A stretch of DNA of 64,000 bases from Acidobacteriota bacterium (GTDB lineage Bacteria; Acidobacteriota; Thermoanaerobaculia; Thermoanaerobaculales; Thermoanaerobaculaceae). Under the pieces are notes generated by a model. That model made no database searches and had not been told where the DNA came from. It saw only the letters and a program-made list of their open reading frames with translations. This document shows, piece after piece, positions 1 through 64,000 of the stretch; position 1 is the first letter of the stretch; each line of letters starts with the position of its first letter. The position numbers and the translations under genes are program-made. Location of the stretch: NCBI GenBank assembly GCA_016213675.1, contig JACQZW010000068.1, positions 1 to 64,000 on the forward strand, read 5' to 3'.

Positions 1-2
1 CC

Positions 3-1445
3 ATGTCCGGAAACCCGAACGATCCGCGCAACCCGCCTCCAGGCTACCGCGCACCGCCGTGGCCGCCCGCCGCCGCACCCGTCGCGCCCGCCGCCGCGCC
101 CCCGGCTCCAGCCATCCCCGCCCCCTTCGCCCCGCAGCCCGCGGGCGCGGTGTGGGCCCCTGCGGCCGCGTACCCCCAGGCCCCCGCCGCGTACCCGCAG
201 GCTCCCGCGCCCTTCGCGCAGGCCCCCGCCGCGTACCCGCAGGCTCCCGCGCCCTTCGCACAGGCCCCCGCCGCCTTCGCACCGGCTCCGGCCGCGGCGG
301 GCTGGCCGGCCGGCGCCGTGCCGCAACCCGGCTGGGCCCCGCCGCAGGGTCATGCCGCACCGGCCGCGCCCGCCGCCGGGCCCTCGTTCGTCGCCGCGGC
401 GCTGCGGCGCGCGTTCCGCCTGCGCTTCGCGCCGGAGAACGTGCTGCCCTCCGAGCGTGCCGCGCTGCTGGCGGCGCCGGAGCCGGTGACCGATCCCCAG
501 GCGCAAGCCTACGCGGTCTGGCGCCGCTCGCTGCTCTTCGTCGTCGCCGCGGCGCTGGTGCCCGTGACGATCCTGCGCATGGTCGAGGTGTTCGGGTCGC
601 TGGACGGCATGCTCTCCGCGCTCGCGACGTTCTCCGTGCTGCAGCTCGTCTTCGAGGCCGCGTTCGCGGTCCTGGCCTGGATCCTCCTGGCCGGCTGGGC
701 CAACCTCGGCCGCAGCCGCAAGATCCTGGTCTGGGGCTGGGCGGCCTACTTCCTCTTCCCCTTCGTCACGTACCTCTTCCCGTTCCGCTCGCTCGTCGAG
801 GAGGAAGCGTCCGGTCTGGGGGTGATCGGGAAGGGCGAGGTGCTGCTGGTCGGGCTCCTGTTCTCGCTGCAGGCGATCATGACGCTGGCGCCGAAGGCCG
901 TATCGCTGATGCCGGGCCTGCTGCGGGCCGCCGTCGCGACCAAGATGCTCTTTCCCGGAGCCGCGGCACCGGGCTGGCTCATGGTGCTGACCGCGCCGTT
1001 GTACGGCCTGATGGTCTACGTGGTGATGATGGTCCCCTACCAGATCACGGGCAGCGGCTGGTTCGTGCTGGCCCTGATCGGCCTGCTCGGCGCGCAGATC
1101 TGGCTCGCCCTCACCGGCGTGGGCCTGGGCCGGCCGCTCGACCCGCCGGAAGCCATGCGCCGGCTCGCGCGGGCGCGCCTGGGCTACACGATCTTCAATG
1201 CGGCGGGCCTGCTCTTCGTCGGCGTCGGCTTCCTGGTGCTGGTGGACGAGCTCCAGCTCTCGGTCCTGACGGTGGCCAACCTGGCCTTGTCGTTCGTGGC
1301 CAACGTGTTCATCCTGACGCTGGTCGGCACGGACCTCCTGATCCTGTCGCTGCGGCGGGCGCGCGACGCCTCCGCGGGCGGCGCGGCGGCGTTCGACGCC
1401 TACGGCCGGCAGCTCGACGCCTTCTTCGCCGGGCGCCGCGCCTGA
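3..1445 (+). CDS. Polytopic membrane protein with Pro/Ala-rich N-terminal tail
   Basis: Encodes 480 residues and begins at the very edge of the window, so its ribosome binding site cannot be seen. The first 130 or so residues are almost only Pro, Ala, Gln, Tyr and Phe, including a 14-residue tandem repeat (APAAYPQAPAPFAQ). Such tails are usually disordered and extramembranous. From about residue 175 to 470 there are seven or eight hydrophobic segments, for example RRSLLFVVAAALVPVT and LVWGWAAYFLFPFVTY, so the protein sits in the inner membrane. No catalytic motif is visible. It resembles other proteins that put a Pro-rich cytoplasmic tail before an uncharacterised integral membrane domain, but I do not recognise the family. 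The next gene converges on it after a gap of only 18 bases. Confidence 0.75.
   Translation: MSGNPNDPRNPPPGYRAPPWPPAAAPVAPAAAPPAPAIPAPFAPQPAGAVWAPAAAYPQAPAAYPQAPAPFAQAPAAYPQAPAPFAQAPAAFAPAPAAAGWPAGAVPQPGWAPPQGHAAPAAPAAGPSFVAAALRRAFRLRFAPENVLPSERAALLAAPEPVTDPQAQAYAVWRRSLLFVVAAALVPVTILRMVEVFGSLDGMLSALATFSVLQLVFEAAFAVLAWILLAGWANLGRSRKILVWGWAAYFLFPFVTYLFPFRSLVEEEASGLGVIGKGEVLLVGLLFSLQAIMTLAPKAVSLMPGLLRAAVATKMLFPGAAAPGWLMVLTAPLYGLMVYVVMMVPYQITGSGWFVLALIGLLGAQIWLALTGVGLGRPLDPPEAMRRLARARLGYTIFNAAGLLFVGVGFLVLVDELQLSVLTVANLALSFVANVFILTLVGTDLLILSLRRARDASAGGAAAFDAYGRQLDAFFAGRRA
186..269 (+). repeat. Two tandem copies of a 42-bp unit inside a coding region
   Basis: A 42-base unit beginning GCCGCGTACCCGCAG is repeated at 186 and 228 with one base difference. 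Degenerate partial copies lie on both sides. It stays in frame and encodes APAAYPQAPAPFAQ, so changes in copy number would lengthen or shorten the Pro-rich tail without a frameshift. Confidence 0.85.
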
Positions 1446-1463
1446 GCGGGCGGCCCGGCGCCG

Positions 1464-2306
1464 TCAGCACGCGGGGCAGCCCTCGTCGGTCAAGCCGTCG
1501 CAGTCGTCGTCGCAGGCCGGCGGCGTGCAGGAACAGCGCTCGGTCGAGGAGCAGCACGCCCCGATCGGGCGGCAGTCCTCGTCGCAGCCGCGCACGCCGG
1601 GGACGCCGCAGGGATTGCCGCAAGCGGCAGGCTGACCGCGCACGCACTCGAAGTCCTCGTCGGCCACGGCGTCACAATCGTCGTCGACCCCGTTGCAGGT
1701 CTCGGCAGGCGGGACGCAGGCCGGCTCCCAGACGCACGCGTCGCCGCAGTTCTGCTTCCCTGCCGAATCGCAGACCGTGCGGCAGTCCTTCGTCTCGCCC
1801 CGCCGGCACTCGAAGTCCTCGTCCGTCAGCCCGTCGCAGTCGTCGTCCCGGTCGTTGCACGCCTCTGCCGGCGCCTCGCACTCCGGCGCCCAGCGGCATT
1901 CGCGGCACGGGCGGCCGCCGATGGTGCCGCAGCCGGTCGTGCAGCGCTGCGGCACCGTCGTGTCGCACTCCTCGCCCGGATTCACGACGCCGTCGCCGCA
2001 GAAGGGGGCCGCGTCGGCGTCCGCATCCGGCGCGCCTTCCGCCTCGTCCTCGCCGGCGCCCTCGTCTGCTTCCTCGACGAGCTCGTCCTCGCCGTCGTGG
2101 CCCGCGTCGCCCGCCCAGTCCCCGTCCGTCCCGCCCGCCTCGTCTGCCGCCGCCGTCACGTCGGCGGCGCTCCAGTCGTGCCCGCACCCCAGGGCCAGGG
2201 CGGCGAGCACGAGCCGCAGGGCCGGCGAAGTCCGGGCGTCGCGACGCCGGGGACCGCCCGCCCGGACCGTTCCGCGTGTCGCCGTGCTCGAGCCCGCCGC
2301 TCGCAT
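1464..2306 (-). CDS. MopE-type Cys-rich lipoprotein
   Basis: Encodes 280 residues from the ATG at 2306. That start gives a lipoprotein signal ending LVLAALALGC followed by GH; a longer frame upstream adds only a low-quality tail. After the lipobox comes an acidic Ala/Asp/Glu stretch of about 60 residues. Next is a CGDGVVNPGEEC segment of the kind found in DUF4215 proteins. Three copies of the acidic MopE-type motif follow: DDDCDGLTDE, DDDCDAVADE and a C-terminal DDDCDGLTDEG. In this family the motif is a putative metal-binding loop; MopE of Methylococcus is a surface protein linked to copper. About 20 Cys residues imply many disulfides and a location outside the cytoplasm. A GTGCTACCCT element lies 7 bases before the start. 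Metal specificity is unknown. Confidence 0.8.
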   Translation of the reverse strand: MRAAGSSTATRGTVRAGGPRRRDARTSPALRLVLAALALGCGHDWSAADVTAAADEAGGTDGDWAGDAGHDGEDELVEEADEGAGEDEAEGAPDADADAAPFCGDGVVNPGEECDTTVPQRCTTGCGTIGGRPCRECRWAPECEAPAEACNDRDDDCDGLTDEDFECRRGETKDCRTVCDSAGKQNCGDACVWEPACVPPAETCNGVDDDCDAVADEDFECVRGQPAACGNPCGVPGVRGCDEDCRPIGACCSSTERCSCTPPACDDDCDGLTDEGCPAC

Positions 2307-2313
2307 CGTGCAC

Positions 2314-2323
2314 AGGGTAGCAC
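2314..2323 (-). promoter_or_regulatory. Putative -10 element GTGCTACCCT
   Basis: On the minus strand GTGCTACCCT ends 7 bases before the ATG at 2306. The same GTGCTA(C/A)(C/T)CT pattern stands near the start codons of panE, the 31.8-kb lipoprotein and, in weaker form, others. If it is a -10 box, the transcript would be almost leaderless. No convincing -35 box was found. Inference only. Confidence 0.3.
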
Positions 2324-2389
2324 GGACGAAGGCGGAGTCCACGAGGACGGAGCGGGCCGGCGGGCTCGACCCGCGGCTCCCGGCGCCCG

Positions 2390-2409
2390 CCGTGGGCTGA
2401 AGCCCGCGG
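2390..2409. repeat. Palindromic repeat CCGTGGGCTGAAGCCCGCGG
   Basis: A nearly perfect palindrome with an 8-bp stem (one G-T pair) around TGAA. It lies between the end of rnc (2457) and the start of the Cys-rich lipoprotein gene (2306), both on the minus strand. It could fold at the end of the rnc transcript, but no T-run follows, so it is a poor intrinsic terminator. The core GGGCTGAAGCCC looks like a dispersed palindrome. Confidence 0.5.
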
Positions 2410-2456
2410 TTCGGTTCCGGGGGACCACCAGCCATCACCGATTCCTGCGCCCGCGC

Positions 2457-3161
2457 TCACTCGGCGCCGGGGCCGCCCGGCTCCGGCTCCCCGCCGGTGT
2501 TCTCGATGGCGGCGGTGGCGGCGGCGGTGGCCGCCTCCTTCTTGGTGCGGCCGAACCCGGTCCCGACGACCTCGTCGCCGATCAGGCAGACGACCTCGAA
2601 CTGGCGGTCGTGGTCGGGTCCCCACGAGCGGACGAGGCGGTAGCTCGGGGTGACGTGGCGCCGGGCCTGCACGACCTCCTGCAGGCGACTCTTGGGGTCG
2701 GGGTCGGCGATGGCGGCGGCGGCGAGGCGCGAGCCGAAGAGGTGGAGCACGACCCGGCGCGCGGCCTCGAGCCCGCCGTCCGTGTATGCGGCGCCGATGA
2801 CGGCCTCCAGCGCGTCGGCCAGCAGCGCCGGGCGCTCGCGCCCGCCCTGGGAATCCTCTCCGCGTCCCAGGTGCAGGTGGGCGCCGAGCCCGATCTCGGC
2901 CGCGACCTGGCCCAGCGCGCTCTCGGCGACCATCGAGGCGCGCAGGCGCGTCAGGACGCCCTCGCCCGCGCCCGGCATGCAGGCGACGAGCGCCTCGGCG
3001 ACGAGCATGTCGAGCACGGCGTCGCCGAGATACTCGAGCACCTCGTTGCTCTGTGCGGTGCCGGGCACCTCGTTGACGAAGCTCGAATGGGTCAGGGCCC
3101 GCTCGAGCAGCGCCCGATCGCGGAACTCGTAGCCGATGTCCAGCTTGGGCGGTTCAGGCAT
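2457..3161 (-). CDS. rnc: Ribonuclease III
   Basis: Encodes 234 residues, the usual length for bacterial RNase III, which cuts double-stranded RNA during rRNA and mRNA processing. The signature NEVLEYLGDAVL is at residues 39-50 and supplies the acidic residues E40, E43 and D47. The second acidic pair is in LLADALEAVIGA. The last 75 or so residues, from DPKSRLQEVVQ to AAIENT, form a double-stranded RNA-binding domain. The ATG at 3161 overlaps the end of lnt (stop at 3154-3156) by 8 bases, so the two are probably translated from one message. It is the last gene of the minus-strand cluster that starts near 8 kb. The lnt-rnc pairing is unusual; rnc more often sits next to era or lepB. Confidence 0.95.
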   Translation of the reverse strand: MPEPPKLDIGYEFRDRALLERALTHSSFVNEVPGTAQSNEVLEYLGDAVLDMLVAEALVACMPGAGEGVLTRLRASMVAESALGQVAAEIGLGAHLHLGRGEDSQGGRERPALLADALEAVIGAAYTDGGLEAARRVVLHLFGSRLAAAAIADPDPKSRLQEVVQARRHVTPSYRLVRSWGPDHDRQFEVVCLIGDEVVGTGFGRTKKEAATAAATAAIENTGGEPEPGGPGAE

Positions 3162-4782
3162 TCCGTGCGGCTCCCTGCCGGGCCTTCTTCACTTTCACGC
3201 CGCGCTCGTCGCGGTGGCGGCGGAAGCGGAGGTGGCCGTGACGCCACAGGCGGTAGAAGGCCCACGCGACCGCGGCCAGCGCCAGCCAGCCGGGCCAGTC
3301 GCCGAGCACCGTGTAGAGAGTCGTCCCGTGCTGCCAGCGCACGGTGCCTCGGAGCGTCTCGCGGGTGGCGAGCCCGGTGCTGGCGACGACGCGGCCGGCG
3401 GGGTCGATGAGGGCCGAGATGCCGGAGTTGGTGGCGCGCACCAGCCAGCGACGGTGCTCGACGGCGCGGAAGACCGACAGCGCCAGGTGGATCTCCGGCT
3501 CGGTGGTCTCGCCGAACCACGCGTCGTTGGTGATGTTGACCAGCAGGTCCGGCTCGGACGCCCGCACCAGCTTGCGGGTGAAGCCCGGCAGGACGTCCTC
3601 GTAGCACACCAGGACGCCGATGCGGTGGCTGCCGAAGGGCAGCGCATCGAGCCGCGAGCCCGGGGTGAAGCGGCCGGAGTGGGGCGAGAGGCTGTAGAGC
3701 CAGGGGAACGTGTCGCCGAACGGCAGGTACTCGCCGAAGGCGAGCAGGTAGGTCTTGTCGTAGGTGCCCTGGACGGTGCCGGCGGCGTCGACGAGGAACG
3801 CGGTGTTGTGGTCGATCGGGCGGTCTCCGCCGCCCTCCTCGCGGCGCAGCGCGCCGAACAGCAGCGGGGTGTGCAGCTCGCCGGCCACGTCGGGACGCTG
3901 CAGCACCAGCGGGCGGACGTTGGAGCCGGTGCGGGCCGGGAGGAGGAAGACGTAGGCCGACTCGGGCCAGATGAGGAGATCCACGCCCTCCGCCTGCAGG
4001 GCGAGCGAGTCCGTGAGGTGGCGGCGGTGGCCCTCCTCCGGGTCGTCGCGCTTCTGGTAGGTCCCCATGTTCGCCTGGACGAGGCCGACGCGCAGGGGCG
4101 TCGCGTGCTCCTGGTTCTCGTCGACCTGGGGGAGGCGGATCAGGCCGTAGGCGACGGTGCCCAGGACCAGGAGGCCGGCGACGGCGGCCGGGAGCCGCGG
4201 GAACGGCTCGCGCGCCAGCGCCCAGCGCAGGCTCAGCCACAGCGCGGTGGAGAGGAAGACGACGACGGCGCTCAGGAGCAGCGGCCCGCCCAGGTCGCAG
4301 ACCTGGATCACGACGGGCAGCTGCCAGAACGAGTTGGCCAGGTAGGACGGGAAGAGCAGCGGATAGGCGAACTCGATGAACACCACGGCCACGGCCAGCG
4401 AGGGGAACGGCTTGCCGCCGGCCATCCACCAGCGCTTGAGACCCCAGCCCAGGAGGCCGAAGGACAGGCCGCCCCACGAGCATAGGACGACGTCGAAGAG
4501 CAGCGCGAGGGGGAGCGGGAAGCCGCCGAACTTGGTCAACGTGGCGGGGATCCAGTAGTAGCCGCCCAGGTGGGTGACGGTGCCCATGAGCCACCCGAGC
4601 CAGAAGGCGGCCTTGCCCGTCCCGGCGCGGCGCAGCATCTCGGCGAAGGGCACGAAGGCCAGCGGGGCGAAGTACCACTGGTTGAAGCCGGCGAAGCCCA
4701 GGAAGTAGAGCGTGCCGGAGAGGACGGACAGACCCGCCAGGGTTCCGATTCGACGCCAGCGGGCGGACGCATCCCCAGTCAT
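3154..4782 (-). CDS. lnt: Apolipoprotein N-acyltransferase
   Basis: Encodes 542 residues. Lnt adds the third acyl chain to the N-terminal Cys of lipoproteins in the inner membrane. The N-terminal third carries about six membrane segments. The C-terminal half is a nitrilase-type (CN hydrolase) domain with the expected triad: Glu in LIWPESAYVF, Lys in TYDKTYLLAFGEYLPF and Cys in IGVLVCYEDVLPG. A last membrane helix follows (WPGWLALAAVAWAFYRLW). The start is the ATG at 4782, 15 bases after the response regulator gene. It overlaps rnc by 8 bases. The gene suits a window that encodes so many lipoproteins. Confidence 0.95.
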   Translation of the reverse strand: MTGDASARWRRIGTLAGLSVLSGTLYFLGFAGFNQWYFAPLAFVPFAEMLRRAGTGKAAFWLGWLMGTVTHLGGYYWIPATLTKFGGFPLPLALLFDVVLCSWGGLSFGLLGWGLKRWWMAGGKPFPSLAVAVVFIEFAYPLLFPSYLANSFWQLPVVIQVCDLGGPLLLSAVVVFLSTALWLSLRWALAREPFPRLPAAVAGLLVLGTVAYGLIRLPQVDENQEHATPLRVGLVQANMGTYQKRDDPEEGHRRHLTDSLALQAEGVDLLIWPESAYVFLLPARTGSNVRPLVLQRPDVAGELHTPLLFGALRREEGGGDRPIDHNTAFLVDAAGTVQGTYDKTYLLAFGEYLPFGDTFPWLYSLSPHSGRFTPGSRLDALPFGSHRIGVLVCYEDVLPGFTRKLVRASEPDLLVNITNDAWFGETTEPEIHLALSVFRAVEHRRWLVRATNSGISALIDPAGRVVASTGLATRETLRGTVRWQHGTTLYTVLGDWPGWLALAAVAWAFYRLWRHGHLRFRRHRDERGVKVKKARQGAARNA

Positions 4783-4797
4783 GCGCTTGGTGCGGCC

Positions 4798-5175
4798 CTA
4801 CGTCTTGGGCGGAGGCAGGAGCCGGTGGACCTTCTGCAGCAGGTCGTCCACGCGGAACGGCTTGGTCAGGTAGTAGCGGGCGCCGAGGTTGATGCCTTCG
4901 ATCACGTCGCGCGGGGCGCTCTTGGCGGTGAGGAACATCACCGGGATGCCGGCCGTGGCGCTGCGCTGTTTGAGCGCCTTGGCCAGGGTGATCCCGTCGA
5001 GTCGCGGCATCATGATGTCGGCGATGACCAGGTCGGGGTGGAAGCCCTGCTCCATGACCAGCAGCGCCGCCAGGCCGTCCTCGGCCGACCGGACCTCGTA
5101 TTCCTTGCCCAGCACCGTCGTCACCAGGCGCTGGATGTCGGAATCGTCCTCGACGACGAGGATCCGCTGCGCCAT
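4798..5175 (-). CDS. Single-domain response regulator
   Basis: Encodes 125 residues consisting of one receiver (CheY-like) domain and no output domain. The acidic pocket is D10 and D11, the phosphoacceptor is D53 in VIADIMMPRLDG, and the switch residues are T83 in MFLTAKS and K105 in LTKPF. It should therefore be phosphorylated by a histidine kinase, none of which is encoded in the window. It starts 3 bases after the Trm112-like gene, with an AAAGG ribosome site inside the end of that gene, and is followed 15 bases later by lnt. A link between this regulator and lipoprotein maturation is suggested only by position. Such stand-alone receivers often act by protein-protein contact. Confidence 0.9.
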   Translation of the reverse strand: MAQRILVVEDDSDIQRLVTTVLGKEYEVRSAEDGLAALLVMEQGFHPDLVIADIMMPRLDGITLAKALKQRSATAGIPVMFLTAKSAPRDVIEGINLGARYYLTKPFRVDDLLQKVHRLLPPPKT

Positions 5176-5178
5176 CGA

Positions 5179-5376
5179 CTACCTTTCCATCCCCGCCGCC
5201 GGATCCCACGGGATCGCGTCCTCGATCAGGAAGTCGGGAATGCCGTCCGTCACCGCGTAGAACAGGCCGCAATGGCGGCAGCCGAAACCCTCCGGCTCGT
5301 CCAGGCGATCCAGCTCACCCTTGCACTTCGGACATGCCAGCACGGCGATCAATTCCTCGGGCCACTCCAGCGGCAT
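5179..5376 (-). CDS. Trm112-family zinc-ribbon protein
   Basis: Encodes 65 residues, starting MPLEWPEELIAVLACPKC. It has two Cys pairs, CPKC and CRHC, and the family pattern VLACPKCKGEL...FYAVTDGIPDFLIEDA. Bacterial Trm112-like proteins (YcaR type) are small zinc-binding proteins often encoded beside lipid A, methyltransferase or envelope genes; their role in bacteria is poorly known. Start choice: ATG at 5376 with GGAGG about 7 bases before it, preceded by a TATACT box at 5396-5401 that may give this gene its own promoter. The response regulator gene follows 3 bases after the stop. Confidence 0.9.
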   Translation of the reverse strand: MPLEWPEELIAVLACPKCKGELDRLDEPEGFGCRHCGLFYAVTDGIPDFLIEDAIPWDPAAGMER

Positions 5377-5395
5377 CGTCCGCCTCCGTCCCGCG

Positions 5396-5401
5396 AGTAT
5401 A
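5396..5401 (-). promoter_or_regulatory. Putative -10 box TATACT before the Trm112-like gene
   Basis: Reading the minus strand, TATACT (one mismatch to TATAAT) lies 20 bases before the ATG at 5376. The leader would be about 13 bases and contain GGAGG. AT-rich hexamers are rare here, so it stands out. No clear -35 box was found, and it may be internal to the larger operon. Confidence 0.4.
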
Positions 5402-5420
5402 CCCTCGTGGCGCAAGAGGC

Positions 5421-6347
5421 TCAAACGCGCTCGGACGCCGTCGCCTCGACGGCGCAGACCAGGAAGGCGAGGGTCTCGTTGACGGGGGCGGACAGCCCGG
5501 CCTCGCGGGCGGCGGCGGCCACCGCGCCGTTGATCTCCGCGATCTCCGAACGCCGCCGGGCGCGCACGTCGGCCAGCATGCTCGAGACATTGTCCGCGGT
5601 CCGGCGGGCCACCTCCCGCGTCCGCTCGACCATCGTCTCCGCCTCCAACGGCAGGCCCCGCGCCCGGGCCACCGCGACCGCCTCGCGCACGGCCGAGTCC
5701 ATCACGGCCAACGTCTCGGCGTGCCGCGGCAGGACGCCGTTGCGCACGCGGAGGATGGCGGTCAGGGCGTTGATACCGCAGTTCACCGCGACCTTCGACC
5801 AGAGGCGCGCGCGGATGTCGCGCACCGCGCGCGTCTCGACCCCCGCCGCCGTGAGCTGCCGCGCGATGTGCTCGGCCCGCCCCGAAAGCTCGCCCGAAGG
5901 CTCGCCGACGAACGTCTCGCCCGCACCGGCATGGTGCACGCGTCCGGGGCCGACGACGTTGGCGCCCATCGCCGTGGTGCCCCCGAGCACCCGGCCCTCG
6001 CCGACCACCCCCGCCAGCGCCTCGACGTTCCCCAGCCCGTTCTGGAACGTCGCGACGATCGTCGTCGGCCCGACCGCAGCCGCGTGCTGCGCCATCGCCG
6101 CCGCCGTGTCGTACGCCTTGACGCAGACCAGGACGAGCTGGAACGAGCCGGCACGGCCGGCGTCGGCCGTGGCCGCCACCGGCACCCGGAACGACCCGCG
6201 AACCCCCTCCACCCGGATGCCCGAGCGGCGCAGCCGGTGCGCCCGCGCCTCGTCGCGCGCGAGGAACGTCACCTGGTTGTCGGCGAGCACGAGGTACGCA
6301 CCGATCGTGCAGCCGATCGCTCCGGGACCGACGATCGCCACGCGCAT
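5421..6347 (-). CDS. panE: 2-dehydropantoate 2-reductase (ketopantoate reductase family)
   Basis: Encodes 308 residues. The enzyme reduces ketopantoate to pantoate with NADPH for pantothenate and coenzyme A synthesis. The N-terminal Rossmann fold shows VAIVGPGAIGCTIGAYL (GxGAxG). The C-terminal domain has the catalytic Lys in WSKVAVNCGINALTAIL and a helical tail ending before the stop at 5421. The start is the ATG at 6347; the open frame continues upstream, but homology begins at MRVAIVGPGAIG. It lies 31 bases after the MFS gene and 44 bases before the Trm112-like gene. Family members also act on other 2-oxo acids, so the exact substrate is inferred. Confidence 0.9.
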   Translation of the reverse strand: MRVAIVGPGAIGCTIGAYLVLADNQVTFLARDEARAHRLRRSGIRVEGVRGSFRVPVAATADAGRAGSFQLVLVCVKAYDTAAAMAQHAAAVGPTTIVATFQNGLGNVEALAGVVGEGRVLGGTTAMGANVVGPGRVHHAGAGETFVGEPSGELSGRAEHIARQLTAAGVETRAVRDIRARLWSKVAVNCGINALTAILRVRNGVLPRHAETLAVMDSAVREAVAVARARGLPLEAETMVERTREVARRTADNVSSMLADVRARRRSEIAEINGAVAAAAREAGLSAPVNETLAFLVCAVEATASERV

Positions 6348-6353
6348 GCGGCG

Positions 6354-6382
6354 CAGGTAGCACCGCGCGGCCCGTCGATCAA
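6354..6382 (-). promoter_or_regulatory. Putative sigma70-type promoter before panE
   Basis: On the minus strand TTGATC is followed after 17 bases by TACCTG, with the wider element GTGCTACCT. The -10 box ends 6 bases before the ATG at 6347, which would leave a very short leader. It overlaps the last codons of the MFS gene. Spacing is ideal but the -10 match is moderate. Confidence 0.35.
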
Positions 6383-7716
6383 GCCGCGCCGCGGGACCGC
6401 CCCGTTTCCTTCCACGCGAAGAGGCACAGCAGCAGACCGGCGACGGCGCTGCCGATCCACAGCACGAAGGCGCCGTCCCAGCCCAGCTCGTCCACGAACT
6501 TCCCGGTGCCGACCGAGGAGCCCGCGGCTCCGATGTAGGCCAGGATGCCGACCAGGCCGACCGACGCCGAGGCGACGCGCGCCGATCCGGCCGCATCCAC
6601 GGCGGCGACCGCTCCCAGGATCGATTGCGGGACCTCGACGAAGAACCCGACGACGGCCATCAGGCCCAGCTCGAGCCACGGGTGTCCCGGTCCCACAGCC
6701 TGGAAGCCCCACAGCGTCACGGCCAGCACCGCGAAGGCGATCACGTTGACCCAGCGGTAGCGGGCACGGAACACGCGGTCCGCTACCCAGCCCGCCAGGA
6801 GCACCCCCACGACGCCGAACAACGGCATGATCGCGCTCTTGAAGGCCGCCGAGCCGGGCGTGTAGCCGCGCGTCTCGCGCAGGAACTTCGGCACCCACAA
6901 CAGCGCCCCGTAGCGCACGACGTACGCGAACAGATCGGCCAGGCCGATGATCCACACGTTGCGGTTGCGCAGCACGCAGCGCACCAGCGTCGCCCGGTAG
7001 TCGGTCTCGTCGCCCCGCTCCGCCGCGCGCTCCGGAAACGCCTCCAGCGGCGGCAGGCCGTGGGCCCGCGGCGTGTCGCCCATCACCAGCCACAGCGCCA
7101 CGCCCAGGACGATGCACAGCAGGCCGGGAAGGTAGAAGCACGCGCGCCAGCCCCAGCCCGCGGCCATGACGGCGCCCGTGAGGCCGAGGATCGCCGCCGT
7201 GCCGGCCTGGTGCGAGCAGGTCCAGAACGCCCAGCGCGTCGCCTTGTTCTCGGGCGGAAACCACAGCGTCATGCCGCGCGCGATCGGCGGGAAGCCCATC
7301 GATTGGAACCACCCGTTCGCACCCCACGCCAGGGCGAGCGACCAGAGCGCCGACAGCGAGCCGAAGAGGAGGTTCAGCGCGCCGGAGACGACCAGGGCGG
7401 TGCAGAGGAACGAACGGATGTGTGCGCGGTCGGCGAGGACGCCGTTCACGAACTTGCCGACGCCGTAGGTGACGAGCAGCGAGGTCCCGATCCACCCCAG
7501 CTCGGTGTTGCTGTAGCCCAGCTCGGCGCCCATCGGCTCGAGCGCCGCGGAGAGGTTCTGGCGGCAGAAGTAGAGGATGGCGTAGCCGAAGAAGAAGGCG
7601 GAGAACATCCGCGCGCGCCACGTGGTCCAGGTCCGTTTGGCGACCGCCGGGTCGTCGAGTGCCGGCGCGGCGGGCGCCGGACGGTACAGGCGCAGCAGGA
7701 GGTCGGCGGCGCTCAC
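6379..7716 (-). CDS. MFS transporter, organophosphate:phosphate antiporter type
   Basis: Encodes 445 residues with about twelve membrane helices. The first helix region has AILYFCRQNLSAALEPMGAELGYS and the loop after helix 2-3 has KFVNGVLADRAHIR, both typical of the GlpT/UhpT/UhpC branch, which exchanges sugar or glycerol phosphates for phosphate. Start: GTG at 7716. It overlaps the stop of the DUF3795 gene by 4 bases (GTGA), puts the gene in frame and leaves a short N-terminal tail. The long in-frame extension upstream is non-coding in character. The substrate cannot be told from the sequence; UhpC-like members can also act as sensors. Confidence 0.85.
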   Translation of the reverse strand: MSAADLLLRLYRPAPAAPALDDPAVAKRTWTTWRARMFSAFFFGYAILYFCRQNLSAALEPMGAELGYSNTELGWIGTSLLVTYGVGKFVNGVLADRAHIRSFLCTALVVSGALNLLFGSLSALWSLALAWGANGWFQSMGFPPIARGMTLWFPPENKATRWAFWTCSHQAGTAAILGLTGAVMAAGWGWRACFYLPGLLCIVLGVALWLVMGDTPRAHGLPPLEAFPERAAERGDETDYRATLVRCVLRNRNVWIIGLADLFAYVVRYGALLWVPKFLRETRGYTPGSAAFKSAIMPLFGVVGVLLAGWVADRVFRARYRWVNVIAFAVLAVTLWGFQAVGPGHPWLELGLMAVVGFFVEVPQSILGAVAAVDAAGSARVASASVGLVGILAYIGAAGSSVGTGKFVDELGWDGAFVLWIGSAVAGLLLCLFAWKETGRSRGAA

Positions 7717-8060
7717 GGCCGGACGACGCGCAGCGCGTCCAGCGTCTTGCGGGCCTGGGGCACCATCCCGTGGAACGCGTCGAGCTTCGCGCAAGGGTAC
7801 TCCGCGCAGGCGGCACAATGGGGGATCCGCCGCCCCAGGCCGCACTCGCGGATCTGGCACTCGCGCGCGTGGACGCACTTGTCGCCCAGCGCCATGCAGC
7901 CGTCGCACCAGACGTCGGCGACCTTGACGCTGACGTGATACTCGCGCGTCCATTGGTCGGCCGTCGCCTGCGCCTTCTTCCGGTCGCTGGCCTTGGTGGC
8001 CTGGAAGGCGCCGCACTCCGAACAAACGATGCCGCAGCACGCGATCTCCCGGTTGTCCAT
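7713..8060 (-). CDS. DUF3795 Cys-rich protein
   Basis: Encodes 115 residues with 14 Cys, starting MDNREIACCGIVCSECGAF. The pattern CCGIVCSECGA, WCDGC, then CxIRECG and HCAACAEYPC is that of the DUF3795 family, likely a zinc- or iron-binding protein of the cytoplasm with no known function. Start: ATG at 8060, after GGAGGGA in the upstream sequence. It is the first gene of the tight minus-strand cluster and its stop overlaps the GTG start of the MFS gene. Confidence 0.85.
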   Translation of the reverse strand: MDNREIACCGIVCSECGAFQATKASDRKKAQATADQWTREYHVSVKVADVWCDGCMALGDKCVHARECQIRECGLGRRIPHCAACAEYPCAKLDAFHGMVPQARKTLDALRVVRP

Positions 8061-8143
8061 GAGTTCCCTCCCTCGCGGCGTCCGCCCCCCGCCCGCTCGT
8101 GGTTCCAACCTACCGCGCCGGACGGGAGGCGCGCAACCGGCCG

Positions 8144-8212
8144 GGGGAGTGCGGGAAGGGCGGGGAGTGCGGGAAGGGCGGGGAGTGCGGGGAGTGCGGG
8201 AAGTGCGGAAGT
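8144..8212. repeat. GC-rich short tandem repeat, unit GGGGAGTGCGGGAAGGGC
   Basis: Two exact 18-base units start at 8144 and 8162. They are followed by three shorter 9-base versions (GGGGAGTGC, GGGAGTGC, GGGAAGTGC-like). The block ends 4 bases before the stop codon (minus strand) of the gene at 8216. A related block with GAAGTGCGGGAAGAGCGG lies at 58488-58522. Confidence 0.8.
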
Positions 8213-8215
8213 CGG

Positions 8216-9358
8216 CTACTGCGGGAGGAAGCGGCAGCTCGAGACGTAGTCGTTCGCGGGACGGATGGCCTGGCAGTGCTGGCGGGCGAGCAGGGCCTCG
8301 TCGCGCCGGCCAGCCTCGAACAGGACGTTGGTGAGGTGGAACCACAGCTCGCCGTGGTTTGGGTTGGCCTCGGCCGCGGGGCGCATCGCGTCCGCGGCCC
8401 CGGAGCAGAGGTCGCGGTCGCGCGACAGCGCGGGCGTCTCGAGGATCCACCGTCCCCACTGGAGCGGCGCGTCGACTGCGGCCGGCGCGCACGCGATGGC
8501 GTCGCGGAGCTTCTGCAGCGCTCCCTCGCGGTCGCGCGAGCGCCACAGCGTCTTGGCTTCGCCCAGCGGGTCGCCGCAGTCGGGCGGCGGAGGGACCGTC
8601 ACCGCAACCACGGTCGCGTCCGGCGCCACGGCCGCGCTCCCCTCGCCGGTCCCGAGGTCGGCATCCGGCGGCTCCATCGACGCAGCGGCTCCGCCGCCTT
8701 CGGCAACGACGAACTCCGCGTCCGGGGACTCGCCCGTCACGAGCGCCTCGACGGGAGGCGTAGCGGGTCCGGTCGCCGGCTCGATCGCCGGACCCCCCGC
8801 GGCATCGGGGGGCGCGGCGAGCACGAGCAGCGGAGGTCCGGCGTCGGCCGGCCCCGCGTCGGCTGCGGCTCCGGCCGCGGTTGCCGAATCCGTACGGGCT
8901 CGGCCGCTCGGCCCGACGCCCGGCGAGCCGGAATCCCGGCCGAATCGCAGGTAGAGGTAGGTGCCGACGGCAACCACGACGGCCGTGAACAGGACGGCCA
9001 GGACCACGGTTCCGACGCGACGGCGCGGCGGCGGCCTGCGCCACTCGTCCAGGCTGAACGAGCGGCCGGGGCCCCAGGAGGTTGACGCATCGTCGCCCGC
9101 GACACGCGAGTTGCGTTCGGGCCCCCACGACGCCGACGCGTCATCGTCCGGACCGGTCCCGCGACGGCCGGCGCCCCACGAGGTCGACGACTCCTCGTCG
9201 GTGGACGGCGGCGGCGGAACGCTCGGCGTCTCGAACTTGAGCGCCGGGCCGGCCTGGCTCGCGCGCGCGGCGAGGTACTCGACGAAGTCGAGCGCCTCCT
9301 GCTGCTTCTCGGGCGGCAGCTCCTTGGCTTTTTCCGCGATGCGTTCCCAGGTCTTCAG
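8216..9358 (-). CDS. Membrane-anchored protein with DUF2281-like head; non-ATG start
   Basis: Encodes about 380 residues. The frame opens KTWERIAEKAKELPPEKQQE then ALDFVEYL, a helix pair typical of the DUF2281 family, so translation must begin near 9358. No ATG, GTG or TTG occurs in this frame there. CTG at 9358 (6 bases after GAGG) or ATC at 9361 is the best start. A Ser/Asp/Trp segment follows with three copies of a short W-S-(T/A)-S pattern. Next come one membrane helix (VVLAVLFTAVVVAVGTYLYLRF), a low-complexity Ala/Pro/Asp region, and a C-terminal TPR-like part (REGALQKLRDAIACAP, ELWFHLTNVLFEAGRRDEAL). It is probably cytoplasmic at the N-terminus and periplasmic at the C-terminus. Function unknown. 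GC at third codon positions is high throughout, which supports the frame. Confidence 0.65.
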   Translation of the reverse strand: MKTWERIAEKAKELPPEKQQEALDFVEYLAARASQAGPALKFETPSVPPPPSTDEESSTSWGAGRRGTGPDDDASASWGPERNSRVAGDDASTSWGPGRSFSLDEWRRPPPRRRVGTVVLAVLFTAVVVAVGTYLYLRFGRDSGSPGVGPSGRARTDSATAAGAAADAGPADAGPPLLVLAAPPDAAGGPAIEPATGPATPPVEALVTGESPDAEFVVAEGGGAAASMEPPDADLGTGEGSAAVAPDATVVAVTVPPPPDCGDPLGEAKTLWRSRDREGALQKLRDAIACAPAAVDAPLQWGRWILETPALSRDRDLCSGAADAMRPAAEANPNHGELWFHLTNVLFEAGRRDEALLARQHCQAIRPANDYVSSCRFLPQ

Positions 9359-9475
9359 GATGCACCTCGTGACGGGCCGCCCGCCGCCGACACCCGTGCG
9401 GCTTCGTCCTCCCGCGGACAGCCTACGTGCAACGCGATGCCCGCGGCAACCCCGGACCGCCGGGGAAGGGGAACC

Positions 9476-11119
9476 TCACGGAACTGCGCGGAAGCGACGG
9501 AAGTAGAGGTCTGCCGTGCCGGGCACGTCGCCGGCCATGGCGGCCACGACGGCGTAGCCGTCGGCGTCGGCTTCGGCGGCAATTACCCAGCCGAGAGGCG
9601 TGGTCACGTCGCCGGGAAGGACCGCCTGCGGCGGCGAACGCACGTTGCCCCAGTCGTCCACGCTGAGGACCCGTACGCGGCCGTCGCTGCCCTCGACGCC
9701 GTCGCCCTCCCAGAAGACGATGACGTTGCCCGCCGGCCCGTGGGCGATTGCGATCTGCGGCAGAGGGGGTCCCCCGCCGGGCGTGGTCCCGGTGTCGGTG
9801 CTCGGCTGGTAGTACGGTCCGTACACGACGCGCGCGGGGAAGCGCGGGCTGCCGTCGAGATCGTAGGCCGCAAACGCGACCACCCGTGCGCCCGCGTAGT
9901 AGTCGGGGGACCGGACGTAGGCCGCCCACGCCGTCCAGACGCCGTCGGCCGTGAGCGCCATCGCCCCGGGACCGGCCTCGGCGCGGACCATGCCGCTCCA
10001 GGACAGCACCTCAAGGTCGGGATCCAGGACCACGAGCGCGGTCGAGTCCGCCGCGAGGAAGCCGGCCGGCACCGCGGCAACCTGTACGCAATCGTCGTTG
10101 AGGGTGGCGACGCCGACGTCCCGGGCGGCGAGCACGCTGCCGGCGGCGTCGTAGGTCTCGAAGCGCCACGCCCAGGAATAGACGTCGGAGGTGGCGCGGC
10201 TGCCCGCCACCAGCCAGCGGCCGGCGTTCCACGCCGCGTCGGTCATCCCCCAACACCCGCCGTGCGTCCAATCGAGCGTGCACGGATCGGGCCCCCGGAT
10301 GTCGATCATCTCCTCGAGCGCCGCGCCCGACGTGTCGAACCGGCTGCGAACCACGCCGTACCACGGCGAGGAGGAAAACAGCGCGAACCCCGCGCCGTCC
10401 CAGCCCAGCGCCTCGGCCCACTCGTCCCACTCCGTTTCGTGGCTCCAGGCCGGGGCGACAGGAACGCCGTCGTGGTCTAGGATCCTGACGCGGACGCCGT
10501 AGTAGGGCCGGGAGTAGTTGTAGGCCAGGGCGAAGCCGCCGCCGCCGGCGCGGAACCAGATGCCCCGACAGATGGGGCCCGGCCAGAGGTCGAAGCTGTT
10601 CCAGTCCAGTTCCATCGGGTCGGTCGTCGCGACCGCCGGCGCGGCCGGCTCCAGCGCGGGGAGCGACGGATCGAGCGGCGGGTAGTCGAAGGAGCCGGGC
10701 CCCAAACGGCACTGCCAGTCGCACGAGTCGCCGTTCAGGCGATTGCCGTCGTCGCATTCCTCGCCCGGGTCCACGACGCGGTCACCGCACACGGGCGGGA
10801 GCGTCGCCGACCCGTCCGGAGCGTCCGAGTGGTCGCCGTCGGCGCCCACGTCGGCACCGCCCTCGCCGTCGTCCCGTCCCGTCGTCTCCCGGAACTCGCC
10901 GCCATCGGCGTCGGTGTCCTCGATGGGCGCGTCGGGCAGGTCGCGGGAGTCGGAGTCGTCCGGAGCATCGGCCACGAGGTCGGCGTCGTCGCCGTCGGAG
11001 GTCGGCACATCCGCCTCGTCGGCCATCGTGCCGTCCGCCTCGTCGCTCGGAGAGCCGGAGGAACAGGCCAGGACGCAGCACGCGACGAGCGGCCAGGACG
11101 CGCATGCAAGAGCCCTCAC
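9476..11119 (-). CDS. Secreted lipoprotein with DUF4215 motif
   Basis: Encodes 547 residues. Start: GTG at 11119, 6 bases after a strong AAGGAGG and overlapping the stop of the upstream gene (GTGA). The signal is ALACASWPLVACCVLAC followed by SSG, a lipobox. An acidic Asp/Glu/Ala linker of about 80 residues comes next. Then a DUF4215-type motif VCGDRVVDPGEECDDGNRLN and GDSCDWQC, which carries conserved Cys and often occurs in myxobacterial surface proteins. The remaining 350 or so residues have repeated short beta-strand motifs (for example GWDGAGFALF, DAAWNAGRWLVAG, PQIAIAHGPAGNVIVFW) spaced like beta-propeller or repeat-domain blades. I do not recognise a catalytic site. Last gene of the sigma/FecR operon. 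Confidence 0.8.
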   Translation of the reverse strand: MRALACASWPLVACCVLACSSGSPSDEADGTMADEADVPTSDGDDADLVADAPDDSDSRDLPDAPIEDTDADGGEFRETTGRDDGEGGADVGADGDHSDAPDGSATLPPVCGDRVVDPGEECDDGNRLNGDSCDWQCRLGPGSFDYPPLDPSLPALEPAAPAVATTDPMELDWNSFDLWPGPICRGIWFRAGGGGFALAYNYSRPYYGVRVRILDHDGVPVAPAWSHETEWDEWAEALGWDGAGFALFSSSPWYGVVRSRFDTSGAALEEMIDIRGPDPCTLDWTHGGCWGMTDAAWNAGRWLVAGSRATSDVYSWAWRFETYDAAGSVLAARDVGVATLNDDCVQVAAVPAGFLAADSTALVVLDPDLEVLSWSGMVRAEAGPGAMALTADGVWTAWAAYVRSPDYYAGARVVAFAAYDLDGSPRFPARVVYGPYYQPSTDTGTTPGGGPPLPQIAIAHGPAGNVIVFWEGDGVEGSDGRVRVLSVDDWGNVRSPPQAVLPGDVTTPLGWVIAAEADADGYAVVAAMAGDVPGTADLYFRRFRAVP

Positions 11120-12828
11120 GGTGCACCTCCTTCCGGCAACGGGATCCACTCGCCGTCAGGTCCGCCGAAGGCGCCCGCGTCGTTGCGCGAGCCGTCCGGG
11201 TCGGCCAGCGACGGATCCGGATCGCCGCCATCGATCACGGCGGAGCCGGCGCCGAGCGTGTAGTCGTCATCGGCGCCGGAGAAGAGCGGGTCGGCGACGA
11301 CGTTCCCGTCGCCCACCGTCACGCCTTCGCCCCACGTCGGCTCGGGCACGTTCCACGTGGCGTTCCAGGACATCGGCGCCGAGACGCCCCATTCCGGGTA
11401 GTCGGTGCCGATCGCCGGTCCGCCGTCGCCGCCGACGAAGAGGTTCGAGTGCGCGGCGCCGAAAGCGTCGTCGAACGAGAGGTGCGCCACGCACACGGGC
11501 GTGCCGGCGCCGAACGAGGAGTTGTCGACGAATGTGTTGTTCCGCACGTCGGGTCCGCCATGACCGACCCACAGGGCCGCAGTGCACCAGCCCGAGTCCC
11601 TCGACCAGCGGTGATCGCAGACGTTGCGGACGAAGAGGTTGTTCCGGTACTGGCCGAACGAGGCGTACAGGGCGGAGGCCCCGCGCGCGACCAGGTTGTC
11701 CAGGAAGATGTTGTGGATCACCAGCGTGTCGGGCGTACCGGGCTGCACCTGCACCGCCGGACCCTCGTAGCTCGTCCCGTTCGCCTCGAACCGGCAGTGT
11801 TCGAGCCTGCCGATCGTGCCGCCGACGGCCGTACCCCCCCAGTACGCGCGATTCCGGAGAAACACGGAGTCGCGCACCACCACGTCCCGCGTCTCGACGC
11901 CGATGCGGAGCGCGCCCCCCCATCGCGCAACGTTCTCCTCGAAACGGCATGCGCTCACCCGGATCCTCGTCACGTCGCGCGGACCCTCCAGCCATACGCC
12001 GCCAACGTCGCCGCACAGCTCCTCGCCGTCGGCGCACAGGTCCGTCGCGTTGCGCAGGAACGCCGAGCGCTCGATCGCGACGTCCGCAGCGTGGATCCAC
12101 GCGCCGGCCGCCGCCGTCACGGCCCGGCAGTCGGTCCATTCGGTGTCCTCGAGACGCAGCGACGCGACCAGAGCATTGAGGCAACCGCCGGTATCCGCGT
12201 AGCCGTTCCGCACGGCGAGATGGCGCAGGGTGAGCGAGCCTTCCCCCGAGACGTACAAGCCGATGTCGCCGTGGGCGTCCAGCTCGGCCCGCGCGGCCGC
12301 GGCCGGGTCGCCGGCGATCGCCAAGACCTCGCCGGCCGCAAGAACGACGTCCACGCCCGCATCGAACGGCTCGGCCGCCGTCCCGTCGCGCAGCAGGATG
12401 GTGTCGCATTCGCCGCGGCCGGCGAGCGCGTCGGCCAGTCCGCCGAAGGGATGAGCCTCCGAGCCGTCCGCGGTTCCTTCCACCGGGCCGGGGACCGCCC
12501 AGATCGGACAACCCGGGCCTCCGTCGGAATCCTCCGCTGCTCCGTCGGCCTCGTCGCGAACGGAATCGTCCGCGGCCGTCTCGTCGTCGCCGCCGTCGTC
12601 GAGCCCTTCGGCGAAGCCGTCCCCCTCGAGCACCTCGCCGTCGCGATCCGCGTCCGCGCCGGCGTCGGCATCGCCGGCACCGTCGTCCGTCGCGTCGGGA
12701 GGCCCCTCATCCGACCCGACGGCATCACCGTCGGGCGGCTCGCCGACCAGTACGACGGTCGTGCCGCAGCCGACCAGCAGGACGACGAGGTTCGCACCGG
12801 AGGCCACGCACCGTTGGAGTCCTTTCAC
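11116..12828 (-). CDS. Lipoprotein with right-handed parallel beta-helix
   Basis: Encodes 570 residues. The signal MKGLQRCVASGANLVVLLVGC gives a lipobox with GT after the Cys. An acidic Asp/Ala/Glu linker follows to about residue 115. From about residue 120 the sequence has the DUF1565/pectate-lyase-like pattern: EGTADGSEAHPFGGLADAL and then many short strands ending in N or D (SLTLRHLAVRNGY, VRNNTFVDNSSFG, HNIFLDNLV). The tail has AGSAVIDGGDPDPSLADPDG and a closing NDAGAFGGPDGE, frequent at the C-terminus of such helices. No sugar-lyase active site is evident, so it may be a structural or adhesive surface protein. The ATG overlaps the FecR-gene stop by 4 bases (ATGA) and the stop overlaps the next start, indicating translational coupling. 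Confidence 0.85.
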   Translation of the reverse strand: MKGLQRCVASGANLVVLLVGCGTTVVLVGEPPDGDAVGSDEGPPDATDDGAGDADAGADADRDGEVLEGDGFAEGLDDGGDDETAADDSVRDEADGAAEDSDGGPGCPIWAVPGPVEGTADGSEAHPFGGLADALAGRGECDTILLRDGTAAEPFDAGVDVVLAAGEVLAIAGDPAAAARAELDAHGDIGLYVSGEGSLTLRHLAVRNGYADTGGCLNALVASLRLEDTEWTDCRAVTAAAGAWIHAADVAIERSAFLRNATDLCADGEELCGDVGGVWLEGPRDVTRIRVSACRFEENVARWGGALRIGVETRDVVVRDSVFLRNRAYWGGTAVGGTIGRLEHCRFEANGTSYEGPAVQVQPGTPDTLVIHNIFLDNLVARGASALYASFGQYRNNLFVRNVCDHRWSRDSGWCTAALWVGHGGPDVRNNTFVDNSSFGAGTPVCVAHLSFDDAFGAAHSNLFVGGDGGPAIGTDYPEWGVSAPMSWNATWNVPEPTWGEGVTVGDGNVVADPLFSGADDDYTLGAGSAVIDGGDPDPSLADPDGSRNDAGAFGGPDGEWIPLPEGGAP

Positions 12829-14417
12829 GGCTGCACCCCCAGTTCCGCCAGGCGACGGCGCGCCTCGCCCAGGCGCAGGCTCGCCGGATGCTCCGCGAGG
12901 AACCCCCGCAGCGCATCGGCCTCTTCCGCCGGGCGTCCGAGGCGCCGCAGCGATTCGATCCGTCCCCAGGAAGCTTCTTCCGCCAGCGGCGCGGTCGCGT
13001 CCTGCCGGAGGTAGTCGTCGAACGCCCGCAGCGCACCCGCCGCGTCGTCCAGCCGTTCCAGTCGAAGCTGGCCAAGCGGCACCAGCGCGACGTGCGCCTC
13101 GCCGCTGTCAGGATGCCGCGCGACGAGTTCCTCGTAGGCCGCCGCAGCGCCGGGCCAGTCGGATGCGATTCTCAGCCGGCGGGCCGCGTCAAGCAGCTCG
13201 CGGGGCGTCGGCGCCGCCGGCGGGGCCACGGGGTCGGACGCGGCCGTCCCGGCCGTGGGAAGCGGTTCCGCGCCTCCGACGGCCACGGCGCCGGGGGCCG
13301 AGCCCGTACCGCGGACACCCGCCGGGCCAATCACCCTCGCCCCGTCGGTTCGTCCCGCCGGCCCGGGGAGCCGTCCCGCGGGCCGCTCGGCCCCGCCTAT
13401 CGCCGCCACGCGCGAGGGACCGGGCTCCAGCGCCGTTTCCGGGCCCGTCTGGCTGTCGGTAGCCGGCGGCATGGCGACCCGTGCACCGACCGGTTCTTCT
13501 GCCCGGCCCGGGATGGACGCCAAACGCCGGTCGCGATCGATCTCGAGCACCGTGAGCGTGCGGGCCGGGCCGCCGCCCAGCCTCATGGCCCGGGGTGCGC
13601 GCAGCACCGCCACGGGACTTGAAGGCACCAGGACCTCCACCGCCCCTTCCAGCACCCGGACCTCGGCATCGGCGCCGACGACCTCGACCGCGAACACGGT
13701 CCCCTTCACGCGCACGTCGCCCGACGCCGTCGAGACGACGAGTCGGCTGCCGCGCGCCAGGCCGTGGGCGTTCGCGACGACCCGCCCCGATTCGAGCCGC
13801 ACGGTACAGCTCGCCGTCTCTGCCGCCTCCAGCCGAACGCGGGTGGCCGCATCGAGGTGAAGGTCGGCGCCGCCGCACCACCGGAGTCCGACACGGCCGA
13901 CCCCGACCTCGATCGCGTCGCCCGGCCGCAGCGAGTCGCCGGGCCGCAGCTCCGCCAGCCGTCGGTCCGCCGCGCGCTCCACTCGGGCGCTTCCCGCCAC
14001 GAACGACACCTCTGCCGTCCGTGCTGCCCCGCCGGGCGTCCCGCCGCGAGAGTCGTGCGACCCGCTCCCGGGGACGACGAGGAATGCCGTCACGACGGCC
14101 GCAGCGAGCGCGACCGCGCCGATCGCGACGATCGCCGAGAACGTTCGCGCCCGCGTCGGGATGCGGCCGCCGGCAGCCGCGCGCTTCAGCACGCCGTTCA
14201 CCCACCGCTCGCGGTCGGCCGTCTCGTTCGCCGAAGGGCCCGCCGCGACCAGGTCCGCGGCGAGGCCGGCGAGCGCCGCGTCGGCCGCGCAGGCCGGGCA
14301 GGAGCGGAGGTGTTCGCGCCACGCGGCCGTTTCGGTCGCGTCGAGCGCACCTGCGGCGTTTCGATCGGCCAGCTCCCAGCAGCGCTCGCACTCGCGGTCG
14401 GCGTCGTCGGCACTCAT
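12825..14417 (-). CDS. Anti-sigma factor: zinc finger, membrane helix, FecR domain, TPR tail
   Basis: Encodes 530 residues. The N-terminus (C10, C13, H36, C40, C43; pattern HLRSCPAC) is a zf-HC2 anti-sigma zinc finger. A membrane helix spans about residues 93-115. A FecR domain follows, running from EVSFVAGSARVERA to GAVEVLV with the characteristic VKGTVFAVEV. After a Pro/Ala/Gly-rich linker the last 110 residues are TPR-like (ELLDAARRLRIASDWPGAAAAYEEL in part). The layout predicts a cytoplasmic sigma-binding head and a periplasmic sensor. The ATG at 14417 overlaps the sigma factor stop (ATGA). Likely role: holding the neighbouring sigma factor until an envelope signal is sensed. In iron-uptake FecIR systems the signal comes through a TonB receptor; none is present here. 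Confidence 0.9.
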   Translation of the reverse strand: MSADDADRECERCWELADRNAAGALDATETAAWREHLRSCPACAADAALAGLAADLVAAGPSANETADRERWVNGVLKRAAAGGRIPTRARTFSAIVAIGAVALAAAVVTAFLVVPGSGSHDSRGGTPGGAARTAEVSFVAGSARVERAADRRLAELRPGDSLRPGDAIEVGVGRVGLRWCGGADLHLDAATRVRLEAAETASCTVRLESGRVVANAHGLARGSRLVVSTASGDVRVKGTVFAVEVVGADAEVRVLEGAVEVLVPSSPVAVLRAPRAMRLGGGPARTLTVLEIDRDRRLASIPGRAEEPVGARVAMPPATDSQTGPETALEPGPSRVAAIGGAERPAGRLPGPAGRTDGARVIGPAGVRGTGSAPGAVAVGGAEPLPTAGTAASDPVAPPAAPTPRELLDAARRLRIASDWPGAAAAYEELVARHPDSGEAHVALVPLGQLRLERLDDAAGALRAFDDYLRQDATAPLAEEASWGRIESLRRLGRPAEEADALRGFLAEHPASLRLGEARRRLAELGVQP

Positions 14418-15028
14418 GGCAACCTCTCCTGCAGCGCGGCGCCCAGGATCGGGTCCTCCCGCACCGCCTCGCGCAGCTCCTGCCGGCCCACGCGCAGCCG
14501 GTCCTTGGCCGTGTTTCGCGGCACCGCCGTCTCGCGCGCGATCTCTTCCAGCGTCATCCCGTGGACCAGCCGCAGGACCACCGTCGCCCGCCGCTCGTCC
14601 GGCACCCGGTCGAGGCACCGGAGCAGCCGCTGCCGCAGCACGACCTCCGGCTCGTCGCCGCACGTCGTCGTCTCTTCGGGCGCCGGCAGGGCCGCGTCCC
14701 CTCGACCCTCGCGCTCGGCGTCGCGCCGCCGCCGTCGCACCAGCTCGAGCGCCGTGCGGGTGGCGATCCGGTTCGCCCAGTGCTCCAGCGAGCCTTCCCC
14801 GCGGTAGCGCCGCAGGCAGAGGAGCACCTCGACCATCGCCGACTGCGCCGCGTCGTCCGCATCGGCCTCGTCGCGCAGGAGGAAGCGGGCCGTGCGCCGC
14901 ATGCGATCCGCGAGGCGCAGGGCCAGCGTCCGCCGCGCACCGTCGTCGCCGGAAGCGGCAGCATCGGCCAGCCGCAGGTCGGCTTCCCGGCCGCCGGACG
15001 ACCCTGCCGCGGCGTTCCCCGGACGCAT
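14414..15028 (-). CDS. RNA polymerase sigma factor, ECF-like sigma70 family
   Basis: Encodes 204 residues from the ATG at 15028 (a GTG lies one codon before). Region 2 is visible as ARFLLRDEADADDAAQSAMV and LEHWANRIATRTALELVRRR. Region 4 is the helix-turn-helix VVLRLVHGMTLEEIARETA and VPRNTAKDRLRVGRQEL. There is no region 3, as expected for an ECF factor. AGGAAG stands just before the start. Downstream lie its presumed anti-sigma factor and two lipoproteins in one overlapping block, so it probably controls the operon's own expression. No target promoter could be identified by eye. The gene 50 bases upstream encodes an outer-membrane barrel and may belong to the same transcript. Confidence 0.9.
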   Translation of the reverse strand: MRPGNAAAGSSGGREADLRLADAAASGDDGARRTLALRLADRMRRTARFLLRDEADADDAAQSAMVEVLLCLRRYRGEGSLEHWANRIATRTALELVRRRRRDAEREGRGDAALPAPEETTTCGDEPEVVLRQRLLRCLDRVPDERRATVVLRLVHGMTLEEIARETAVPRNTAKDRLRVGRQELREAVREDPILGAALQERLP

Positions 15029-15078
15029 CACTTCCTAGGTACCCGCGGCGGAGCGAAATGGGTGGAAGCCGATCCCGG

Positions 15079-16164
15079 TCACAGCAGATCCACCCGGAGG
15101 CCGAGCAGCAGGCGGGGACAGAACGAGCGCGAGCCGAGCAGCAGCTCCCGCCCGTCGCCCGTATCGACGACGAAGTCCACCTGGTTGAGGTACACCTCGA
15201 CGCCCCCTTCCAGGAACAGGCCGAGCGCGCCGGCGACCCGGTAGCTGCCGTGGACCAGCAGCCCGAGGCCGCCGAGCCACGCGCCCTCGTCGCTGGTCAC
15301 GGTCACGCCGGCCGCGTGCGCGTTGGCTTCCCGCGTCAGGTCGTCGGCCACGCCGTACAGGCTCGCGCCCGCCTCCCAATCGTCGATCGGCCAGCCGAAG
15401 CGCACGCCGAATACGAACGGATGTCGCGTCACGCGCAGCTCCAGGCCGCCGCCGGAAACCTCGGCATCGCTCAGCACGCGGTACGCCGCGAACAGCGACC
15501 AGTTGGCGTGGAGGCGGAAGGCCAGGCCGGCATCCAGGCCGTGGAGGACGTTCGGACGGGCGGAGAAGAAGTCGACCGCGTACCCGAGCTGCAATCCCAG
15601 CCACCGCGGCTCGACCGCGGGACTCGTTCCGACGGGCGGCGGGACCTCGACCGGCGGCACCGCCGGCGGCCCCGGCGGCAGCTCCATCCCGATCGTCCCC
15701 CCGGCCAGCATGGCCTGCACGAGTCCACGGACGATCACGGCGGCCGACTCGACCCGCTCGGCCTCCCCGCCCGCCCCCACGGCGCGCATCAGCACGCGGC
15801 TCCCGCTGCGCTCGGCGAAGTAGACGAACACGCGGTTCGGCAAGGAGACGTCGAACCAGAACACGCTCGCCGCCCCGACCCGCACGGCGACCTCGGCGGC
15901 CAGCGCCACCTGCTGCGGCATCGTCGCCGGAAGCTCGGCCGGGCGCTCCACGACGAGCCGCACGGGCAGGTCGCCGACCTGCGCCTGCACCGCACTCGCG
16001 AGGACGTCGACGACGGGGTCCGCTCCCCCGCCCACCACGAGAGCCACGACGGGCGGGCCGGCCGGTTCGTCGGCGAGCGCCGGGAGCGCGAGAAGCATGG
16101 CGGCGAGCAGGCCGGCAGACAGACAACGCGGTCTCGCTCCCGCGGCACCCGCGGCATGGAACAT
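15079..16164 (-). CDS. Predicted outer-membrane beta-barrel protein
   Basis: Encodes 361 residues. Start: ATG at 16164 with AGGAGAG 8 bases before it. A signal peptide runs from CLSAGLLAAMLLALPALADE. Residues 25-160 form a soluble alpha/beta-like part (VVALVVGGGADPVVDVLASAVQ and SAAVIVRGLVQAMLAGG). A Pro-rich linker follows at about 170-190. The last 170 residues have alternating strands typical of a small barrel (LGLQLGYAVDFFSARPN, WSLFAAYRVLSDAEVSG, LGLFLEGGVEVYLNQVDF), ending RLLLGLRVDLL, which resembles a barrel C-terminal strand apart from lacking a terminal Phe. No enzyme motif. It is 50 bases upstream of the sigma factor gene and may be the first gene of that operon or its sensor partner. 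Confidence 0.7.
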   Translation of the reverse strand: MFHAAGAAGARPRCLSAGLLAAMLLALPALADEPAGPPVVALVVGGGADPVVDVLASAVQAQVGDLPVRLVVERPAELPATMPQQVALAAEVAVRVGAASVFWFDVSLPNRVFVYFAERSGSRVLMRAVGAGGEAERVESAAVIVRGLVQAMLAGGTIGMELPPGPPAVPPVEVPPPVGTSPAVEPRWLGLQLGYAVDFFSARPNVLHGLDAGLAFRLHANWSLFAAYRVLSDAEVSGGGLELRVTRHPFVFGVRFGWPIDDWEAGASLYGVADDLTREANAHAAGVTVTSDEGAWLGGLGLLVHGSYRVAGALGLFLEGGVEVYLNQVDFVVDTGDGRELLLGSRSFCPRLLLGLRVDLL

Positions 16165-16422
16165 GGAATCTCTCCTACGACACGGGGCGTAGCGGTGCAA
16201 GCCCGGCGCACGATACCTCCGGGGACCGGCAAGCGGCGACGATGAAGGCGCGCCTGACGCGCACGAGCTTGACCGACGGATCTCGCGCGTCTTTCGTCTT
16301 CCCCCTCCCGCCCCGCCTTGCGCGCCCCGCCTCTCCGTGCTGCACTTCCGGCATGGACCTGCGACGAATCCGCCCACACGGCAAGGGACGCCGTTCCGCC
16401 GGCGCCAGCGCGGGGCGGGGAT

Positions 16423-16668
16423 CTACGCAGCGGTGGAACGGCGATGCGGCAGGATCGCCGCGTCGAACAGGCGGCTCGCCTCGACGCCGAAGATCCGCTC
16501 GCCACAGGACGCGCACCGCTCGTGCGGCACATCGGCGAAGCGGAACGTCGAGCGACGGACGCGAAGGACCAGGGCCTCTCGCACGGCCTCGACACGCATG
16601 CTGCCGCAGCGGGGACATTCCCCCGAACGCGAGCTCCTACGTCGCGAGCTTGCTCGAGACGAAGACAT
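16423..16668 (-). CDS. YgiT-type zinc-finger protein, possible antitoxin
   Basis: Encodes 81 residues. Start: ATG at 16668, preceded by GGAGGTG. Two Cys pairs, CPRC and CASC, frame a small beta domain (VLRVRRSTFRFADVPHERC), the pattern of YgiT-type (MqsA N-terminal) zinc fingers. The MqsA helix-turn-helix half is missing, which is common for this short form. It overlaps the DUF4258 gene by 32 bases, so the two are co-translated. By analogy with MqsRA the zinc finger protein would neutralise the partner. The N-terminal 17 residues are Ser/Arg-rich and their reality depends on the start choice. Confidence 0.7.
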   Translation of the reverse strand: MSSSRASSRRRSSRSGECPRCGSMRVEAVREALVLRVRRSTFRFADVPHERCASCGERIFGVEASRLFDAAILPHRRSTAA

Positions 16669-16945
16669 AGAACACCTCCACACGTCCCCTCCGACGGAAG
16701 GTACCCTTGGTGTAGACCCACGTGCCGCCGTAGGTCGGGCTCTCGATGACGTACAACCGCTCCCCGCGCCGGGCGCGGCCCGGGGATCGCGAACGGAGCA
16801 CTTTCTTGATCGCGTTTGCGTTGAGAATGGACTCCAGCACATCCTCGACCGTCAACGCGTCGCGAAGACGCTCGAGCTCCGCCTTCCAGGTGAATTCCAC
16901 CCGGTGGGAGACGGCGAGTCGCTTGATCCGGATCAGGACGTCCAC
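16637..16945 (-). CDS. DUF4258 protein, possible toxin of a TA pair
   Basis: Encodes 102 residues from the GTG at 16945 (the upstream frame lacks a better start). The sequence VSHRVEFTWKAELERLRDALTVEDVLESIL with ERLYVIESPTYGGTWVYTKG matches the DUF4258 layout, a small RelE/MqsR-like fold often encoded next to YgiT-type zinc fingers. The usual order toxin then antitoxin is kept. Toxicity is inferred from the pairing only. The locus stands alone between the barrel gene and the nuo promoter. Confidence 0.7.
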   Translation of the reverse strand: MDVLIRIKRLAVSHRVEFTWKAELERLRDALTVEDVLESILNANAIKKVLRSRSPGRARRGERLYVIESPTYGGTWVYTKGTFRRRGRVEVFYVFVSSKLAT

Positions 16946-17004
16946 GAGGGCAGCATAGCGCCGCCGGCCACCCCAGCCAAGCGCTGCCCCTCCTGTTCGA
17001 TCCC

Positions 17005-17050
17005 CCCCTTGGCGTCCTCGGCGGGATCCCCCTGGCGTCCTTGGCGCGAA
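17005..17050. repeat. Short repeat with unit CGCCAAGGACGCCAAGG (minus strand)
   Basis: The plus strand reads CTTGGCGTCCTCGGCGGG then GATCCCCCTGGCGTCCTTGG. On the minus strand this is two units of CGCC(A/G)AGGACGCCA(A/G)GG separated by a short GC spacer. It lies 38 bases upstream of the nuo promoter and does not overlap a gene. Confidence 0.55.
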
Positions 17051-17087
17051 CTGCCCGGATCGCTTGGACCTCGCGGCCTTCAAACCG

Positions 17088-17116
17088 TTGACTTCACGCC
17101 TTGCTTCCCGTATCTA
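17088..17116 (+). promoter_or_regulatory. Sigma70-type promoter of the nuo operon
   Basis: TTGACT at 17088-17093 is followed after exactly 17 bases by TATCTA at 17111-17116, the best housekeeping promoter match noticed in the window. A GC hairpin (CCCCGGAGC...GCTCGGGG, about 17118-17138) lies in the predicted leader. nuoA starts 77 bases after the -10 box. Confidence 0.6.
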
Positions 17117-17192
17117 GCCCCCGGAGCGACCGCTCGGGGCTTCCGAGGGGGCGGCCGGCTCCGGTTCCTCTTGCGGCAGGGAGGACTCCTGC

Positions 17193-17552
17193 ATGACGAC
17201 AGCGTATTTCCCGCTCCTCCTCGCGCTCGGCGTCGGGGCGTTCGTGGCCTTCGCCCTCTGGGCGCTCGGCCACTTCACGGGCCCGAAGAACTGGACGCGC
17301 GAGAAGATGATCCCCTACGAGTCCGGGTCCGAGACGACCGGGGCCCAGGGCGTCCGCATCTCCGCCAAGTTCTTCATCACCGCGATCCTGCTCGTCGTGT
17401 TCGACGTCGAAGTCGCGTTCCTCTACCCGTGGGCCGTCCAGTTCCACGAGCTGGGCACCCGCGGCCTGGTCGCCATGTTCGCGTTCCTGGGAGTGCTCGG
17501 GATCGCGCTCTTGTACCTGGTGCGGAAAGGAGCGCTGAAATGGGAGGAGTAG
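17193..17552 (+). CDS. nuoA: NADH-quinone oxidoreductase subunit A
   Basis: Encodes 119 residues with three membrane helices. The conserved loop KMIPYESGSETTG carries the Glu-Ser-Gly motif of NuoA, and FFITAILLVVFDVEVAFLYPWAV is the hallmark second helix with its Asp-Val-Glu. NuoA links the membrane arm of complex I to the quinone site near NuoB, D and H. Start: ATG at 17193, 6 bases after AGGACTCC-like leader sequence. It is the first gene after the promoter at 17088, and nuoB starts inside its last codons (13-base overlap). Confidence 0.95.
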   Translation: MTTAYFPLLLALGVGAFVAFALWALGHFTGPKNWTREKMIPYESGSETTGAQGVRISAKFFITAILLVVFDVEVAFLYPWAVQFHELGTRGLVAMFAFLGVLGIALLYLVRKGALKWEE

Positions 17553-18100
17553 ACGATCGCTCGGCCGGCGGCCCGGCGGGTCCGGGCGGCGGCGCCCCGC
17601 CCTTCGGCTGGCTGACCACGAAGGCCGATCCGCTCTTCGCCTGGGCGCGGAAGTGGTCGCTGTTCCAGTACGACTTCGTCACCGCCTGCTGCGCCATGGA
17701 GTTCATGTCCACGATGTGCGCCCACTGGGACATGGCGCGCTTCGGCGCCGAGATCCCCCGCTGGTCGCCGCGGCAGGCCGACGTGCTGTGGGTCGTTGGC
17801 ACCATCGTCCACCGCCAGGGCCCGCCCTTGAAGCGGATCTACGACCAGATGTGCGAGCCCAAGTGGGTCGTCGCGTTCGGCACCTGCGCCTCGGTCGGCG
17901 GTTTCTACGACAACTACTCGACCGTGCAGGGCATCGACAAGATCATCCCCTGCGACATCTACATCCCCGGCTGCCCGCCCCGGCCGGAGCAGGTCCTGGA
18001 CGGCCTCATGCTGCTCCAGGAGAAGATCGGCCGCGGCGAGCTGTCGCGCTGGCAGGAAGAACAGCAGAAGAAGGCGGCCGCCGCCAAACTGGCGGGCTAG
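17540..18100 (+). CDS. nuoB: NADH-quinone oxidoreductase subunit B
   Basis: Encodes 186 residues. NuoB holds the terminal [4Fe-4S] cluster N2, which passes electrons to quinone. The ligands are all visible: the Cys pair in FVTACCAMEFM, Cys in AFGTCASVGGFYDN and Cys in IYIPGCPPRPEQV. The first 22 residues are a Gly/Pro-rich lead. Start: ATG at 17540, overlapping nuoA by 13 bases; the reading frame extends far upstream but only this start follows the nuoA ribosome site AAAGGAG. The C-terminus is Lys/Ala-rich. Confidence 0.95.
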   Translation: MGGVDDRSAGGPAGPGGGAPPFGWLTTKADPLFAWARKWSLFQYDFVTACCAMEFMSTMCAHWDMARFGAEIPRWSPRQADVLWVVGTIVHRQGPPLKRIYDQMCEPKWVVAFGTCASVGGFYDNYSTVQGIDKIIPCDIYIPGCPPRPEQVLDGLMLLQEKIGRGELSRWQEEQQKKAAAAKLAG

Positions 18101-18110
18101 GGAGAGACCG

Positions 18111-18632
18111 ATGTCCCAGCGCCTCGTCGACCTTGTCAAGAGCCGCTTCCCCCAAGGCGTGCTCGAATCCCACGACTTCCGCGGCGACGACACCGTCGTC
18201 GTCCGCCGCGAGGACTACCTGGAAGTCGTCCGCTTCCTCAAGGACTCGCCCGGCACCGCCATGGACTTCTTCGTCGACCTGACGTGCGTCGATTGGCCCG
18301 AACGCAAGCCGCGCTTCGACGTCGTCCTGCACCTCAAGTCGTTCGGCTCGGGCGAGCGCCTGCGCGTCAAGACCGGCGTGCCCGAAGACGACTGCACGTG
18401 CCCGTCGCTCACCGGGCTGTGGCCCGCGGCGAACTGGTTCGAGCGCGAGGCGTACGACATGTACGGGGTGCGCTTCTCGGGGCATCCGGATCTGCGGCGC
18501 ATCCTGCTCTACGAGGAGTTCGAGGGGCACCCGCTGCGCAAGGACTACCCCAAGGAGAAGCGCCAGCCGCTGGTGCCGATGCGCGACGACGCGCCGCCGC
18601 AGCCGCCGCCGTTTCCGGAGCGACCGCACTAG
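18111..18632 (+). CDS. nuoC: NADH-quinone oxidoreductase subunit C
   Basis: Encodes 173 residues of the 30-kDa subunit family. The signature is near the C-terminus: WFEREAYDMYGVRFSGHPDL then RRILLYEEFEGHPLRKDYP. It is a separate NuoC and not the NuoCD fusion seen in enterobacteria. It starts 10 bases after nuoB behind GGGAGAG. The final residues are Pro-rich. The subunit packs against NuoB and NuoD in the peripheral arm. Confidence 0.95.
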   Translation: MSQRLVDLVKSRFPQGVLESHDFRGDDTVVVRREDYLEVVRFLKDSPGTAMDFFVDLTCVDWPERKPRFDVVLHLKSFGSGERLRVKTGVPEDDCTCPSLTGLWPAANWFEREAYDMYGVRFSGHPDLRRILLYEEFEGHPLRKDYPKEKRQPLVPMRDDAPPQPPPFPERPH

Positions 18633-18634
18633 GC

Positions 18635-18675
18635 AGAGCGGTGGAGCGGTAGAGGGGTAGAGCGGTAGGGGAGGG
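18635..18675. repeat. Short tandem repeat, unit GAGCGGTAGAGG
   Basis: Between nuoC and nuoD the sequence runs AGAGCGGTGGAGCGGTAGAG then GGGTAGAGCGGTAGGGGAGG. It is a set of four degenerate 7-to-12-base units ending 45 bases before the nuoD start. It sits inside an operon whose other junctions overlap or are 10-13 bases, so it looks inserted. Confidence 0.7.
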
Positions 18676-18720
18676 TTCGACGCGAAGCGGCGAATCCTCC
18701 CGCGGAACCGAGGAAGGTTG

Positions 18721-19923
18721 ATGGAAGAATACAGGGAAGAGGAACTGACGCTGCCGGCGGAGCCGATGCTGCTGCACATGGGGCCGAGCCATCCGGCGAT
18801 GCACGGCACGGTGCGCTGCGTCGTCAAGCTCGACGGCGAGACCGTCGTCGGCTCGGACGTGCAGATCGGGTACCTGCACCGCGGTTTCGAGAAGGAGTGC
18901 GAGTGGGGGACGTGGACGCAGGTGTTCCCCTACACCGACCGGCTGAACTACGCCTCGCCGCTGCTCAACAACATCGGCTACGCGCTCGCCGTCGAGAAGC
19001 TCCTGGGCCTCCAGGTCCCCGCCCGCTGCCAGTACATCCGCGTGATCCTCGGCGAGCTGGCCCGGATCTGCGACCACAGCGTGTGCAGCGCCGCGATGGC
19101 GATGGAGCTGGGCGCCTTCACGGTCTTCCTGTACCTGGTCAAGGCGCGCGAGTGGATCTTCGACATCCTGGAGGAGGTCACCGGCGCGCGCGTGACGCAC
19201 GCCTTCTGCCGCATCGGCGGCCTGCGCTGGGATCTGCCGGAGAACTTCGCCGACCGCGTGCGCTCGGTGCTGCCCAAGTCGCTCGAGGCGATCCACGAGT
19301 GCGAGCAGCTTCTCTTGCGCAACCGCATTTTCATGGACCGGACCATGGGGGTGGGGACGATCACGCCCGAGCGGGCGCTGGCGTGGGGCTGGACGGGCCC
19401 GTGCCTGCGCTCGACCGGCGTGGCCTACGACGTGCGCAAGGCGCACCCGTACCTCGTCTACGAGGACCTCGACTTCGACATCCCGGTGGGCAGCCAGGGC
19501 GACAACTACGACCGCTTCGTCTGCCGCCTGGAGGAGATCCGCCAGAGCGCGCGGATCGTGATGCAGGCGCTGGACAAGCTCCCGGACGGGCCGATCGCCG
19601 TCCCGGACGACACGGGGATCCTGCTGCCGCAGAAGCTCGAGACGTACACGACGATCGAGCGGACGATCCAGCATTTCAAGATCATCATGGAGGGGATCCA
19701 GGTGCCGCCGGGCGAGGTGTACAGCTACTCCGAGGCGGCGAACGGCGAGCTGGGCTTCTACCTCGTGTCGAACGGGAGCGGGAAGCCCTGGAAGTGCCGC
19801 GTGCGGCCGCCGTGCTTCGCCAACGTCCAGGCGCTGTCGGAGCTGACCCGGGGGCGCCTGTTGCCGGACATCATCCCCACGTTCGGGTCGATCAACATGA
19901 TCGGCGGCGAGTGCGATCGGTAG
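18721..19923 (+). CDS. nuoD: NADH-quinone oxidoreductase subunit D
   Basis: Encodes 400 residues of the 49-kDa family, which forms the quinone cavity with NuoB. The conserved LLHMGPSHPAMHGTVRCVVK is near the N-terminus and the subunit ends with the invariant tail DIIPTFGSINMIGGECDR. The conserved RICDHSVC and AREWIFDILEEVTGARVTH segments are also present. The start is the ATG at 18721 with AGGAAGG before it; a TTG just upstream would add one residue. The 88-base gap before it holds the tandem repeat at 18635. The next gene in the operon is nuoG, with nuoE and nuoF missing. Confidence 0.95.
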   Translation: MEEYREEELTLPAEPMLLHMGPSHPAMHGTVRCVVKLDGETVVGSDVQIGYLHRGFEKECEWGTWTQVFPYTDRLNYASPLLNNIGYALAVEKLLGLQVPARCQYIRVILGELARICDHSVCSAAMAMELGAFTVFLYLVKAREWIFDILEEVTGARVTHAFCRIGGLRWDLPENFADRVRSVLPKSLEAIHECEQLLLRNRIFMDRTMGVGTITPERALAWGWTGPCLRSTGVAYDVRKAHPYLVYEDLDFDIPVGSQGDNYDRFVCRLEEIRQSARIVMQALDKLPDGPIAVPDDTGILLPQKLETYTTIERTIQHFKIIMEGIQVPPGEVYSYSEAANGELGFYLVSNGSGKPWKCRVRPPCFANVQALSELTRGRLLPDIIPTFGSINMIGGECDR

Positions 19924-19934
19924 GGGCGAGGGAC

Positions 19935-21461
19935 ATGCCGAAGCTGACCATCGACGGACGGGAGATCGAGGTCGAGGCCGGGGTGACGCTGATCGAGGCG
20001 GCGCGGCGGATGGGGATCAAGACCCCCCACTTCTGCTGGCATCCGGAGCTGAGCGTCGCGGCCAACTGCCGCATGTGCCTCGTCGAGATCGAGAAGAACC
20101 CCAAGCTCCAGCCCGCGTGCCAGATCCCCGCGGCCGAGGGGATGGTCGTGCACACCGAGAACCCGCGGGTGCGCGAGGCGCGGCGCGCGATCATGGAGTA
20201 CCTGCTGCTCAACCACCCCGTGGACTGCCCGATCTGCGACCAGTCCGGCGAGTGCAAGCTCCAGGACTACTACATGCTCTACGACCTCAAGTCCTCGCGG
20301 CTCGCCTCCGAGGAGGACAAGGTCCGGAAGCGCAAGCACGTCCCGTTCGGGCCGCACGTGGTCTACGACGCCGAGCGCTGCGTGATGTGCACCCGCTGCG
20401 TCCGGTTCTGCGCCGAGTACGTCAAGGACCCGATGCTCTGCGAGGTCCACCGCGGGGACCACAGCGAGATCGATGTCTCCCCAGACAGGACGCTCGAGCA
20501 CGGCTACTCCCTCATGACCGCGCACATCTGCCCCGTCGGCGCGCTCACCAGCCGCGACTTCCGCTTCCAGTGCCGCGTCTGGTTCCTCAAGGCCGCCGAG
20601 ACGATCTGCCCCGGGTGCGCCACCGGCTGCTCCGCCTGCCTGGACCACAACCGCGGGCGCGCCTTCCGCCTCCGCCCCCGCGTCAACAACGCCGTCAACC
20701 GCTGCTGGCTCTGCGACGACGGCGTCCTGTCCTACCGCTTCCACAACGACCACCGCCTCTGCTCGCCCTCGCTCGGCCGCGGCAACCCCCAGCCGGCATC
20801 GTGGGAGGACGCGCTCAGCGAGGCCGCGGCGGCGCTGGGCAAGACGCCGAAGGCCGAGCGGGCCGCGGTGCTCTCGGCCGAGCGCACGTGCGAGGAGAAC
20901 TGGGCGCTCATCGTCTTCGCACGCGAAGCGCTCGGGATCGAGCGCTTCTTCCTCGCCGCGCGACCGGACGGGACCGCCGACCAGCGGCTCCGCAGCGCCG
21001 ACAAGAACCCCAACCGCGCCGGCGTGCGGCTGATGCTCGGGGCCGAGCCCGAGCCGATGACCGCGCTGCTCGAGGCGGCGACGGCCGGCAGGATCCGGGC
21101 CGTGATCGCGCTCGGCGCCGAGGCGTCCGCCGCGGGGGTCGAGCCGTCAACGGGTCTGCTGCGCCTGGGAACCGTGGTGTCCATCGCCGAGCGGACCGGC
21201 ACGCTGCCTGACGCCGCGCACGTGCGCCTGCCGTGCGGCTCGTGGGCCCAGAGCGCCGGCACGTTCGTCAACGCCAAGGGCATGGCGCAGGAGTTCGGCC
21301 GGGCCATGCCGCTCGGCGACGGTCTGCTGGACGTCCACGAGATCCTGGCGCGCCTGGCGCGCCGGCTGGACCTCTCGTTCCCCTACAAGACCGCCGCCGA
21401 GGTCAGGACGGCGGTCGCCGGAAGACTTCCGGAGGCGGGCGCGGCGGGAGGTGCCCCATGA
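19935..21461 (+). CDS. nuoG: NADH-quinone oxidoreductase subunit G, short form
   Basis: Encodes 508 residues against roughly 700-900 in many bacteria. The N-terminal [2Fe-2S] site is C34-x10-C45-x2-C48-x13-C62. Next is the N3-type site in NHPVDCPICDQSGECKLQDY, then a ferredoxin-like part with CVMCTRCVRFC and HICPVGAL. A further CPGCATGC...C motif resembles the extra cluster site of the family. The C-terminal molybdopterin-oxidoreductase-like domain is truncated to about 230 residues and keeps no cofactor motif I can see. Start: ATG at 19935, 11 bases after nuoD. Its TGA overlaps the nuoH start (ATGA). Confidence 0.93.
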   Translation: MPKLTIDGREIEVEAGVTLIEAARRMGIKTPHFCWHPELSVAANCRMCLVEIEKNPKLQPACQIPAAEGMVVHTENPRVREARRAIMEYLLLNHPVDCPICDQSGECKLQDYYMLYDLKSSRLASEEDKVRKRKHVPFGPHVVYDAERCVMCTRCVRFCAEYVKDPMLCEVHRGDHSEIDVSPDRTLEHGYSLMTAHICPVGALTSRDFRFQCRVWFLKAAETICPGCATGCSACLDHNRGRAFRLRPRVNNAVNRCWLCDDGVLSYRFHNDHRLCSPSLGRGNPQPASWEDALSEAAAALGKTPKAERAAVLSAERTCEENWALIVFAREALGIERFFLAARPDGTADQRLRSADKNPNRAGVRLMLGAEPEPMTALLEAATAGRIRAVIALGAEASAAGVEPSTGLLRLGTVVSIAERTGTLPDAAHVRLPCGSWAQSAGTFVNAKGMAQEFGRAMPLGDGLLDVHEILARLARRLDLSFPYKTAAEVRTAVAGRLPEAGAAGGAP

Positions 21462-22582
21462 CCACCTTCTTCGTCGTCGCCACGGCGGCCAAGCTGGTGC
21501 TGTTCCTGGTCGGGATCATCACGTGCGGCGCGCTGATGGTCTGGGTCGAGCGCCGGATGTCGGCGATGATCCAGGACCGCATCGGGCCCGTGCGGGCCAA
21601 CGCGGGGCCGTTCCGCCTGTGGGGCCTGGTGCACATCGCCGCCGACGGCCTGAAGATGATGATCAAGGAGGACTTCATCCCGCGGCGTGCGGACAAGCTG
21701 CTGCACGCGCTGGCGCCGATGCTGGCCATCTTCCCGGTGCTCGTGACCTTCGCCGTCGTGCCCTTCGGGCCCACGATCGACTTCGGACACCTGGGCTCGG
21801 TGAACCACCTGGGGCCGCTGTTCGAAGGCCGCTGGGCGACGACGCTGCAGGTCGCGCAGGTCGATGTCGGCCTGCTGTTCGTCCTCGCCATCGCCGGCAC
21901 GGGTGTCGTCGGCGCCGTGATCGCCGGCGCCGCGAGCGACAACCGCTACTCGCTCCTCGGCTCGCTCCGCGCCGCCAGCCAGCTCGTCTCCTACGAGGTC
22001 ACCCTCGGCCTGTCGCTCGTCGGCTGCGTCCTGGTCTTCGGAACCCTGCGCCTGGAGGACATGGTCCTCTGGCAGCACCACCACACCTGGGGCGTCGTCG
22101 TCCAGCCGCTGGGCTTCGTCCTCTTCCTGGCCGCGGCGATCGCGGAGTCGAAACGCACGCCCTTCGACCTGCCGGAGGGAGAGTCGGAGATCGTCGCGGG
22201 GTACTTCGTCGAGTACTCCGGCATGAAGTTCGCCGCGTTCTACCTGGGCGAGCTGATGGAGATCGGGGTCCTGGCCTGCTTCCTCGCCGTGTTCTTCTTC
22301 GGCGGTTGGGACGTGCCGTTCCTCCGGGCCGACGGGATCCACCTGAGCCTCCCGATGCTCGGCGCGAAGTTCTGGGCCATGCCGCACTGGTCCGTGGTGC
22401 TCCTCCAGCTCGGCGCCTTCGGCCTCAAGGTCTGCGGCCTCATCTTCCTCCAGATGGCCATCCGCTGGACTCTCCCGCGCATGCGTTACGACCAGCTCAT
22501 GGAGCTGGGCTGGAAGGCGATCCTCCCCTTGTCCCTGGCCAACGTCGCCGTCACCGCCGTGGTCCTCCACGCGCTGCGCTAG
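21458..22582 (+). CDS. nuoH: NADH-quinone oxidoreductase subunit H
   Basis: Encodes 374 residues with eight or nine membrane helices. NuoH forms the membrane part of the quinone entry site. Conserved segments include MVWVERRMSAMIQDRIGPVR, the loop IAESKRTPFDLPEGESEIV with its Glu residues, and FVEYSGMKFAAFYLGELM. Start: ATG at 21458, overlapping the nuoG stop. A Glu/Pro-rich C-terminus is absent, as usual. nuoI begins 12 bases after the stop. Confidence 0.95.
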   Translation: MTTFFVVATAAKLVLFLVGIITCGALMVWVERRMSAMIQDRIGPVRANAGPFRLWGLVHIAADGLKMMIKEDFIPRRADKLLHALAPMLAIFPVLVTFAVVPFGPTIDFGHLGSVNHLGPLFEGRWATTLQVAQVDVGLLFVLAIAGTGVVGAVIAGAASDNRYSLLGSLRAASQLVSYEVTLGLSLVGCVLVFGTLRLEDMVLWQHHHTWGVVVQPLGFVLFLAAAIAESKRTPFDLPEGESEIVAGYFVEYSGMKFAAFYLGELMEIGVLACFLAVFFFGGWDVPFLRADGIHLSLPMLGAKFWAMPHWSVVLLQLGAFGLKVCGLIFLQMAIRWTLPRMRYDQLMELGWKAILPLSLANVAVTAVVLHALR

Positions 22583-22594
22583 AGGGAGCGACCG

Positions 22595-23125
22595 ATGCCC
22601 TACGTCGTCAAGCGTCCCGAACGCGACATCTGGGAGCAGAGCTACATCCCCGAGACGGTGCGCGGCATGGGCGTCACCCTGCGCCACTTCTTCCGCAACG
22701 TGATCGGCCGGCGCGACACGGTGACCATCCTCTATCCCGAAGTGCAGCGACCGTACCCGCCGCGCTTCCGCGGACTGCACAGGCTCACCCAGCGCGACGA
22801 CGGCTCGCCCCGCTGCACCGCCTGCATGTGCTGCCAGACGGCCTGTCCGGCCGAGTGCATCCACATCGTCGCCGGCAGCTACCCCGACGGACACCCGCTG
22901 GCCTTCGTCGAGAAGTACCCCGCCGAGTTCTGGATCGACGAGCTGCGCTGCGTGTTTTGCGGGCTGTGCGTCGAGGCGTGCCCGTGCGACGCGATCCGCA
23001 TGGACACCGGACTGCACGCGCGACCGGTCGAGGCGCGTCCGCACCTGATGTACGAGCGCAACCTGCTGCTGTCGATCACCGACGCGAAGGGCGACGTCCT
23101 GACCGCGAACCCGCGGAAGAAGTGA
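22595..23125 (+). CDS. nuoI: NADH-quinone oxidoreductase subunit I
   Basis: Encodes 176 residues with two [4Fe-4S] sites: CTACMCCQTACPAECI (an extra Cys inside the usual CxxCxxCxxxCP) and CVFCGLCVEACPCDAI. These form clusters N6a and N6b, which carry electrons toward NuoB. It follows nuoH by 12 bases behind AGGGAG. It is the last nuo gene here: the membrane subunits NuoJ, K, L, M and N are not in the window, and an unrelated gene begins within 70 bases. Confidence 0.95.
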   Translation: MPYVVKRPERDIWEQSYIPETVRGMGVTLRHFFRNVIGRRDTVTILYPEVQRPYPPRFRGLHRLTQRDDGSPRCTACMCCQTACPAECIHIVAGSYPDGHPLAFVEKYPAEFWIDELRCVFCGLCVEACPCDAIRMDTGLHARPVEARPHLMYERNLLLSITDAKGDVLTANPRKK

Positions 23126-23188
23126 GCACCCGCGCCCTCCGGCGCCCTCCCCTTGCCCGCTTCGCTCCCTCATGCCACATTGCGAGGC

Positions 23189-25171
23189 ATGACGATGGTG
23201 CGGGTGCGCCGGACCGGCAACGGAGTCGTGCGGAACGCGGCGCTGCTCTGCGCCCTCCTCGAGTCGGCCGCGGCCGTCGCTCAGGAGCCCCCGCCCTCCG
23301 CACCGGCATCCCCCTCCTCCGAGGTCGCCACGGTCGGCATCGTTGTGCTGCACCGCGTGGACGTCGCAACGTCCGGGGCGGAGTCGGTTGCCGTCCCGGT
23401 CGTGACGGTCGGCGCCGGGGCGGTGGTCTCGCCCGAGGGCGTCGTGGCCACGGCCCGCGAGCTGGTGGAGGGTGCGGCCTTTATCGGGCTGCACGTGTCC
23501 GGCCGGGGCGATCTCGTGCCGGCGACCCGCGTCTTCCGCGCCCAGGATGACCTCGCGCTGCTCGTCCCGGCTTCGTCCGGCGGGACGTCCTTCGATCGCG
23601 CGGGAGCGGCCGAAGAGGCCCGTCCCGTCGCCGGCCAGCTCGTGTCCGTCGGCAGCTTCCCCGCGTCCTCCCCCTCCCCGACGACGACGGACGCGACGGT
23701 GCTGCGCGGCATGGTCTACGGCCTCGTCGAGCTGTCCGTCGCGCTCGATGCCGCCTCGTTCGGCGGCCCGGTGGTCGACGCCGGCGGCCGCCTGCTCGGC
23801 ATCGTCGTCCTGCGTCACCAGGATGACCCCGCCATCGTCTACGCGCTCCCGGCGTCGACCATCGCCGACGCGGTGGATCGCGCCGCGGCCGACGGGAGTC
23901 TCGCAGTCGCGACGGCCGGGGCGACCGGCGCCAGGGCGGCGCCGTACCTGCCGGCGGCAGCGATCGACCCGCGGTGGGTTCAGGTCGGCGACGCGGCGCC
24001 CGCCGCGGGGTCGAGCTGCGCGGCGGGCGTTTCCGCCGAGCTGTCCGCCGCGCTCTCGGGCGCTCCGCCCGGCGAGGACGCGCCGGTCAACGGCCACGCC
24101 GCGCTGCTCTACGGCGCGTTGGCATGGAACCTCGCGCTGTGCGACCTGCAACGCATCGGCCTGGGCGTCGAGTTCCTCCTGCGCCGCGAGACCGTCGGCG
24201 CGTGGCTGGCGCAGGGCAACCCGACGCTCGACCGGCTCTCCGGCGCCGCGGCGATCGTCCGCCGCGCGGCGGAAGCCGACCCCGCGGCGTTCGCTTCGTC
24301 GCCGTTCGCGGCCGTGCTGCTGCGATTCGGGACGGACCTGGAGGCGCGTCTGGCCGAGGTCCGGGCGGGGCTGCCGGGCGTGCCGCCGCCGGTGCCGATC
24401 GAGCCGCCGCCGCCCGGTCCGGGGCCGATCGCGCCGCTGCCGATCGAGCCCGTCCCCGGCGGGCCGCTCCCGCCGGGCGAGTACGAGTTCACCGAGCCGG
24501 ACCCGACGCGGGCGATCTGGTCGCCGACCGCGTTCCTCACCGAGGACGGCATGGCGAACCTGCGCTCCACGGGGCTCGGGATGTGGGAGCTGGGCTACAC
24601 GGTCACGCCGAACGTGATGATCCACGGCGCGGCGAGCATCCCCGTGATGAACGTCGGACTCCTCCCAGGCGCGCGGTTCGCCGTCGAGCTCTCGGAGTAC
24701 GTGCGCCTCGGCCTCGACACGCATCTCGGCTTCTGGCTCTACTACCCCGACGTCGAGATCGTGGTCCTGCTCTACGGCGGCGGCCCCGCGCTGACGGTCG
24801 GCACGCGCGACGCCTTCTTCAACCTCTCGCTGCTGGTCTACGGTGTCACGGTCTTCGATCGGCACTTCGAAGGGGACTCGTGGGACGACGACTCGTTCGT
24901 CTTCCTCTCGCCCAACCTCGGCGGCAGCCTCCGCGTGTCGCGGCTGGTCAAGCTGAACCTCGAGCTGCACGCGCCGGCGCTGCTGAACGGCGGCGGGGAC
25001 GAGTACTGGGACTACGGCGAGGTCTGGGCTCTGGCCTACGGCGTGCGCATCTTCGGCCAGCACATCTACGGCGACGTCTCGTTCGTCGTGCCCATCTTCC
25101 CGGGCGCCACCGACCTCCTGCAGTTCATGCCCATCGGCCTCCCGATGCTCAACTTCGGGGTGCAGTGGTGA
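23189..25171 (+). CDS. Trypsin-like pseudoprotease domain fused to a beta-strand-rich domain
   Basis: Encodes 660 residues from the ATG at 23189 (a second ATG at 23195 is as likely). A signal peptide ends near AAAVAQEPP. Residues 45-230 follow the trypsin-like serine protease layout. VVSPEGVVATARELV stands where TAAHC is expected, DDLALLVP matches the DIALL Asp strand, and AASFGGPVVDAGGRLLGIVV matches GNSGGPLV. The His and Ser are missing, leaving only the Asp, so the domain should not cut proteins. The middle is alpha-helical and the Pro-rich stretch near 400-440 is a linker. The last 200 residues are strands with barrel character (GARFAVELSEYVRLGLDTHL, GFWLYYPDVEIVVLLYGGGP), ending LPMLNFGVQW, typical of an outer-membrane barrel. 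It is adjacent to nuoI but belongs to the next block. Confidence 0.6.
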   Translation: MTMVRVRRTGNGVVRNAALLCALLESAAAVAQEPPPSAPASPSSEVATVGIVVLHRVDVATSGAESVAVPVVTVGAGAVVSPEGVVATARELVEGAAFIGLHVSGRGDLVPATRVFRAQDDLALLVPASSGGTSFDRAGAAEEARPVAGQLVSVGSFPASSPSPTTTDATVLRGMVYGLVELSVALDAASFGGPVVDAGGRLLGIVVLRHQDDPAIVYALPASTIADAVDRAAADGSLAVATAGATGARAAPYLPAAAIDPRWVQVGDAAPAAGSSCAAGVSAELSAALSGAPPGEDAPVNGHAALLYGALAWNLALCDLQRIGLGVEFLLRRETVGAWLAQGNPTLDRLSGAAAIVRRAAEADPAAFASSPFAAVLLRFGTDLEARLAEVRAGLPGVPPPVPIEPPPPGPGPIAPLPIEPVPGGPLPPGEYEFTEPDPTRAIWSPTAFLTEDGMANLRSTGLGMWELGYTVTPNVMIHGAASIPVMNVGLLPGARFAVELSEYVRLGLDTHLGFWLYYPDVEIVVLLYGGGPALTVGTRDAFFNLSLLVYGVTVFDRHFEGDSWDDDSFVFLSPNLGGSLRVSRLVKLNLELHAPALLNGGGDEYWDYGEVWALAYGVRIFGQHIYGDVSFVVPIFPGATDLLQFMPIGLPMLNFGVQW

Positions 25172-25182
25172 GGGGGCGGACG

Positions 25183-25893
25183 ATGCCGGCAGGAACGTAC
25201 GCACGCGGCCGCGCGGCTCCACCGGCGCTGCTGTGCCTTGCCGCCCTGGCGGCAGCCGCGCCCGTAGCCCTGGGCGAGACGCTCGCCTCGCGCACGCTGA
25301 TCGAGCCGTCGATGGGCATCCTCGTCCCGGTCGCCGACTGGCAGGAGGGTAGCCCCGCGGACGTTCCGTACGCCGATCCGGTCATCTCGCTCGCGACGAT
25401 CCAGAGCGAGGCGTTCGTCGGCGGGGTCCGGTTCGGCTACCTCTTCGGCGTGGGCGACGGGTCGCCCTGCTGCCTTCTCGGCCCCGAGGTCGGCTTCTCG
25501 TGGGTCGTCTGGGACCCGGACGACCCGGCGGTCGCCGACCCGTACCCGTACTCGTACGACGACCTGATGGGCCTGCGAGTCCACCTCGTCGCGGCCGTGC
25601 GCGTCATGGGCCTGTGGGACTGGGGCTGGGTGCTCGGACGCCTCGGTCTCGGGCCCGACGCCGTCACCGCCGAGTGGCATTCGTTCGACGATTTCGATGG
25701 CGACGTCGGCGTCCTGTTCCTTGCCGGGACGGGCGTGGGCTTCGCCGTTTCCGAATCGGTCGGCTTCACCCTGCTGATCGACGCGACGGTGCCGTACCAC
25801 GAGCAGGCGGACGACGAGCGCGACTCGGAGTTCTACTGGGGCTTCGGCGCGTTCGAGCTGGACTTCCAGCTCGGACTCACGATCCTGCTGTAG
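25183..25893 (+). CDS. Predicted outer-membrane beta-barrel protein
   Basis: Encodes 236 residues from the ATG at 25183, 6 bases after GGGGG. A GTG at 25168 in the same frame overlaps the previous stop (GTGA) and would add five residues. The signal peptide is APPALLCLAALAAAAPVALGE. The rest is alternating strands with aromatic girdle residues (SEAFVGGVRFGYLFGVGDG, GPEVGFSWVVWDPDDPAV, SEFYWGFGAFELDFQLGLTI), closing in LL. It is probably an 8-to-10-strand barrel. It seems to form one unit with the preceding pseudoprotease-barrel gene. Substrate or role unknown. Confidence 0.65.
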   Translation: MPAGTYARGRAAPPALLCLAALAAAAPVALGETLASRTLIEPSMGILVPVADWQEGSPADVPYADPVISLATIQSEAFVGGVRFGYLFGVGDGSPCCLLGPEVGFSWVVWDPDDPAVADPYPYSYDDLMGLRVHLVAAVRVMGLWDWGWVLGRLGLGPDAVTAEWHSFDDFDGDVGVLFLAGTGVGFAVSESVGFTLLIDATVPYHEQADDERDSEFYWGFGAFELDFQLGLTILL

Positions 25894-25914
25894 CCGGACG
25901 GGACGAAGGAAAGG

Positions 25915-25945
25915 AACCACCGATGGACACCGATGGACACCGATG
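25915..25945. repeat. Interspersed repeat with unit ACCGATGGAC, copy 1
   Basis: AACCACCGATGGACACCGAT then GGACACCGATG is three copies of a 9-base unit (CCGATGGACA). A second copy in the other orientation is at 43461-43490. In this copy the first ATG is the likely start codon of the M28 peptidase gene, so the repeat encodes MDTDGHR. Confidence 0.75.
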
Positions 25946-27731
25946 CGGGACCGCGTTTCCGAACCGCGAGCCCCGGCCCGCGGGGACGCTCATGGCGCTT
26001 TTGCTGTCCGCGCTCCTGGCCGCCGCGGCCTGCGGCGGCGGCTCCACGGCACGCGACACGGGCGACGACGTGCTCGACGCGGAAGCGGTCGAAGAGACCC
26101 TCGGGGACGAGGGCACCGACGCAGACGCCGATGCCGACGACGATGCGGACGGCGGCGCCGATGCCGACGCCGATGCGGGGGACGCGGAGGCGGAGGCCGA
26201 GGTGTACTGCGGGCCCGACCCCGACCGCATCTACGACGACGTGCGCGAGCTGGCGTCGGCCGCCTACGAGGGTCGGCTGCCGGACAGCCCGGGCGGCGAG
26301 CGGGCGCTCGACTGGGCCGAGGCGCGCCTCGAATCGTTGGGCCTCGATCCCTCCGGGGACGGCGGCGGCTTCCGGCAGGGGTTCGCCTACGACCAGTGGG
26401 GTCTCACCGCGCCCCCGGCGCTGGACCTCGGCGACGGGCCGCTGGCGCTGGCAACGGACTTCGCGGTCTTCCAGTACTCCGGCGCGGGTGACGTCACGGA
26501 GGAGATCGTCTTCGCCGGCTACGGCATGACCGTGCCGCCCTTCGATCCGGCGACGTACCCGCGCTGTCCCTTCCCGGCCGCGGGCTACGACGACTTCGCG
26601 GGGATCGACGTGACGGGGAAGATCGTGCTGCTCCTGCGCCACGGCCCGGGAGACGACTCGACCGTGCCCGACGAGTGCCCGGCGAGCGCCGCGTGCGGCG
26701 CCGCGCCGTGCCTCTGGAACTTCGGCTACAAGGCCGCGAACGCGCGGCTGCACGGAGCCGCGGCGATGCTGCTCGTGCAGCACTACGCCGAGGCCCCTGC
26801 CGTCCCCGAAGGCGTGACGCTCGACGAGTCGTACTACGACGCCGGCTTCCCGGCACTGGTGGTCGACCGGACGGTGATGGAGGCGGCGGTGCCGGACCTT
26901 CCGACCTGGGTGGGGAACATCGACGCCGCGATGCAGCCCGACACGCACGCCACCGGCGTCACGGCGACGGTCTCCGTGGGCGCCGAAATCCGTTCGGCGA
27001 GCACGGCGAACCTCGTCGCGGTGGTGCCCGGGACCGACCCGACCCTCTCGTCCGAGACCGTCGTCATCGGCTCGCACATCGACCACCTCGGCATCGACCC
27101 GCTCCTCGGCGAGATCATGCCCGGCGCCGACGACAACGCTTCGGGCACCGCGACGACGCTGGAGCTGGCCCGCAGCGTGGTCGAGTGCGGCGTCGCGCCG
27201 GCGCGCACGCTGGTGTTCATGCTGTTCAACGCGGAGGAGGCCGGTCTGATCGGGTCCTGCTACTACGTCGAGAACCCGGCGTATCCGATCGGCGACGTCG
27301 CGGCGATGTTCAGCCTCGACATGGTCGGCGCGGGGGACGGAACCGGTCTGATCCTCTACGGCGCGACCGAGTCGCGGCTGCGGTGGCTCGCGGATCTCAT
27401 GGAGGGCGCCTCGGCGGAAGCCGGGCTCACGTACGAGGTGCAGCGTGCGGACCCGTGGGACGTGTCCGACCACGCATGCTTCTACTACGCGGGAGCGCCC
27501 GCGGTCTTCGCGTTCACCGCCGGCGCGCACGACGGCTACCACACGCCGGAGGACGGGATCGGCCACATCCGTGTCGACGACCTGCAGGTCGCCGCGGAGC
27601 TGATGTGGGCGACCCTCCTGCCGCTCGCGATGGGCACCGAAGACGGCTACACGGCCAAGTCCGCCCCGCTCTTCGCCGACCCCGCCGCCCCACGCCCCGA
27701 CCTCGACCGCGAACGCCGCGTCATCCGGTAG
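25923..27731 (+). CDS. M28-family metallopeptidase lipoprotein
   Basis: Encodes 602 residues if the ATG at 25923 is used (AAGGAAAGGA stands 7 bases before it). A second ATG at 25992 gives MALLLSALLAAAAC directly. The lipobox is LLAAAAC. After an acidic linker comes a protease-associated-like insert, then the zinc site of M28 aminopeptidases: GSHIDHLG, GADDNASGTATTLELAR, FNAEEAGLIGS, FSLDMVG and HDGYHTPED. All five ligands and the catalytic Glu are present, so an active di-zinc exopeptidase on the cell surface or in the periplasm is likely. Six Cys outside the site may form disulfides. The N-terminal residues come from the repeat at 25915. Confidence 0.88.
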   Translation: MDTDGHRCGTAFPNREPRPAGTLMALLLSALLAAAACGGGSTARDTGDDVLDAEAVEETLGDEGTDADADADDDADGGADADADAGDAEAEAEVYCGPDPDRIYDDVRELASAAYEGRLPDSPGGERALDWAEARLESLGLDPSGDGGGFRQGFAYDQWGLTAPPALDLGDGPLALATDFAVFQYSGAGDVTEEIVFAGYGMTVPPFDPATYPRCPFPAAGYDDFAGIDVTGKIVLLLRHGPGDDSTVPDECPASAACGAAPCLWNFGYKAANARLHGAAAMLLVQHYAEAPAVPEGVTLDESYYDAGFPALVVDRTVMEAAVPDLPTWVGNIDAAMQPDTHATGVTATVSVGAEIRSASTANLVAVVPGTDPTLSSETVVIGSHIDHLGIDPLLGEIMPGADDNASGTATTLELARSVVECGVAPARTLVFMLFNAEEAGLIGSCYYVENPAYPIGDVAAMFSLDMVGAGDGTGLILYGATESRLRWLADLMEGASAEAGLTYEVQRADPWDVSDHACFYYAGAPAVFAFTAGAHDGYHTPEDGIGHIRVDDLQVAAELMWATLLPLAMGTEDGYTAKSAPLFADPAAPRPDLDRERRVIR

Positions 27732-27759
27732 AACCGCGGACTGCCTGGACGACGGTGCC

Positions 27760-28125
27760 TCACGGCGTTCCTCCTGACGGCGCGCCGCGGACGAAGTGCG
27801 GCAGCTCCGCCGGCAGCTCCAGCGACAGCTCGACCAGGCCGGCACAGACCCCGTCGCGGTACCAGGGAACCTGGTAGATCAGCTTGCGCACGCCGTTCTT
27901 CTCGATCGTGTAGACGTTGCGCTCGCCGCGCTCCAGGATCCCCTGGAGCTTCGCCCGTGCCGGGCCCGGATGGCAGTCCAGCACGTTGCGGCCGATCAGC
28001 GCGGCGCCGCCGTCGCTGGCGAACGTCCGGCACGCCAGGTCGTTCATCTCAAGGATCGTCCCCGCGGCGTCGCAGACGGTGATCGCCCCGGGAAACTCCT
28101 TCATCCATTCCGGTCGGTCGTCCAC
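27760..28125 (-). CDS. Small PAS-domain protein
   Basis: Encodes 121 residues from the GTG at 28125, behind GAGGAGGG. The whole protein is one PAS fold: GAITVCDAAGTILEMNDLAC, ALIGRNVLDCHPGPARAKLQ and KLIYQVPWYRDGVCAGLVEL. There is no kinase or output domain. It is the last gene of a minus-strand set (29533 to 27760). It may sense a small ligand or redox state, or bind heme or flavin; no ligand residue is certain. Confidence 0.85.
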   Translation of the reverse strand: MDDRPEWMKEFPGAITVCDAAGTILEMNDLACRTFASDGGAALIGRNVLDCHPGPARAKLQGILERGERNVYTIEKNGVRKLIYQVPWYRDGVCAGLVELSLELPAELPHFVRGAPSGGTP

Positions 28126-28150
28126 GAGCCCTCCTCGACGGTCGACGGCG

Positions 28151-28783
28151 TCAAAGGCCCGTCGCGCACTTGCACGCCGGGGAGGCGTCGGGATACGTGA
28201 CGCAGACCTCCCCGGGGACGCAAGCCGGCTGAAGTCCGCAGCGGCAGGTGGTCGGATCGCTCGTATCGGCGCACTCGGTCGCCCGCGCGCAGCCGCCCCC
28301 TTCCCCGCTGATGCACACCGCGACCGCGTCCTCGCCGCCGTTGTCGTGCGCCCAGTTCTGGCAGGCGATGATGCCGCGGCCGTCGCACATCCCGCCGGGC
28401 GACGGCGTCTCGTGCGCCGGATCGCAGCCGCCGTCGGGCGGCGCGTCGCCCCCGGCGTCTTCCGCGGCGCCTTCGACGGCATCCTCCGCGACGTCTTCCG
28501 CGCCTGTCCCGTCGGCCTCGTCGGACCCGTCGCTCGCGCCGGCGTCGTCGCGCGCGTCGCCTGCGTCTGCGTCGTGCACCGCATCCTCCGCGGGCGCGTC
28601 CCCATCCGGCACTTCGACAGGCGGCGCGTCCTCCGCAACGAAGTCCGCGACCGCTTCGTCGGTCGTCTCTCCCGACGCATCGCCGTTCGCATCCCGTTCC
28701 GCCGTGGCCGACCCGCACGCGCCCAGCGCCAGCGCGAGGGCTGCGAGCGACGCTCCGCGTCTCCCCGTCATCCCCATGCTCAC
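28151..28783 (-). CDS. Cys-rich lipoprotein with acidic linker
   Basis: Encodes 210 residues. Start: GTG at 28783, 6 bases after GGAGG and overlapping the previous stop (GTGA). The signal ends LAALALALGAC with GS after the Cys. About 100 residues of Asp, Glu and Ala follow. The C-terminal 85 residues hold 12 Cys (GGCDPAHETPSPGGMCDGRG, CQNWAHDNGG, CRCGLQPACVPGEVCVT), which suggests a small disulfide-bonded knot. Not assigned to a family. Confidence 0.75.
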   Translation of the reverse strand: MSMGMTGRRGASLAALALALGACGSATAERDANGDASGETTDEAVADFVAEDAPPVEVPDGDAPAEDAVHDADAGDARDDAGASDGSDEADGTGAEDVAEDAVEGAAEDAGGDAPPDGGCDPAHETPSPGGMCDGRGIIACQNWAHDNGGEDAVAVCISGEGGGCARATECADTSDPTTCRCGLQPACVPGEVCVTYPDASPACKCATGL

Positions 28784-29169
28784 AACGGACCTCCAATCCC
28801 GCCGGGCCTCGCCGCGGCGCGATCGCACAGCAGCTCCACCTGCTCGAACGACGCACGCGTGAATTGCAGAAGGCAGCGCAGCGCGGCGCGGTGTTCGGCC
28901 GCGGAAGGCTCGGGCGCGACGTACAGCGCCGCCACGAGGTCGCGCCAGCGCAACAACTCGCGGCGGAGCGTAGCGCGGCCATGAACGGCCACGGTGAGAT
29001 CGGTCAGCGCCAGCACCCGTTCCAGGGAGTCGCGCAGCAGCTCCCGATCGCCGGGCCCCAGCAGCTTGCCGGCGCGGTTCAGCTCGTTGCCGAGCATCAG
29101 GATCTGCCGCTCGAGCGGGAACGTTGCCCACCGTTCGGGCGTGAGTCCGGCATGTTGTTTCGGGGCCAC
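28780..29169 (-). CDS. Small helical protein of unknown function
   Basis: Encodes 129 residues from the GTG at 29169. Strong heptad-like helices (ERQILMLGNELNRAGKLL, RELLRDSLERVLALTDLTV, RRELLRWRDLVAALY) suggest a helical bundle; no signal or membrane segment. It begins 1 base after the DUF5674 gene and overlaps the next gene (GTGA), so it is co-translated with them. Family not recognised. Confidence 0.75.
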   Translation of the reverse strand: MAPKQHAGLTPERWATFPLERQILMLGNELNRAGKLLGPGDRELLRDSLERVLALTDLTVAVHGRATLRRELLRWRDLVAALYVAPEPSAAEHRAALRCLLQFTRASFEQVELLCDRAAARPGGIGGPL

Positions 29170-29170
29170 G

Positions 29171-29533
29171 CTATGGCGCCTCCCCTTCGCCGACCAGGGC
29201 GAAGACCAGACGACGGACGGCTTGGCGGGTGGCCTCGTCCTCGATCTCCATGCTCCGATTGCCCTGTGCCGGCCGGATGTTGATCAGCGCCGTGAACTCG
29301 AGACAACCCTCGCGACCCCGTCCAGGGTAGTAGTTGGCGCCCCAGAGATCGGACTGCCGGCTGCCGGACGCCAGCAGCACCTGCTCCGCGTCCGCGTGCA
29401 GCTCGCCGCCGACCGCGACGACGCCCCGCCGCACGTCGACGACCAGCTTCACCATCCGGCTGAAGAACCGCTCCACCAGCCGGGCCAACTCGGCCGGCTC
29501 GATCCGGCGCTCGACGATGACGATGTCCTCCAC
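29171..29533 (-). CDS. DUF5674 family protein
   Basis: Encodes 120 residues from the GTG at 29533 with GGGAGG about 8 bases before it. The segments VKLVVDVRRGVVAVGGELHA, QSDLWGANYYPGRGREGCLE and FTALINIRPAQGNRSMEIED match what I recall of the DUF5674 family, a small conserved protein without known function. A TTATCT box lies about 35 bases further upstream. It is the first gene of the set that ends with the PAS protein. Confidence 0.75.
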   Translation of the reverse strand: MEDIVIVERRIEPAELARLVERFFSRMVKLVVDVRRGVVAVGGELHADAEQVLLASGSRQSDLWGANYYPGRGREGCLEFTALINIRPAQGNRSMEIEDEATRQAVRRLVFALVGEGEAP

Positions 29534-29642
29534 GCGTGTTCCCTCCCGCGTACCCGGCGAAGATAACACGTTCCGGGTGCGGGCGACGGACCGCCGGGCG
29601 GGAACGATGTCCCGCCGCCCCGTGGGCGAGTGACTCCCCGGG

Positions 29643-30350
29643 TCACGGCGAGCCGCAGAAGCAACACTCGATCGCACCCGTCGGATCCGGGACGCGCTCC
29701 GCGGCCGAACAGCAGGCCGCGCTGCACCGCGACATGTCCCCGGCCGCGTCGGACGTCGCTCGACCGTGGCGATCGAATGTTTCGTAGATCCACCACGCCA
29801 GGCGCACCTCGGCCCGGCACGGGTCGCTGTCGTCGTTCGGCGGGCCGGCGTCGTCGCCCATGGGGAACCACTGGTGCGGGATGTGGGCCGAGCGATGGTC
29901 GTCGTCCAGCTCGAGGTCGAACGGGAAGTCGTTCGGACCGAAGGCGACCGGCTCGCAGCGCGGCATGGCGCGCACGAGCGCGATGCGGCGCGCGTATTCG
30001 CGCCGCTCGTCGTCGTCGAGCGCGAATCTGGGGTTCCAGCGGCAGACGCCGACCTCGGCCGACTCGCAGCCCGACATGAACCAGCCGTCGGGCCCGGCCG
30101 TGATCGTGGCGTTGAGCCACCGGGCGTCCGCGGGACTGGGAAGCTGGACCGTCGCGATCAGCACCGCGGGCACCTCGGCAGGCGCCTCGGTCGCATCGCC
30201 CTCCCCCGCGGCTTCCGTCGCCTCCGCCGGGGCCGGCGCCGCGTCGGCGGCCGCCGGCGACCCCGTGGTCGCCTCGGCCTGCCCGTCCTTGCGGCAGCCA
30301 CCCGCGCCGAGCGTGGCGAGCATCGCGAACATCCATGCGGTCGATCCCAT
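29643..30350 (-). CDS. Cys-rich lipoprotein of unknown function
   Basis: Encodes 235 residues. Start: ATG at 30350, 7 bases after AGGAGG; earlier GTG codons are less well placed. The signal is STAWMFAMLATLGAGGC with RK after the Cys, and an Ala/Glu/Pro linker follows. The globular part includes WLNATITAGPDGWFMSGCES, HIPHQWFPMGDDAGPPNDDS and a C-terminal cluster of six Cys (SRCSAACCSAAERVPDP, IECCFCG). It lies divergent from the next gene across 189 bases. No family assigned. Confidence 0.7.
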   Translation of the reverse strand: MGSTAWMFAMLATLGAGGCRKDGQAEATTGSPAAADAAPAPAEATEAAGEGDATEAPAEVPAVLIATVQLPSPADARWLNATITAGPDGWFMSGCESAEVGVCRWNPRFALDDDERREYARRIALVRAMPRCEPVAFGPNDFPFDLELDDDHRSAHIPHQWFPMGDDAGPPNDDSDPCRAEVRLAWWIYETFDRHGRATSDAAGDMSRCSAACCSAAERVPDPTGAIECCFCGSP

Positions 30351-30539
30351 GCGCACACCTCCTGTCGGCGGCGGCATCTTACGCGCGATTCGTCGCCGAG
30401 GATCCCTGGCCGTGACAGCGCCCCCCCGGCCGCGCTAACCTCGCCTCGCCCCGTTCGGGAATCCGGCGGGGGGAATCGGAGAGCTCGCCGCGCCGGCGCC
30501 GGAGGGGCGCCGTCTCCCGCGGCGCGAGGAGGAGGGAAC

Positions 30540-31718
30540 ATGCATCGTCGTCTGTTCGTGCTCGCCGTCGCCTTGGGCTTCGTGCTGGCTTGCGTCGCCT
30601 GCTCCAAGAAGAAGGACGAGGCTGGCGCGGGCGGAGGAGGCGGAGGCGCTCCCGGCGCGGGGGCCGGCGGGGGCGGAGGAGGAGGCGCCGCCGCGGGCGC
30701 CGATTTCGAGGACCAGGCGATGGAGTTCAAGTACTCGCAGTTCGCCGACAACCGCAACATGGTCTTCAAGGTCAAGGCCCGGATCCCCAAGGGCTGGAAA
30801 CTGATGACCGAAGGCACCTCGCTCGAGATGATGCACACCTTCATGCCGCCCGACGCCGGCGCGGGCGCGAGCCTCTTCAACAGCTCGTCGGTGACCGTCT
30901 CGCCGTCCTGCAACGGGCAGTGCCTGGCCGCGAAGCTTCCCGAGCAGATCGCGGCGCTGGCCAAGCAGCGCCTCGAGATGCAGGGCGAGAAGGCGAAGCT
31001 GCTCAAGGACGAGGAGGCCCGGCCCGGCGTGCGCGTCTTCGTCGTCGAGTACCCCGGCATGAAGGAGGGCGAGAAGAGCTACAACGTCGGCGTGACCCAC
31101 ATGCTCCCCGGCCAGGACTCGGCCATGGCCTGCGAGGCGATGCTCCAGGGCGCCCAGGCCTCGATGTGGCAGGCCGTCCTGGACGCGTGCCTCGCGATGG
31201 AAATCGCCACGGTCGACCCCCTCGTCGGCGAGGAGCGGGCGAAACAGGAGGAGGCCAACCTGGCGAAGTGCCCGCAGGCGACCACGGTCAAGTTCACGCC
31301 GAAGGAGGCCAAGCCGGAGGAGCCGACGTTCGCCTCGGTGCAAGCCACGCTGGCCGAGACCAGCTCCCCCGCCAGCCTGTCGATCTACCTCTCCAGCGCG
31401 CCGATGGCGAACCGCGAGGAGTTCCGCGACAAGGAGCTGCAGCCGGGCGAGGGCGTCGTGACCTTCTCCCTCTACTACACCGGCGGCGACAGCGACGTCC
31501 TCTCCGGCAAGTACCTCGTGCAGGGCGACGTCCCGACGATCGTCTCCCCTGGGGTCCGAATCACCGGCGGCACGACGCTGCAGTTCGTGGGCAACCCCGA
31601 GAGCTTCGTGGAGATCGTGGCGCGGACGCCGAACAAGGTCTGCGGGCGCTTCGACATCCACGACGAGTGGCACCAGATGACGGGCGAGTTCGTGGTCGAT
31701 ATCACCCCGTCGCGCTGA
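30540..31718 (+). CDS. Lipoprotein with poly-Gly linker
   Basis: Encodes 392 residues. Start: ATG at 30540, right after AGGAGGAGGGAACA, a near-perfect ribosome site. The signal ends GFVLACVAC with SKKK after it. A 35-residue Gly/Ala-rich spacer follows, rather than the acidic spacer of neighbouring lipoproteins. The body has two domains: residues 55-210 (VKARIPKGWKLMTEGTSLEM, GVRVFVVEYPGMKEGEKSYN) and 230-390 (SVQATLAETSSPASLSIYLS, GRFDIHDEWHQMTGEFVVDI). No motif I can name. A GCGCTAACCT box lies about 100 bases upstream. Confidence 0.75.
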   Translation: MHRRLFVLAVALGFVLACVACSKKKDEAGAGGGGGGAPGAGAGGGGGGGAAAGADFEDQAMEFKYSQFADNRNMVFKVKARIPKGWKLMTEGTSLEMMHTFMPPDAGAGASLFNSSSVTVSPSCNGQCLAAKLPEQIAALAKQRLEMQGEKAKLLKDEEARPGVRVFVVEYPGMKEGEKSYNVGVTHMLPGQDSAMACEAMLQGAQASMWQAVLDACLAMEIATVDPLVGEERAKQEEANLAKCPQATTVKFTPKEAKPEEPTFASVQATLAETSSPASLSIYLSSAPMANREEFRDKELQPGEGVVTFSLYYTGGDSDVLSGKYLVQGDVPTIVSPGVRITGGTTLQFVGNPESFVEIVARTPNKVCGRFDIHDEWHQMTGEFVVDITPSR

Positions 31719-31833
31719 ACGCTTCGCAAGCCCCCTCCCTGGTCTTCGCGGCCTGCCGGGACCCTCCCCCGCCGTGCTAATCTCCTCCGAGCGGCCGGCG
31801 GGGCTGAGGTCCGCCGGCCCGGAGGGGATCCCG

Positions 31834-32976
31834 ATGCGGAAGGTCGCCGGCACCGGCTCGCTCGTCGTCCTCCTCGCACTTCTGGCCGCTTGTTCCGGCG
31901 GCGGCGCGGCCCGCGAGGACGACGGCGCGGGCGACGCAGACGACGGATCCGGCGGCGCCGATGACGGCGACCCCGACGGCACGGAGTCCGACGGCGACGG
32001 GAACGCGGAGCCCGGCGATACCGTCGGGGCGGACGGCGACCCCGACGCTTCGGGCGAGGAGGACGGAGCGGCGGACGACGACGCCGAGGCCGGCGCGCCG
32101 GAGGACGGCGATGCGGACACGTACGCGCCGTGGTCGTTCGTCGCGGCGGCCGATCCCCGCAACAACTTCCTCACGTGGCGCAACGCGCTGCGCGAGATGC
32201 GGGACCTCACCAGGAATCCCCCGCCCTCGTTCGACCACGCGGAGCTGCTCGTCGTCCCGGGGGACATCGACACGAACAGCGTGAACTACCTGCTGTGGGG
32301 CGAGATCTTCCGCGGCGACCCGACCATGGCGGCCTACGTCGCGGCGTTGGGAAACCACGATTTCGAGAACTCGCTGGAGCGCGTCTACGTCACGGGCGCG
32401 ATCCTCCCGGCGCAGCCCGGCCTGGAGCGCCATGCGCCGGACGACGCCAACTACTGGCTCGACTGGAAGAACGTCCGGTTCATCGTCGTGGACCAGTACA
32501 CGAGCCCGTGGGGCGACGACGGATGCTTCGGCGCCGGCGGGAGGGCGTGGGTCGAAGCGGCGATCGAGTCGGCCGTTGCGGCAAGCCACGTGTTCGTGGC
32601 GTTTCACGAGCCCGCCTTCCCGCGCGGCGGGCACGACGGGGATTCGTTCAACGCCTGTCCCGCCGACCGCGATGCGTTCTGGAACATGCTCGTCGCCCAC
32701 CGCGACAAGGTCCGCGCGGCGCTCGTGGGCCACACGCACGTCTACTCCCGCCTGCGTGTCCGGGACCCCGCCGGAGCCGCGGCGAACGACCCCGCGCAGT
32801 TTCCCGACGAGGCCGACGGGATCTGGCAGATCGATTGCGGCGCGGCCGGCAACGGCGATCGCAACACGGTCGTCCGCTTCCAGGTCGAGGCCGACCGTGT
32901 CCGCGTCCGGGCGCTCGACGCCGACAACGGCCTGGTCGCCGGGTTCGACGTGCTCGACGAGTTCGAGATGCCCTGA
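31834..32976 (+). CDS. Calcineurin-like metallophosphoesterase lipoprotein
   Basis: Encodes 380 residues from the ATG at 31834 with GGAGGGG 9 bases before it. The signal is SLVVLLALLAAC, followed by an acidic linker to about residue 95. The catalytic domain has LLVVPGDIDTNS, ALGNHDFENS, VAFHEPAFPRGG and VGHTHVYSRLR, matching the GDxD, GNHD, HxP and GHxH blocks of the family. The first block, usually DxH, reads AAADPRNNF, so one metal ligand (His) differs. It may be a phosphodiesterase acting in the periplasm or outside. A GTGCTAATCT box lies about 50 bases upstream. Confidence 0.85.
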   Translation: MRKVAGTGSLVVLLALLAACSGGGAAREDDGAGDADDGSGGADDGDPDGTESDGDGNAEPGDTVGADGDPDASGEEDGAADDDAEAGAPEDGDADTYAPWSFVAAADPRNNFLTWRNALREMRDLTRNPPPSFDHAELLVVPGDIDTNSVNYLLWGEIFRGDPTMAAYVAALGNHDFENSLERVYVTGAILPAQPGLERHAPDDANYWLDWKNVRFIVVDQYTSPWGDDGCFGAGGRAWVEAAIESAVAASHVFVAFHEPAFPRGGHDGDSFNACPADRDAFWNMLVAHRDKVRAALVGHTHVYSRLRVRDPAGAAANDPAQFPDEADGIWQIDCGAAGNGDRNTVVRFQVEADRVRVRALDADNGLVAGFDVLDEFEMP

Positions 32977-33204
32977 ACGCCGCACCCGGCTGCGGTCGTA
33001 CGGCGGCACCTCGGCGCGCGCGGGCGGGAACCCTGTCATTCGACGTCGTCCTCCTTGCCGGGAGGAGCGCTTCCAACACCGTCCCGGTGGAGTTCGCAAG
33101 GCCGAAGGACGGGCGTCGAAGAGGGCAGCCATTGGCGCGGAGGGCCTCGCCGTCCCGGCCGCCCCGCGTGCTTCTCGCCGCATGCGTGGTTACCGTGGGC
33201 CGGC

Positions 33205-34032
33205 ATGGCAGCGGACACCGCCCAAGGCGATTCGGTTCCGGCGTTCTTCTACGGGACGGCGTGGAAGGAGGACCGGACCGAGGAGCTGACGCGTGCGGCG
33301 CTCGAGGCCGGCTTCGTCGCCATCGACACGGCGAACCAGCGTCGGCACTACGTCGAGGCGGAGGTGGGCGACGCGCTCCGGTCATTCGACCGCTCGAAGC
33401 TCTTCCTGCAGACCAAGTTCACATCGATCGACGGTCAGGACCACCGGCTGCCCTACGACCCCGACGCGACGCCGGGGGAACAGGTGACGCAGTCGCTCGC
33501 GTCGTCGCTCGAGCACCTGGGCACGGACCGCGTGGACTCGTTCCTGCTGCACGGTCCGTCGCGGCCGGATCACTTCACGACCGAGGACCTGGAAGCGTGG
33601 AGGGCGATCGCCAGGCAGCGCAAAGCGGGCCGCACGCGGCTGATCGGCGTGAGCAACGTCTCCCTCGCGCACCTGCGGCAGCTGCTGGCCGCCCATGAGC
33701 CGCTTCCGGCGATTGTGCAGAACCGGTGTTTCGCGCGCACCGGCTGGGACCGCGACGTCCGATCGTTCTGCCGCGACCATGGAATCGTCTACCAGGCGTT
33801 CTCCCTGCTCACCGCGAACGGGCGCGAGCTGACGTCTCCGGCGGTCGCGCGGATCGCCCGGCGCGCCGGGCGCACTGTGCCGCAGGTCGTCTTCCGCTTC
33901 GCGCAGCAGGCGGGAATGATCCCGCTCACGGGCACGACGGACCCGGTCCACATGCGCGAGGACCTGGCGTGCTCCGAATTCGTTTTGCCCGACGACGACG
34001 TCCGGGCGTTGGAGCGGATCGCGATTCCCTAG
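33205..34032 (+). CDS. Aldo/keto reductase family oxidoreductase
   Basis: Encodes 275 residues from the ATG at 33205, in frame with a longer open frame upstream that lacks homology. The family tetrad is visible: Asp in FVAIDTANQ, Tyr in RRHYVEAEVG, Lys in LFLQTKFT and His in FLLHGPS. The C-terminal part has IPLTGTTDPVHMREDL, the NADPH-binding region. Such enzymes reduce carbonyl compounds with NADPH in the cytoplasm; the substrate is not predictable. The 228 bases before it hold nothing I can assign. Confidence 0.9.
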   Translation: MAADTAQGDSVPAFFYGTAWKEDRTEELTRAALEAGFVAIDTANQRRHYVEAEVGDALRSFDRSKLFLQTKFTSIDGQDHRLPYDPDATPGEQVTQSLASSLEHLGTDRVDSFLLHGPSRPDHFTTEDLEAWRAIARQRKAGRTRLIGVSNVSLAHLRQLLAAHEPLPAIVQNRCFARTGWDRDVRSFCRDHGIVYQAFSLLTANGRELTSPAVARIARRAGRTVPQVVFRFAQQAGMIPLTGTTDPVHMREDLACSEFVLPDDDVRALERIAIP

Positions 34033-34157
34033 CCGCCCGCGGCATCCGCATTCCGGCGGGTCGTCCAGCCGCAGCGCAGCTCGACCCGCGAACCGGGTCC
34101 CGGGCGGGCTTGCGGACGCCGATCCGAGGCGGTACTCTCCGGAGTGGAGGAAGCGAA

Positions 34158-35492
34158 ATGTCGAGGCCGTTGCAGCCTGCCCGGGTGGCGGACGACCGAC
34201 GGAGCATTCGGCGCGCGGCCCCGTGCCGGGCCGCCGCGGCTCTTGGCCTGTCGGGCCACGTGTCGCGAGTCATCGTCGCCGTGATGGCCGCCGGCTGCTA
34301 CTCGTCCGGGCCCGAGTTGGACGACGCGAGCGGCGCCGACCGGACGGGCTGCCGATTGGATCGCGAGTGCTCCGACGACGATCCCTGCAACGGCGAGGAG
34401 CCCTGCTTGCCGGACGGCACGTGTGGGGAGGGAGTGCCGCCTTCGACCGAGCGACCGTGCCCGCACCCGTCGGGCGACGGGTTCTGTCGCGAGGGGACCT
34501 GCGTCCCGACGACCTGCGGGGACGGAATCGTCGATCCGTTCGAGGAGTGCGACGACGGCAACGGGGTCGCCGGCGACGGTTGCGACCGGCGTTGCATCCT
34601 CGGCTGCCGCGCCCGCGAGGAGTGCGACGACGAAGACGAGTGCACCGACGACGACTGCGTCGCCGTCGAGGACGGGAGGGAGTGCGCGCACGCTCCGTGG
34701 ACCGGAATCGCATGCTCGGACGGGAATGCCTGCACCGGTGACGATTCGTGCGTCGCCGGCACGTGCATTCCCGGGCTTCCCCGCGATTGCACGGACGCTG
34801 AGCCGTGCACGATCGATGGCTGCGAGCCGGCCATCGGGTGCACGCACCAGAGACTGACCGAGTACCACCGGGACGACGACGGAGACGGATGGGGCGCCCC
34901 GCACGACTTCGTCTGTCGGGCGGAACCACCCATGGGGTACACGGTCTACGACGGCGATTGCTGCGACCGCGTTGCGGAAGCGCATCCGGGCGCGGACTAC
35001 CAGGATCGGGCGTACGTCTGCGGCACCGGCGACGTCCCGTCGTTCGACTACGACTGCGACGGCGTCGAGGACCCCGCCGTGCCGACGCTGGCGACGCCGT
35101 GCGTCGCCGACAGCGGCAGCGTCTGCTGGGGAGGAAGCGGCTGGTGTCCGGAGGGCGGCTCCCTCCCGGAATGTCGCGGAGTGCCCGCCTGCGGTGAGAT
35201 GGGGGTCCTTCAGACAGGCTGCACTCTGATTCCGCCGGGCGGAGACCCGCCTCCCGGATACCCCGCCCCGCCCGCCGGGCCCCCGCCGGAAGACACCGTG
35301 GATGCCGGTCCCGGCACGGGCGGGCCGGACGCCAGGACGTCCGGGTCGGCCGACGGCGGATCGGACGAACCCGAGCCGCCCGATGCGGGAGCTGCGAAGG
35401 ACCACCCGGACGACACGTCCGAAGCGGAGGCCGATTTCAGCGGGTGGGTGTGTGCGCCGGTCCTGGCGGCGGCCGTGCAGCGCTGTCGCTGA
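34158..35492 (+). CDS. Cys-rich surface lipoprotein with DUF4215 motif
   Basis: Encodes 444 residues from the ATG at 34158 with GGAGG 8 bases before it. The signal is less typical: [13 protein letters not shown] after a 40-residue Arg/Ala-rich N-region, so a downstream start is possible. After the Cys come disulfide-rich modules with about 45 Cys: [20 protein letters not shown], then [20 protein letters not shown] and GDGCDRRC (DUF4215), EGF- or dickkopf-like pairs, and a metal-binding-like [15 protein letters not shown] loop. The C-terminus is Pro/Asp-rich low complexity. A TTGCGG-N17-TACTCT promoter-like pair lies at 34110-34138. It ends 19 bases from the converging katG. Confidence 0.8.
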
Positions 35493-35511
35493 AGGGCGCC
35501 CCTCCCGGCGC

Positions 35512-37770
<2,259 letters not shown>

Positions 37771-37807
37771 TCACCCCCCTCGATCCTGTCAAACGAGCTG
37801 TGCGGCT

Positions 37808-40800
37808 TTACGGCGCGACCGGGGCGGCGTCGGCCACTTCGATGGCGACGGGGCGGGTCTGGGCGCGGACGTCGGGGTCGTAGTAGAGGTAGGCTTCCGA
37901 GCGCGGGGCCTGCGCGCGCAGGGGATAGCGCGCCTCGAAGCCCACCTCGAAGCGCAGCCGCTGGCCGGGCACCAGCTTCGCCACGTAGATGATGATCTGC
38001 CGGCCCGTCAGCTCGTAGCGCGCGATCTTCCCGGCCTCCATCGCCGCCTCCAGGTCCGCCGTCACCACGTCGAACCCCGGCGGGATCCCCAGGTCGATGA
38101 TCACGTTCTCCGCCGGCTCCTCGAAGACGTACTCCGCCGTCACCTGCGCCCTGAGGATGTCGCCCGTCGCGAGCTGCGTGCGGTCGTACTCCACCTTCAG
38201 CCGGAGCGGCTCGTCCTCCGCGGGCCGCTGCTCCGCGGGCCACGGCACCCAGCTCCGCGCCAGGATCTGCGTCATGATCCCCTTGCGCTCGGCCAGCGAG
38301 CTGGCGATGGTCACCGTGTTGCGGCCCGCCTGGAGCTTGCCCGTCGCATCCACCACATGCATCACGTCCGCGGTCTCCGGCGTGATCTCGATCGTCTGCA
38401 CGACCTCGCCGTTGATGACCACGTCGACGCTGGCCGTGACGTCCCGCGGCCCGCCCAGCGCCGCCTGGATCAACGCCTTGAGCGTCATGATGGTCGCCTG
38501 CGTCGAGCTCCAGTTGCCCATCGCGTCCTTGTGCCGCACCAGCCAGTCGAGCGCGCCCTGCGCGAGATTCGGCTCGAGGCCGCTCTCGATCAGGCCGAGC
38601 GCGATGAGTGCGGTGGCCTCCATCGCCCCGACGTCGCCCGTCGAACCGAAGGCCGAGGGATCCTCGCTCTGCCAGTACACCCCGCCGTCCTCGTCCTCTT
38701 TCTTGAGGCGTGCCAGGACCGCGACGACCTTGTCGCGCCGCGAGTGGTCCGGGTCGTCGGCGAAGACCTGCAGGAGCAGGCCCAGCGTGTACGGGTCGTC
38801 GATGTCGCCGTCGAGCTTGCCGGCCAGGAACGAGCGCGCCCGGTTCAGCGCGTCGCCCTCGACGCCGCTCTCGGCGAGCGCCCAGGTGACGTACGCCGTC
38901 GTGTTGACGATCGAGCCCTGCTGGCGGTTGATCGCGCCCTCGGCGATGCCGCCCTGCTCCACCTCCCAGCTCCCGTCGCCCTTCTGCTTCCCGAGGAGGA
39001 ACTCCTTCGTGCGCTGGATGACGTCGGGATCGACCGGATAGACCTGCGACATGTCCACGAACTCGCGCAGGCCGTACGCCGTGAGCACCAGGTGCGCCGG
39101 CGTGTTGCCGAACCACTCGAACCCGCCGCCCGTGCACTCGAACGTGAGCAGCCGCTGGTACCCGAGCTGCACGTACTGCTCGGCCTTCATCTGGATCTCG
39201 GGCGTGATCGTCTCGGTCTTCCGGAGGTAGTCGAGCACCAGGAGGTTGGGGTAGGTCGACGACGAGGTCTGCTCGAAACAGCCGCCGGGCATCTGGAGCA
39301 TCGAGTCGAGGTTCTCCACCGCCTGCGCCAGCGCGCCGGGATAGACCTTCACCTCGAGGTACTCGCTGCCGGGGATCCCGTCGCGCGGCATCTCGAACTC
39401 GTGCGTCACCTCGCCGATGAGCGCGTCGGAGAACGTCTGCTCGACGGGCACGCCGTCGGGCTCGACCCGGATGTCGCGGCGGATGGCGTCCGACTTCCGC
39501 TCGCCGGTGGCGTAGACCGTGAGGGCGTGGGTGCCGGGGCCCTTGGCCTTGATGCGGAAGAAGCGCGAGGTGACCTCGCGGGGGTCGAGGCGCACGGTGA
39601 GCTTCTGGGCGCCGATGGCCTGGAACCAGTTGTCGGCGACCAGCTCCAGCTCCACGTCCTGGGCCTGGTCGAGATAGTTGTACAGGGCGACGGGGATGGA
39701 GACCTCGTCGTTCTGGGTGAGGGCGACCGGCAGGTCGAGGTCGACGAAGAACGGCTGGAAGACGACGATGCCGTGTTCGCGGGAGCCGAGCGCGCCGTCG
39801 CTGGAGGAGGCGAGGACGCTCATGCGCCACGTCGTGATCGAGTCGGCCATGTCCAGCTCGACCTCGGCCTCGCCGTTGTCGTCGGTCACCACGTCCGGCT
39901 TCCACAGCAGCGTTTCCGGGAAGAACTTGCGGATGCGCGCGGGCGGGCCGCCTGCCCCTCCCCCGGCCGGCGTGGTCGGTTCCGGCGTCGAGGTGCTGCC
40001 CGTCTCGGTCGCCACCGCCATGTCCGCAGCCATGAACGCGCCGGCGGGCGCGGCCATCGGCGGCGCGCCGCCCCAGCCGCCTGCCTCTTCCATGGGGAAT
40101 GCGCCGCGCATGCGGTCCCAGCGTCCCTCCTGCCGTTCGCCTTCCTCCTCCTGGATCGCGCTCGCCCATTCCTGCTCGGCAGGCGACAGCGCGCTGTAGT
40201 AGTCGGGCCAGACGGCGCTCAGCGTGTACGTGCGGTACTCGCCCTCGGGCACCTCGAGGGTCGAGGGATCCCAGTACGTGTCCCACTTCACGTCGTCGTC
40301 GGTGTCGGTGCGCCCGTCGGGACCCTTGGAGAAGATCTCGACCCGCCCGATGGTCCAGTCCGGACCCTGGCCCCACCGTTCCTGGGGGAGCTTGCGCACG
40401 ACGTACTCGCGGCCCCACGGGTCGCGCAGCGCGTCGCTGGTCGCGAAGTGCGTCCCCGCCGGCGTGCCGGCCGGTCGCGTCCAGCGCAGCTCGGCGAAGA
40501 TGTCGCTCGGCACGCAGTACTGGCCGTAGCCGTAGTAGTAGTTGTCCTGGTCCTCTTCGCAGCGTGCCTCCTCCTGCATCGCCCACAGGGCGACCAGGCG
40601 ATAGACGTGCAGCACGCCCCAGCGGGCGGCGCGGTTCGCGAGGTCGATCATCTCGAGGCCGCCCTGCAGACCTTCCAGGTCCTCGACGCGGACCGGGCGC
40701 CCCGCGGGCGCGGTACGTTCTCCGTCGGTGAGGAGCTGCGCGGCCACGGCGCGGTCGAGCACGTCGTCCTTGAGCTCCCCGGGGTGGTTGTCCTCGTGGG

Positions 40801-43093
40801 CCAGCCCGCCGCCGGTGAATCCGACAAGCTTCTCCAGGGCGTCGTAGATGCGCCACAGCTTGCCGGTGCGGAACGCCTCGCGCTCGGCCGCCTTGTTCTG
40901 GTCGAGACTCCACGGCGCCTCGGGCTCCGCACCGGCCAGGAGCACCGCCGCGGCCTTCTGCCGCGCGGCGGGGATGTCGCGGTCGCGGATCACGTCGTCG
41001 ACGCTCACGCCGCCGGGCGCGAAGTGCAGCTCGTAGCGCGGCCGCAGGATCTCCTTCTCCAGCAGGAAGTAGATCTTCTCCAGGCCGGGTTGCATCTCCT
41101 GGAGCGCGTAGACCGCCTCGTCGACCATGATCACGCCGAGCGCCGCGGCCTTGGGACGGCCGGCGGCGTCGGTCACGGCGAAGCGGATGCGCGCGTGCTC
41201 GCCCGGCAGGTACTCGGGCTGGTTCTGGCTGACATCGATCCGCAGCTCGTCCGCGGGCTCGACCACCATCACCCGCCCGTCGCGCACGAACTCGCCGTCG
41301 CGGCGCAAGAGGTACGCGTGCAGCTCGAGCGTCCCGGCCAGCTCGGGCGGGATCGCCAGGTCGAGGCTCGCCTTGCCGTCCGCGAGATCGAGCGTCTTCG
41401 TGAGCACGGTCTGGCGGCCCTGGACGATGTCGAGGAAGACGGAGCCGACGTCCCGCGTGGAGAGGACCTGGACCTTGGTCGTGCTCCCCGCCTTGGCCAC
41501 GGCATGCTCCAGGCGCAGCAGCACCTGGTCGTCGCCGCCGGCCTCGACGGGGACCGCGACCGCGGTGTCGAAGCGCTCGCCGCCCGCGTCCGCGGCGAAC
41601 CGCACGGGCAGGGACGCCCGGGCGATGCCGTTCTCGTCGGTGGATGCGCGGTCGGGGAGATTCCGCGGCGCGTGCCAGCGCAGCGCGGCGATGCCCAGCT
41701 CGTCGGTCGCGGCGCTGGTCGAGCCGTCGGGCACGTCGAGCGTCACGGTGCCGCGGACGGCGGTGCCGTCCGGTCGGGCGACGGCGATCCACAGCACGTT
41801 GTCCACGCCGGGCACGACCCGCCCGGATTCGGGCATCACGAGGACCTCGAGCGGGTCGGGCGAGACCACGACCGAGCCGTGGTCCGTCTCGTCCTGGTCC
41901 GCCGTGTCCACGACGGTGGTCTCGAACGTGACGCGCGCATTGCCCTGCTCCAGCTCCGAGCCGGCGAGCACGCGCGGCAGGGTGATCTCGAAGCCCCAGA
42001 TGCCGTCGGCGTCCGTCGTGCCGTGCGCCTCCTGGAAGGTGTGGAACTCGGCGTCGAAGGTCTGGGCCTTGACGGTGACGCGGCCGCCCGCGACGGGCTG
42101 GCCGAAGAAGTAGCGGGCGTTGACGGTGCCCGAGACGACGTCGCCGGGGGCGTAGTACGACCGATCGAAGCTCACCGCCACCTGGAATTTCGGCAGGACG
42201 TAGTGTTCGACCGTGACGGTCTTCTCGGCCAGGGTTTCGCCGCCGGCATCCACCAGGGAGACGTGCCATGGTCCCTTGTTGACCTGGGAGGCGATGGGGA
42301 AGTCGAGCGACGCGATGCCCTGGGCGGAGGTGCGGACGGTCTTGCGCTGCAGCTTGTTGCCCTTGGCGTCCTCGATGAGGAACGTCACGGAGACGTTGCC
42401 GCGGGCGCCGACCTCGCGGCCGGAGAGGGCGAGGGCACGCAGGTGCATGATCTGCCCGGGCTGGTACATCGGCTTGTCGGTGGTGAGCAGGACGCGCATC
42501 GGGTCGGTGATGTCCACCTCGCGCGCGTGGGTCGCCTTGCCGTTCGTCTCGTCGTCGACGACGTGGACGGTGAGCAGCGACTTGCCGGCCGTGCCGCGCG
42601 GGACGCGGAAGGAGACCGCGGCTGCGCCCTTCTCGTCGGTGCGCCCGTGGTACACGGTCTTCGCGTCGTCGCCCGTGCCGAGCGCGACCCAGACCTCGGC
42701 GTCCGGGGCCGGCGCGGCCTCGAGCAGAGAGACCTCGCGCTCGACGACGACCCGCAGGCCGGCGCGAGCGCCGACGGCGAGCTGGAGCTGACCGAGCAGG
42801 GTGGCCTGGAGGCCGCCTTCGACGTGGTCGCCCGGCTCGTCGGGAGCGTCTACCGGCAGCTCGACGTCCACGGGCTCGGGATCCTCGAGCACGGCGGGCA
42901 CGGACGCCGCGGTCGGACCGCCGGCGGGCGAGGTGGTCCACTGGTCGGGGCGGGGCTCGTCGCCCCCGGTCGGGCCGGGAGTTCGTCCCGGACAGGCCGC
43001 GGCCGCCATGATTGCGGCCGCCGCGAGCCAGCGAAGCCGCGCGGTCTTCCTTCCCCTGCCCGCCATCCGCCGATTCTGCCGTGCGTACTCCAT
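37808..43093 (-). CDS. Alpha-2-macroglobulin family lipoprotein with thioester
   Basis: Encodes 1761 residues. The start at 43093 follows AGGGAGGA; the signal is LRWLAAAAIMAAAAC, a lipobox. Bacterial alpha-2-macroglobulins trap proteases: cutting in a bait region exposes a thioester that binds the attacker. Here the thioester motif is MPGGCFEQTSSSTYPN with the Cys at residue 1272, so the trap can be active. A disordered stretch at about residues 990-1060 (Glu/Gly/Ala/Met/Pro-rich, with TETGSTSTPEPTTPAGGG) is the likely bait region. Many MG beta domains precede it (for example MYQPGQIMHLRALALSGREV), and the complement-like alpha/alpha toroid and receptor-type domain follow. Enterobacterial homologues often pair with PBP1C; here no such gene is adjacent. 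It is the longest gene of the window. Confidence 0.93.
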   Translation of the reverse strand: MEYARQNRRMAGRGRKTARLRWLAAAAIMAAAACPGRTPGPTGGDEPRPDQWTTSPAGGPTAASVPAVLEDPEPVDVELPVDAPDEPGDHVEGGLQATLLGQLQLAVGARAGLRVVVEREVSLLEAAPAPDAEVWVALGTGDDAKTVYHGRTDEKGAAAVSFRVPRGTAGKSLLTVHVVDDETNGKATHAREVDITDPMRVLLTTDKPMYQPGQIMHLRALALSGREVGARGNVSVTFLIEDAKGNKLQRKTVRTSAQGIASLDFPIASQVNKGPWHVSLVDAGGETLAEKTVTVEHYVLPKFQVAVSFDRSYYAPGDVVSGTVNARYFFGQPVAGGRVTVKAQTFDAEFHTFQEAHGTTDADGIWGFEITLPRVLAGSELEQGNARVTFETTVVDTADQDETDHGSVVVSPDPLEVLVMPESGRVVPGVDNVLWIAVARPDGTAVRGTVTLDVPDGSTSAATDELGIAALRWHAPRNLPDRASTDENGIARASLPVRFAADAGGERFDTAVAVPVEAGGDDQVLLRLEHAVAKAGSTTKVQVLSTRDVGSVFLDIVQGRQTVLTKTLDLADGKASLDLAIPPELAGTLELHAYLLRRDGEFVRDGRVMVVEPADELRIDVSQNQPEYLPGEHARIRFAVTDAAGRPKAAALGVIMVDEAVYALQEMQPGLEKIYFLLEKEILRPRYELHFAPGGVSVDDVIRDRDIPAARQKAAAVLLAGAEPEAPWSLDQNKAAEREAFRTGKLWRIYDALEKLVGFTGGGLAHEDNHPGELKDDVLDRAVAAQLLTDGERTAPAGRPVRVEDLEGLQGGLEMIDLANRAARWGVLHVYRLVALWAMQEEARCEEDQDNYYYGYGQYCVPSDIFAELRWTRPAGTPAGTHFATSDALRDPWGREYVVRKLPQERWGQGPDWTIGRVEIFSKGPDGRTDTDDDVKWDTYWDPSTLEVPEGEYRTYTLSAVWPDYYSALSPAEQEWASAIQEEEGERQEGRWDRMRGAFPMEEAGGWGGAPPMAAPAGAFMAADMAVATETGSTSTPEPTTPAGGGAGGPPARIRKFFPETLLWKPDVVTDDNGEAEVELDMADSITTWRMSVLASSSDGALGSREHGIVVFQPFFVDLDLPVALTQNDEVSIPVALYNYLDQAQDVELELVADNWFQAIGAQKLTVRLDPREVTSRFFRIKAKGPGTHALTVYATGERKSDAIRRDIRVEPDGVPVEQTFSDALIGEVTHEFEMPRDGIPGSEYLEVKVYPGALAQAVENLDSMLQMPGGCFEQTSSSTYPNLLVLDYLRKTETITPEIQMKAEQYVQLGYQRLLTFECTGGGFEWFGNTPAHLVLTAYGLREFVDMSQVYPVDPDVIQRTKEFLLGKQKGDGSWEVEQGGIAEGAINRQQGSIVNTTAYVTWALAESGVEGDALNRARSFLAGKLDGDIDDPYTLGLLLQVFADDPDHSRRDKVVAVLARLKKEDEDGGVYWQSEDPSAFGSTGDVGAMEATALIALGLIESGLEPNLAQGALDWLVRHKDAMGNWSSTQATIMTLKALIQAALGGPRDVTASVDVVINGEVVQTIEITPETADVMHVVDATGKLQAGRNTVTIASSLAERKGIMTQILARSWVPWPAEQRPAEDEPLRLKVEYDRTQLATGDILRAQVTAEYVFEEPAENVIIDLGIPPGFDVVTADLEAAMEAGKIARYELTGRQIIIYVAKLVPGQRLRFEVGFEARYPLRAQAPRSEAYLYYDPDVRAQTRPVAIEVADAAPVAP

Positions 43094-43204
43094 GGTCGTC
43101 CTCCCTGTGGATGCCCCGCCGTTCTCCGGAGCGCCGTCCCGTTGTCGTCGCCGTGCCCGATGATACCCGGAACGGCGATGGGGGGTTCCTACGGATGAAG
43201 TGGC

Positions 43205-43238
43205 CGCGGGGTTCCAGTGGGAAGGAAGAAACCCCGCG
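43205..43238. repeat. Inverted repeat CGCGGGGTT / AACCCCGCG
   Basis: A perfect 9-bp stem with a 16-base loop, upstream of both divergent genes. It is not followed by a T-run in either direction. It may be an operator, an RNA hairpin or part of a repeat element. Confidence 0.5.
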
Positions 43239-43321
43239 TCCGGCTCCCCATCACGTTCGTCGCGCCGGACCCGCAGTAGGCACGACTCGGCGCTTCACCT
43301 GACCGGGGCGCCCGTACGCCC

Positions 43322-43387
43322 GCAACCGGCAACCGGGCACAAGCACCCCGCGGCCGGCAGTGATCATCGCCCGTTGCCGGTTGCCGG
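43322..43387. repeat. Inverted repeat of CAACCGG units
   Basis: GCAACCGGCAACCGGGC at 43322-43338 is matched in inverse by GCCCGTTGCCGGTTGCCGG at 43369-43387, with one unmatched base. The 30-base spacer contains CCCCGCGGCCGG. Each arm is itself a tandem repeat of a 7-base unit. Confidence 0.65.
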
Positions 43388-43412
43388 TCGCCCGCTGCCT
43401 GTTCCCTGCCCG

Positions 43413-43444
43413 GGTCCAGGTCCAGGTCCTGGTCCTGGTCCAGG
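43413..43444. repeat. Hexamer tandem repeat GGTCC(A/T)
   Basis: Five successive hexamers, GGTCCA twice, GGTCCT twice and GGTCCA again, then GG. The order makes the block palindromic overall. Confidence 0.75.
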
Positions 43445-43460
43445 AAGGCCGGAGCCGCCC

Positions 43461-43490
43461 GCGTCCATCGGTGTCCATCGGTGGTTTCTT
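43461..43490. repeat. Interspersed repeat with unit ACCGATGGAC, copy 2 (inverted)
   Basis: On the minus strand AAGAAACCACCGATGGACAC is followed by CGATGGACGC. It shares AACCACCGATGGACACCGAT with copy 1 at 25915. It ends about 20 bases before the FHA-activator start codon. Confidence 0.75.
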
Positions 43491-43491
43491 C

Positions 43492-43500
43492 TTGTATCCT
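43492..43500 (+). promoter_or_regulatory. Putative -10 box TTGTATCCT before the FHA activator
   Basis: TATCCT ends 8 bases before the ATG at 43509, in the same position relative to the start codon as the GTGCTAnCCT boxes elsewhere. No clear -35 box; the bases upstream belong to the repeat at 43461. Confidence 0.3.
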
Positions 43501-43508
43501 GTCGCCGC

Positions 43509-44861
43509 ATGGCGGGCGACGAGGACACGACGGGAACAAGGCTGATCGAGCGACCGGAGGGCGCGGCGCTGCTGCTGCGGCGCGCCGAGCTGGAAGTGCT
43601 CCGCGGGCCCGACGCGGGGCGCCGCGTGCCGCTCGAACGCACCGCCATCCGCGTCGGCTCCGATCCCGACAACGACCTCGTCGTGGCCGACCCCACGGTC
43701 TCCGGGCGGCACTTCGAGATCGTCGCCGGCGAGCACGGCCGGCGCCTGCGCGACCTGGGCAGCACCAACGGCACGACGGTCGACGGCCTCCGCGCGCTCG
43801 ACGTGTTCCTGCGCGACGGCTCGGAGATCGGCGCCGGTTCCTGCCGCTTGCGCTTCACGCTCGGTCGCGACGAGCTGTCCATCCCGCTCTCGCGCCGCAC
43901 CGACTTCGGCAGCCTCCTGGGCCACAGCCCCGCCATGCGGGCCGTGTTCGCGGTGCTGGAGCGGGCGGCGAAGACCGACGCCCTCGTGCTCATCGCCGGC
44001 GAGTCCGGGACGGGCAAGGAGCTGGCCGCGCGGGCGCTGCACGACCACTCGCCGCGTCGTGCCGGCCCCTACATCGTCTTCGACTGCGGCGCGGCCGCCC
44101 CGAACCTGGTGGAAAGCCAGCTCTTCGGCCATGCGAAGGGCGCGTACACCGGAGCGGCCGACGCCCGCGCCGGCGTGTGCGAGGCGGCGCACGGCGGCAC
44201 GCTGGTGCTCGACGAGCTGGGCGAGCTGCCGCTCGAGCTGCAGCCCAAGCTGCTGCGCGTCCTGGAGAGCCGCACCGTCCAACGGCTCGGTGAGACGTCG
44301 ACCTGCCCCGTCGACGTGCGTTTCGTCGCCAGCACGAACCGCAACCTGGAGCAGGACGTTCGCGACGGGCGTTTCCGCCAGGACCTGTTCTACCGCGTCT
44401 CGGTGATCACCGTGCGCCTGCCGGCGTTGCGCGAGCGGCCCGAGGAGATCCCGCGGCTGGTGCGGCACTTCCTGGAACGCCTCGCCGGACCCGAGGCGGC
44501 GGCGCCGCCGCCCGCGACGCTCGACATCCTCCTGCACCACTCGTGGCCCGGCAACGTTCGCGAGCTGCGCAATTTCGTCGAGCGCTACGCCCTGCTCCCC
44601 GAGATCGACCCGGTGGTGCACCTCAGGGGTGCCGGGCCGCCCGCGCCCGAACCTCCCGGCGGCGCGGCCGCGCCGGCGATTCCCCTGGACCTGCCCTTCC
44701 ACGAGGCGAAGGAGCGGTGGACGGACTCGTTCGAGCGCACGTACCTCGCACGGCTGCTCGAGGCGCACGAGCGCAACGTCTCGGCCGCGGCGCGCGCGGC
44801 GGGACTCTCGCGCCAGACGATGTACCGCCTGATGGAGAAGCATGGTCTCCGGGGCGAGTGA
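43509..44861 (+). CDS. FHA-domain sigma54-dependent transcription activator
   Basis: Encodes 450 residues. Residues about 30-115 form an FHA domain, which binds phosphothreonine: AIRVGSDPDNDLVVADPTVS, GRHFEIV and DLGSTNGTTVDG. Residues about 130-365 are a sigma54-interacting AAA+ domain: Walker A GESGTGKE, the loop GAYTGA (usually GAFTGA), Walker B GGTLVLDELGEL, and the arginine-finger region FRQDLFYRV. The C-terminus is a Fis-type helix-turn-helix (RNVSAAARAAGLSRQTMYRL). So it opens sigma54 promoters when its FHA domain docks a phosphorylated partner. The next gene, overlapping by 20 bases, is a Ser/Thr kinase and the obvious partner. Start: ATG at 43509. Confidence 0.95.
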   Translation: MAGDEDTTGTRLIERPEGAALLLRRAELEVLRGPDAGRRVPLERTAIRVGSDPDNDLVVADPTVSGRHFEIVAGEHGRRLRDLGSTNGTTVDGLRALDVFLRDGSEIGAGSCRLRFTLGRDELSIPLSRRTDFGSLLGHSPAMRAVFAVLERAAKTDALVLIAGESGTGKELAARALHDHSPRRAGPYIVFDCGAAAPNLVESQLFGHAKGAYTGAADARAGVCEAAHGGTLVLDELGELPLELQPKLLRVLESRTVQRLGETSTCPVDVRFVASTNRNLEQDVRDGRFRQDLFYRVSVITVRLPALRERPEEIPRLVRHFLERLAGPEAAAPPPATLDILLHHSWPGNVRELRNFVERYALLPEIDPVVHLRGAGPPAPEPPGGAAAPAIPLDLPFHEAKERWTDSFERTYLARLLEAHERNVSAAARAAGLSRQTMYRLMEKHGLRGE

Positions 44862-46968
44862 CCCTTTCTCCGGGCGGCGCTGGGGCGATTGGATCGTCGT
44901 CCGGCGTCTCGCGGTCGGCGGGATGGCGGAGATCTTCGAGGCGCGCGCCGCGGAACCACGGGACGGAGCGCCGGCGCGGGTCGCGCTGAAGGTGGTCCTG
45001 CCGCAGCACGCGGACGATCCCGAGTTCCGCAGCATGCTCGCGGCGGAGGCAAGCCTCCAGGGGCGGCTCTCCCATCCCAACCTCGTGCGCGTGCTCGGGC
45101 ACGGCGAAGCGGAAGGCCGGCCGTTCCTGGCACTGGAGCTGGTCGATGGTCCGTCCTTGGCCGAGGTCCTCAAGGCCCTGGCGAAGGCGGGACGAACCTG
45201 TCCCCCGCCGGTCGCGATGTTCGTCGGCACCGAGCTGCTGCGGGCGCTGGCCTACGTTCACGAGGCCGTCGACGAGGCGGGAAACCCGCTGCGTATCGTG
45301 CACCGCGACGTGAACCCGCCCAACGTGCTGCTGGAGCGAACGGGACGCGTGCGGCTCGGCGACTTCGGCATCGCCCGCTCGTCGGGTCGCGAGACGCGCA
45401 CGCATACCGGCGTCATCAAGGGGAAGCTGCGCTATCTGGCTCCCGAGCAGGTGACCGGGTCGCGCCTCGACTCGCGCACGGACATCTTCGCCGCGGGGTT
45501 GGTCCTGTGGGAGATTCTGGCCGGCGAGCCGCACCTGCAGGGCGAGAGCGAGATCGAGCTGATGCGCGGGGCCGAAGCACCGTCGTATCGTCCGCTCGCC
45601 GGACGCCCCGGTCTGGACGCACGGTTCGATCGCCTGCTCTCCCGCTCGCTGCAACGCTTCCCCGAGGAGCGCTGGGGCTCGGCGCGATCGTTCCTGGAGG
45701 CCCTCGATCGGCTGCGCGGGGAGCCGGGTCTTGCGGCTGGGGCGGAGGAGCTGGCCGCGCTGCTTGGCGAGCTGCGCGATTCCGGCGGCATCGCGACCGC
45801 GGCGCGGGACGAGGGGAGGCGGTCGGCCCTTCGACCTGCCGATGTCGCCCAGGGCAGGCAGGCTCAGGGCAGGCCAGTCGCCGGCAGGGCGGTCGGGCCG
45901 GGCGCGGGGCCCGGCGGCCGCGCGGTGGCGTCGCCGCCCGGGCGGACGACGTGGCGCATCCCGCCGACTCCGGAGTCGTCCGGGCGCGGGCGAAGGCGCG
46001 GGCTCGTGGTCGCGGCGGGCGTTCTGGCCGCCGCCGTCGCCGTCGTCGCCGGCTGGTGGGTGCTGCGCGAGGAGCGGCCGGAGGCCGCCGACGAGGGCCG
46101 CGCGGCGCCAGACACCTCGGCGGCGGCTGCGCCTGATGCTCCGGTCTCCGACGCGTCGTCACTGCTCGCGGACGTCGTCCCGCCGAGCTCGCCGCCTGTC
46201 GCGGTCGACGGCGCCACGGCGTCCGCGTCGCCGGAGGCGGGGAACAACGAGGCCGCACCTTCGCTGGAGGACTCGGCGGCGACGCCCGGCGAGGTCACGC
46301 CCCCGATGGCCGCAGATGCGCCGCCGGCGCCCGACGACGGGGAGGCGGATGCGCCGCCGGTCGCGTCGCCCGACGGCGCGACGTCCGATGGCCGCGTGGC
46401 GCCCCGGGACACGGTGACGGTCGATGCGCGCACGGGGACGGCGCCCGATGGCGCGAGGACACCCGACGCCGGCCCCACGCGACAGGAAGACGGCTCTTCG
46501 GAGGCGGCGGTCGCGGCGGAGGCCGTTGCCGGTCCGGCCGTCGATGCGGACGTCGGAGCAACGTCCGGACCGGATCCCGCCGAGGTGCGCGGGCGGCTGG
46601 AGCGGGCGCGCGGCGAGCTGCGCGGGCGCGGCGTGCTGCTCGAGGACCTTCCGGCCGCGCTGCGGGCCGATCTGCGCGCCGCGGACGAGGCTCTTGTCGA
46701 GGGCCGACCCGCCGAGGCCGAGGCGGCGCTGGACGAGCTGCTCCCGCGCCTCGCGGCGATCCGTGTCGACGGCCCGTTCGTCCGCGCGAAACTCGAGCGC
46801 GTCGAGGCGGCGCTCTCGGCCGCGTCGGACGCGGGTCGCGACGTCGCCGACCTCCGGGACCTCGCCGCCACCGGGCTCCAGGACTACCTTCAGGGCCGGT
46901 ACGACGCGACCAACCGCACGCTCAACGACATCCTGGGAAGGCTGGCGGCCGGCGGCGGCTCGCCCTGA
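44842..46968 (+). CDS. Membrane Ser/Thr protein kinase
   Basis: Encodes 708 residues from the ATG at 44842, 20 bases inside the activator gene. Residues 14-280 are a Hanks-type kinase: LAVGGMAEIFEA (Gly-rich loop), VALKVV (Lys), HRDVNPPNVLL (catalytic loop), GDFGIARS, then LRYLAPEQ and the Asp-Ile-Phe-Ala helix. A membrane helix is at about residues 391-410 (GLVVAAGVLAAAVAVVAGWW). The outer part is about 170 residues of Ala, Asp, Glu and Pro low complexity, then a coiled-coil-like helical tail (VRGRLERARGELRGRGVLLE and RADLRAADEALVEGRPAEAE). The tail likely senses an envelope signal. It probably phosphorylates the FHA activator or another Thr-bearing partner. Confidence 0.93.
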   Translation: MVSGASDPFSGRRWGDWIVVRRLAVGGMAEIFEARAAEPRDGAPARVALKVVLPQHADDPEFRSMLAAEASLQGRLSHPNLVRVLGHGEAEGRPFLALELVDGPSLAEVLKALAKAGRTCPPPVAMFVGTELLRALAYVHEAVDEAGNPLRIVHRDVNPPNVLLERTGRVRLGDFGIARSSGRETRTHTGVIKGKLRYLAPEQVTGSRLDSRTDIFAAGLVLWEILAGEPHLQGESEIELMRGAEAPSYRPLAGRPGLDARFDRLLSRSLQRFPEERWGSARSFLEALDRLRGEPGLAAGAEELAALLGELRDSGGIATAARDEGRRSALRPADVAQGRQAQGRPVAGRAVGPGAGPGGRAVASPPGRTTWRIPPTPESSGRGRRRGLVVAAGVLAAAVAVVAGWWVLREERPEAADEGRAAPDTSAAAAPDAPVSDASSLLADVVPPSSPPVAVDGATASASPEAGNNEAAPSLEDSAATPGEVTPPMAADAPPAPDDGEADAPPVASPDGATSDGRVAPRDTVTVDARTGTAPDGARTPDAGPTRQEDGSSEAAVAAEAVAGPAVDADVGATSGPDPAEVRGRLERARGELRGRGVLLEDLPAALRADLRAADEALVEGRPAEAEAALDELLPRLAAIRVDGPFVRAKLERVEAALSAASDAGRDVADLRDLAATGLQDYLQGRYDATNRTLNDILGRLAAGGGSP

Positions 46969-46974
46969 CCGCAC

Positions 46975-47847
46975 CTACGGCCCCGCGCACGTGAGCTGGA
47001 AGTCGCCCTCGTAGGGCTGGTTGCCGTCCTGGGCCGAGGTCTGGTCGAGCGGGATGCCGTCCAGGTCCACCACGGACGTGGAGACCGTGACGCGATAGCG
47101 GAGCATCCCGACACCGGAAAGGCCGGTCGGCACGACCGTGGCGATGTAGCCGGAGCCCGCGAGGCGCACATCGGTCCGAATCGGCTCGCCGTCACGCACG
47201 ATAACGATTGCTCCGTCCGCGAGGACCGACGCCTCATCCACCGCCTCCGAGAAGATGATCGTCACTTCGTCCAGCACGCACCCGGACGCATTGGTCTCGT
47301 CGGGCGGCAGCACCTGCTGCACGCGCGGCGGACGCACTTCGGGCCCCAGGTCGAACGGGATCGCCACCGGGACCGCCTCGCCCTCCTCGAAGAGGATCCC
47401 CTCGACGCTCCCCGACGCGATCGCCGTCGCCGAGCCGCCGCGCGCGAGGCCCGTCACGCGGATCGTGAGCGGCGCTCTCGGCGGCAGCCCGCCCCTGCGG
47501 ATCCGGATCCACGGCAGCCTTCGGTCCGGCACGGGCACCAGGACGACCACCTCTCCTTCGTCATCGGTGTCGACATTCTTGATCTGGAGGTTGCCGACGA
47601 CCCGTTCCGAGCCCGGAGGATACAGGCCATCGGGGCTGTCGAGCACCAGGACGATGGTCTCGATCGCGGACGCGACCTGCTCCACCGTGTTGAGGTTCGG
47701 GTCGGGGGTCAGCTCGAGGTCGAGCGCGGTATCGCCGGGATCCTCGGCACAGCCGGGCGCGATGACGATCCACAACGGCACGAGCAGGCGGGCCTTTCCC
47801 AGGACACCCGACCCGGGGCGCGCCGCACGGCGGGCCGCGGCACTCAT
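46975..47847 (-). CDS. Lipoprotein with Ig-like (SbsA-type) domain
   Basis: Encodes 290 residues. Start: ATG at 47847, overlapping the stop of the upstream gene (ATGA). The signal is VLGKARLLVPLWIVIAPGC with AE after the Cys. The N-terminal half (ETIVLVLDSPDGLYPPGSER, IRRGGLPPRAPLTIRVTG) resembles beta-sandwich modules. Residues from about 185 (QQVLPPDETNASGCVLDEVT, IIFSEAVDEASV, LRYRVTVSTSVVDLDGIPLD) have the pattern of the bacterial Ig-like SbsA or Big_5 domain. It is co-translated with the next gene upstream. Likely a surface structural protein. Confidence 0.75.
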   Translation of the reverse strand: MSAAARRAARPGSGVLGKARLLVPLWIVIAPGCAEDPGDTALDLELTPDPNLNTVEQVASAIETIVLVLDSPDGLYPPGSERVVGNLQIKNVDTDDEGEVVVLVPVPDRRLPWIRIRRGGLPPRAPLTIRVTGLARGGSATAIASGSVEGILFEEGEAVPVAIPFDLGPEVRPPRVQQVLPPDETNASGCVLDEVTIIFSEAVDEASVLADGAIVIVRDGEPIRTDVRLAGSGYIATVVPTGLSGVGMLRYRVTVSTSVVDLDGIPLDQTSAQDGNQPYEGDFQLTCAGP

Positions 47848-48491
47848 GGCGGCGTCACCGTGACGTCGGGCCGAGCGGGGTCGCCCGGGGCGAGGAGGAT
47901 GCCCGCCGCGGCGGCGCCGCCGGCCGCGAGCGCGCCGGCCCCGATTCCCACCCACAACCTCCAGTCCTCGTACCACGGCTCGGGCGGGGGCGGCGCGAGC
48001 GGCGCGGCGAGCGAGGCGGCGGCGGCTTCGACGGCCGCGGCCACGCGCTCCGCCGTGGCGTCCTGCACGACGTCCTGCCGGGATGATTCCTCGGCACCGG
48101 TGGCGACGTCGACCAGCACCAGCCGCACGGCGACCGTGTCGCCGAGCCCGGCGAGGCGGACGAGCAGCACCTTGGTCGCGCCGAGTCGCTCGCCCAGGCC
48201 GCGCACGCACGCCGGCTCCTCGAGGCAGGTGGAATCGAGCGGCTCGCCCAGCGCCGTGATGACGGACAGGGGATCGACGTTCGCGACGCCCGCGGCGGAA
48301 ACCCCCGCGACGGCGGCGGCGCCCGCATCGGCGTCGTCCCACGTGGATTCCGTGATCCACTCGGGCGGGAAGACGACGATGGTCGGGACCGCGGCGGCCG
48401 GCTCATCGGCGCCGGTCGCGCTGCCGCCGCAGGCCGCGAACGTGCAGGCGGCGAGGACCGCCGGGGCGGGGAGCCGGCGGAAGCGGGCGAT
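47844..48491 (-). CDS. Lipoprotein with C-terminal membrane-like helix; ATC start candidate
   Basis: Encodes about 215 residues. The frame has no ATG, GTG or TTG near its 5-prime end. The best fit is an ATC at 48491, which would give (M)ARFRRLPAPAVLAACTFAAC with GGS after the lipobox, an excellent lipoprotein signal. The middle is alpha/beta (PTIVVFPPEWITESTWDDAD, GATKVLLVRLAGLGDTVAVR, LVLVDVATGAEESSR), typical of the LpoB/CsgG-like assembly-factor layout. A hydrophobic stretch near the C-terminus (WVGIGAGALAAGGAAAAGIL) follows EPWYEDWRLW. It overlaps the Ig-like lipoprotein gene by 4 bases. A frameshift after the ATG at 48537 is the alternative. Confidence 0.6.
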   Translation of the reverse strand: MARFRRLPAPAVLAACTFAACGGSATGADEPAAAVPTIVVFPPEWITESTWDDADAGAAAVAGVSAAGVANVDPLSVITALGEPLDSTCLEEPACVRGLGERLGATKVLLVRLAGLGDTVAVRLVLVDVATGAEESSRQDVVQDATAERVAAAVEAAAASLAAPLAPPPPEPWYEDWRLWVGIGAGALAAGGAAAAGILLAPGDPARPDVTVTPP

Positions 48492-48622
48492 GCGACGGGG
48501 ACGTTGAGGCGGCGTGTTCGACCTCCGTCCGGCGCATCCTAGCGCATCGCCGCTCCGCGTCGACGCGGTTGCGCCCGGGGGAGGGAGACCCGGGCGCAGC
48601 CGAGGATCGGGGGGCTCAGGAT

Positions 48623-50059
48623 CTAGCAGCCGAACCACCAGCCGCAGGTGCCGGTGGACGGGTCGCGAAGGCAGGCGGCGGCTCCGGTTGCGCCGCCGGG
48701 GCACGGTTCGGGAGCCGGCGCTGGGCCGCACTCCTCCGGGGAGCAGTCGAGCGGGCAGTCGCGGACTTCCCAGCCGCAGGCGCCGTCGGGGCCGGAGAGG
48801 CAGCGGCCGGTGGGGCCGCCGAGGCTCCCGTCGGGGCACTCGTAGTTGGGCATGCCCAGCGGCGGGCCGCACAGCTCGGGCCGGCACTCGGCCGGGCAGT
48901 CGCGGAACTCCCAGCCGCAGGCGCCGGTCGTCGGGTCGGGCAGGCAGTTTCCGGTGAAGCCGCCCAGCGTGCCGTCGGCGCAGATCCACGAAGCCATCCC
49001 GGGCATCGGGCCGCACGCGACCGGATCGCAGACCGGGGGCGGTCCGCAGACGAAGGTCCAGCCGCACAGGCCGGTCGGGTCGTGCCCGCACACGGGCTCG
49101 GCCGTCGAGCCGTCAGGGCAGATCATCGCGATCTCGGGCAGCGGACCGCACGTCTCGGGCGTGCAGGCGGGCGGGCACTCGAGAATCTCCCAGCCGCAGG
49201 CACCGTCGGGCCCGGGCAGGCAGCGCCCGGTGAAGCCGCCAACGCTGCCGTCCTCGCAGAGCACGGTCGGCATGCCCGGCATCGGGCCGCACGCTTCGGG
49301 TTCGCAGCCGGGCGGGCAATCGCGGATTTCCCAGCCGCAGGTTCCCGTCGCCGGGTCGCGCAGGCAGCGGCCGGTGTTGCCGCCCAGACTTCCGTCCGCG
49401 CAGACGTACGCCGGCATCCCAAGCGCCGGGCCGCACTCCTCCGGAGGGCAGAGCGGCAGGGTCGGGCAGACGAAGTGCCAGCCGCAGACGCCGTCCGGGC
49501 CGGGGTCGCACACGGTGTCGGCGGTCGAGCCGTCCGGGCAGCGCACCGCCGCCATCGGCATCGGACCGCACTCCTCGGGCGCGCAGATCGGCGGCGGCGG
49601 CGGACACGTCGGCTCCCAGCCGCAGGCGCCGTCGAGGTTCCTCACGCAGTCAGGGGCCGGCAGCGTGCCGTCCGGGCACGGCATGCCGGGAGGAGGCAGG
49701 GGGCCGCAGTCCTCGGGGATGCAGCGCGCGCCGTCGCAGCCCGCGAACGGCAGGCCCGCACAGAACTCCGGCGGCTCGGGCGACTCGCACTCGCGCGGCC
49801 AGGCCTCGATGTACACGGGGAAGCAGTCCGGGCGGACCGCGCAGGTCGTCTCGTCCAGCGCCGTACAGTCGTAGGGATCCGGACAGTCGCCCTCCGGACA
49901 CGGCGCCCAGCCGTCCGGGACCGACTCCTCGTCGGGATACTCGCGCGTCTCTCCCGTGCTGAGGTTGATCGCGGTGACCCCCGAGCCGGCGTCGTCCTGA
50001 CAACCGACCGACGGGCCGAGAACGGCAACGGCAGCGACGATTCCGATGAGTCCTCTCAT
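48623..50059 (-). CDS. Lipoprotein with eight tandem Cys-rich repeats
   Basis: Encodes 478 residues. Start: ATG at 50059 with AAGGAG 8 bases before. The signal is LIGIVAAVAVLGPSVGC with QD after the Cys. After an N-terminal part (to about residue 100) the rest is eight repeats of about 40-48 residues. Each contains C-x-PE-x-CGP, then C-x-DG, then C and CGW. Two types alternate: long units with GGxTGRCL and short units lacking it, in the order short, short, long, long, short, long, long, short. Each has six or seven Cys, suggesting disulfide-bonded modules on the cell surface. The protein stops within the last CGWWFGC. It resembles repeats of myxobacterial surface proteins but I cannot name the family. 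Confidence 0.85.
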   Translation of the reverse strand: MRGLIGIVAAVAVLGPSVGCQDDAGSGVTAINLSTGETREYPDEESVPDGWAPCPEGDCPDPYDCTALDETTCAVRPDCFPVYIEAWPRECESPEPPEFCAGLPFAGCDGARCIPEDCGPLPPPGMPCPDGTLPAPDCVRNLDGACGWEPTCPPPPPICAPEECGPMPMAAVRCPDGSTADTVCDPGPDGVCGWHFVCPTLPLCPPEECGPALGMPAYVCADGSLGGNTGRCLRDPATGTCGWEIRDCPPGCEPEACGPMPGMPTVLCEDGSVGGFTGRCLPGPDGACGWEILECPPACTPETCGPLPEIAMICPDGSTAEPVCGHDPTGLCGWTFVCGPPPVCDPVACGPMPGMASWICADGTLGGFTGNCLPDPTTGACGWEFRDCPAECRPELCGPPLGMPNYECPDGSLGGPTGRCLSGPDGACGWEVRDCPLDCSPEECGPAPAPEPCPGGATGAAACLRDPSTGTCGWWFGC

Positions 50060-50319
50060 GCCACTTTCTCCTTTCCCGGACCGCCGGCCTTTCCGCGCGG
50101 TCACCTCGCCCCGCGTGGAGAGCAAGCGCAATGCCAACGCCGCAAGTCCCCGCAACGACCGCACCTTCCTCTCCGGTCCCACCGGAGCTGTTCCGTCGAC
50201 GTGACAACCGGACCGGCCAGGTGTCAGGTCGATGGAACGCCGCGGGAGTATTCAAGCGGACGCATCTGTGGTTTTCTCCCGCGCGGCTCGCCGCAGCAGA
50301 CGGCGCGCGGGAGGCATCC

Positions 50320-52008
<1,689 letters not shown>

Positions 52009-52028
52009 CGCGTGACGCGCCGGCGCGC

Positions 52029-52061
52029 GTCGGTTCTCGGTTTTCGGTTCTCGGTCTTCGG
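52029..52061. repeat. Heptamer tandem repeat CGGTTCT
   Basis: CGGTTCT, CGGTTTT, CGGTTCT and CGGTCTT follow each other and end in CGG, 20 bases after the ettA stop. It lies in the 107-base gap before the next gene. Confidence 0.75.
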
Positions 52062-52096
52062 TCCGGAGGTGCGTTCTGGCCCCGAGGCCCCGAGCC

Positions 52097-52105
52097 GGGT
52101 AATCT
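52097..52105 (+). promoter_or_regulatory. Putative -10 box GGGTAATCT
   Basis: GGGTAATCT ends 10 bases before the ATG at 52116, similar in place and form to the GTGCTAATCT and GTGCTACCT boxes elsewhere. No -35 box seen. Confidence 0.3.
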
Positions 52106-52115
52106 CACCGTCGCC

Positions 52116-53693
52116 ATGAACACGACCACCACGCGAATCGCCAACGTGATCATCGTCCTGACCCTGGCCGCAGCGGCCTGCTCGCAACCGCCCGACGACG
52201 ACGGAGGCGGGCGGCCCGACACGGCGCGGGACGATGCGGACGGCGGCGCGGACGACGATGCGGCCGCAGACGGCGACGCGGACGACGGAGTCGACGGCGA
52301 CTCGCCCGGCGACAGCGACGTCTCCGACACCCCCTGCGACCCCGACGCGTGCTCCGCGGACTGCGTCGCCGGCGGCTGGCGCGTCGGGACATGCACGGCC
52401 GGAGGCTGCGAGTGCTCGGACGCCCCGCCCTGGTGCGGCGACGCCTCGTGCGGCCCGGACGAGCTGTGCGGCGCGGACGGGCTGGGCGACGGGCTGGACA
52501 ACGACTGCGACGACAGCGTGGACGAGACCTGCGCCTGCGAGGGCATGGGCGTCACGCGCGAGTGCTTTCCCGGCGACCCGGCGACCTGCCCGCCCGGCCT
52601 GCCCTGCCGCGGCGATTGCGTGCGCGGCGTCGAGGCGTGCTCGGAGTTCCTCAACTGGGGCGAGTGCGCGGGCGCCATCGTGCCGCAGCCCGAGGTTTGC
52701 GACGGCGCGGACAACGACTGCGACGGCGACTACGACGAGGGTCTGACGGGGTGCGAGTCGCCGATCGACTGCCCCGGCTCGGTCTCGGCCGCACCGATGA
52801 CCTGGGTGGCGCTGGACGGAACCGCGATCTTCGGCGGCTCGTTCGACACGTGGTCGTGGGAGCTGCTCTGCCCGTCCACGATTCCCGTCGATCTCTGCCC
52901 GCTTCCCGAGGAGCCCGCGGTGCGGGACACCCGCGTCTACCTGGTCGCCTCGGGCACCTATCGCGCCCGCGCCACCGTCACGGTGGGCAGCGACGCGTAC
53001 CGCTGCGAGTTCGCGCTGCTGGTGCAGGGCGACGGCCTGCGCGTCGAGCTGAACTGGGACACCCAGGGCTCGGGCCACGGCAACACGGACGTCGACCTGC
53101 ACCTGCACAAGTGGGGCACGGAGACGCCGTTCTTCGGCGGGGACGACTGCTACTATGCCAACTGCAACGCCGGCGACTACGCCGCGGGCGGGGGCGCCGA
53201 GTGGGGTCTGGACGACTCGCCGGACGTTTCGGCCTGCGTCGATGCGCCGCACGGCGAGGGTGCCGGATGGGCCGCCCGCGGCTCGTGCCACAATCCGCGG
53301 CTCGATGTCGACGTCGTCTCCTGCAACCCCGCGGTGACCGACCCCGCCGGCCTGTTCTACTGCTCGCCCGAGAACATCAACGTCGACGCCCCGCCGCTGG
53401 GCCAGCCGATGCGCATCATGGTCCACTACTTCAGCGCCTTGTTCTACGCCGGAGAGACCAACGTCACCGTCAACGTCTACTGCGGCGGCGCGTTGCGCGC
53501 GACCTTCGGACCGCAGCCGCTGCTCAACGGCTCGGGCCTCGGCGGCAACGACGCCTGGATGGTGGCGGACGTGCAGTTCGAGACGGACGAGTGCGGGACG
53601 ATCGACTGCCGCATCGCGCCGATCGCGGACGCCGACGGGAACCCGGTGATCCTGCGTGACGAGAGCTTCGGGCCTTCCTGGAGCGGGTTCTGA
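52116..53693 (+). CDS. MopE-type Cys-rich lipoprotein
   Basis: Encodes 525 residues. The signal ends LTLAAAAC with SQ after it. An acidic Asp/Ala/Gly linker follows. Then come Cys-rich modules (CDPDACSADCVAGG, CGDASCGPDELCGADGLG) and two MopE-type motifs, DNDCDDSVDE and DNDCDGDYDEG. From about residue 220 the protein has beta-sandwich character with features such as WDTQGSGHGNTDVDLHLHKW, a pattern I associate with extracellular metal-binding beta domains. Start: ATG at 52116. Its stop lies 3 bases from the converging thioredoxin-lipoprotein gene, with no terminator between. Confidence 0.8.
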   Translation: MNTTTTRIANVIIVLTLAAAACSQPPDDDGGGRPDTARDDADGGADDDAAADGDADDGVDGDSPGDSDVSDTPCDPDACSADCVAGGWRVGTCTAGGCECSDAPPWCGDASCGPDELCGADGLGDGLDNDCDDSVDETCACEGMGVTRECFPGDPATCPPGLPCRGDCVRGVEACSEFLNWGECAGAIVPQPEVCDGADNDCDGDYDEGLTGCESPIDCPGSVSAAPMTWVALDGTAIFGGSFDTWSWELLCPSTIPVDLCPLPEEPAVRDTRVYLVASGTYRARATVTVGSDAYRCEFALLVQGDGLRVELNWDTQGSGHGNTDVDLHLHKWGTETPFFGGDDCYYANCNAGDYAAGGGAEWGLDDSPDVSACVDAPHGEGAGWAARGSCHNPRLDVDVVSCNPAVTDPAGLFYCSPENINVDAPPLGQPMRIMVHYFSALFYAGETNVTVNVYCGGALRATFGPQPLLNGSGLGGNDAWMVADVQFETDECGTIDCRIAPIADADGNPVILRDESFGPSWSGF

Positions 53694-53696
53694 CGG

Positions 53697-55400
53697 CTAG
53701 TCCACCGTGATGGTGTAGGACGGGGCGCCGCCGTTGTAGAACGCGGCGTAGTAGCCGGCGACGATCCAGAGCGTCTTGGTGGCCGAGGCGGTGAAGGTGA
53801 CCGTCGAGTTGAGGTTGCCGGACCCGGTGTCGTCGTTCTCGCCGATGACGGCGGAGGTGTCGGGGTCGTAGACGACCAGGTACGGGTCCATCACGTCGGT
53901 GCTCGCCGCGTTCATGTGCACGGTGTAGGACGTGCCGGCGGTGACGTCGAGGGTCCGCACGTCGAGATCGCCCTCGTCCATGGAGCCGCCGGCCGGCGTG
54001 CCCGGCGTGACGGCGCCGTCGGTGACGGCCAGCGCGAACTCGTCGACCGCCACGTCGTACGTGAAATCGGGCCCGCCCTGGCAGCACTCGTCGCCGGCCG
54101 GCACCGTTCCGCCGCCGTAGTACGAGTTCGACATCAGCCGGCCGTCCACGACGGCGACGAAGTACTGGCCGCGGGCGAGGATGACCCATTGCCGGTTGAC
54201 CTCGGTGGCGCCCATGAACGACGGGCCCATGGTCGGGTAGCCCATCGAGCTGGTCGCGGGGATCAGCTCGAAGAAAGGATAGGTCGGCGAGCCCGCGCCT
54301 GCGGTCGCGGTGACATCGATCACCGTGCCCTCGTCCAGGGTGCCGAGATCGATGAGGTCCTGGTCCAGGAGCATGCCGTCGGCGACGGTCATCGGGCAGG
54401 TCACGCCGCTCATGGTGAACGGCCAGGAGGAGCCGTCGACGGCGCTGGCCGGCTCGTCGTTCGGCTCGGACTCCGTGCCCACGCCGGGCGCGCAATCGAA
54501 GTTCGGCTCGCGCACGCCCGGCGCGCTCCAACTCGGCTCGGTCGCGATCTCGGTCAAGGTCCCGCGTGGCGGCCCCATGCCCGCGAAACCCGCGAAGCGC
54601 CCGTACAGCCGCATCTGGGTCACGTCGATGAACGTGTGCAGTGGCACGCCCGGCTCGGCCCGATCGGCGGGCGTCCACCAGTCGCCGTCGAAGCTCTCCC
54701 CCACCGGCATGATCATCGCCGGGAAGGTCCAGCCGTAGCGGGTCGCATAGCTTCGGCCTTCGCTCTCGGTCGCCGGCGTCCCGGGGCTGGCGCCGTCGAG
54801 AATGACGGCGATGACCAGCACGCCCTGGTCCTGCAGGTCCTGGTACAGAGTCTCGAGTTGCGGAGCCTCCTCGCGGCACACCGGACACCACACGGAGGTG
54901 ACCCACATGAGCACGCTTTTCAGCTCGCCGCCGTGCGTCGGGGACTGCGCGTAGAGGTCGTGGAAATCGAAGACGCCGTCCTCGCCCGCCATGTCCGAGG
55001 CCACGGTGTTGACGGGACGGTACTGGTAGTCCTCGAGCACGTCGCCCAGCTCAAGGCCGTACGGTCCGCAGGGGTAGGCGAAGCAGGGATCGCTGCTGTC
55101 GTCTTCCGCGTCGGCGTCGCTGCCCGTCTCCGGATCCGCGTCGGCATCGGCCGCGACGTCGCCGTCCCCGTCCGCGCCGCCGTCCTCGGGCGGAGGCGGA
55201 CAGTTGCAGATCATGAGCGTGGGATCCCACGTCCCGGGCAATGCCGGCACGCAGCACTGGCTGCTCCCCCCTTCGCACAGGAGCTGCGAACAGCTCCCGC
55301 CCGGGCCTCCGCCGCCTTCGTCGCAGGCCGTACCGACGGTGAACGCGGCGCCCGCCGCGATCGTCGCGATCGCAGCCCATGTCCAGATGCGCGATGCCAT
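53697..55400 (-). CDS. TlpA-like thioredoxin lipoprotein with PPC-type domains
   Basis: Encodes 567 residues. Start: ATG at 55400 with GAGGAGGAG before. The signal is WTWAAIATIAAGAAFTVGTAC. An N-terminal Cys-rich part and an acidic Asp/Ala linker lead to a thioredoxin fold at about residues 125-255. It has VTSVWCPVCREEAPQLETLY (CPVC site), YQDLQDQGVLVIAVILDG and TFPAMIMPVGES. This resembles TlpA/ResA proteins that reduce disulfides in the periplasm. The second half (VDGSSWPFTMSGVTCPMTVA, RTLDVTAGTSYTVHM, DPYLVVYDPDTSAVIGENDD) matches bacterial pre-peptidase C-terminal (PPC) beta domains. It faces the prolyl oligopeptidase and CcsA/ResB genes, which could use such a reductase. Confidence 0.8.
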   Translation of the reverse strand: MASRIWTWAAIATIAAGAAFTVGTACDEGGGGPGGSCSQLLCEGGSSQCCVPALPGTWDPTLMICNCPPPPEDGGADGDGDVAADADADPETGSDADAEDDSSDPCFAYPCGPYGLELGDVLEDYQYRPVNTVASDMAGEDGVFDFHDLYAQSPTHGGELKSVLMWVTSVWCPVCREEAPQLETLYQDLQDQGVLVIAVILDGASPGTPATESEGRSYATRYGWTFPAMIMPVGESFDGDWWTPADRAEPGVPLHTFIDVTQMRLYGRFAGFAGMGPPRGTLTEIATEPSWSAPGVREPNFDCAPGVGTESEPNDEPASAVDGSSWPFTMSGVTCPMTVADGMLLDQDLIDLGTLDEGTVIDVTATAGAGSPTYPFFELIPATSSMGYPTMGPSFMGATEVNRQWVILARGQYFVAVVDGRLMSNSYYGGGTVPAGDECCQGGPDFTYDVAVDEFALAVTDGAVTPGTPAGGSMDEGDLDVRTLDVTAGTSYTVHMNAASTDVMDPYLVVYDPDTSAVIGENDDTGSGNLNSTVTFTASATKTLWIVAGYYAAFYNGGAPSYTITVD

Positions 55401-55581
55401 GACTCCTCCTCGGTTCTCCCCCCCGGGTGGCCCCAGCTTGCCGGTGGAGGTTACCCGAGACCCGGAAGATGTGCCAGGAGTATTCTGCACCATTCGGGCC
55501 GGTCGCCGCCGCGGTCCCAACGCCCTTTGCCTTCCCGGCGCCCTTTGCGCCAGACTCCGCCTCGACGCCGGAGGATCACCC

Positions 55582-57720
55582 ATGCCACGAATCGCCTTCC
55601 CCGCCCTGCTCCCCCTGATCGCCGCCGGCTGCCCCGGCGCGCCCGTCACCGGCGGCGCCCCTACGAGCGAGGATCTCGCCGCGCTTGACGCCGCGGCGCG
55701 CCGCGGCGCCGTGACCGAGTCGATCTTCGACCGCACGGTCGAGGACCCGTACCGCGCGCTCGAGGAGGACTCGCCCGAGACCTGGGCCTGGATCGACGCG
55801 CAGAACGCCCTCACCCGCCGCTATCTCGACACCCACGCCGACCCGGCGGCCGTCGAGCGCCTGTCGGCGTTCCTCAAGATCGGCTGGATCCAGGGCCCGG
55901 CACAGGGCGGTGACCGGGTCTTCTACATCAAGCGCGAGGGCGACGCCGACCAGGGCAGCCTGATGGTCCTCGAGACCGGGGCCGCCGAACCTCGCACGCT
56001 GGTCGACCCCAACACCCTCGAAGGAAAGGTCGCCATCGACTGGGCCTTCCCCTCGCCCTCCGGCCGCCACGTCGCCTACGGCCTCTCGGAGAACGGCGAC
56101 GAGCGCTCCGTGCTGCACGTCCTGGACGTCGACGCCGGCGTCGAGCGCGAGGAGCGCATCGCGCACACGAAGTGGACCAGCCTGTCGTGGCTCGACGCGG
56201 AGAACGGCTTCATCTACACGCGCTACCCGCGCGAGGGCGAGCCGGACTGGAACGCCGAGGAGCCCGACACCTACTTCGCGCACCTCTACATGCACTGGTT
56301 CGAGCTTCTGCCGGACGGCAGCGACGATCCGCTGGTCTTCCGCCTGGAGAAGAAGACCGACTTCGCGGCCCCGGTCGTCGCGGAGGGGGATCGGTGGGTC
56401 GTGCTCAACGTCTTCCACGGGTGGTCGCAGAGCGACGTCTGGCTGCTCGACCGCACGGTGGTGTATTCGGGACCGATCCCCGTCGACGTTGGTGGCGACC
56501 ACCTGGTCGCCGGCGAAGTCCACGGCGACAGCGTGTTCTTGTCGACCAACGAGGATCACCCGCGGTCGCGGATCGTGGCCGCGCCGCTGGCTTCCCCGGA
56601 CGATCGCTCGACGTGGAAGGAGATCGTGCCCGAGGGGGCGGGGAACCTCGAGGCGTGGTCGTTCGCGGGCGACTTCCTCGCGGTGCGCACCACCGAGGAT
56701 CTCGCCTCGCGCCTGCGGGTGTACCTCGCCGACGGCACGCTGCACGAGGAGATCCCGCTGCCGACGGCGGGGCAGGCGTCCGGTCCGGCCACGCAGCACG
56801 GCTCGGATCGGATCCTCTTCACCTTCGACTCCTACTTCCACCCGCCGGCGTTGTACGCGCACGACCCCGGCTCGGGCTCGCTGCGCGAATTGGACCGCGT
56901 CCGGGCGGACATCGATCCCGGGCGGTACGAGCTAAACCGCGCGTCGGTGGAGTCGGCCGACGGCACGGACGTGCCGGTCTTCCTCGTGTACCGCAAGGAC
57001 CTGCCGCAGGACGGTGCGCGGCCGACGCGCGTCACGGGCTACGGCGGGTTCAACGTCCCCGTGCTGCCGGGTTTCGCGCGCAACGTGCTGTACTGGCTCG
57101 ACCGCGGCGGCGTCTTTGTCGAGGCGGTGCTGCGGGGCGGGTCGGAGTTCGGCGAGGAGTGGCACCGGGACGGGATGCTGGAGAACAAGCACCACGTCTT
57201 CGAGGATTTCGAGGCGGTGCTGCGCTGGCTGCCGTCGACGGGGCTGACCTCGCCGGAGCACATCGCGATCGATGGCGCGTCCAACGGCGGCCTGCTGGTC
57301 GGCGCGTCGATCGTGCGTTGTCCCGACGCCTTCCGCGCCGCGGTCGGGGGTGTCGGCCTGTACGACATGGTCCGCTTCCCGCACTTCCCGCCCGCGGAGA
57401 TCTGGATGACCGAGTACGGCGATCCCGCCGAGCGGGACGCGTTCGAGTGGCTGCTCGACTACTCGCCGTACCACAACGTCCGGGACGGCACGGCCTACCC
57501 CGCGGTGTTGATCGAGACCGCGGACAGCGACTCGCGCGTCTCGTGGCGGCACTCGACCAAGTTCGCCGCCCGGCTCCAGGCGGCGACCTCCTCCGGCCGG
57601 CCGGTGCTCTTCCACATGGATCGCGCCGTCGGCCACGGCGCGGGCTCCGGCCTGGCGGACATCGTCGAGCAGTACGCGCGGATGTACACCTTCGTCGAGA
57701 CCGAGCTGGGGATGCGCTAG
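55582..57720 (+). CDS. Prolyl oligopeptidase family lipoprotein
   Basis: Encodes 712 residues, the normal S9A size. The signal is IAFPALLPLIAAGC with PG after the Cys, so the enzyme is exported, unlike cytosolic prolyl oligopeptidase. The N-terminal seven-blade propeller gates the site; the C-terminal alpha/beta-hydrolase has S567 in DGASNGGLL, D650 in TADSDSRV and H685 in AVGHGAGSG. It should cut short peptides after Pro. Start: ATG at 55582 after GGAGG. The CcsA-like gene starts 1 base after the stop. Confidence 0.95.
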   Translation: MPRIAFPALLPLIAAGCPGAPVTGGAPTSEDLAALDAAARRGAVTESIFDRTVEDPYRALEEDSPETWAWIDAQNALTRRYLDTHADPAAVERLSAFLKIGWIQGPAQGGDRVFYIKREGDADQGSLMVLETGAAEPRTLVDPNTLEGKVAIDWAFPSPSGRHVAYGLSENGDERSVLHVLDVDAGVEREERIAHTKWTSLSWLDAENGFIYTRYPREGEPDWNAEEPDTYFAHLYMHWFELLPDGSDDPLVFRLEKKTDFAAPVVAEGDRWVVLNVFHGWSQSDVWLLDRTVVYSGPIPVDVGGDHLVAGEVHGDSVFLSTNEDHPRSRIVAAPLASPDDRSTWKEIVPEGAGNLEAWSFAGDFLAVRTTEDLASRLRVYLADGTLHEEIPLPTAGQASGPATQHGSDRILFTFDSYFHPPALYAHDPGSGSLRELDRVRADIDPGRYELNRASVESADGTDVPVFLVYRKDLPQDGARPTRVTGYGGFNVPVLPGFARNVLYWLDRGGVFVEAVLRGGSEFGEEWHRDGMLENKHHVFEDFEAVLRWLPSTGLTSPEHIAIDGASNGGLLVGASIVRCPDAFRAAVGGVGLYDMVRFPHFPPAEIWMTEYGDPAERDAFEWLLDYSPYHNVRDGTAYPAVLIETADSDSRVSWRHSTKFAARLQAATSSGRPVLFHMDRAVGHGAGSGLADIVEQYARMYTFVETELGMR

Positions 57721-57721
57721 C

Positions 57722-58483
57722 TTGCCCGCGGGCGCCCATCCCTGGTCGGCGCGGCTGCTGGCGGTCGCGTTCGTGCTCTACGCCGTGGCGTGGCTCGCCG
57801 CGTGGATCACCCCGCGACGCGCCCGCTGGATCGCCGCCGCCGGCGCGCTCGCGCACCTCCTGGCCATGTTCGGCCGCGGCTGGGCGATCGGCTTCTTCCC
57901 GCTGACCAACCGGATGGAGTCGTTCTCCACCGCCGCGCTGGCCCTCGCCCTGGTCGCCGTCGCGACGTGGCGCCCTTCGCCGTGGTTCGCGCTGCCGATG
58001 CTCGCGCTCACCCTCGCCGCCCTGGGCGCCGCCCTGCGCTTCCCCCTCGACCTGGCCTTCCCCCCGCCGCTCATGCGCACCGTGTGGTACCCGATCCACG
58101 TGCCCCTGGCCTTCCTGGCCTATGCCCTGTGGGCGGCAGCCGCCACCGCGGGACTCGCGTGGAGCGTGCGGCGCGAGCCCGACTGGCTGCGATGTCTCGA
58201 TCGCTGGGCGCTCTGGGGCTTCGGCCTCTGGTCGCTGTCGATGATCGCCGGCGGCGTGTGGGGCGTCCTGGCCTGGGGCGCGTACTTCCTCTGGGACCCC
58301 AAGGTGATGTGGTCGGTCATCCTCTGGTTCCACTGGGGTGCCTTCGTGCACCTGCGCTGGACGCCGTCGCTGATCGGCCGACCCTGGCTCCGCCCGGCGC
58401 TCGCCGGCGTCGGTTTCCTGTTCGTCCTCGTCGCCTACGTCGGCACGTCCTTCCTCTTCGGGAGGTCGAGCCATGCGTTCTGA
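57722..58483 (+). CDS. CcsA/ResC-like cytochrome c assembly protein
   Basis: Encodes 253 residues from TTG at 57722, 1 base after the peptidase stop; no better start is seen. About seven or eight membrane helices. The WWD-type heme-handling motif is GVWGVLAWGAYFLWDPKVMW with SVILWFHWG, and conserved His residues occur in WYPIHVPLAFL and LWFHWGAF. It belongs to the heme-handling family with CcsA, CcmC and NrfE. It overlaps the ResB-like gene by 11 bases, making a system II cytochrome c maturation pair. Confidence 0.88.
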   Translation: MPAGAHPWSARLLAVAFVLYAVAWLAAWITPRRARWIAAAGALAHLLAMFGRGWAIGFFPLTNRMESFSTAALALALVAVATWRPSPWFALPMLALTLAALGAALRFPLDLAFPPPLMRTVWYPIHVPLAFLAYALWAAAATAGLAWSVRREPDWLRCLDRWALWGFGLWSLSMIAGGVWGVLAWGAYFLWDPKVMWSVILWFHWGAFVHLRWTPSLIGRPWLRPALAGVGFLFVLVAYVGTSFLFGRSSHAF

Positions 58484-59231
58484 GGGAGAAGTGCGGGAAG
58501 AGCGGAAAGGCCGGAAAGGCCGGATCTTGCGCTTCCTGCGTTCGCCCGAGCTGGGCCTCCTGTGCGGCGGGGCGACCGTGCTTCTGCTCGCCGTCGGGTC
58601 GTTCGTCGTCGCCGGGACGCGCGACGGGGCCTCGGCGGCCCTGCGCACGGACGAGCTGGCGCCGTTCTTCACCGATCCGTCGCCGTGGCACCTCTGGCTC
58701 TACCTGCTCGTCCCCGTGCTCGGCCTCTACGGCCTGAACACGCTCCTGTGCACCTGGGACACGACCGTCGAGCGCTGGCGCAAGGGCCAGCACTCGCCGT
58801 GGCAGCACGGTCCGGCGATCGTGCACGCCGCCCTCCTCGTCGCCCTGCTCGCGCACCTCGTCGGAGGGTTCGGCTCGCGCGACGGCGACCCGGTCGTGGT
58901 CGGTCGCGACTGGACCGCGCTCGGCGACGGTCGCCGCGTGCGGCTGGGCGATCTGCGACCCGAGTTCCACCCCGGCGGGCAGCTCGCCCAGCTCACCGCC
59001 TCGCTCGACGTGGCGGCCGAGGGACAGGACGTCCCGGAGTCGACGGTCGAGGTCTCCTTCAGCCACCCGCTGACCTCGGGCTGGGGCTCGCGCCTGTGGC
59101 TCCTGGCGGGAGTCGACGACGGGCCGGTGGTGGTCCTCCGCCCCCGCGACGCCCCCGGCGTCCCCTGGGCCCTCGCCGCCGCCGTGCTCCTCGGATCCGG
59201 CCTCGTCCTCATGGGCCGCAGGTGGCTCTGA
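58473..59231 (+). CDS. ResB-like cytochrome c biogenesis protein, short form
   Basis: Encodes 252 residues, much shorter than the usual 400-550. It has an N-terminal charged tail, a helix at about residues 28-50, one at about 73-93 (WHLWLYLLVPVLGLYGLNTL), one near 112-130 (AIVHAALLVALLAHLVGGFG), a soluble domain and a last helix (WALAAAVLLGSGLVLMGRRW). The layout matches the ResB/Ccs1 fold cut to its core. It overlaps the CcsA-like gene by 11 bases. The first residues EVREERKGRKGR come from a repeat like that at 8144. Confidence 0.75.
   Translation: MRSEGEVREERKGRKGRILRFLRSPELGLLCGGATVLLLAVGSFVVAGTRDGASAALRTDELAPFFTDPSPWHLWLYLLVPVLGLYGLNTLLCTWDTTVERWRKGQHSPWQHGPAIVHAALLVALLAHLVGGFGSRDGDPVVVGRDWTALGDGRRVRLGDLRPEFHPGGQLAQLTASLDVAAEGQDVPESTVEVSFSHPLTSGWGSRLWLLAGVDDGPVVVLRPRDAPGVPWALAAAVLLGSGLVLMGRRWL
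58488..58522. repeat. Short tandem repeat inside resB-like gene
   Basis: GAAGTGCGGGAAGAGCGG is followed by two AAAGGCCGG units. It is in the first codons of the gene and encodes EVREERKGRKGR. It is related in unit and composition to the repeat at 8144-8212. Confidence 0.65.
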
Positions 59232-59250
59232 TTCTCGGGGCCGCCAGCTC

Positions 59251-60411
59251 CTACTCGCACCCCTCGACCAGCTCGGGCCGCGACCGCTTGACGCTCTCGA
59301 GGTAACCGCCGATGGCGAAGGCCAGCTCGAGCACGCTGCGGAAGCGCTCTTCCCGGTCCGTCGCCATGGACTTCATCGCGACGGCGGCGATTTCCGGGTC
59401 GATCGCGCGTTGGGGCGCACGGAGCTGCGGGTGCGCCGGCGGGCCCTCGACGGTCTTGAGCAGGCGCGAGTACGGGTCGGGGTCGTCGTAGGCCGGACGG
59501 AGGGTGAGAATCTCGTAGAGGATGGCGCCGAGGGCGAAGACGTCGCTGCGCGGGTCCAGGTCGTGGACTCGACCACAGGCCTGTTCCGGGCTCATGTAGC
59601 CCGGCGTGCCGATGGTCGTGCCGTCCATGGTCTTGGCGGCCCCGACCTGACCCCGGCGGTCGACGGCGACGCGTTCCGAGGTGTCGCCGATCAGGCGGGC
59701 GATGCCCCAGTCCATGACGTAGATCTGGCCGAACTCGCCCATCATGATGTTCTCCGGCTTGAGGTCGCGGTGCAGCACGCCGTGGTCGTGTGCGTACGCG
59801 ACGGCCTGGCAGACCCAGACGAACCCCATGAGCAGGCGGAACGTGGAGTAGAGCTGCGTCAGGCCGGGATCGCCCGCCGCCAGGCCGGTGAGGATCTCGC
59901 GCGGCGAGCGGCCCTGCACCTTCTTCATGACGAAGTAGAGGCGGCCGTCGGTGGTGACCCCCAGCTCGTGCACGGGAACGATGTTGGGATGGTCGAGCTG
60001 CGCCGTGATCTGCGCCTCGGCCACGAACCGCGCCAACTGCGTCTCGTCGACCTCGTGCGGGTCGAGCAGCAGCTTGACCGCCACGGCGCGCAGCAGCTCG
60101 GGATCGAGCGCCTCGAGAACGCGACCCATTCCGCCGGCGCCCAGCTCCCGCTGCACCACGAACCGCCCGATCGTTTCGCCGCTCGCCGCGCCGTCCGGCG
60201 ACCGCTCGCCCCCGGACGGCCGCTCGACCGCCGCTCCCCCCGGCGCCACGCCGAACGGCCAGGTGCCGCGCGAGGCCAGCGTCGGCGCGGTCTTGACCCC
60301 GAGCACCCGCATCACGGTCGCCGCCGAGAGGGTCCCTCCCCCGCCCGACGTCGCGCTCGCCCGGTCCTTCGAGATCCTCGTCGCCGCTTCCGCCAGGTTG
60401 ATGGTCTTCAT
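59251..60411 (-). CDS. Soluble Ser/Thr protein kinase
   Basis: Encodes 386 residues from the ATG at 60411. The first 80 residues are Ser/Gly/Pro-rich and disordered. The kinase domain is at about residues 85-370: LGAGGMGRVLEA, VAVKLLL, HRDLKPENIMM, VMDWGIARL (Trp in place of the Phe of DFG, common in this branch) and TPGYMSPEQA. There is no membrane helix and no accessory domain. The C-terminal RSRPELVEGCE is encoded by a dispersed repeat (59257-59281). It converges on the ResB-like gene and diverges from the secreted-protein gene at 60508. Confidence 0.93.
   Translation of the reverse strand: MKTINLAEAATRISKDRASATSGGGGTLSAATVMRVLGVKTAPTLASRGTWPFGVAPGGAAVERPSGGERSPDGAASGETIGRFVVQRELGAGGMGRVLEALDPELLRAVAVKLLLDPHEVDETQLARFVAEAQITAQLDHPNIVPVHELGVTTDGRLYFVMKKVQGRSPREILTGLAAGDPGLTQLYSTFRLLMGFVWVCQAVAYAHDHGVLHRDLKPENIMMGEFGQIYVMDWGIARLIGDTSERVAVDRRGQVGAAKTMDGTTIGTPGYMSPEQACGRVHDLDPRSDVFALGAILYEILTLRPAYDDPDPYSRLLKTVEGPPAHPQLRAPQRAIDPEIAAVAMKSMATDREERFRSVLELAFAIGGYLESVKRSRPELVEGCE
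59257..59281. repeat. Dispersed repeat related to CTTCGACAGGCTCAGG, copy 1
   Basis: CACCCCTCGACCAGCTCGGG is aligned with the minus-strand CACCCTTCGACAGGCTCAGG at 63243-63265, with 17 of 22 matching bases over the wider span. The copy is within the last codons of the kinase gene and encodes RPELVEGC. Confidence 0.55.
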
Positions 60412-60507
60412 GGGCGGCGATCGTACGCGAGCTTCCGGCGCCGGACAACGACGTGAATGGCGGAAGGCGGGCGAACGTTGAAGAACTCGATGATAGGATG
60501 CTCCGCG

Positions 60508-61710
60508 ATGCTTCCCCGCCTTCTCGCTCCCACCTTCGGCATCCTCGCCGCCGCCCCCGCCGCGGCGGACGAGCTGCAGCCCGTGCGGGTGGGCGTGGTC
60601 GGCCGCGCGCCGGCCGGGGGCGTCTGGACCGACGCGCCGACGGAGGCGCGCGCGAGCGACGTGGCGGAGCTGGCGGTCGTCGTGGAGGCACGCGAGGGTC
60701 GCCGGCGGACGAAAGTCTTCGTCGTCGACGACGATATCGCGCCGCTCGAGATCGCGGGGCGCGCGGTCGCGGATGACGCCCGGCGCTCGTGGGACGCGCT
60801 GGGCGCGGTCGGGATCCGGTGGTCGCACGTCGAGCCCCATGCGTGGCGCGCCGAAGGCGAGACGGCGCCGAACGGCTCGACGACGTCGTTCTACTCCAAC
60901 GTCGTCTGCGGCGGCCCGGACCACGGGGAGTGGCTGGGGTGGGACCGCGTCACCTACTTTGCCACGCCGATCGACGACTGGTCGAGCGACGCCGCGGCAC
61001 GCCGGCGATCCGCGACCGCCAACCCGCCGCGCGCCGAGGACGACCTCTGGCAGGGCCTGGGGACCATGCGCTACCAGGTCGAGGTGCGGCTGGACGACGC
61101 CGGCGGCGAGATCCTCGCGTCTCCGGGCGCCGACGCCACCGACTCCTACGGCATCGAGACGGCGGTGCACCGCGTCTCGATCCGCCTCGACGACACCTAC
61201 CGCGGCTGGCTGTCGTCGTACTTCCTCGTCCCGGAGATCTTCGGCTCCGCCGGGCCCGGGGCGGACCACCAGACCGAGCGCTTCGTCGGCGCGGACTGCG
61301 CCGACGTGCTGGTCGGCGCGCTGCACGCGATGGGGCACCGCGGCGTGCCCTACACGAGCGTCTCCGCCCTGGACGCGTACACCACGACGGTCGCCGGACC
61401 GGCGGAGCTGGACGAGGACGGGGTGCCGGCCGGAGACGCGATCGAGGGTGTCCTGCCGGGCGACGTCATCCGCATCGACTACGGCGGAGTCTGGGCGGAC
61501 GCGACGCCGCGCTCGTGGGATCACGTCGCGGTGCTGTACGAGGACCGCAGCGACCCGGAGGGTCCCGACGAGGGTCGCGCCGACGGCAAGCTGGACGGCT
61601 TCGACCTCGTCGCCCACATGGGCCACCCGCAGGTCAAGCTCGAGCCCCTCGCCCGCCAGTGCCCGATGCGACTGGACGTCCTGCGGTGGGACCCGGACCG
61701 CATCGACTAG
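60508..61710 (+). CDS. Secreted protein, possible NlpC/P60-like fold
   Basis: Encodes 400 residues from the ATG at 60508 (an in-frame ATG lies at 60490). The signal peptide is LLAPTFGILAAAPAAADE, with no lipobox Cys. Residues 25-230 are beta-rich and unassigned. Residues about 265-395 contain GADCADVLVGALHAMGHRGV, VIRIDYGG and SWDHVAVLYED, an arrangement like the Cys and His of NlpC/P60 or related papain-fold enzymes that cut peptidoglycan peptides. The Cys-Ala-Asp replaces the usual Cys-Ser-Gly. Function therefore uncertain. Confidence 0.65.
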   Translation: MLPRLLAPTFGILAAAPAAADELQPVRVGVVGRAPAGGVWTDAPTEARASDVAELAVVVEAREGRRRTKVFVVDDDIAPLEIAGRAVADDARRSWDALGAVGIRWSHVEPHAWRAEGETAPNGSTTSFYSNVVCGGPDHGEWLGWDRVTYFATPIDDWSSDAAARRRSATANPPRAEDDLWQGLGTMRYQVEVRLDDAGGEILASPGADATDSYGIETAVHRVSIRLDDTYRGWLSSYFLVPEIFGSAGPGADHQTERFVGADCADVLVGALHAMGHRGVPYTSVSALDAYTTTVAGPAELDEDGVPAGDAIEGVLPGDVIRIDYGGVWADATPRSWDHVAVLYEDRSDPEGPDEGRADGKLDGFDLVAHMGHPQVKLEPLARQCPMRLDVLRWDPDRID

Positions 61711-61767
61711 GGGGTCCGAGGTCGTGCTCGTCTCCCCTGTTCGGGGGTGGACATGCGTTTTCCTCTT

Positions 61768-61786
61768 GCATGATCTTCTTTCATGC
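61768..61786. repeat. Small inverted repeat GCATGA...TCATGC
   Basis: A 6-bp perfect stem with the loop TCTTCTT in an unusually AT-rich patch after the gene ending at 61710. It could be a weak terminator or operator. The rest of the gap up to 61991 has a TAATAT box at 61971-61976 and no gene. Confidence 0.35.
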
Positions 61787-61991
61787 GTGAAACTTCGGAC
61801 GATGCGACGTCCGGTACTTTCGGCGCCGAGACGACGGCAAAGCGCGCGGAACCTGCGGGAGGCCGGCCGATGTCTATCCTGATTCCGGCGCGGCCGCCGT
61901 CGTGGCGTCTGGCACGGGTGTCGCAGGGCTAGGCGAGCAAGTGAGAACCGGGGGAGGGCACGATGGCCTGTAATATCCTACGGTTGATGCC

Positions 61992-63200
61992 ATGTTGAAA
62001 GCCGCTTCATCACCCCCACCCGCTCCATCGGGAGACGAGCACGTTCGAGCGTGTACGGACCCGGGAGCGGATCGGCACTCGCGCCTCTACCCGGAGACGG
62101 CGTCGTTGCGTCTTGCGACGCTGCGTCGCGGCCAGATGCGGGCGATCCGCCTGCGGCTCATGGAGGTCGCGGGCTCGGCCAAGCGCCCGACGGAGTTCTA
62201 CCTCGACGTGAAGGTCTGCTGCGACGTTCCGGAGCAGACGTACTACCTGGACGTGAAGGCGGATTTCGGTGCGCGGCCGCCGCGGTCGGCGCGCCTGGTG
62301 GTGCTGAAGAACCGCTACGACGCGACGACGCCGGTGGGATTGATCGAGGGGAGTGCGTGCGTGGAGCGCGGGGTCCCGCTGGAGATCCGGGCGGACACGG
62401 AGAAGATCGTGTTCTGGATCACGGCCGAGGGTTCGGCGGCGGTGCCGCCGAAGCTGGCGGCCGAGATCCGGGTGCGTCCGCCGCCGCCGCCTCCGGCGGA
62501 GCCGCCGGAGGAGCTGGACACGATGCGGCTGCCGTCGATCAAGAGCGTGATCACGGACAGCCTGGCGCGGGCCCTGATCACGGCGCCGACGGGACCGATG
62601 ACGGTGCTGGGCGAGATCCTGGCCGCACCGGCGACGACGACCGCGGCGCGCGACGTGAGCCGGCTGATCGATGCGGGCGCGGACATGCAGCTGGTCGAAG
62701 CGGCGGTGCGGGCCATCGAGACGGCGGAGCAGGCCGGGAAGGCGTCGCCGCCGATCGATTTCCCGACGCTGTGCCTCAACGAGCCGGCCGGCGCGGCCAT
62801 CGCGGTCTTCCACCCCCAGACCCCGCCGTACCTCTTGAACCAGACCTTCATCATCGCCCTCGAGAACCACCTCGGCATCGCCGCCGCCGACCCCATCGCC
62901 GCCTACTGGAAACAGCTCGCCAAGTCCGCCGCGATCATCCTCTACCGCACCGACCGCTCGCTCCTGGACGAGGACGCCGAGGTGATGGCCTGCAGCACCG
63001 ACCCGTTCCGGACGCGGGTGCTCAAGATGATGATCGACTGGGCCGCGCGCAAGCAGCGTCCGCCGACGGCGCCGCCGGCCGAGCCGCTGGACGCGAGCCT
63101 GGCTCGCATCGCCGACGCCGACCAGCAGGTGGCCCTGCACGCGCTCTACGACACGCTGCTCACGTTCGGCTTCGTCGGCGTCTCCGCCCAGCTCGACTGA
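61992..63200 (+). CDS. Protein of unknown function beside a kinase
   Basis: Encodes 402 residues. Start: ATG at 61992, with a TAATAT box 15 bases before it; a start inside the frame at 62136 is possible. No signal peptide or membrane segment. The N-terminal 150 residues are beta-rich (AIRLRLMEVAGSAKRPTEFY, LDVKVCCDVPEQTYYLDVKA), followed by a Pro-rich linker (PPPPPPAEPPEE). The C-terminal half is helical (LGEILAAPATTTAARDVSRL, PIAAYWKQLAKSAAIILYRT). No motif recognised. The gene lies 151 bases before the partial Ser/Thr kinase gene and could encode its substrate or partner. Confidence 0.7.
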   Translation: MLKAASSPPPAPSGDEHVRACTDPGADRHSRLYPETASLRLATLRRGQMRAIRLRLMEVAGSAKRPTEFYLDVKVCCDVPEQTYYLDVKADFGARPPRSARLVVLKNRYDATTPVGLIEGSACVERGVPLEIRADTEKIVFWITAEGSAAVPPKLAAEIRVRPPPPPPAEPPEELDTMRLPSIKSVITDSLARALITAPTGPMTVLGEILAAPATTTAARDVSRLIDAGADMQLVEAAVRAIETAEQAGKASPPIDFPTLCLNEPAGAAIAVFHPQTPPYLLNQTFIIALENHLGIAAADPIAAYWKQLAKSAAIILYRTDRSLLDEDAEVMACSTDPFRTRVLKMMIDWAARKQRPPTAPPAEPLDASLARIADADQQVALHALYDTLLTFGFVGVSAQLD

Positions 63201-63242
63201 CCGCCACCCCCTCGTGGCGTGCTTCGCCTCTCCGCCGAAGGC

Positions 63243-63265
63243 GCCCTGAGCCTGTCGAAGGGTGG
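63243..63265. repeat. Dispersed repeat CCCTGAGCCTGTCGAAGGG, copy 2
   Basis: Reads CCCTGAGCCTGTCGAAGGGT on the plus strand, with CGCC(A/T)-rich flanks (GGCGCC, TTGGCGCCAA). It lies between the unknown gene and the kinase gene. Related to copy 1 at 59257. Confidence 0.55.
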
Positions 63266-63351
63266 CGCCCTTGGCGCCAATTCTTGACTCCGCCGCCGCC
63301 GCGCACGACGATCGCCCCGTCGCGGCGCAGGCGCGCCGCTCGTGGACGTCG

Positions 63352-64000
63352 ATGTCGTCGCACGCACTCTTCCACTGCCCGAACTGCCGCCGGCTCGTCG
63401 CGCCCGCGTCCGTCTGCGCCCGGTGCAGCCGCGTGCTCCATCGCGAGCCGCTGCAGTTCCTGATCGGCCGGCAGGTCGGCCCGTACCGTGTGGAGCAGCT
63501 CATCGGCGTCGGCGGCGTCGGCGCCGTGTACCTCGCCCGCAAGAGCCTGGACGCCCCCGCGGTCGCGCTCAAGCTGATGTACCCCGACGACGAGGACGAG
63601 AACGCCGAGGCGCGCTTCCTGCTCGAGGCCCAGATGCTGCGCGAGCTGCGGCACCCGAACATCGTGCGGGCCGAGGACGTCGCGCGGAGCGAGTGGGGCC
63701 CGCCGTACTACACGATGGAGTGGCTCTCCGGCCCGAACCTGCGGCAGGTGCTGCGCGACCACCCCGCCGGCCTGCCGCTCGGGGAGGTCCTGGAGCACGC
63801 GCGGCAGCTCGCGGCCGGCCTCCAGTACGCCCACGACAGCGGGCTCATCCACCGCGACGTCAAGCCCGAGAACGTCCTGGTCGTCCCCGCCGGGGCCTCG
63901 TTCATCGACAAGCTGCTCGACTTCGGCTTCGCCAAGTGGGTCGTCGGCCGCCGACAGCTCCGCATGACCGCCGACGGCGACGTCATCGGCACGCCGGCCT
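63352..64000 (+). CDS. Ser/Thr protein kinase with N-terminal zinc ribbon, 3-prime truncated
   Basis: The gene runs off the window after 216 codons. Start: ATG at 63352. Residues 9-25 form a zinc ribbon (CPNC...CARC; Cys 9, 12, 22, 25). The kinase domain begins at about residue 44: LIGVGGVGAVYLARKS, VALKLM, HRDVKPENVLV and LLDFGFAK, all intact. The window ends in the activation segment near VIGTPA. Whether a membrane helix or sensor domain follows cannot be seen. Confidence 0.93.
   Translation, partial: MSSHALFHCPNCRRLVAPASVCARCSRVLHREPLQFLIGRQVGPYRVEQLIGVGGVGAVYLARKSLDAPAVALKLMYPDDEDENAEARFLLEAQMLRELRHPNIVRAEDVARSEWGPPYYTMEWLSGPNLRQVLRDHPAGLPLGEVLEHARQLAAGLQYAHDSGLIHRDVKPENVLVVPAGASFIDKLLDFGFAKWVVGRRQLRMTADGDVIGTPA

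Follow-up and report, generated by a model that had tools for sequence, protein, structure and literature searches.

A dispersed array of 10-bp units found in several bacterial phyla probably supplies the start codon of an M28 peptidase gene

Background

Class 2 multicopy sites of Geobacter metallireducens consist of three tandem TCTCCGTS[Y] repeats arranged in opposite-strand pairs; 47 such sequences were described and IHF/HU or another global regulator was proposed to act on them (Aklujkar et al. 2009, PMC2700814). More families of this kind are reported in the papers on Geobacter bemidjiensis (PMC2996986) and P. carbinolicus, the former describing multicopy direct repeats of 6-42 nt that are intergenic, genome-wide and often present as several families per gap. 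In filamentous cyanobacteria, the STRR are short tandem units that are dispersed, intergenic and sometimes hairpin-forming (PMC2670836). Such word arrays were noted genome by genome in Geobacter and in cyanobacteria and left unexplained. General searches of the repeat literature returned only these Geobacter and STRR leads; the 15-mers of the repeat described here are absent from open-access literature text and 12-mers matched in unrelated papers.

Two copies of the repeat and the start of an M28 peptidase gene

The window, by which is meant the whole 64,000-nt stretch of Acidobacteriota DNA that was analysed, has four exact matches to ACCGATGGAC against a mean of 0.17 in shuffled sequence, with none of 100 shuffles reaching four. 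These matches and the positions given in Table 1 bear out the original observation of two copies with the second inverted. TRF recognized 2.8 perfect 10-bp units at 25918-25945 in copy 1. Copy 2, whose core is preceded by GAAGAAA on the minus strand, points away from the neighbouring FHA / sigma-54 activator gene and does not correspond to its start.

Table 1. Location of the two repeat copies and of their flanking genes in the window
Feature	Position	Strand	Evidence
Upstream gene, no Pfam match, ending 29 bp before ATG 25923	25183..25893	+	gene model, Pfam
Copy 1 purine arm GAAGGAAAGGAA, Shine-Dalgarno-like, ca. 7 nt before ATG 25923	25905..25916	+	
Copy 1 AACCACCGATGGACACCGATGGACACCGAT	25915-25944	+	read from sequence
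Copy 1 core CCACCGATGGACACCGATGGACACCGAT, three 10-bp units, C-type	25917..25944	+	sequence, shuffle test, TRF
Lipoprotein gene (M28 peptidase and PA domains) whose likely start ATG lies in the first repeat unit	25923..27731	+	Pfam, gene model
Copy 2 core CCACCGATGGACACCGATGGAC, inverted, two full units plus GGAC	43463..43484	-	sequence, shuffle test, TRF
Copy 2 purine-rich arm GGATACAAGAAGAAA	43485..43499	-	sequence
FHA / sigma-54 activator gene, ca. 25 bp beyond copy 2	43509..44861	+	gene model, Pfam

Other short-word arrays were detected in the window. Just before copy 2, at 43322-43444, GCAACCG/GTTGCCG heptamer and GGTCCA hexamer arrays occupy one gap, so that a single intergenic region is common to several of them. 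Further intergenic arrays are made of AGAGCGGT (18635-18668), TCGGTTC/TCGGTCT (52030-52063) and GGGGAGTGC (8144-8208), and a tandem duplication of ca. 420 bp is present in two copies at 48726-49586 (TRF score 972).

The M28 gene product matches PF04389 (E 4.8e-37) and PF02225. Since the preceding gene ends at 25893, copy 1 takes up the space that separates it from the M28 gene. Only two nearby in-frame starts are available, at 25923 and 25992, and the latter leaves the leader MALLLSALLAAAAC, 13 residues without a basic residue, which is too short and too poor in basic residues for the usual lipoprotein signal. This poor leader, together with the purine stretch located 7 nt before 25923 and the unprompted choice of that codon by the gene model, makes 25923 the best start. 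Read in this way, copy 1 probably supplies the start codon of the M28 gene and translation would begin at 25923; the purine stretch, the in-frame ATG and the codons MDTDGHR are all as first described. M28 homologs in the closest relatives are 38-39% identical and align only past ca. residue 73.

A second locus, observed in two sister species (L045 and L237), independently supports start donation. The slot is the same in both species, and its array, though made of different words, supplies ATG and opening codons to one and the same secreted protein: one protein begins with MDTDGHRWKQGTGYYPVAAGVLLFLLPSAAQAQPHHSF, derived from the repeat, the other with MGWSVGALERWSVGALSVLLLPSLALAQPHHSF, derived from a CCACGAATGG stretch and a GGAGCGTT array, and the rest of the protein is nearly the same. 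Signal peptides are thereby built from different words with the frame kept (minus strand of L045 near 1181 and of L237 near 11925).

Any unit can hold GATG and, as its length of 10 bp is not divisible by three, an array of three units can provide ATGs in all reading frames. This raises the idea that the element is a portable Shine-Dalgarno and start codon in three frames, selected for giving new N-termini. The geometry at 25905-25925 and the L045/L237 case would fit such a purpose, as would the 17 of 190 copies called as gene starts in the two sister genomes with many copies (G060 and G061, see below), several of which have a plausible alternative start, and a slight same-strand excess, with 41 copies sharing the direction of same-direction neighbour genes and 27 opposing it. 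Most copies are nevertheless located away from starts and many face the opposite way, the A-rich arm of the Holophaga copies does not resemble a Shine-Dalgarno sequence, and versions with R = A contain TGA in each unit; start-making as the purpose of the element is therefore highly improbable. The suggestion that repeats make N-termini is probable for 25923, is backed by L045/L237 and is not supported as a purpose, start donation being a by-product, or exaptation, at places where a copy landed.

Structure of the repeat

The family has the consensus AA-CCACxGATGRACACxGATGRACACxGAT, in which x is A, C or G, with purine-rich arms on both sides. When the copies of the genome that carries the window were compared, a purine stretch ending in AA was followed by the core CCAC-x-GATG-R-ACAC-x-GATG-R-ACAC-x-GAT and often by further purines. 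For the copies of G060 and G061, purines account for 79-100% at the 12 positions leading up to CCAC and also predominate beyond the core; the arms of Holophaga copies are A-rich. The strand bias of the arm before the core amounts to 0.39 versus 0.14 in random intergenic DNA (p ca. 2e-33).

Within arrays of G061, x is uniform (CCC in 38, AAA in 37, other combinations in 8) and almost never T. Copies occur singly, as direct modules (in G061 mostly at distances of 13-42 bp) or as inverted pairs, whose members are 40-150 bp apart in Holophaga and in many of the own-phylum and Verrucomicrobia genomes sampled. In G060, in G061 and in the window, copies are mostly direct or single. By manual count, an A-type module precedes a C-type one in 13 G061 loci and follows it in 4.

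Words of the same skeleton occur nearby, such as a 9-bp GAG version, CGCAGAGA, CGCTGAGA and others; the GAG version is a separate family, with 38 viral-contig stretches. The intergenic DNA of G060 (126 kb) is rich in other recurring words of 7-9 bp, for instance GTTGTTG and GACTCAC. In the Holophaga genome G064 (L194, L195 and L201), C-type and G-type copies tend to pair with opposite polarity and with different immediate flanks, with TTTGG before CCACCGAT and AGT before CCACGGAT, as would two subfamilies.

Inverted pairs fold strongly (z -3.6, -7.0 and -11.8), and a pair in L201 forms a long stem followed by a T run. Inverted pairs might accordingly be read as transcription terminators or mRNA-stabilising hairpins, a role akin to that proposed for STRR hairpins in raising transcript stability (PMC2670836). 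This is very unlikely as an explanation of the family: no hairpin of this kind can arise from the single and direct copies of G060, G061 and the window, the C-type pairs of G064 have T before and A after, which is the wrong way round for a terminator, and copies are depleted between convergent genes. Termination as a general role was rejected on these gene-context counts (see below).

Distribution across genomes

The genome from which the window comes (4.97 Mb, 95 contigs) contains four matches to the exact 15-mer, at three places, and seven copies of the degenerate family CCACVGATRRACACVGAT, which are spread over contigs C40, C43, C69 and C81; no match was obtained with the reversed pattern. 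Public genome contigs contain the identical C-type 28-mer in 83 stretches, most of them from the groundwater Deltaproteobacteria MAGs JACRCX (G060) and JACRCZ (G061) and the others from Verrucomicrobia, Leptospiraceae and Holophaga MAGs, in agreement with the earlier statement that like runs occur in other GC-rich genomes. With a degenerate 18-mer, 169 copies were counted in G060, 195 in G061, 118 in the Leptospiraceae MAG G062, 17 in G063, 51 in G064 and 87 in G065, and the reversed-pattern control gave none in any of them.

The family is patchily spread over several unrelated phyla. Within the own phylum, 54 of the 396 genomes sampled carry it, with up to 192 copies, as do 21 of 96 genomes sampled around the Verrucomicrobia MAG, with up to 102. 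An exact match was present in 4 of 60 sampled relatives, own genome counted, and most relatives in the own order lack the repeat. Arrays of three units in which x is A, C or G are present in forty viral-contig stretches, and the all-T version in none; a blastn search of plasmid records gave no match. Three IMG/VR contigs (L125, L127 and L128, sample 3300037461) contain several copies each as well as CCACAAAGGACACGAAGG arrays; they may be repeat carriers, or else bacterial sequences misassigned to viruses.

Patchiness, large differences in copy number and the presence on viral contigs would all be in line with a non-autonomous REP- or MITE-like mobile element served in trans by a transposase, with the strongly folding inverted pair as its full form and the single copy as a half. 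Several observations make this improbable. A Y1/RAYT match is lacking in G061, G064 and G136, an RT match is lacking in 7 of 10 genomes tested, including the two with the highest copy numbers, and neither can therefore be the general agent. RAYT mobilisation and reverse transcription were each rejected as candidates because the corresponding genes are missing in several carriers, and the RAYT and RT gene searches revealed no copying machinery. In addition, the RAYT loci examined hold no repeat, the interiors of inverted pairs differ from pair to pair, the single window copy is unfolded (z 0.15), and no clean empty site with target duplication was seen (see below).

Genomic context of the copies

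Gene calls in G060 and G061 were made with a codon-usage gene finder written for the analysis. There, 125 of 148 copies lie outside predicted genes and intergenic DNA makes up 9-11% of the sequence, in a set of loci partly picked by repeat presence, so that the counts given here reflect position and not density. Orientation with respect to genes shows no clear preference, the 41 to 27 split being close to even. Convergent gaps number 94 among the 615 gaps in total and contain 8 of the 116 copies that were classified, which is a depletion. We infer that most copies have no gene-specific role and are neutral, although this depletion, together with the 13 to 4 order of A-type before C-type modules, hints at a function.

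Shared and remodelled slots in two sister species

The alignable parts of G060 and G061 are ca. 88-90% identical, which allows a slot-by-slot comparison. A copy is present in G060 at each of the 14 comparable sites of G061, and 14 of 18 sites of G060 have one in G061, in an ortholog set partly found via exact 28-mers, which inflates the apparent conservation. At the other four G060 sites, G061 holds another tandem word in three cases, namely (TCCAACGC)n, (ACCGCTCC)n and a GCACTTCCCC-like array, and a decayed copy in one. The AGAGCGGT array of the window resembles ACCGCTCC. The 18 comparisons from G060 to G061 provided no clean empty site with target duplication. Recent mobility is not supported, most sites being common to both species. 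In an unbiased 0.92 Mb of G060, mismatches per copy follow the histogram 15, 5, 4, 1, 0 before the chance tail, and copies are thus mostly intact with a few decayed.

Shared slots are remodelled internally. Module number changes in steps of 46 or 54 bp, and x often switches in several or all units together (AAA in G061, CCC in G060), with few other core changes at these slots while flanks differ by ca. 18%. A pooled core-versus-flank test included several mis-registered rows and a biased choice of loci, and individual locus pairs are for this reason relied upon here and not its p-value. The occurrence of the 28-mer in several phyla and the near-invariant positions set against this flank difference exceed what plain neutral slippage would give.

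The main rival to our preferred reading, itself doubtful, holds that a conserved protein, either chromosome-organising or regulatory, binds to the array, in extension of the hypothesis made for Geobacter class 1-3 sites; CACnGAT contacts would recur every 10 bp on one helix face and paired sites would loop or bend the DNA. The 10-bp period, the invariant CAC-GAT with a variable x, the pairing of copies 40-150 bp apart that many genomes show, the scarcity between convergent genes, the better preservation of cores than of flanks at shared slots and the IHF/HU-type proposal for the three-repeat sites of Geobacter (PMC2700814) are all compatible with it. A free position should nonetheless not vary in step across units, nor exclude T: coherence of x within an array is expected from unit slippage or local conversion and not from selection acting on a site in which x is free to vary. 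The near-identity of up to 195 copies is also tighter than that of ordinary regulator sites, most own-order relatives lack the repeat, and no protein was identified.

Presence of the same word in several phyla implies either copying between genomes or a common constraint. Slippage arising separately in every lineage was rejected as the sole origin, the same word and the same CCAC beginning being found in several phyla. Also unlikely is a single, as yet undescribed, sequence-specific machinery, common to several phyla, that would read and rewrite 10-bp arrays, with most positions kept fixed, x copied coherently and related-word (CRC-N-RA-N-G) arrays exchanged at fixed intergenic slots.

Our preferred reading, to which we give a probability of about 0.5, is that of a mostly passive, dispersed, non-coding short tandem repeat whose arrays are remodelled and which would have spread by a copying route. 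The element would measure ca. 50 bp and comprise a purine arm, CCACxGATGRACACxGATGRACACxGAT and a second purine-rich arm. Spread between intergenic sites and across lineages would be rare, and a settled copy would become a lasting slot, in which the array is remodelled by unit slippage, gain or loss of modules and local homogenisation. Homogenisation would shift x in step across the units, and sometimes another word may take over the slot. Where the purine arm is G-rich and the copy lies just upstream of a gene, its ATG may be taken over as translation start, as probably happened at 25923.

With the same 28-base sequence present across phyla, a family reaching nearly 200 copies per genome and sister species in which slots are kept, rewritten or swapped, spread and maintenance of these repeats are now directly testable. 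For annotation, a predicted N-terminus MDTDGHR or MNTDEHR is a warning that the start may lie within a dispersed repeat, which may in some cases be the genuine start.

Comparison with known repeat families

REP elements mobilised by RAYT resemble the present family as high-copy, short intergenic repeats that sometimes form inverted pairs, but they have a palindromic hairpin and a resident Y1 transposase (PF01797), whereas single copies here form none (z 0.15 in the window) and several carriers (G061, G064 and G136) have no RAYT gene. The family also departs from MITEs, with their terminal inverted repeats, target-site duplication and conserved interior, since pair interiors differ and the 18 comparisons from G060 to G061 gave no empty site with a duplication.

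The family shares with STRR a dispersed and mostly intergenic location, and differs from them by a unit of 10 bp instead of the usual 7 bp, by its words and by its occurrence outside cyanobacteria; the 7-bp arrays of G060 are closer to STRR than is the 10-mer. The G. bemidjiensis repeats, compared by description and not by word sequence, are alike in their intergenic multi-family layout. With Geobacter class 2 sites the family has in common three tandem repeats per site, present in the 28-bp core, many copies and a close unit (TCTCCGTS[Y] versus ATCCGTGTYC). Those sites have an 8-9 bp unit with GAG instead of GAT, were described in one species and are mostly opposite-strand pairs at variable distance, whereas the unit here is ATCxGTGTYC, of 10 bp, with purine arms, direct modules and several phyla, and opposite-strand pairs are common in G064, the own phylum and the Verrucomicrobia sample, copies in G060, G061 and the window being mostly direct or single. 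As it departs from class 2 sites in unit sequence and from STRR in unit length, the repeat represents a new family, broadly of one kind with these; its closest known relatives are the Geobacter class 2 multicopy sites, which offer the closest published description, with cyanobacterial STRR as a looser parallel.
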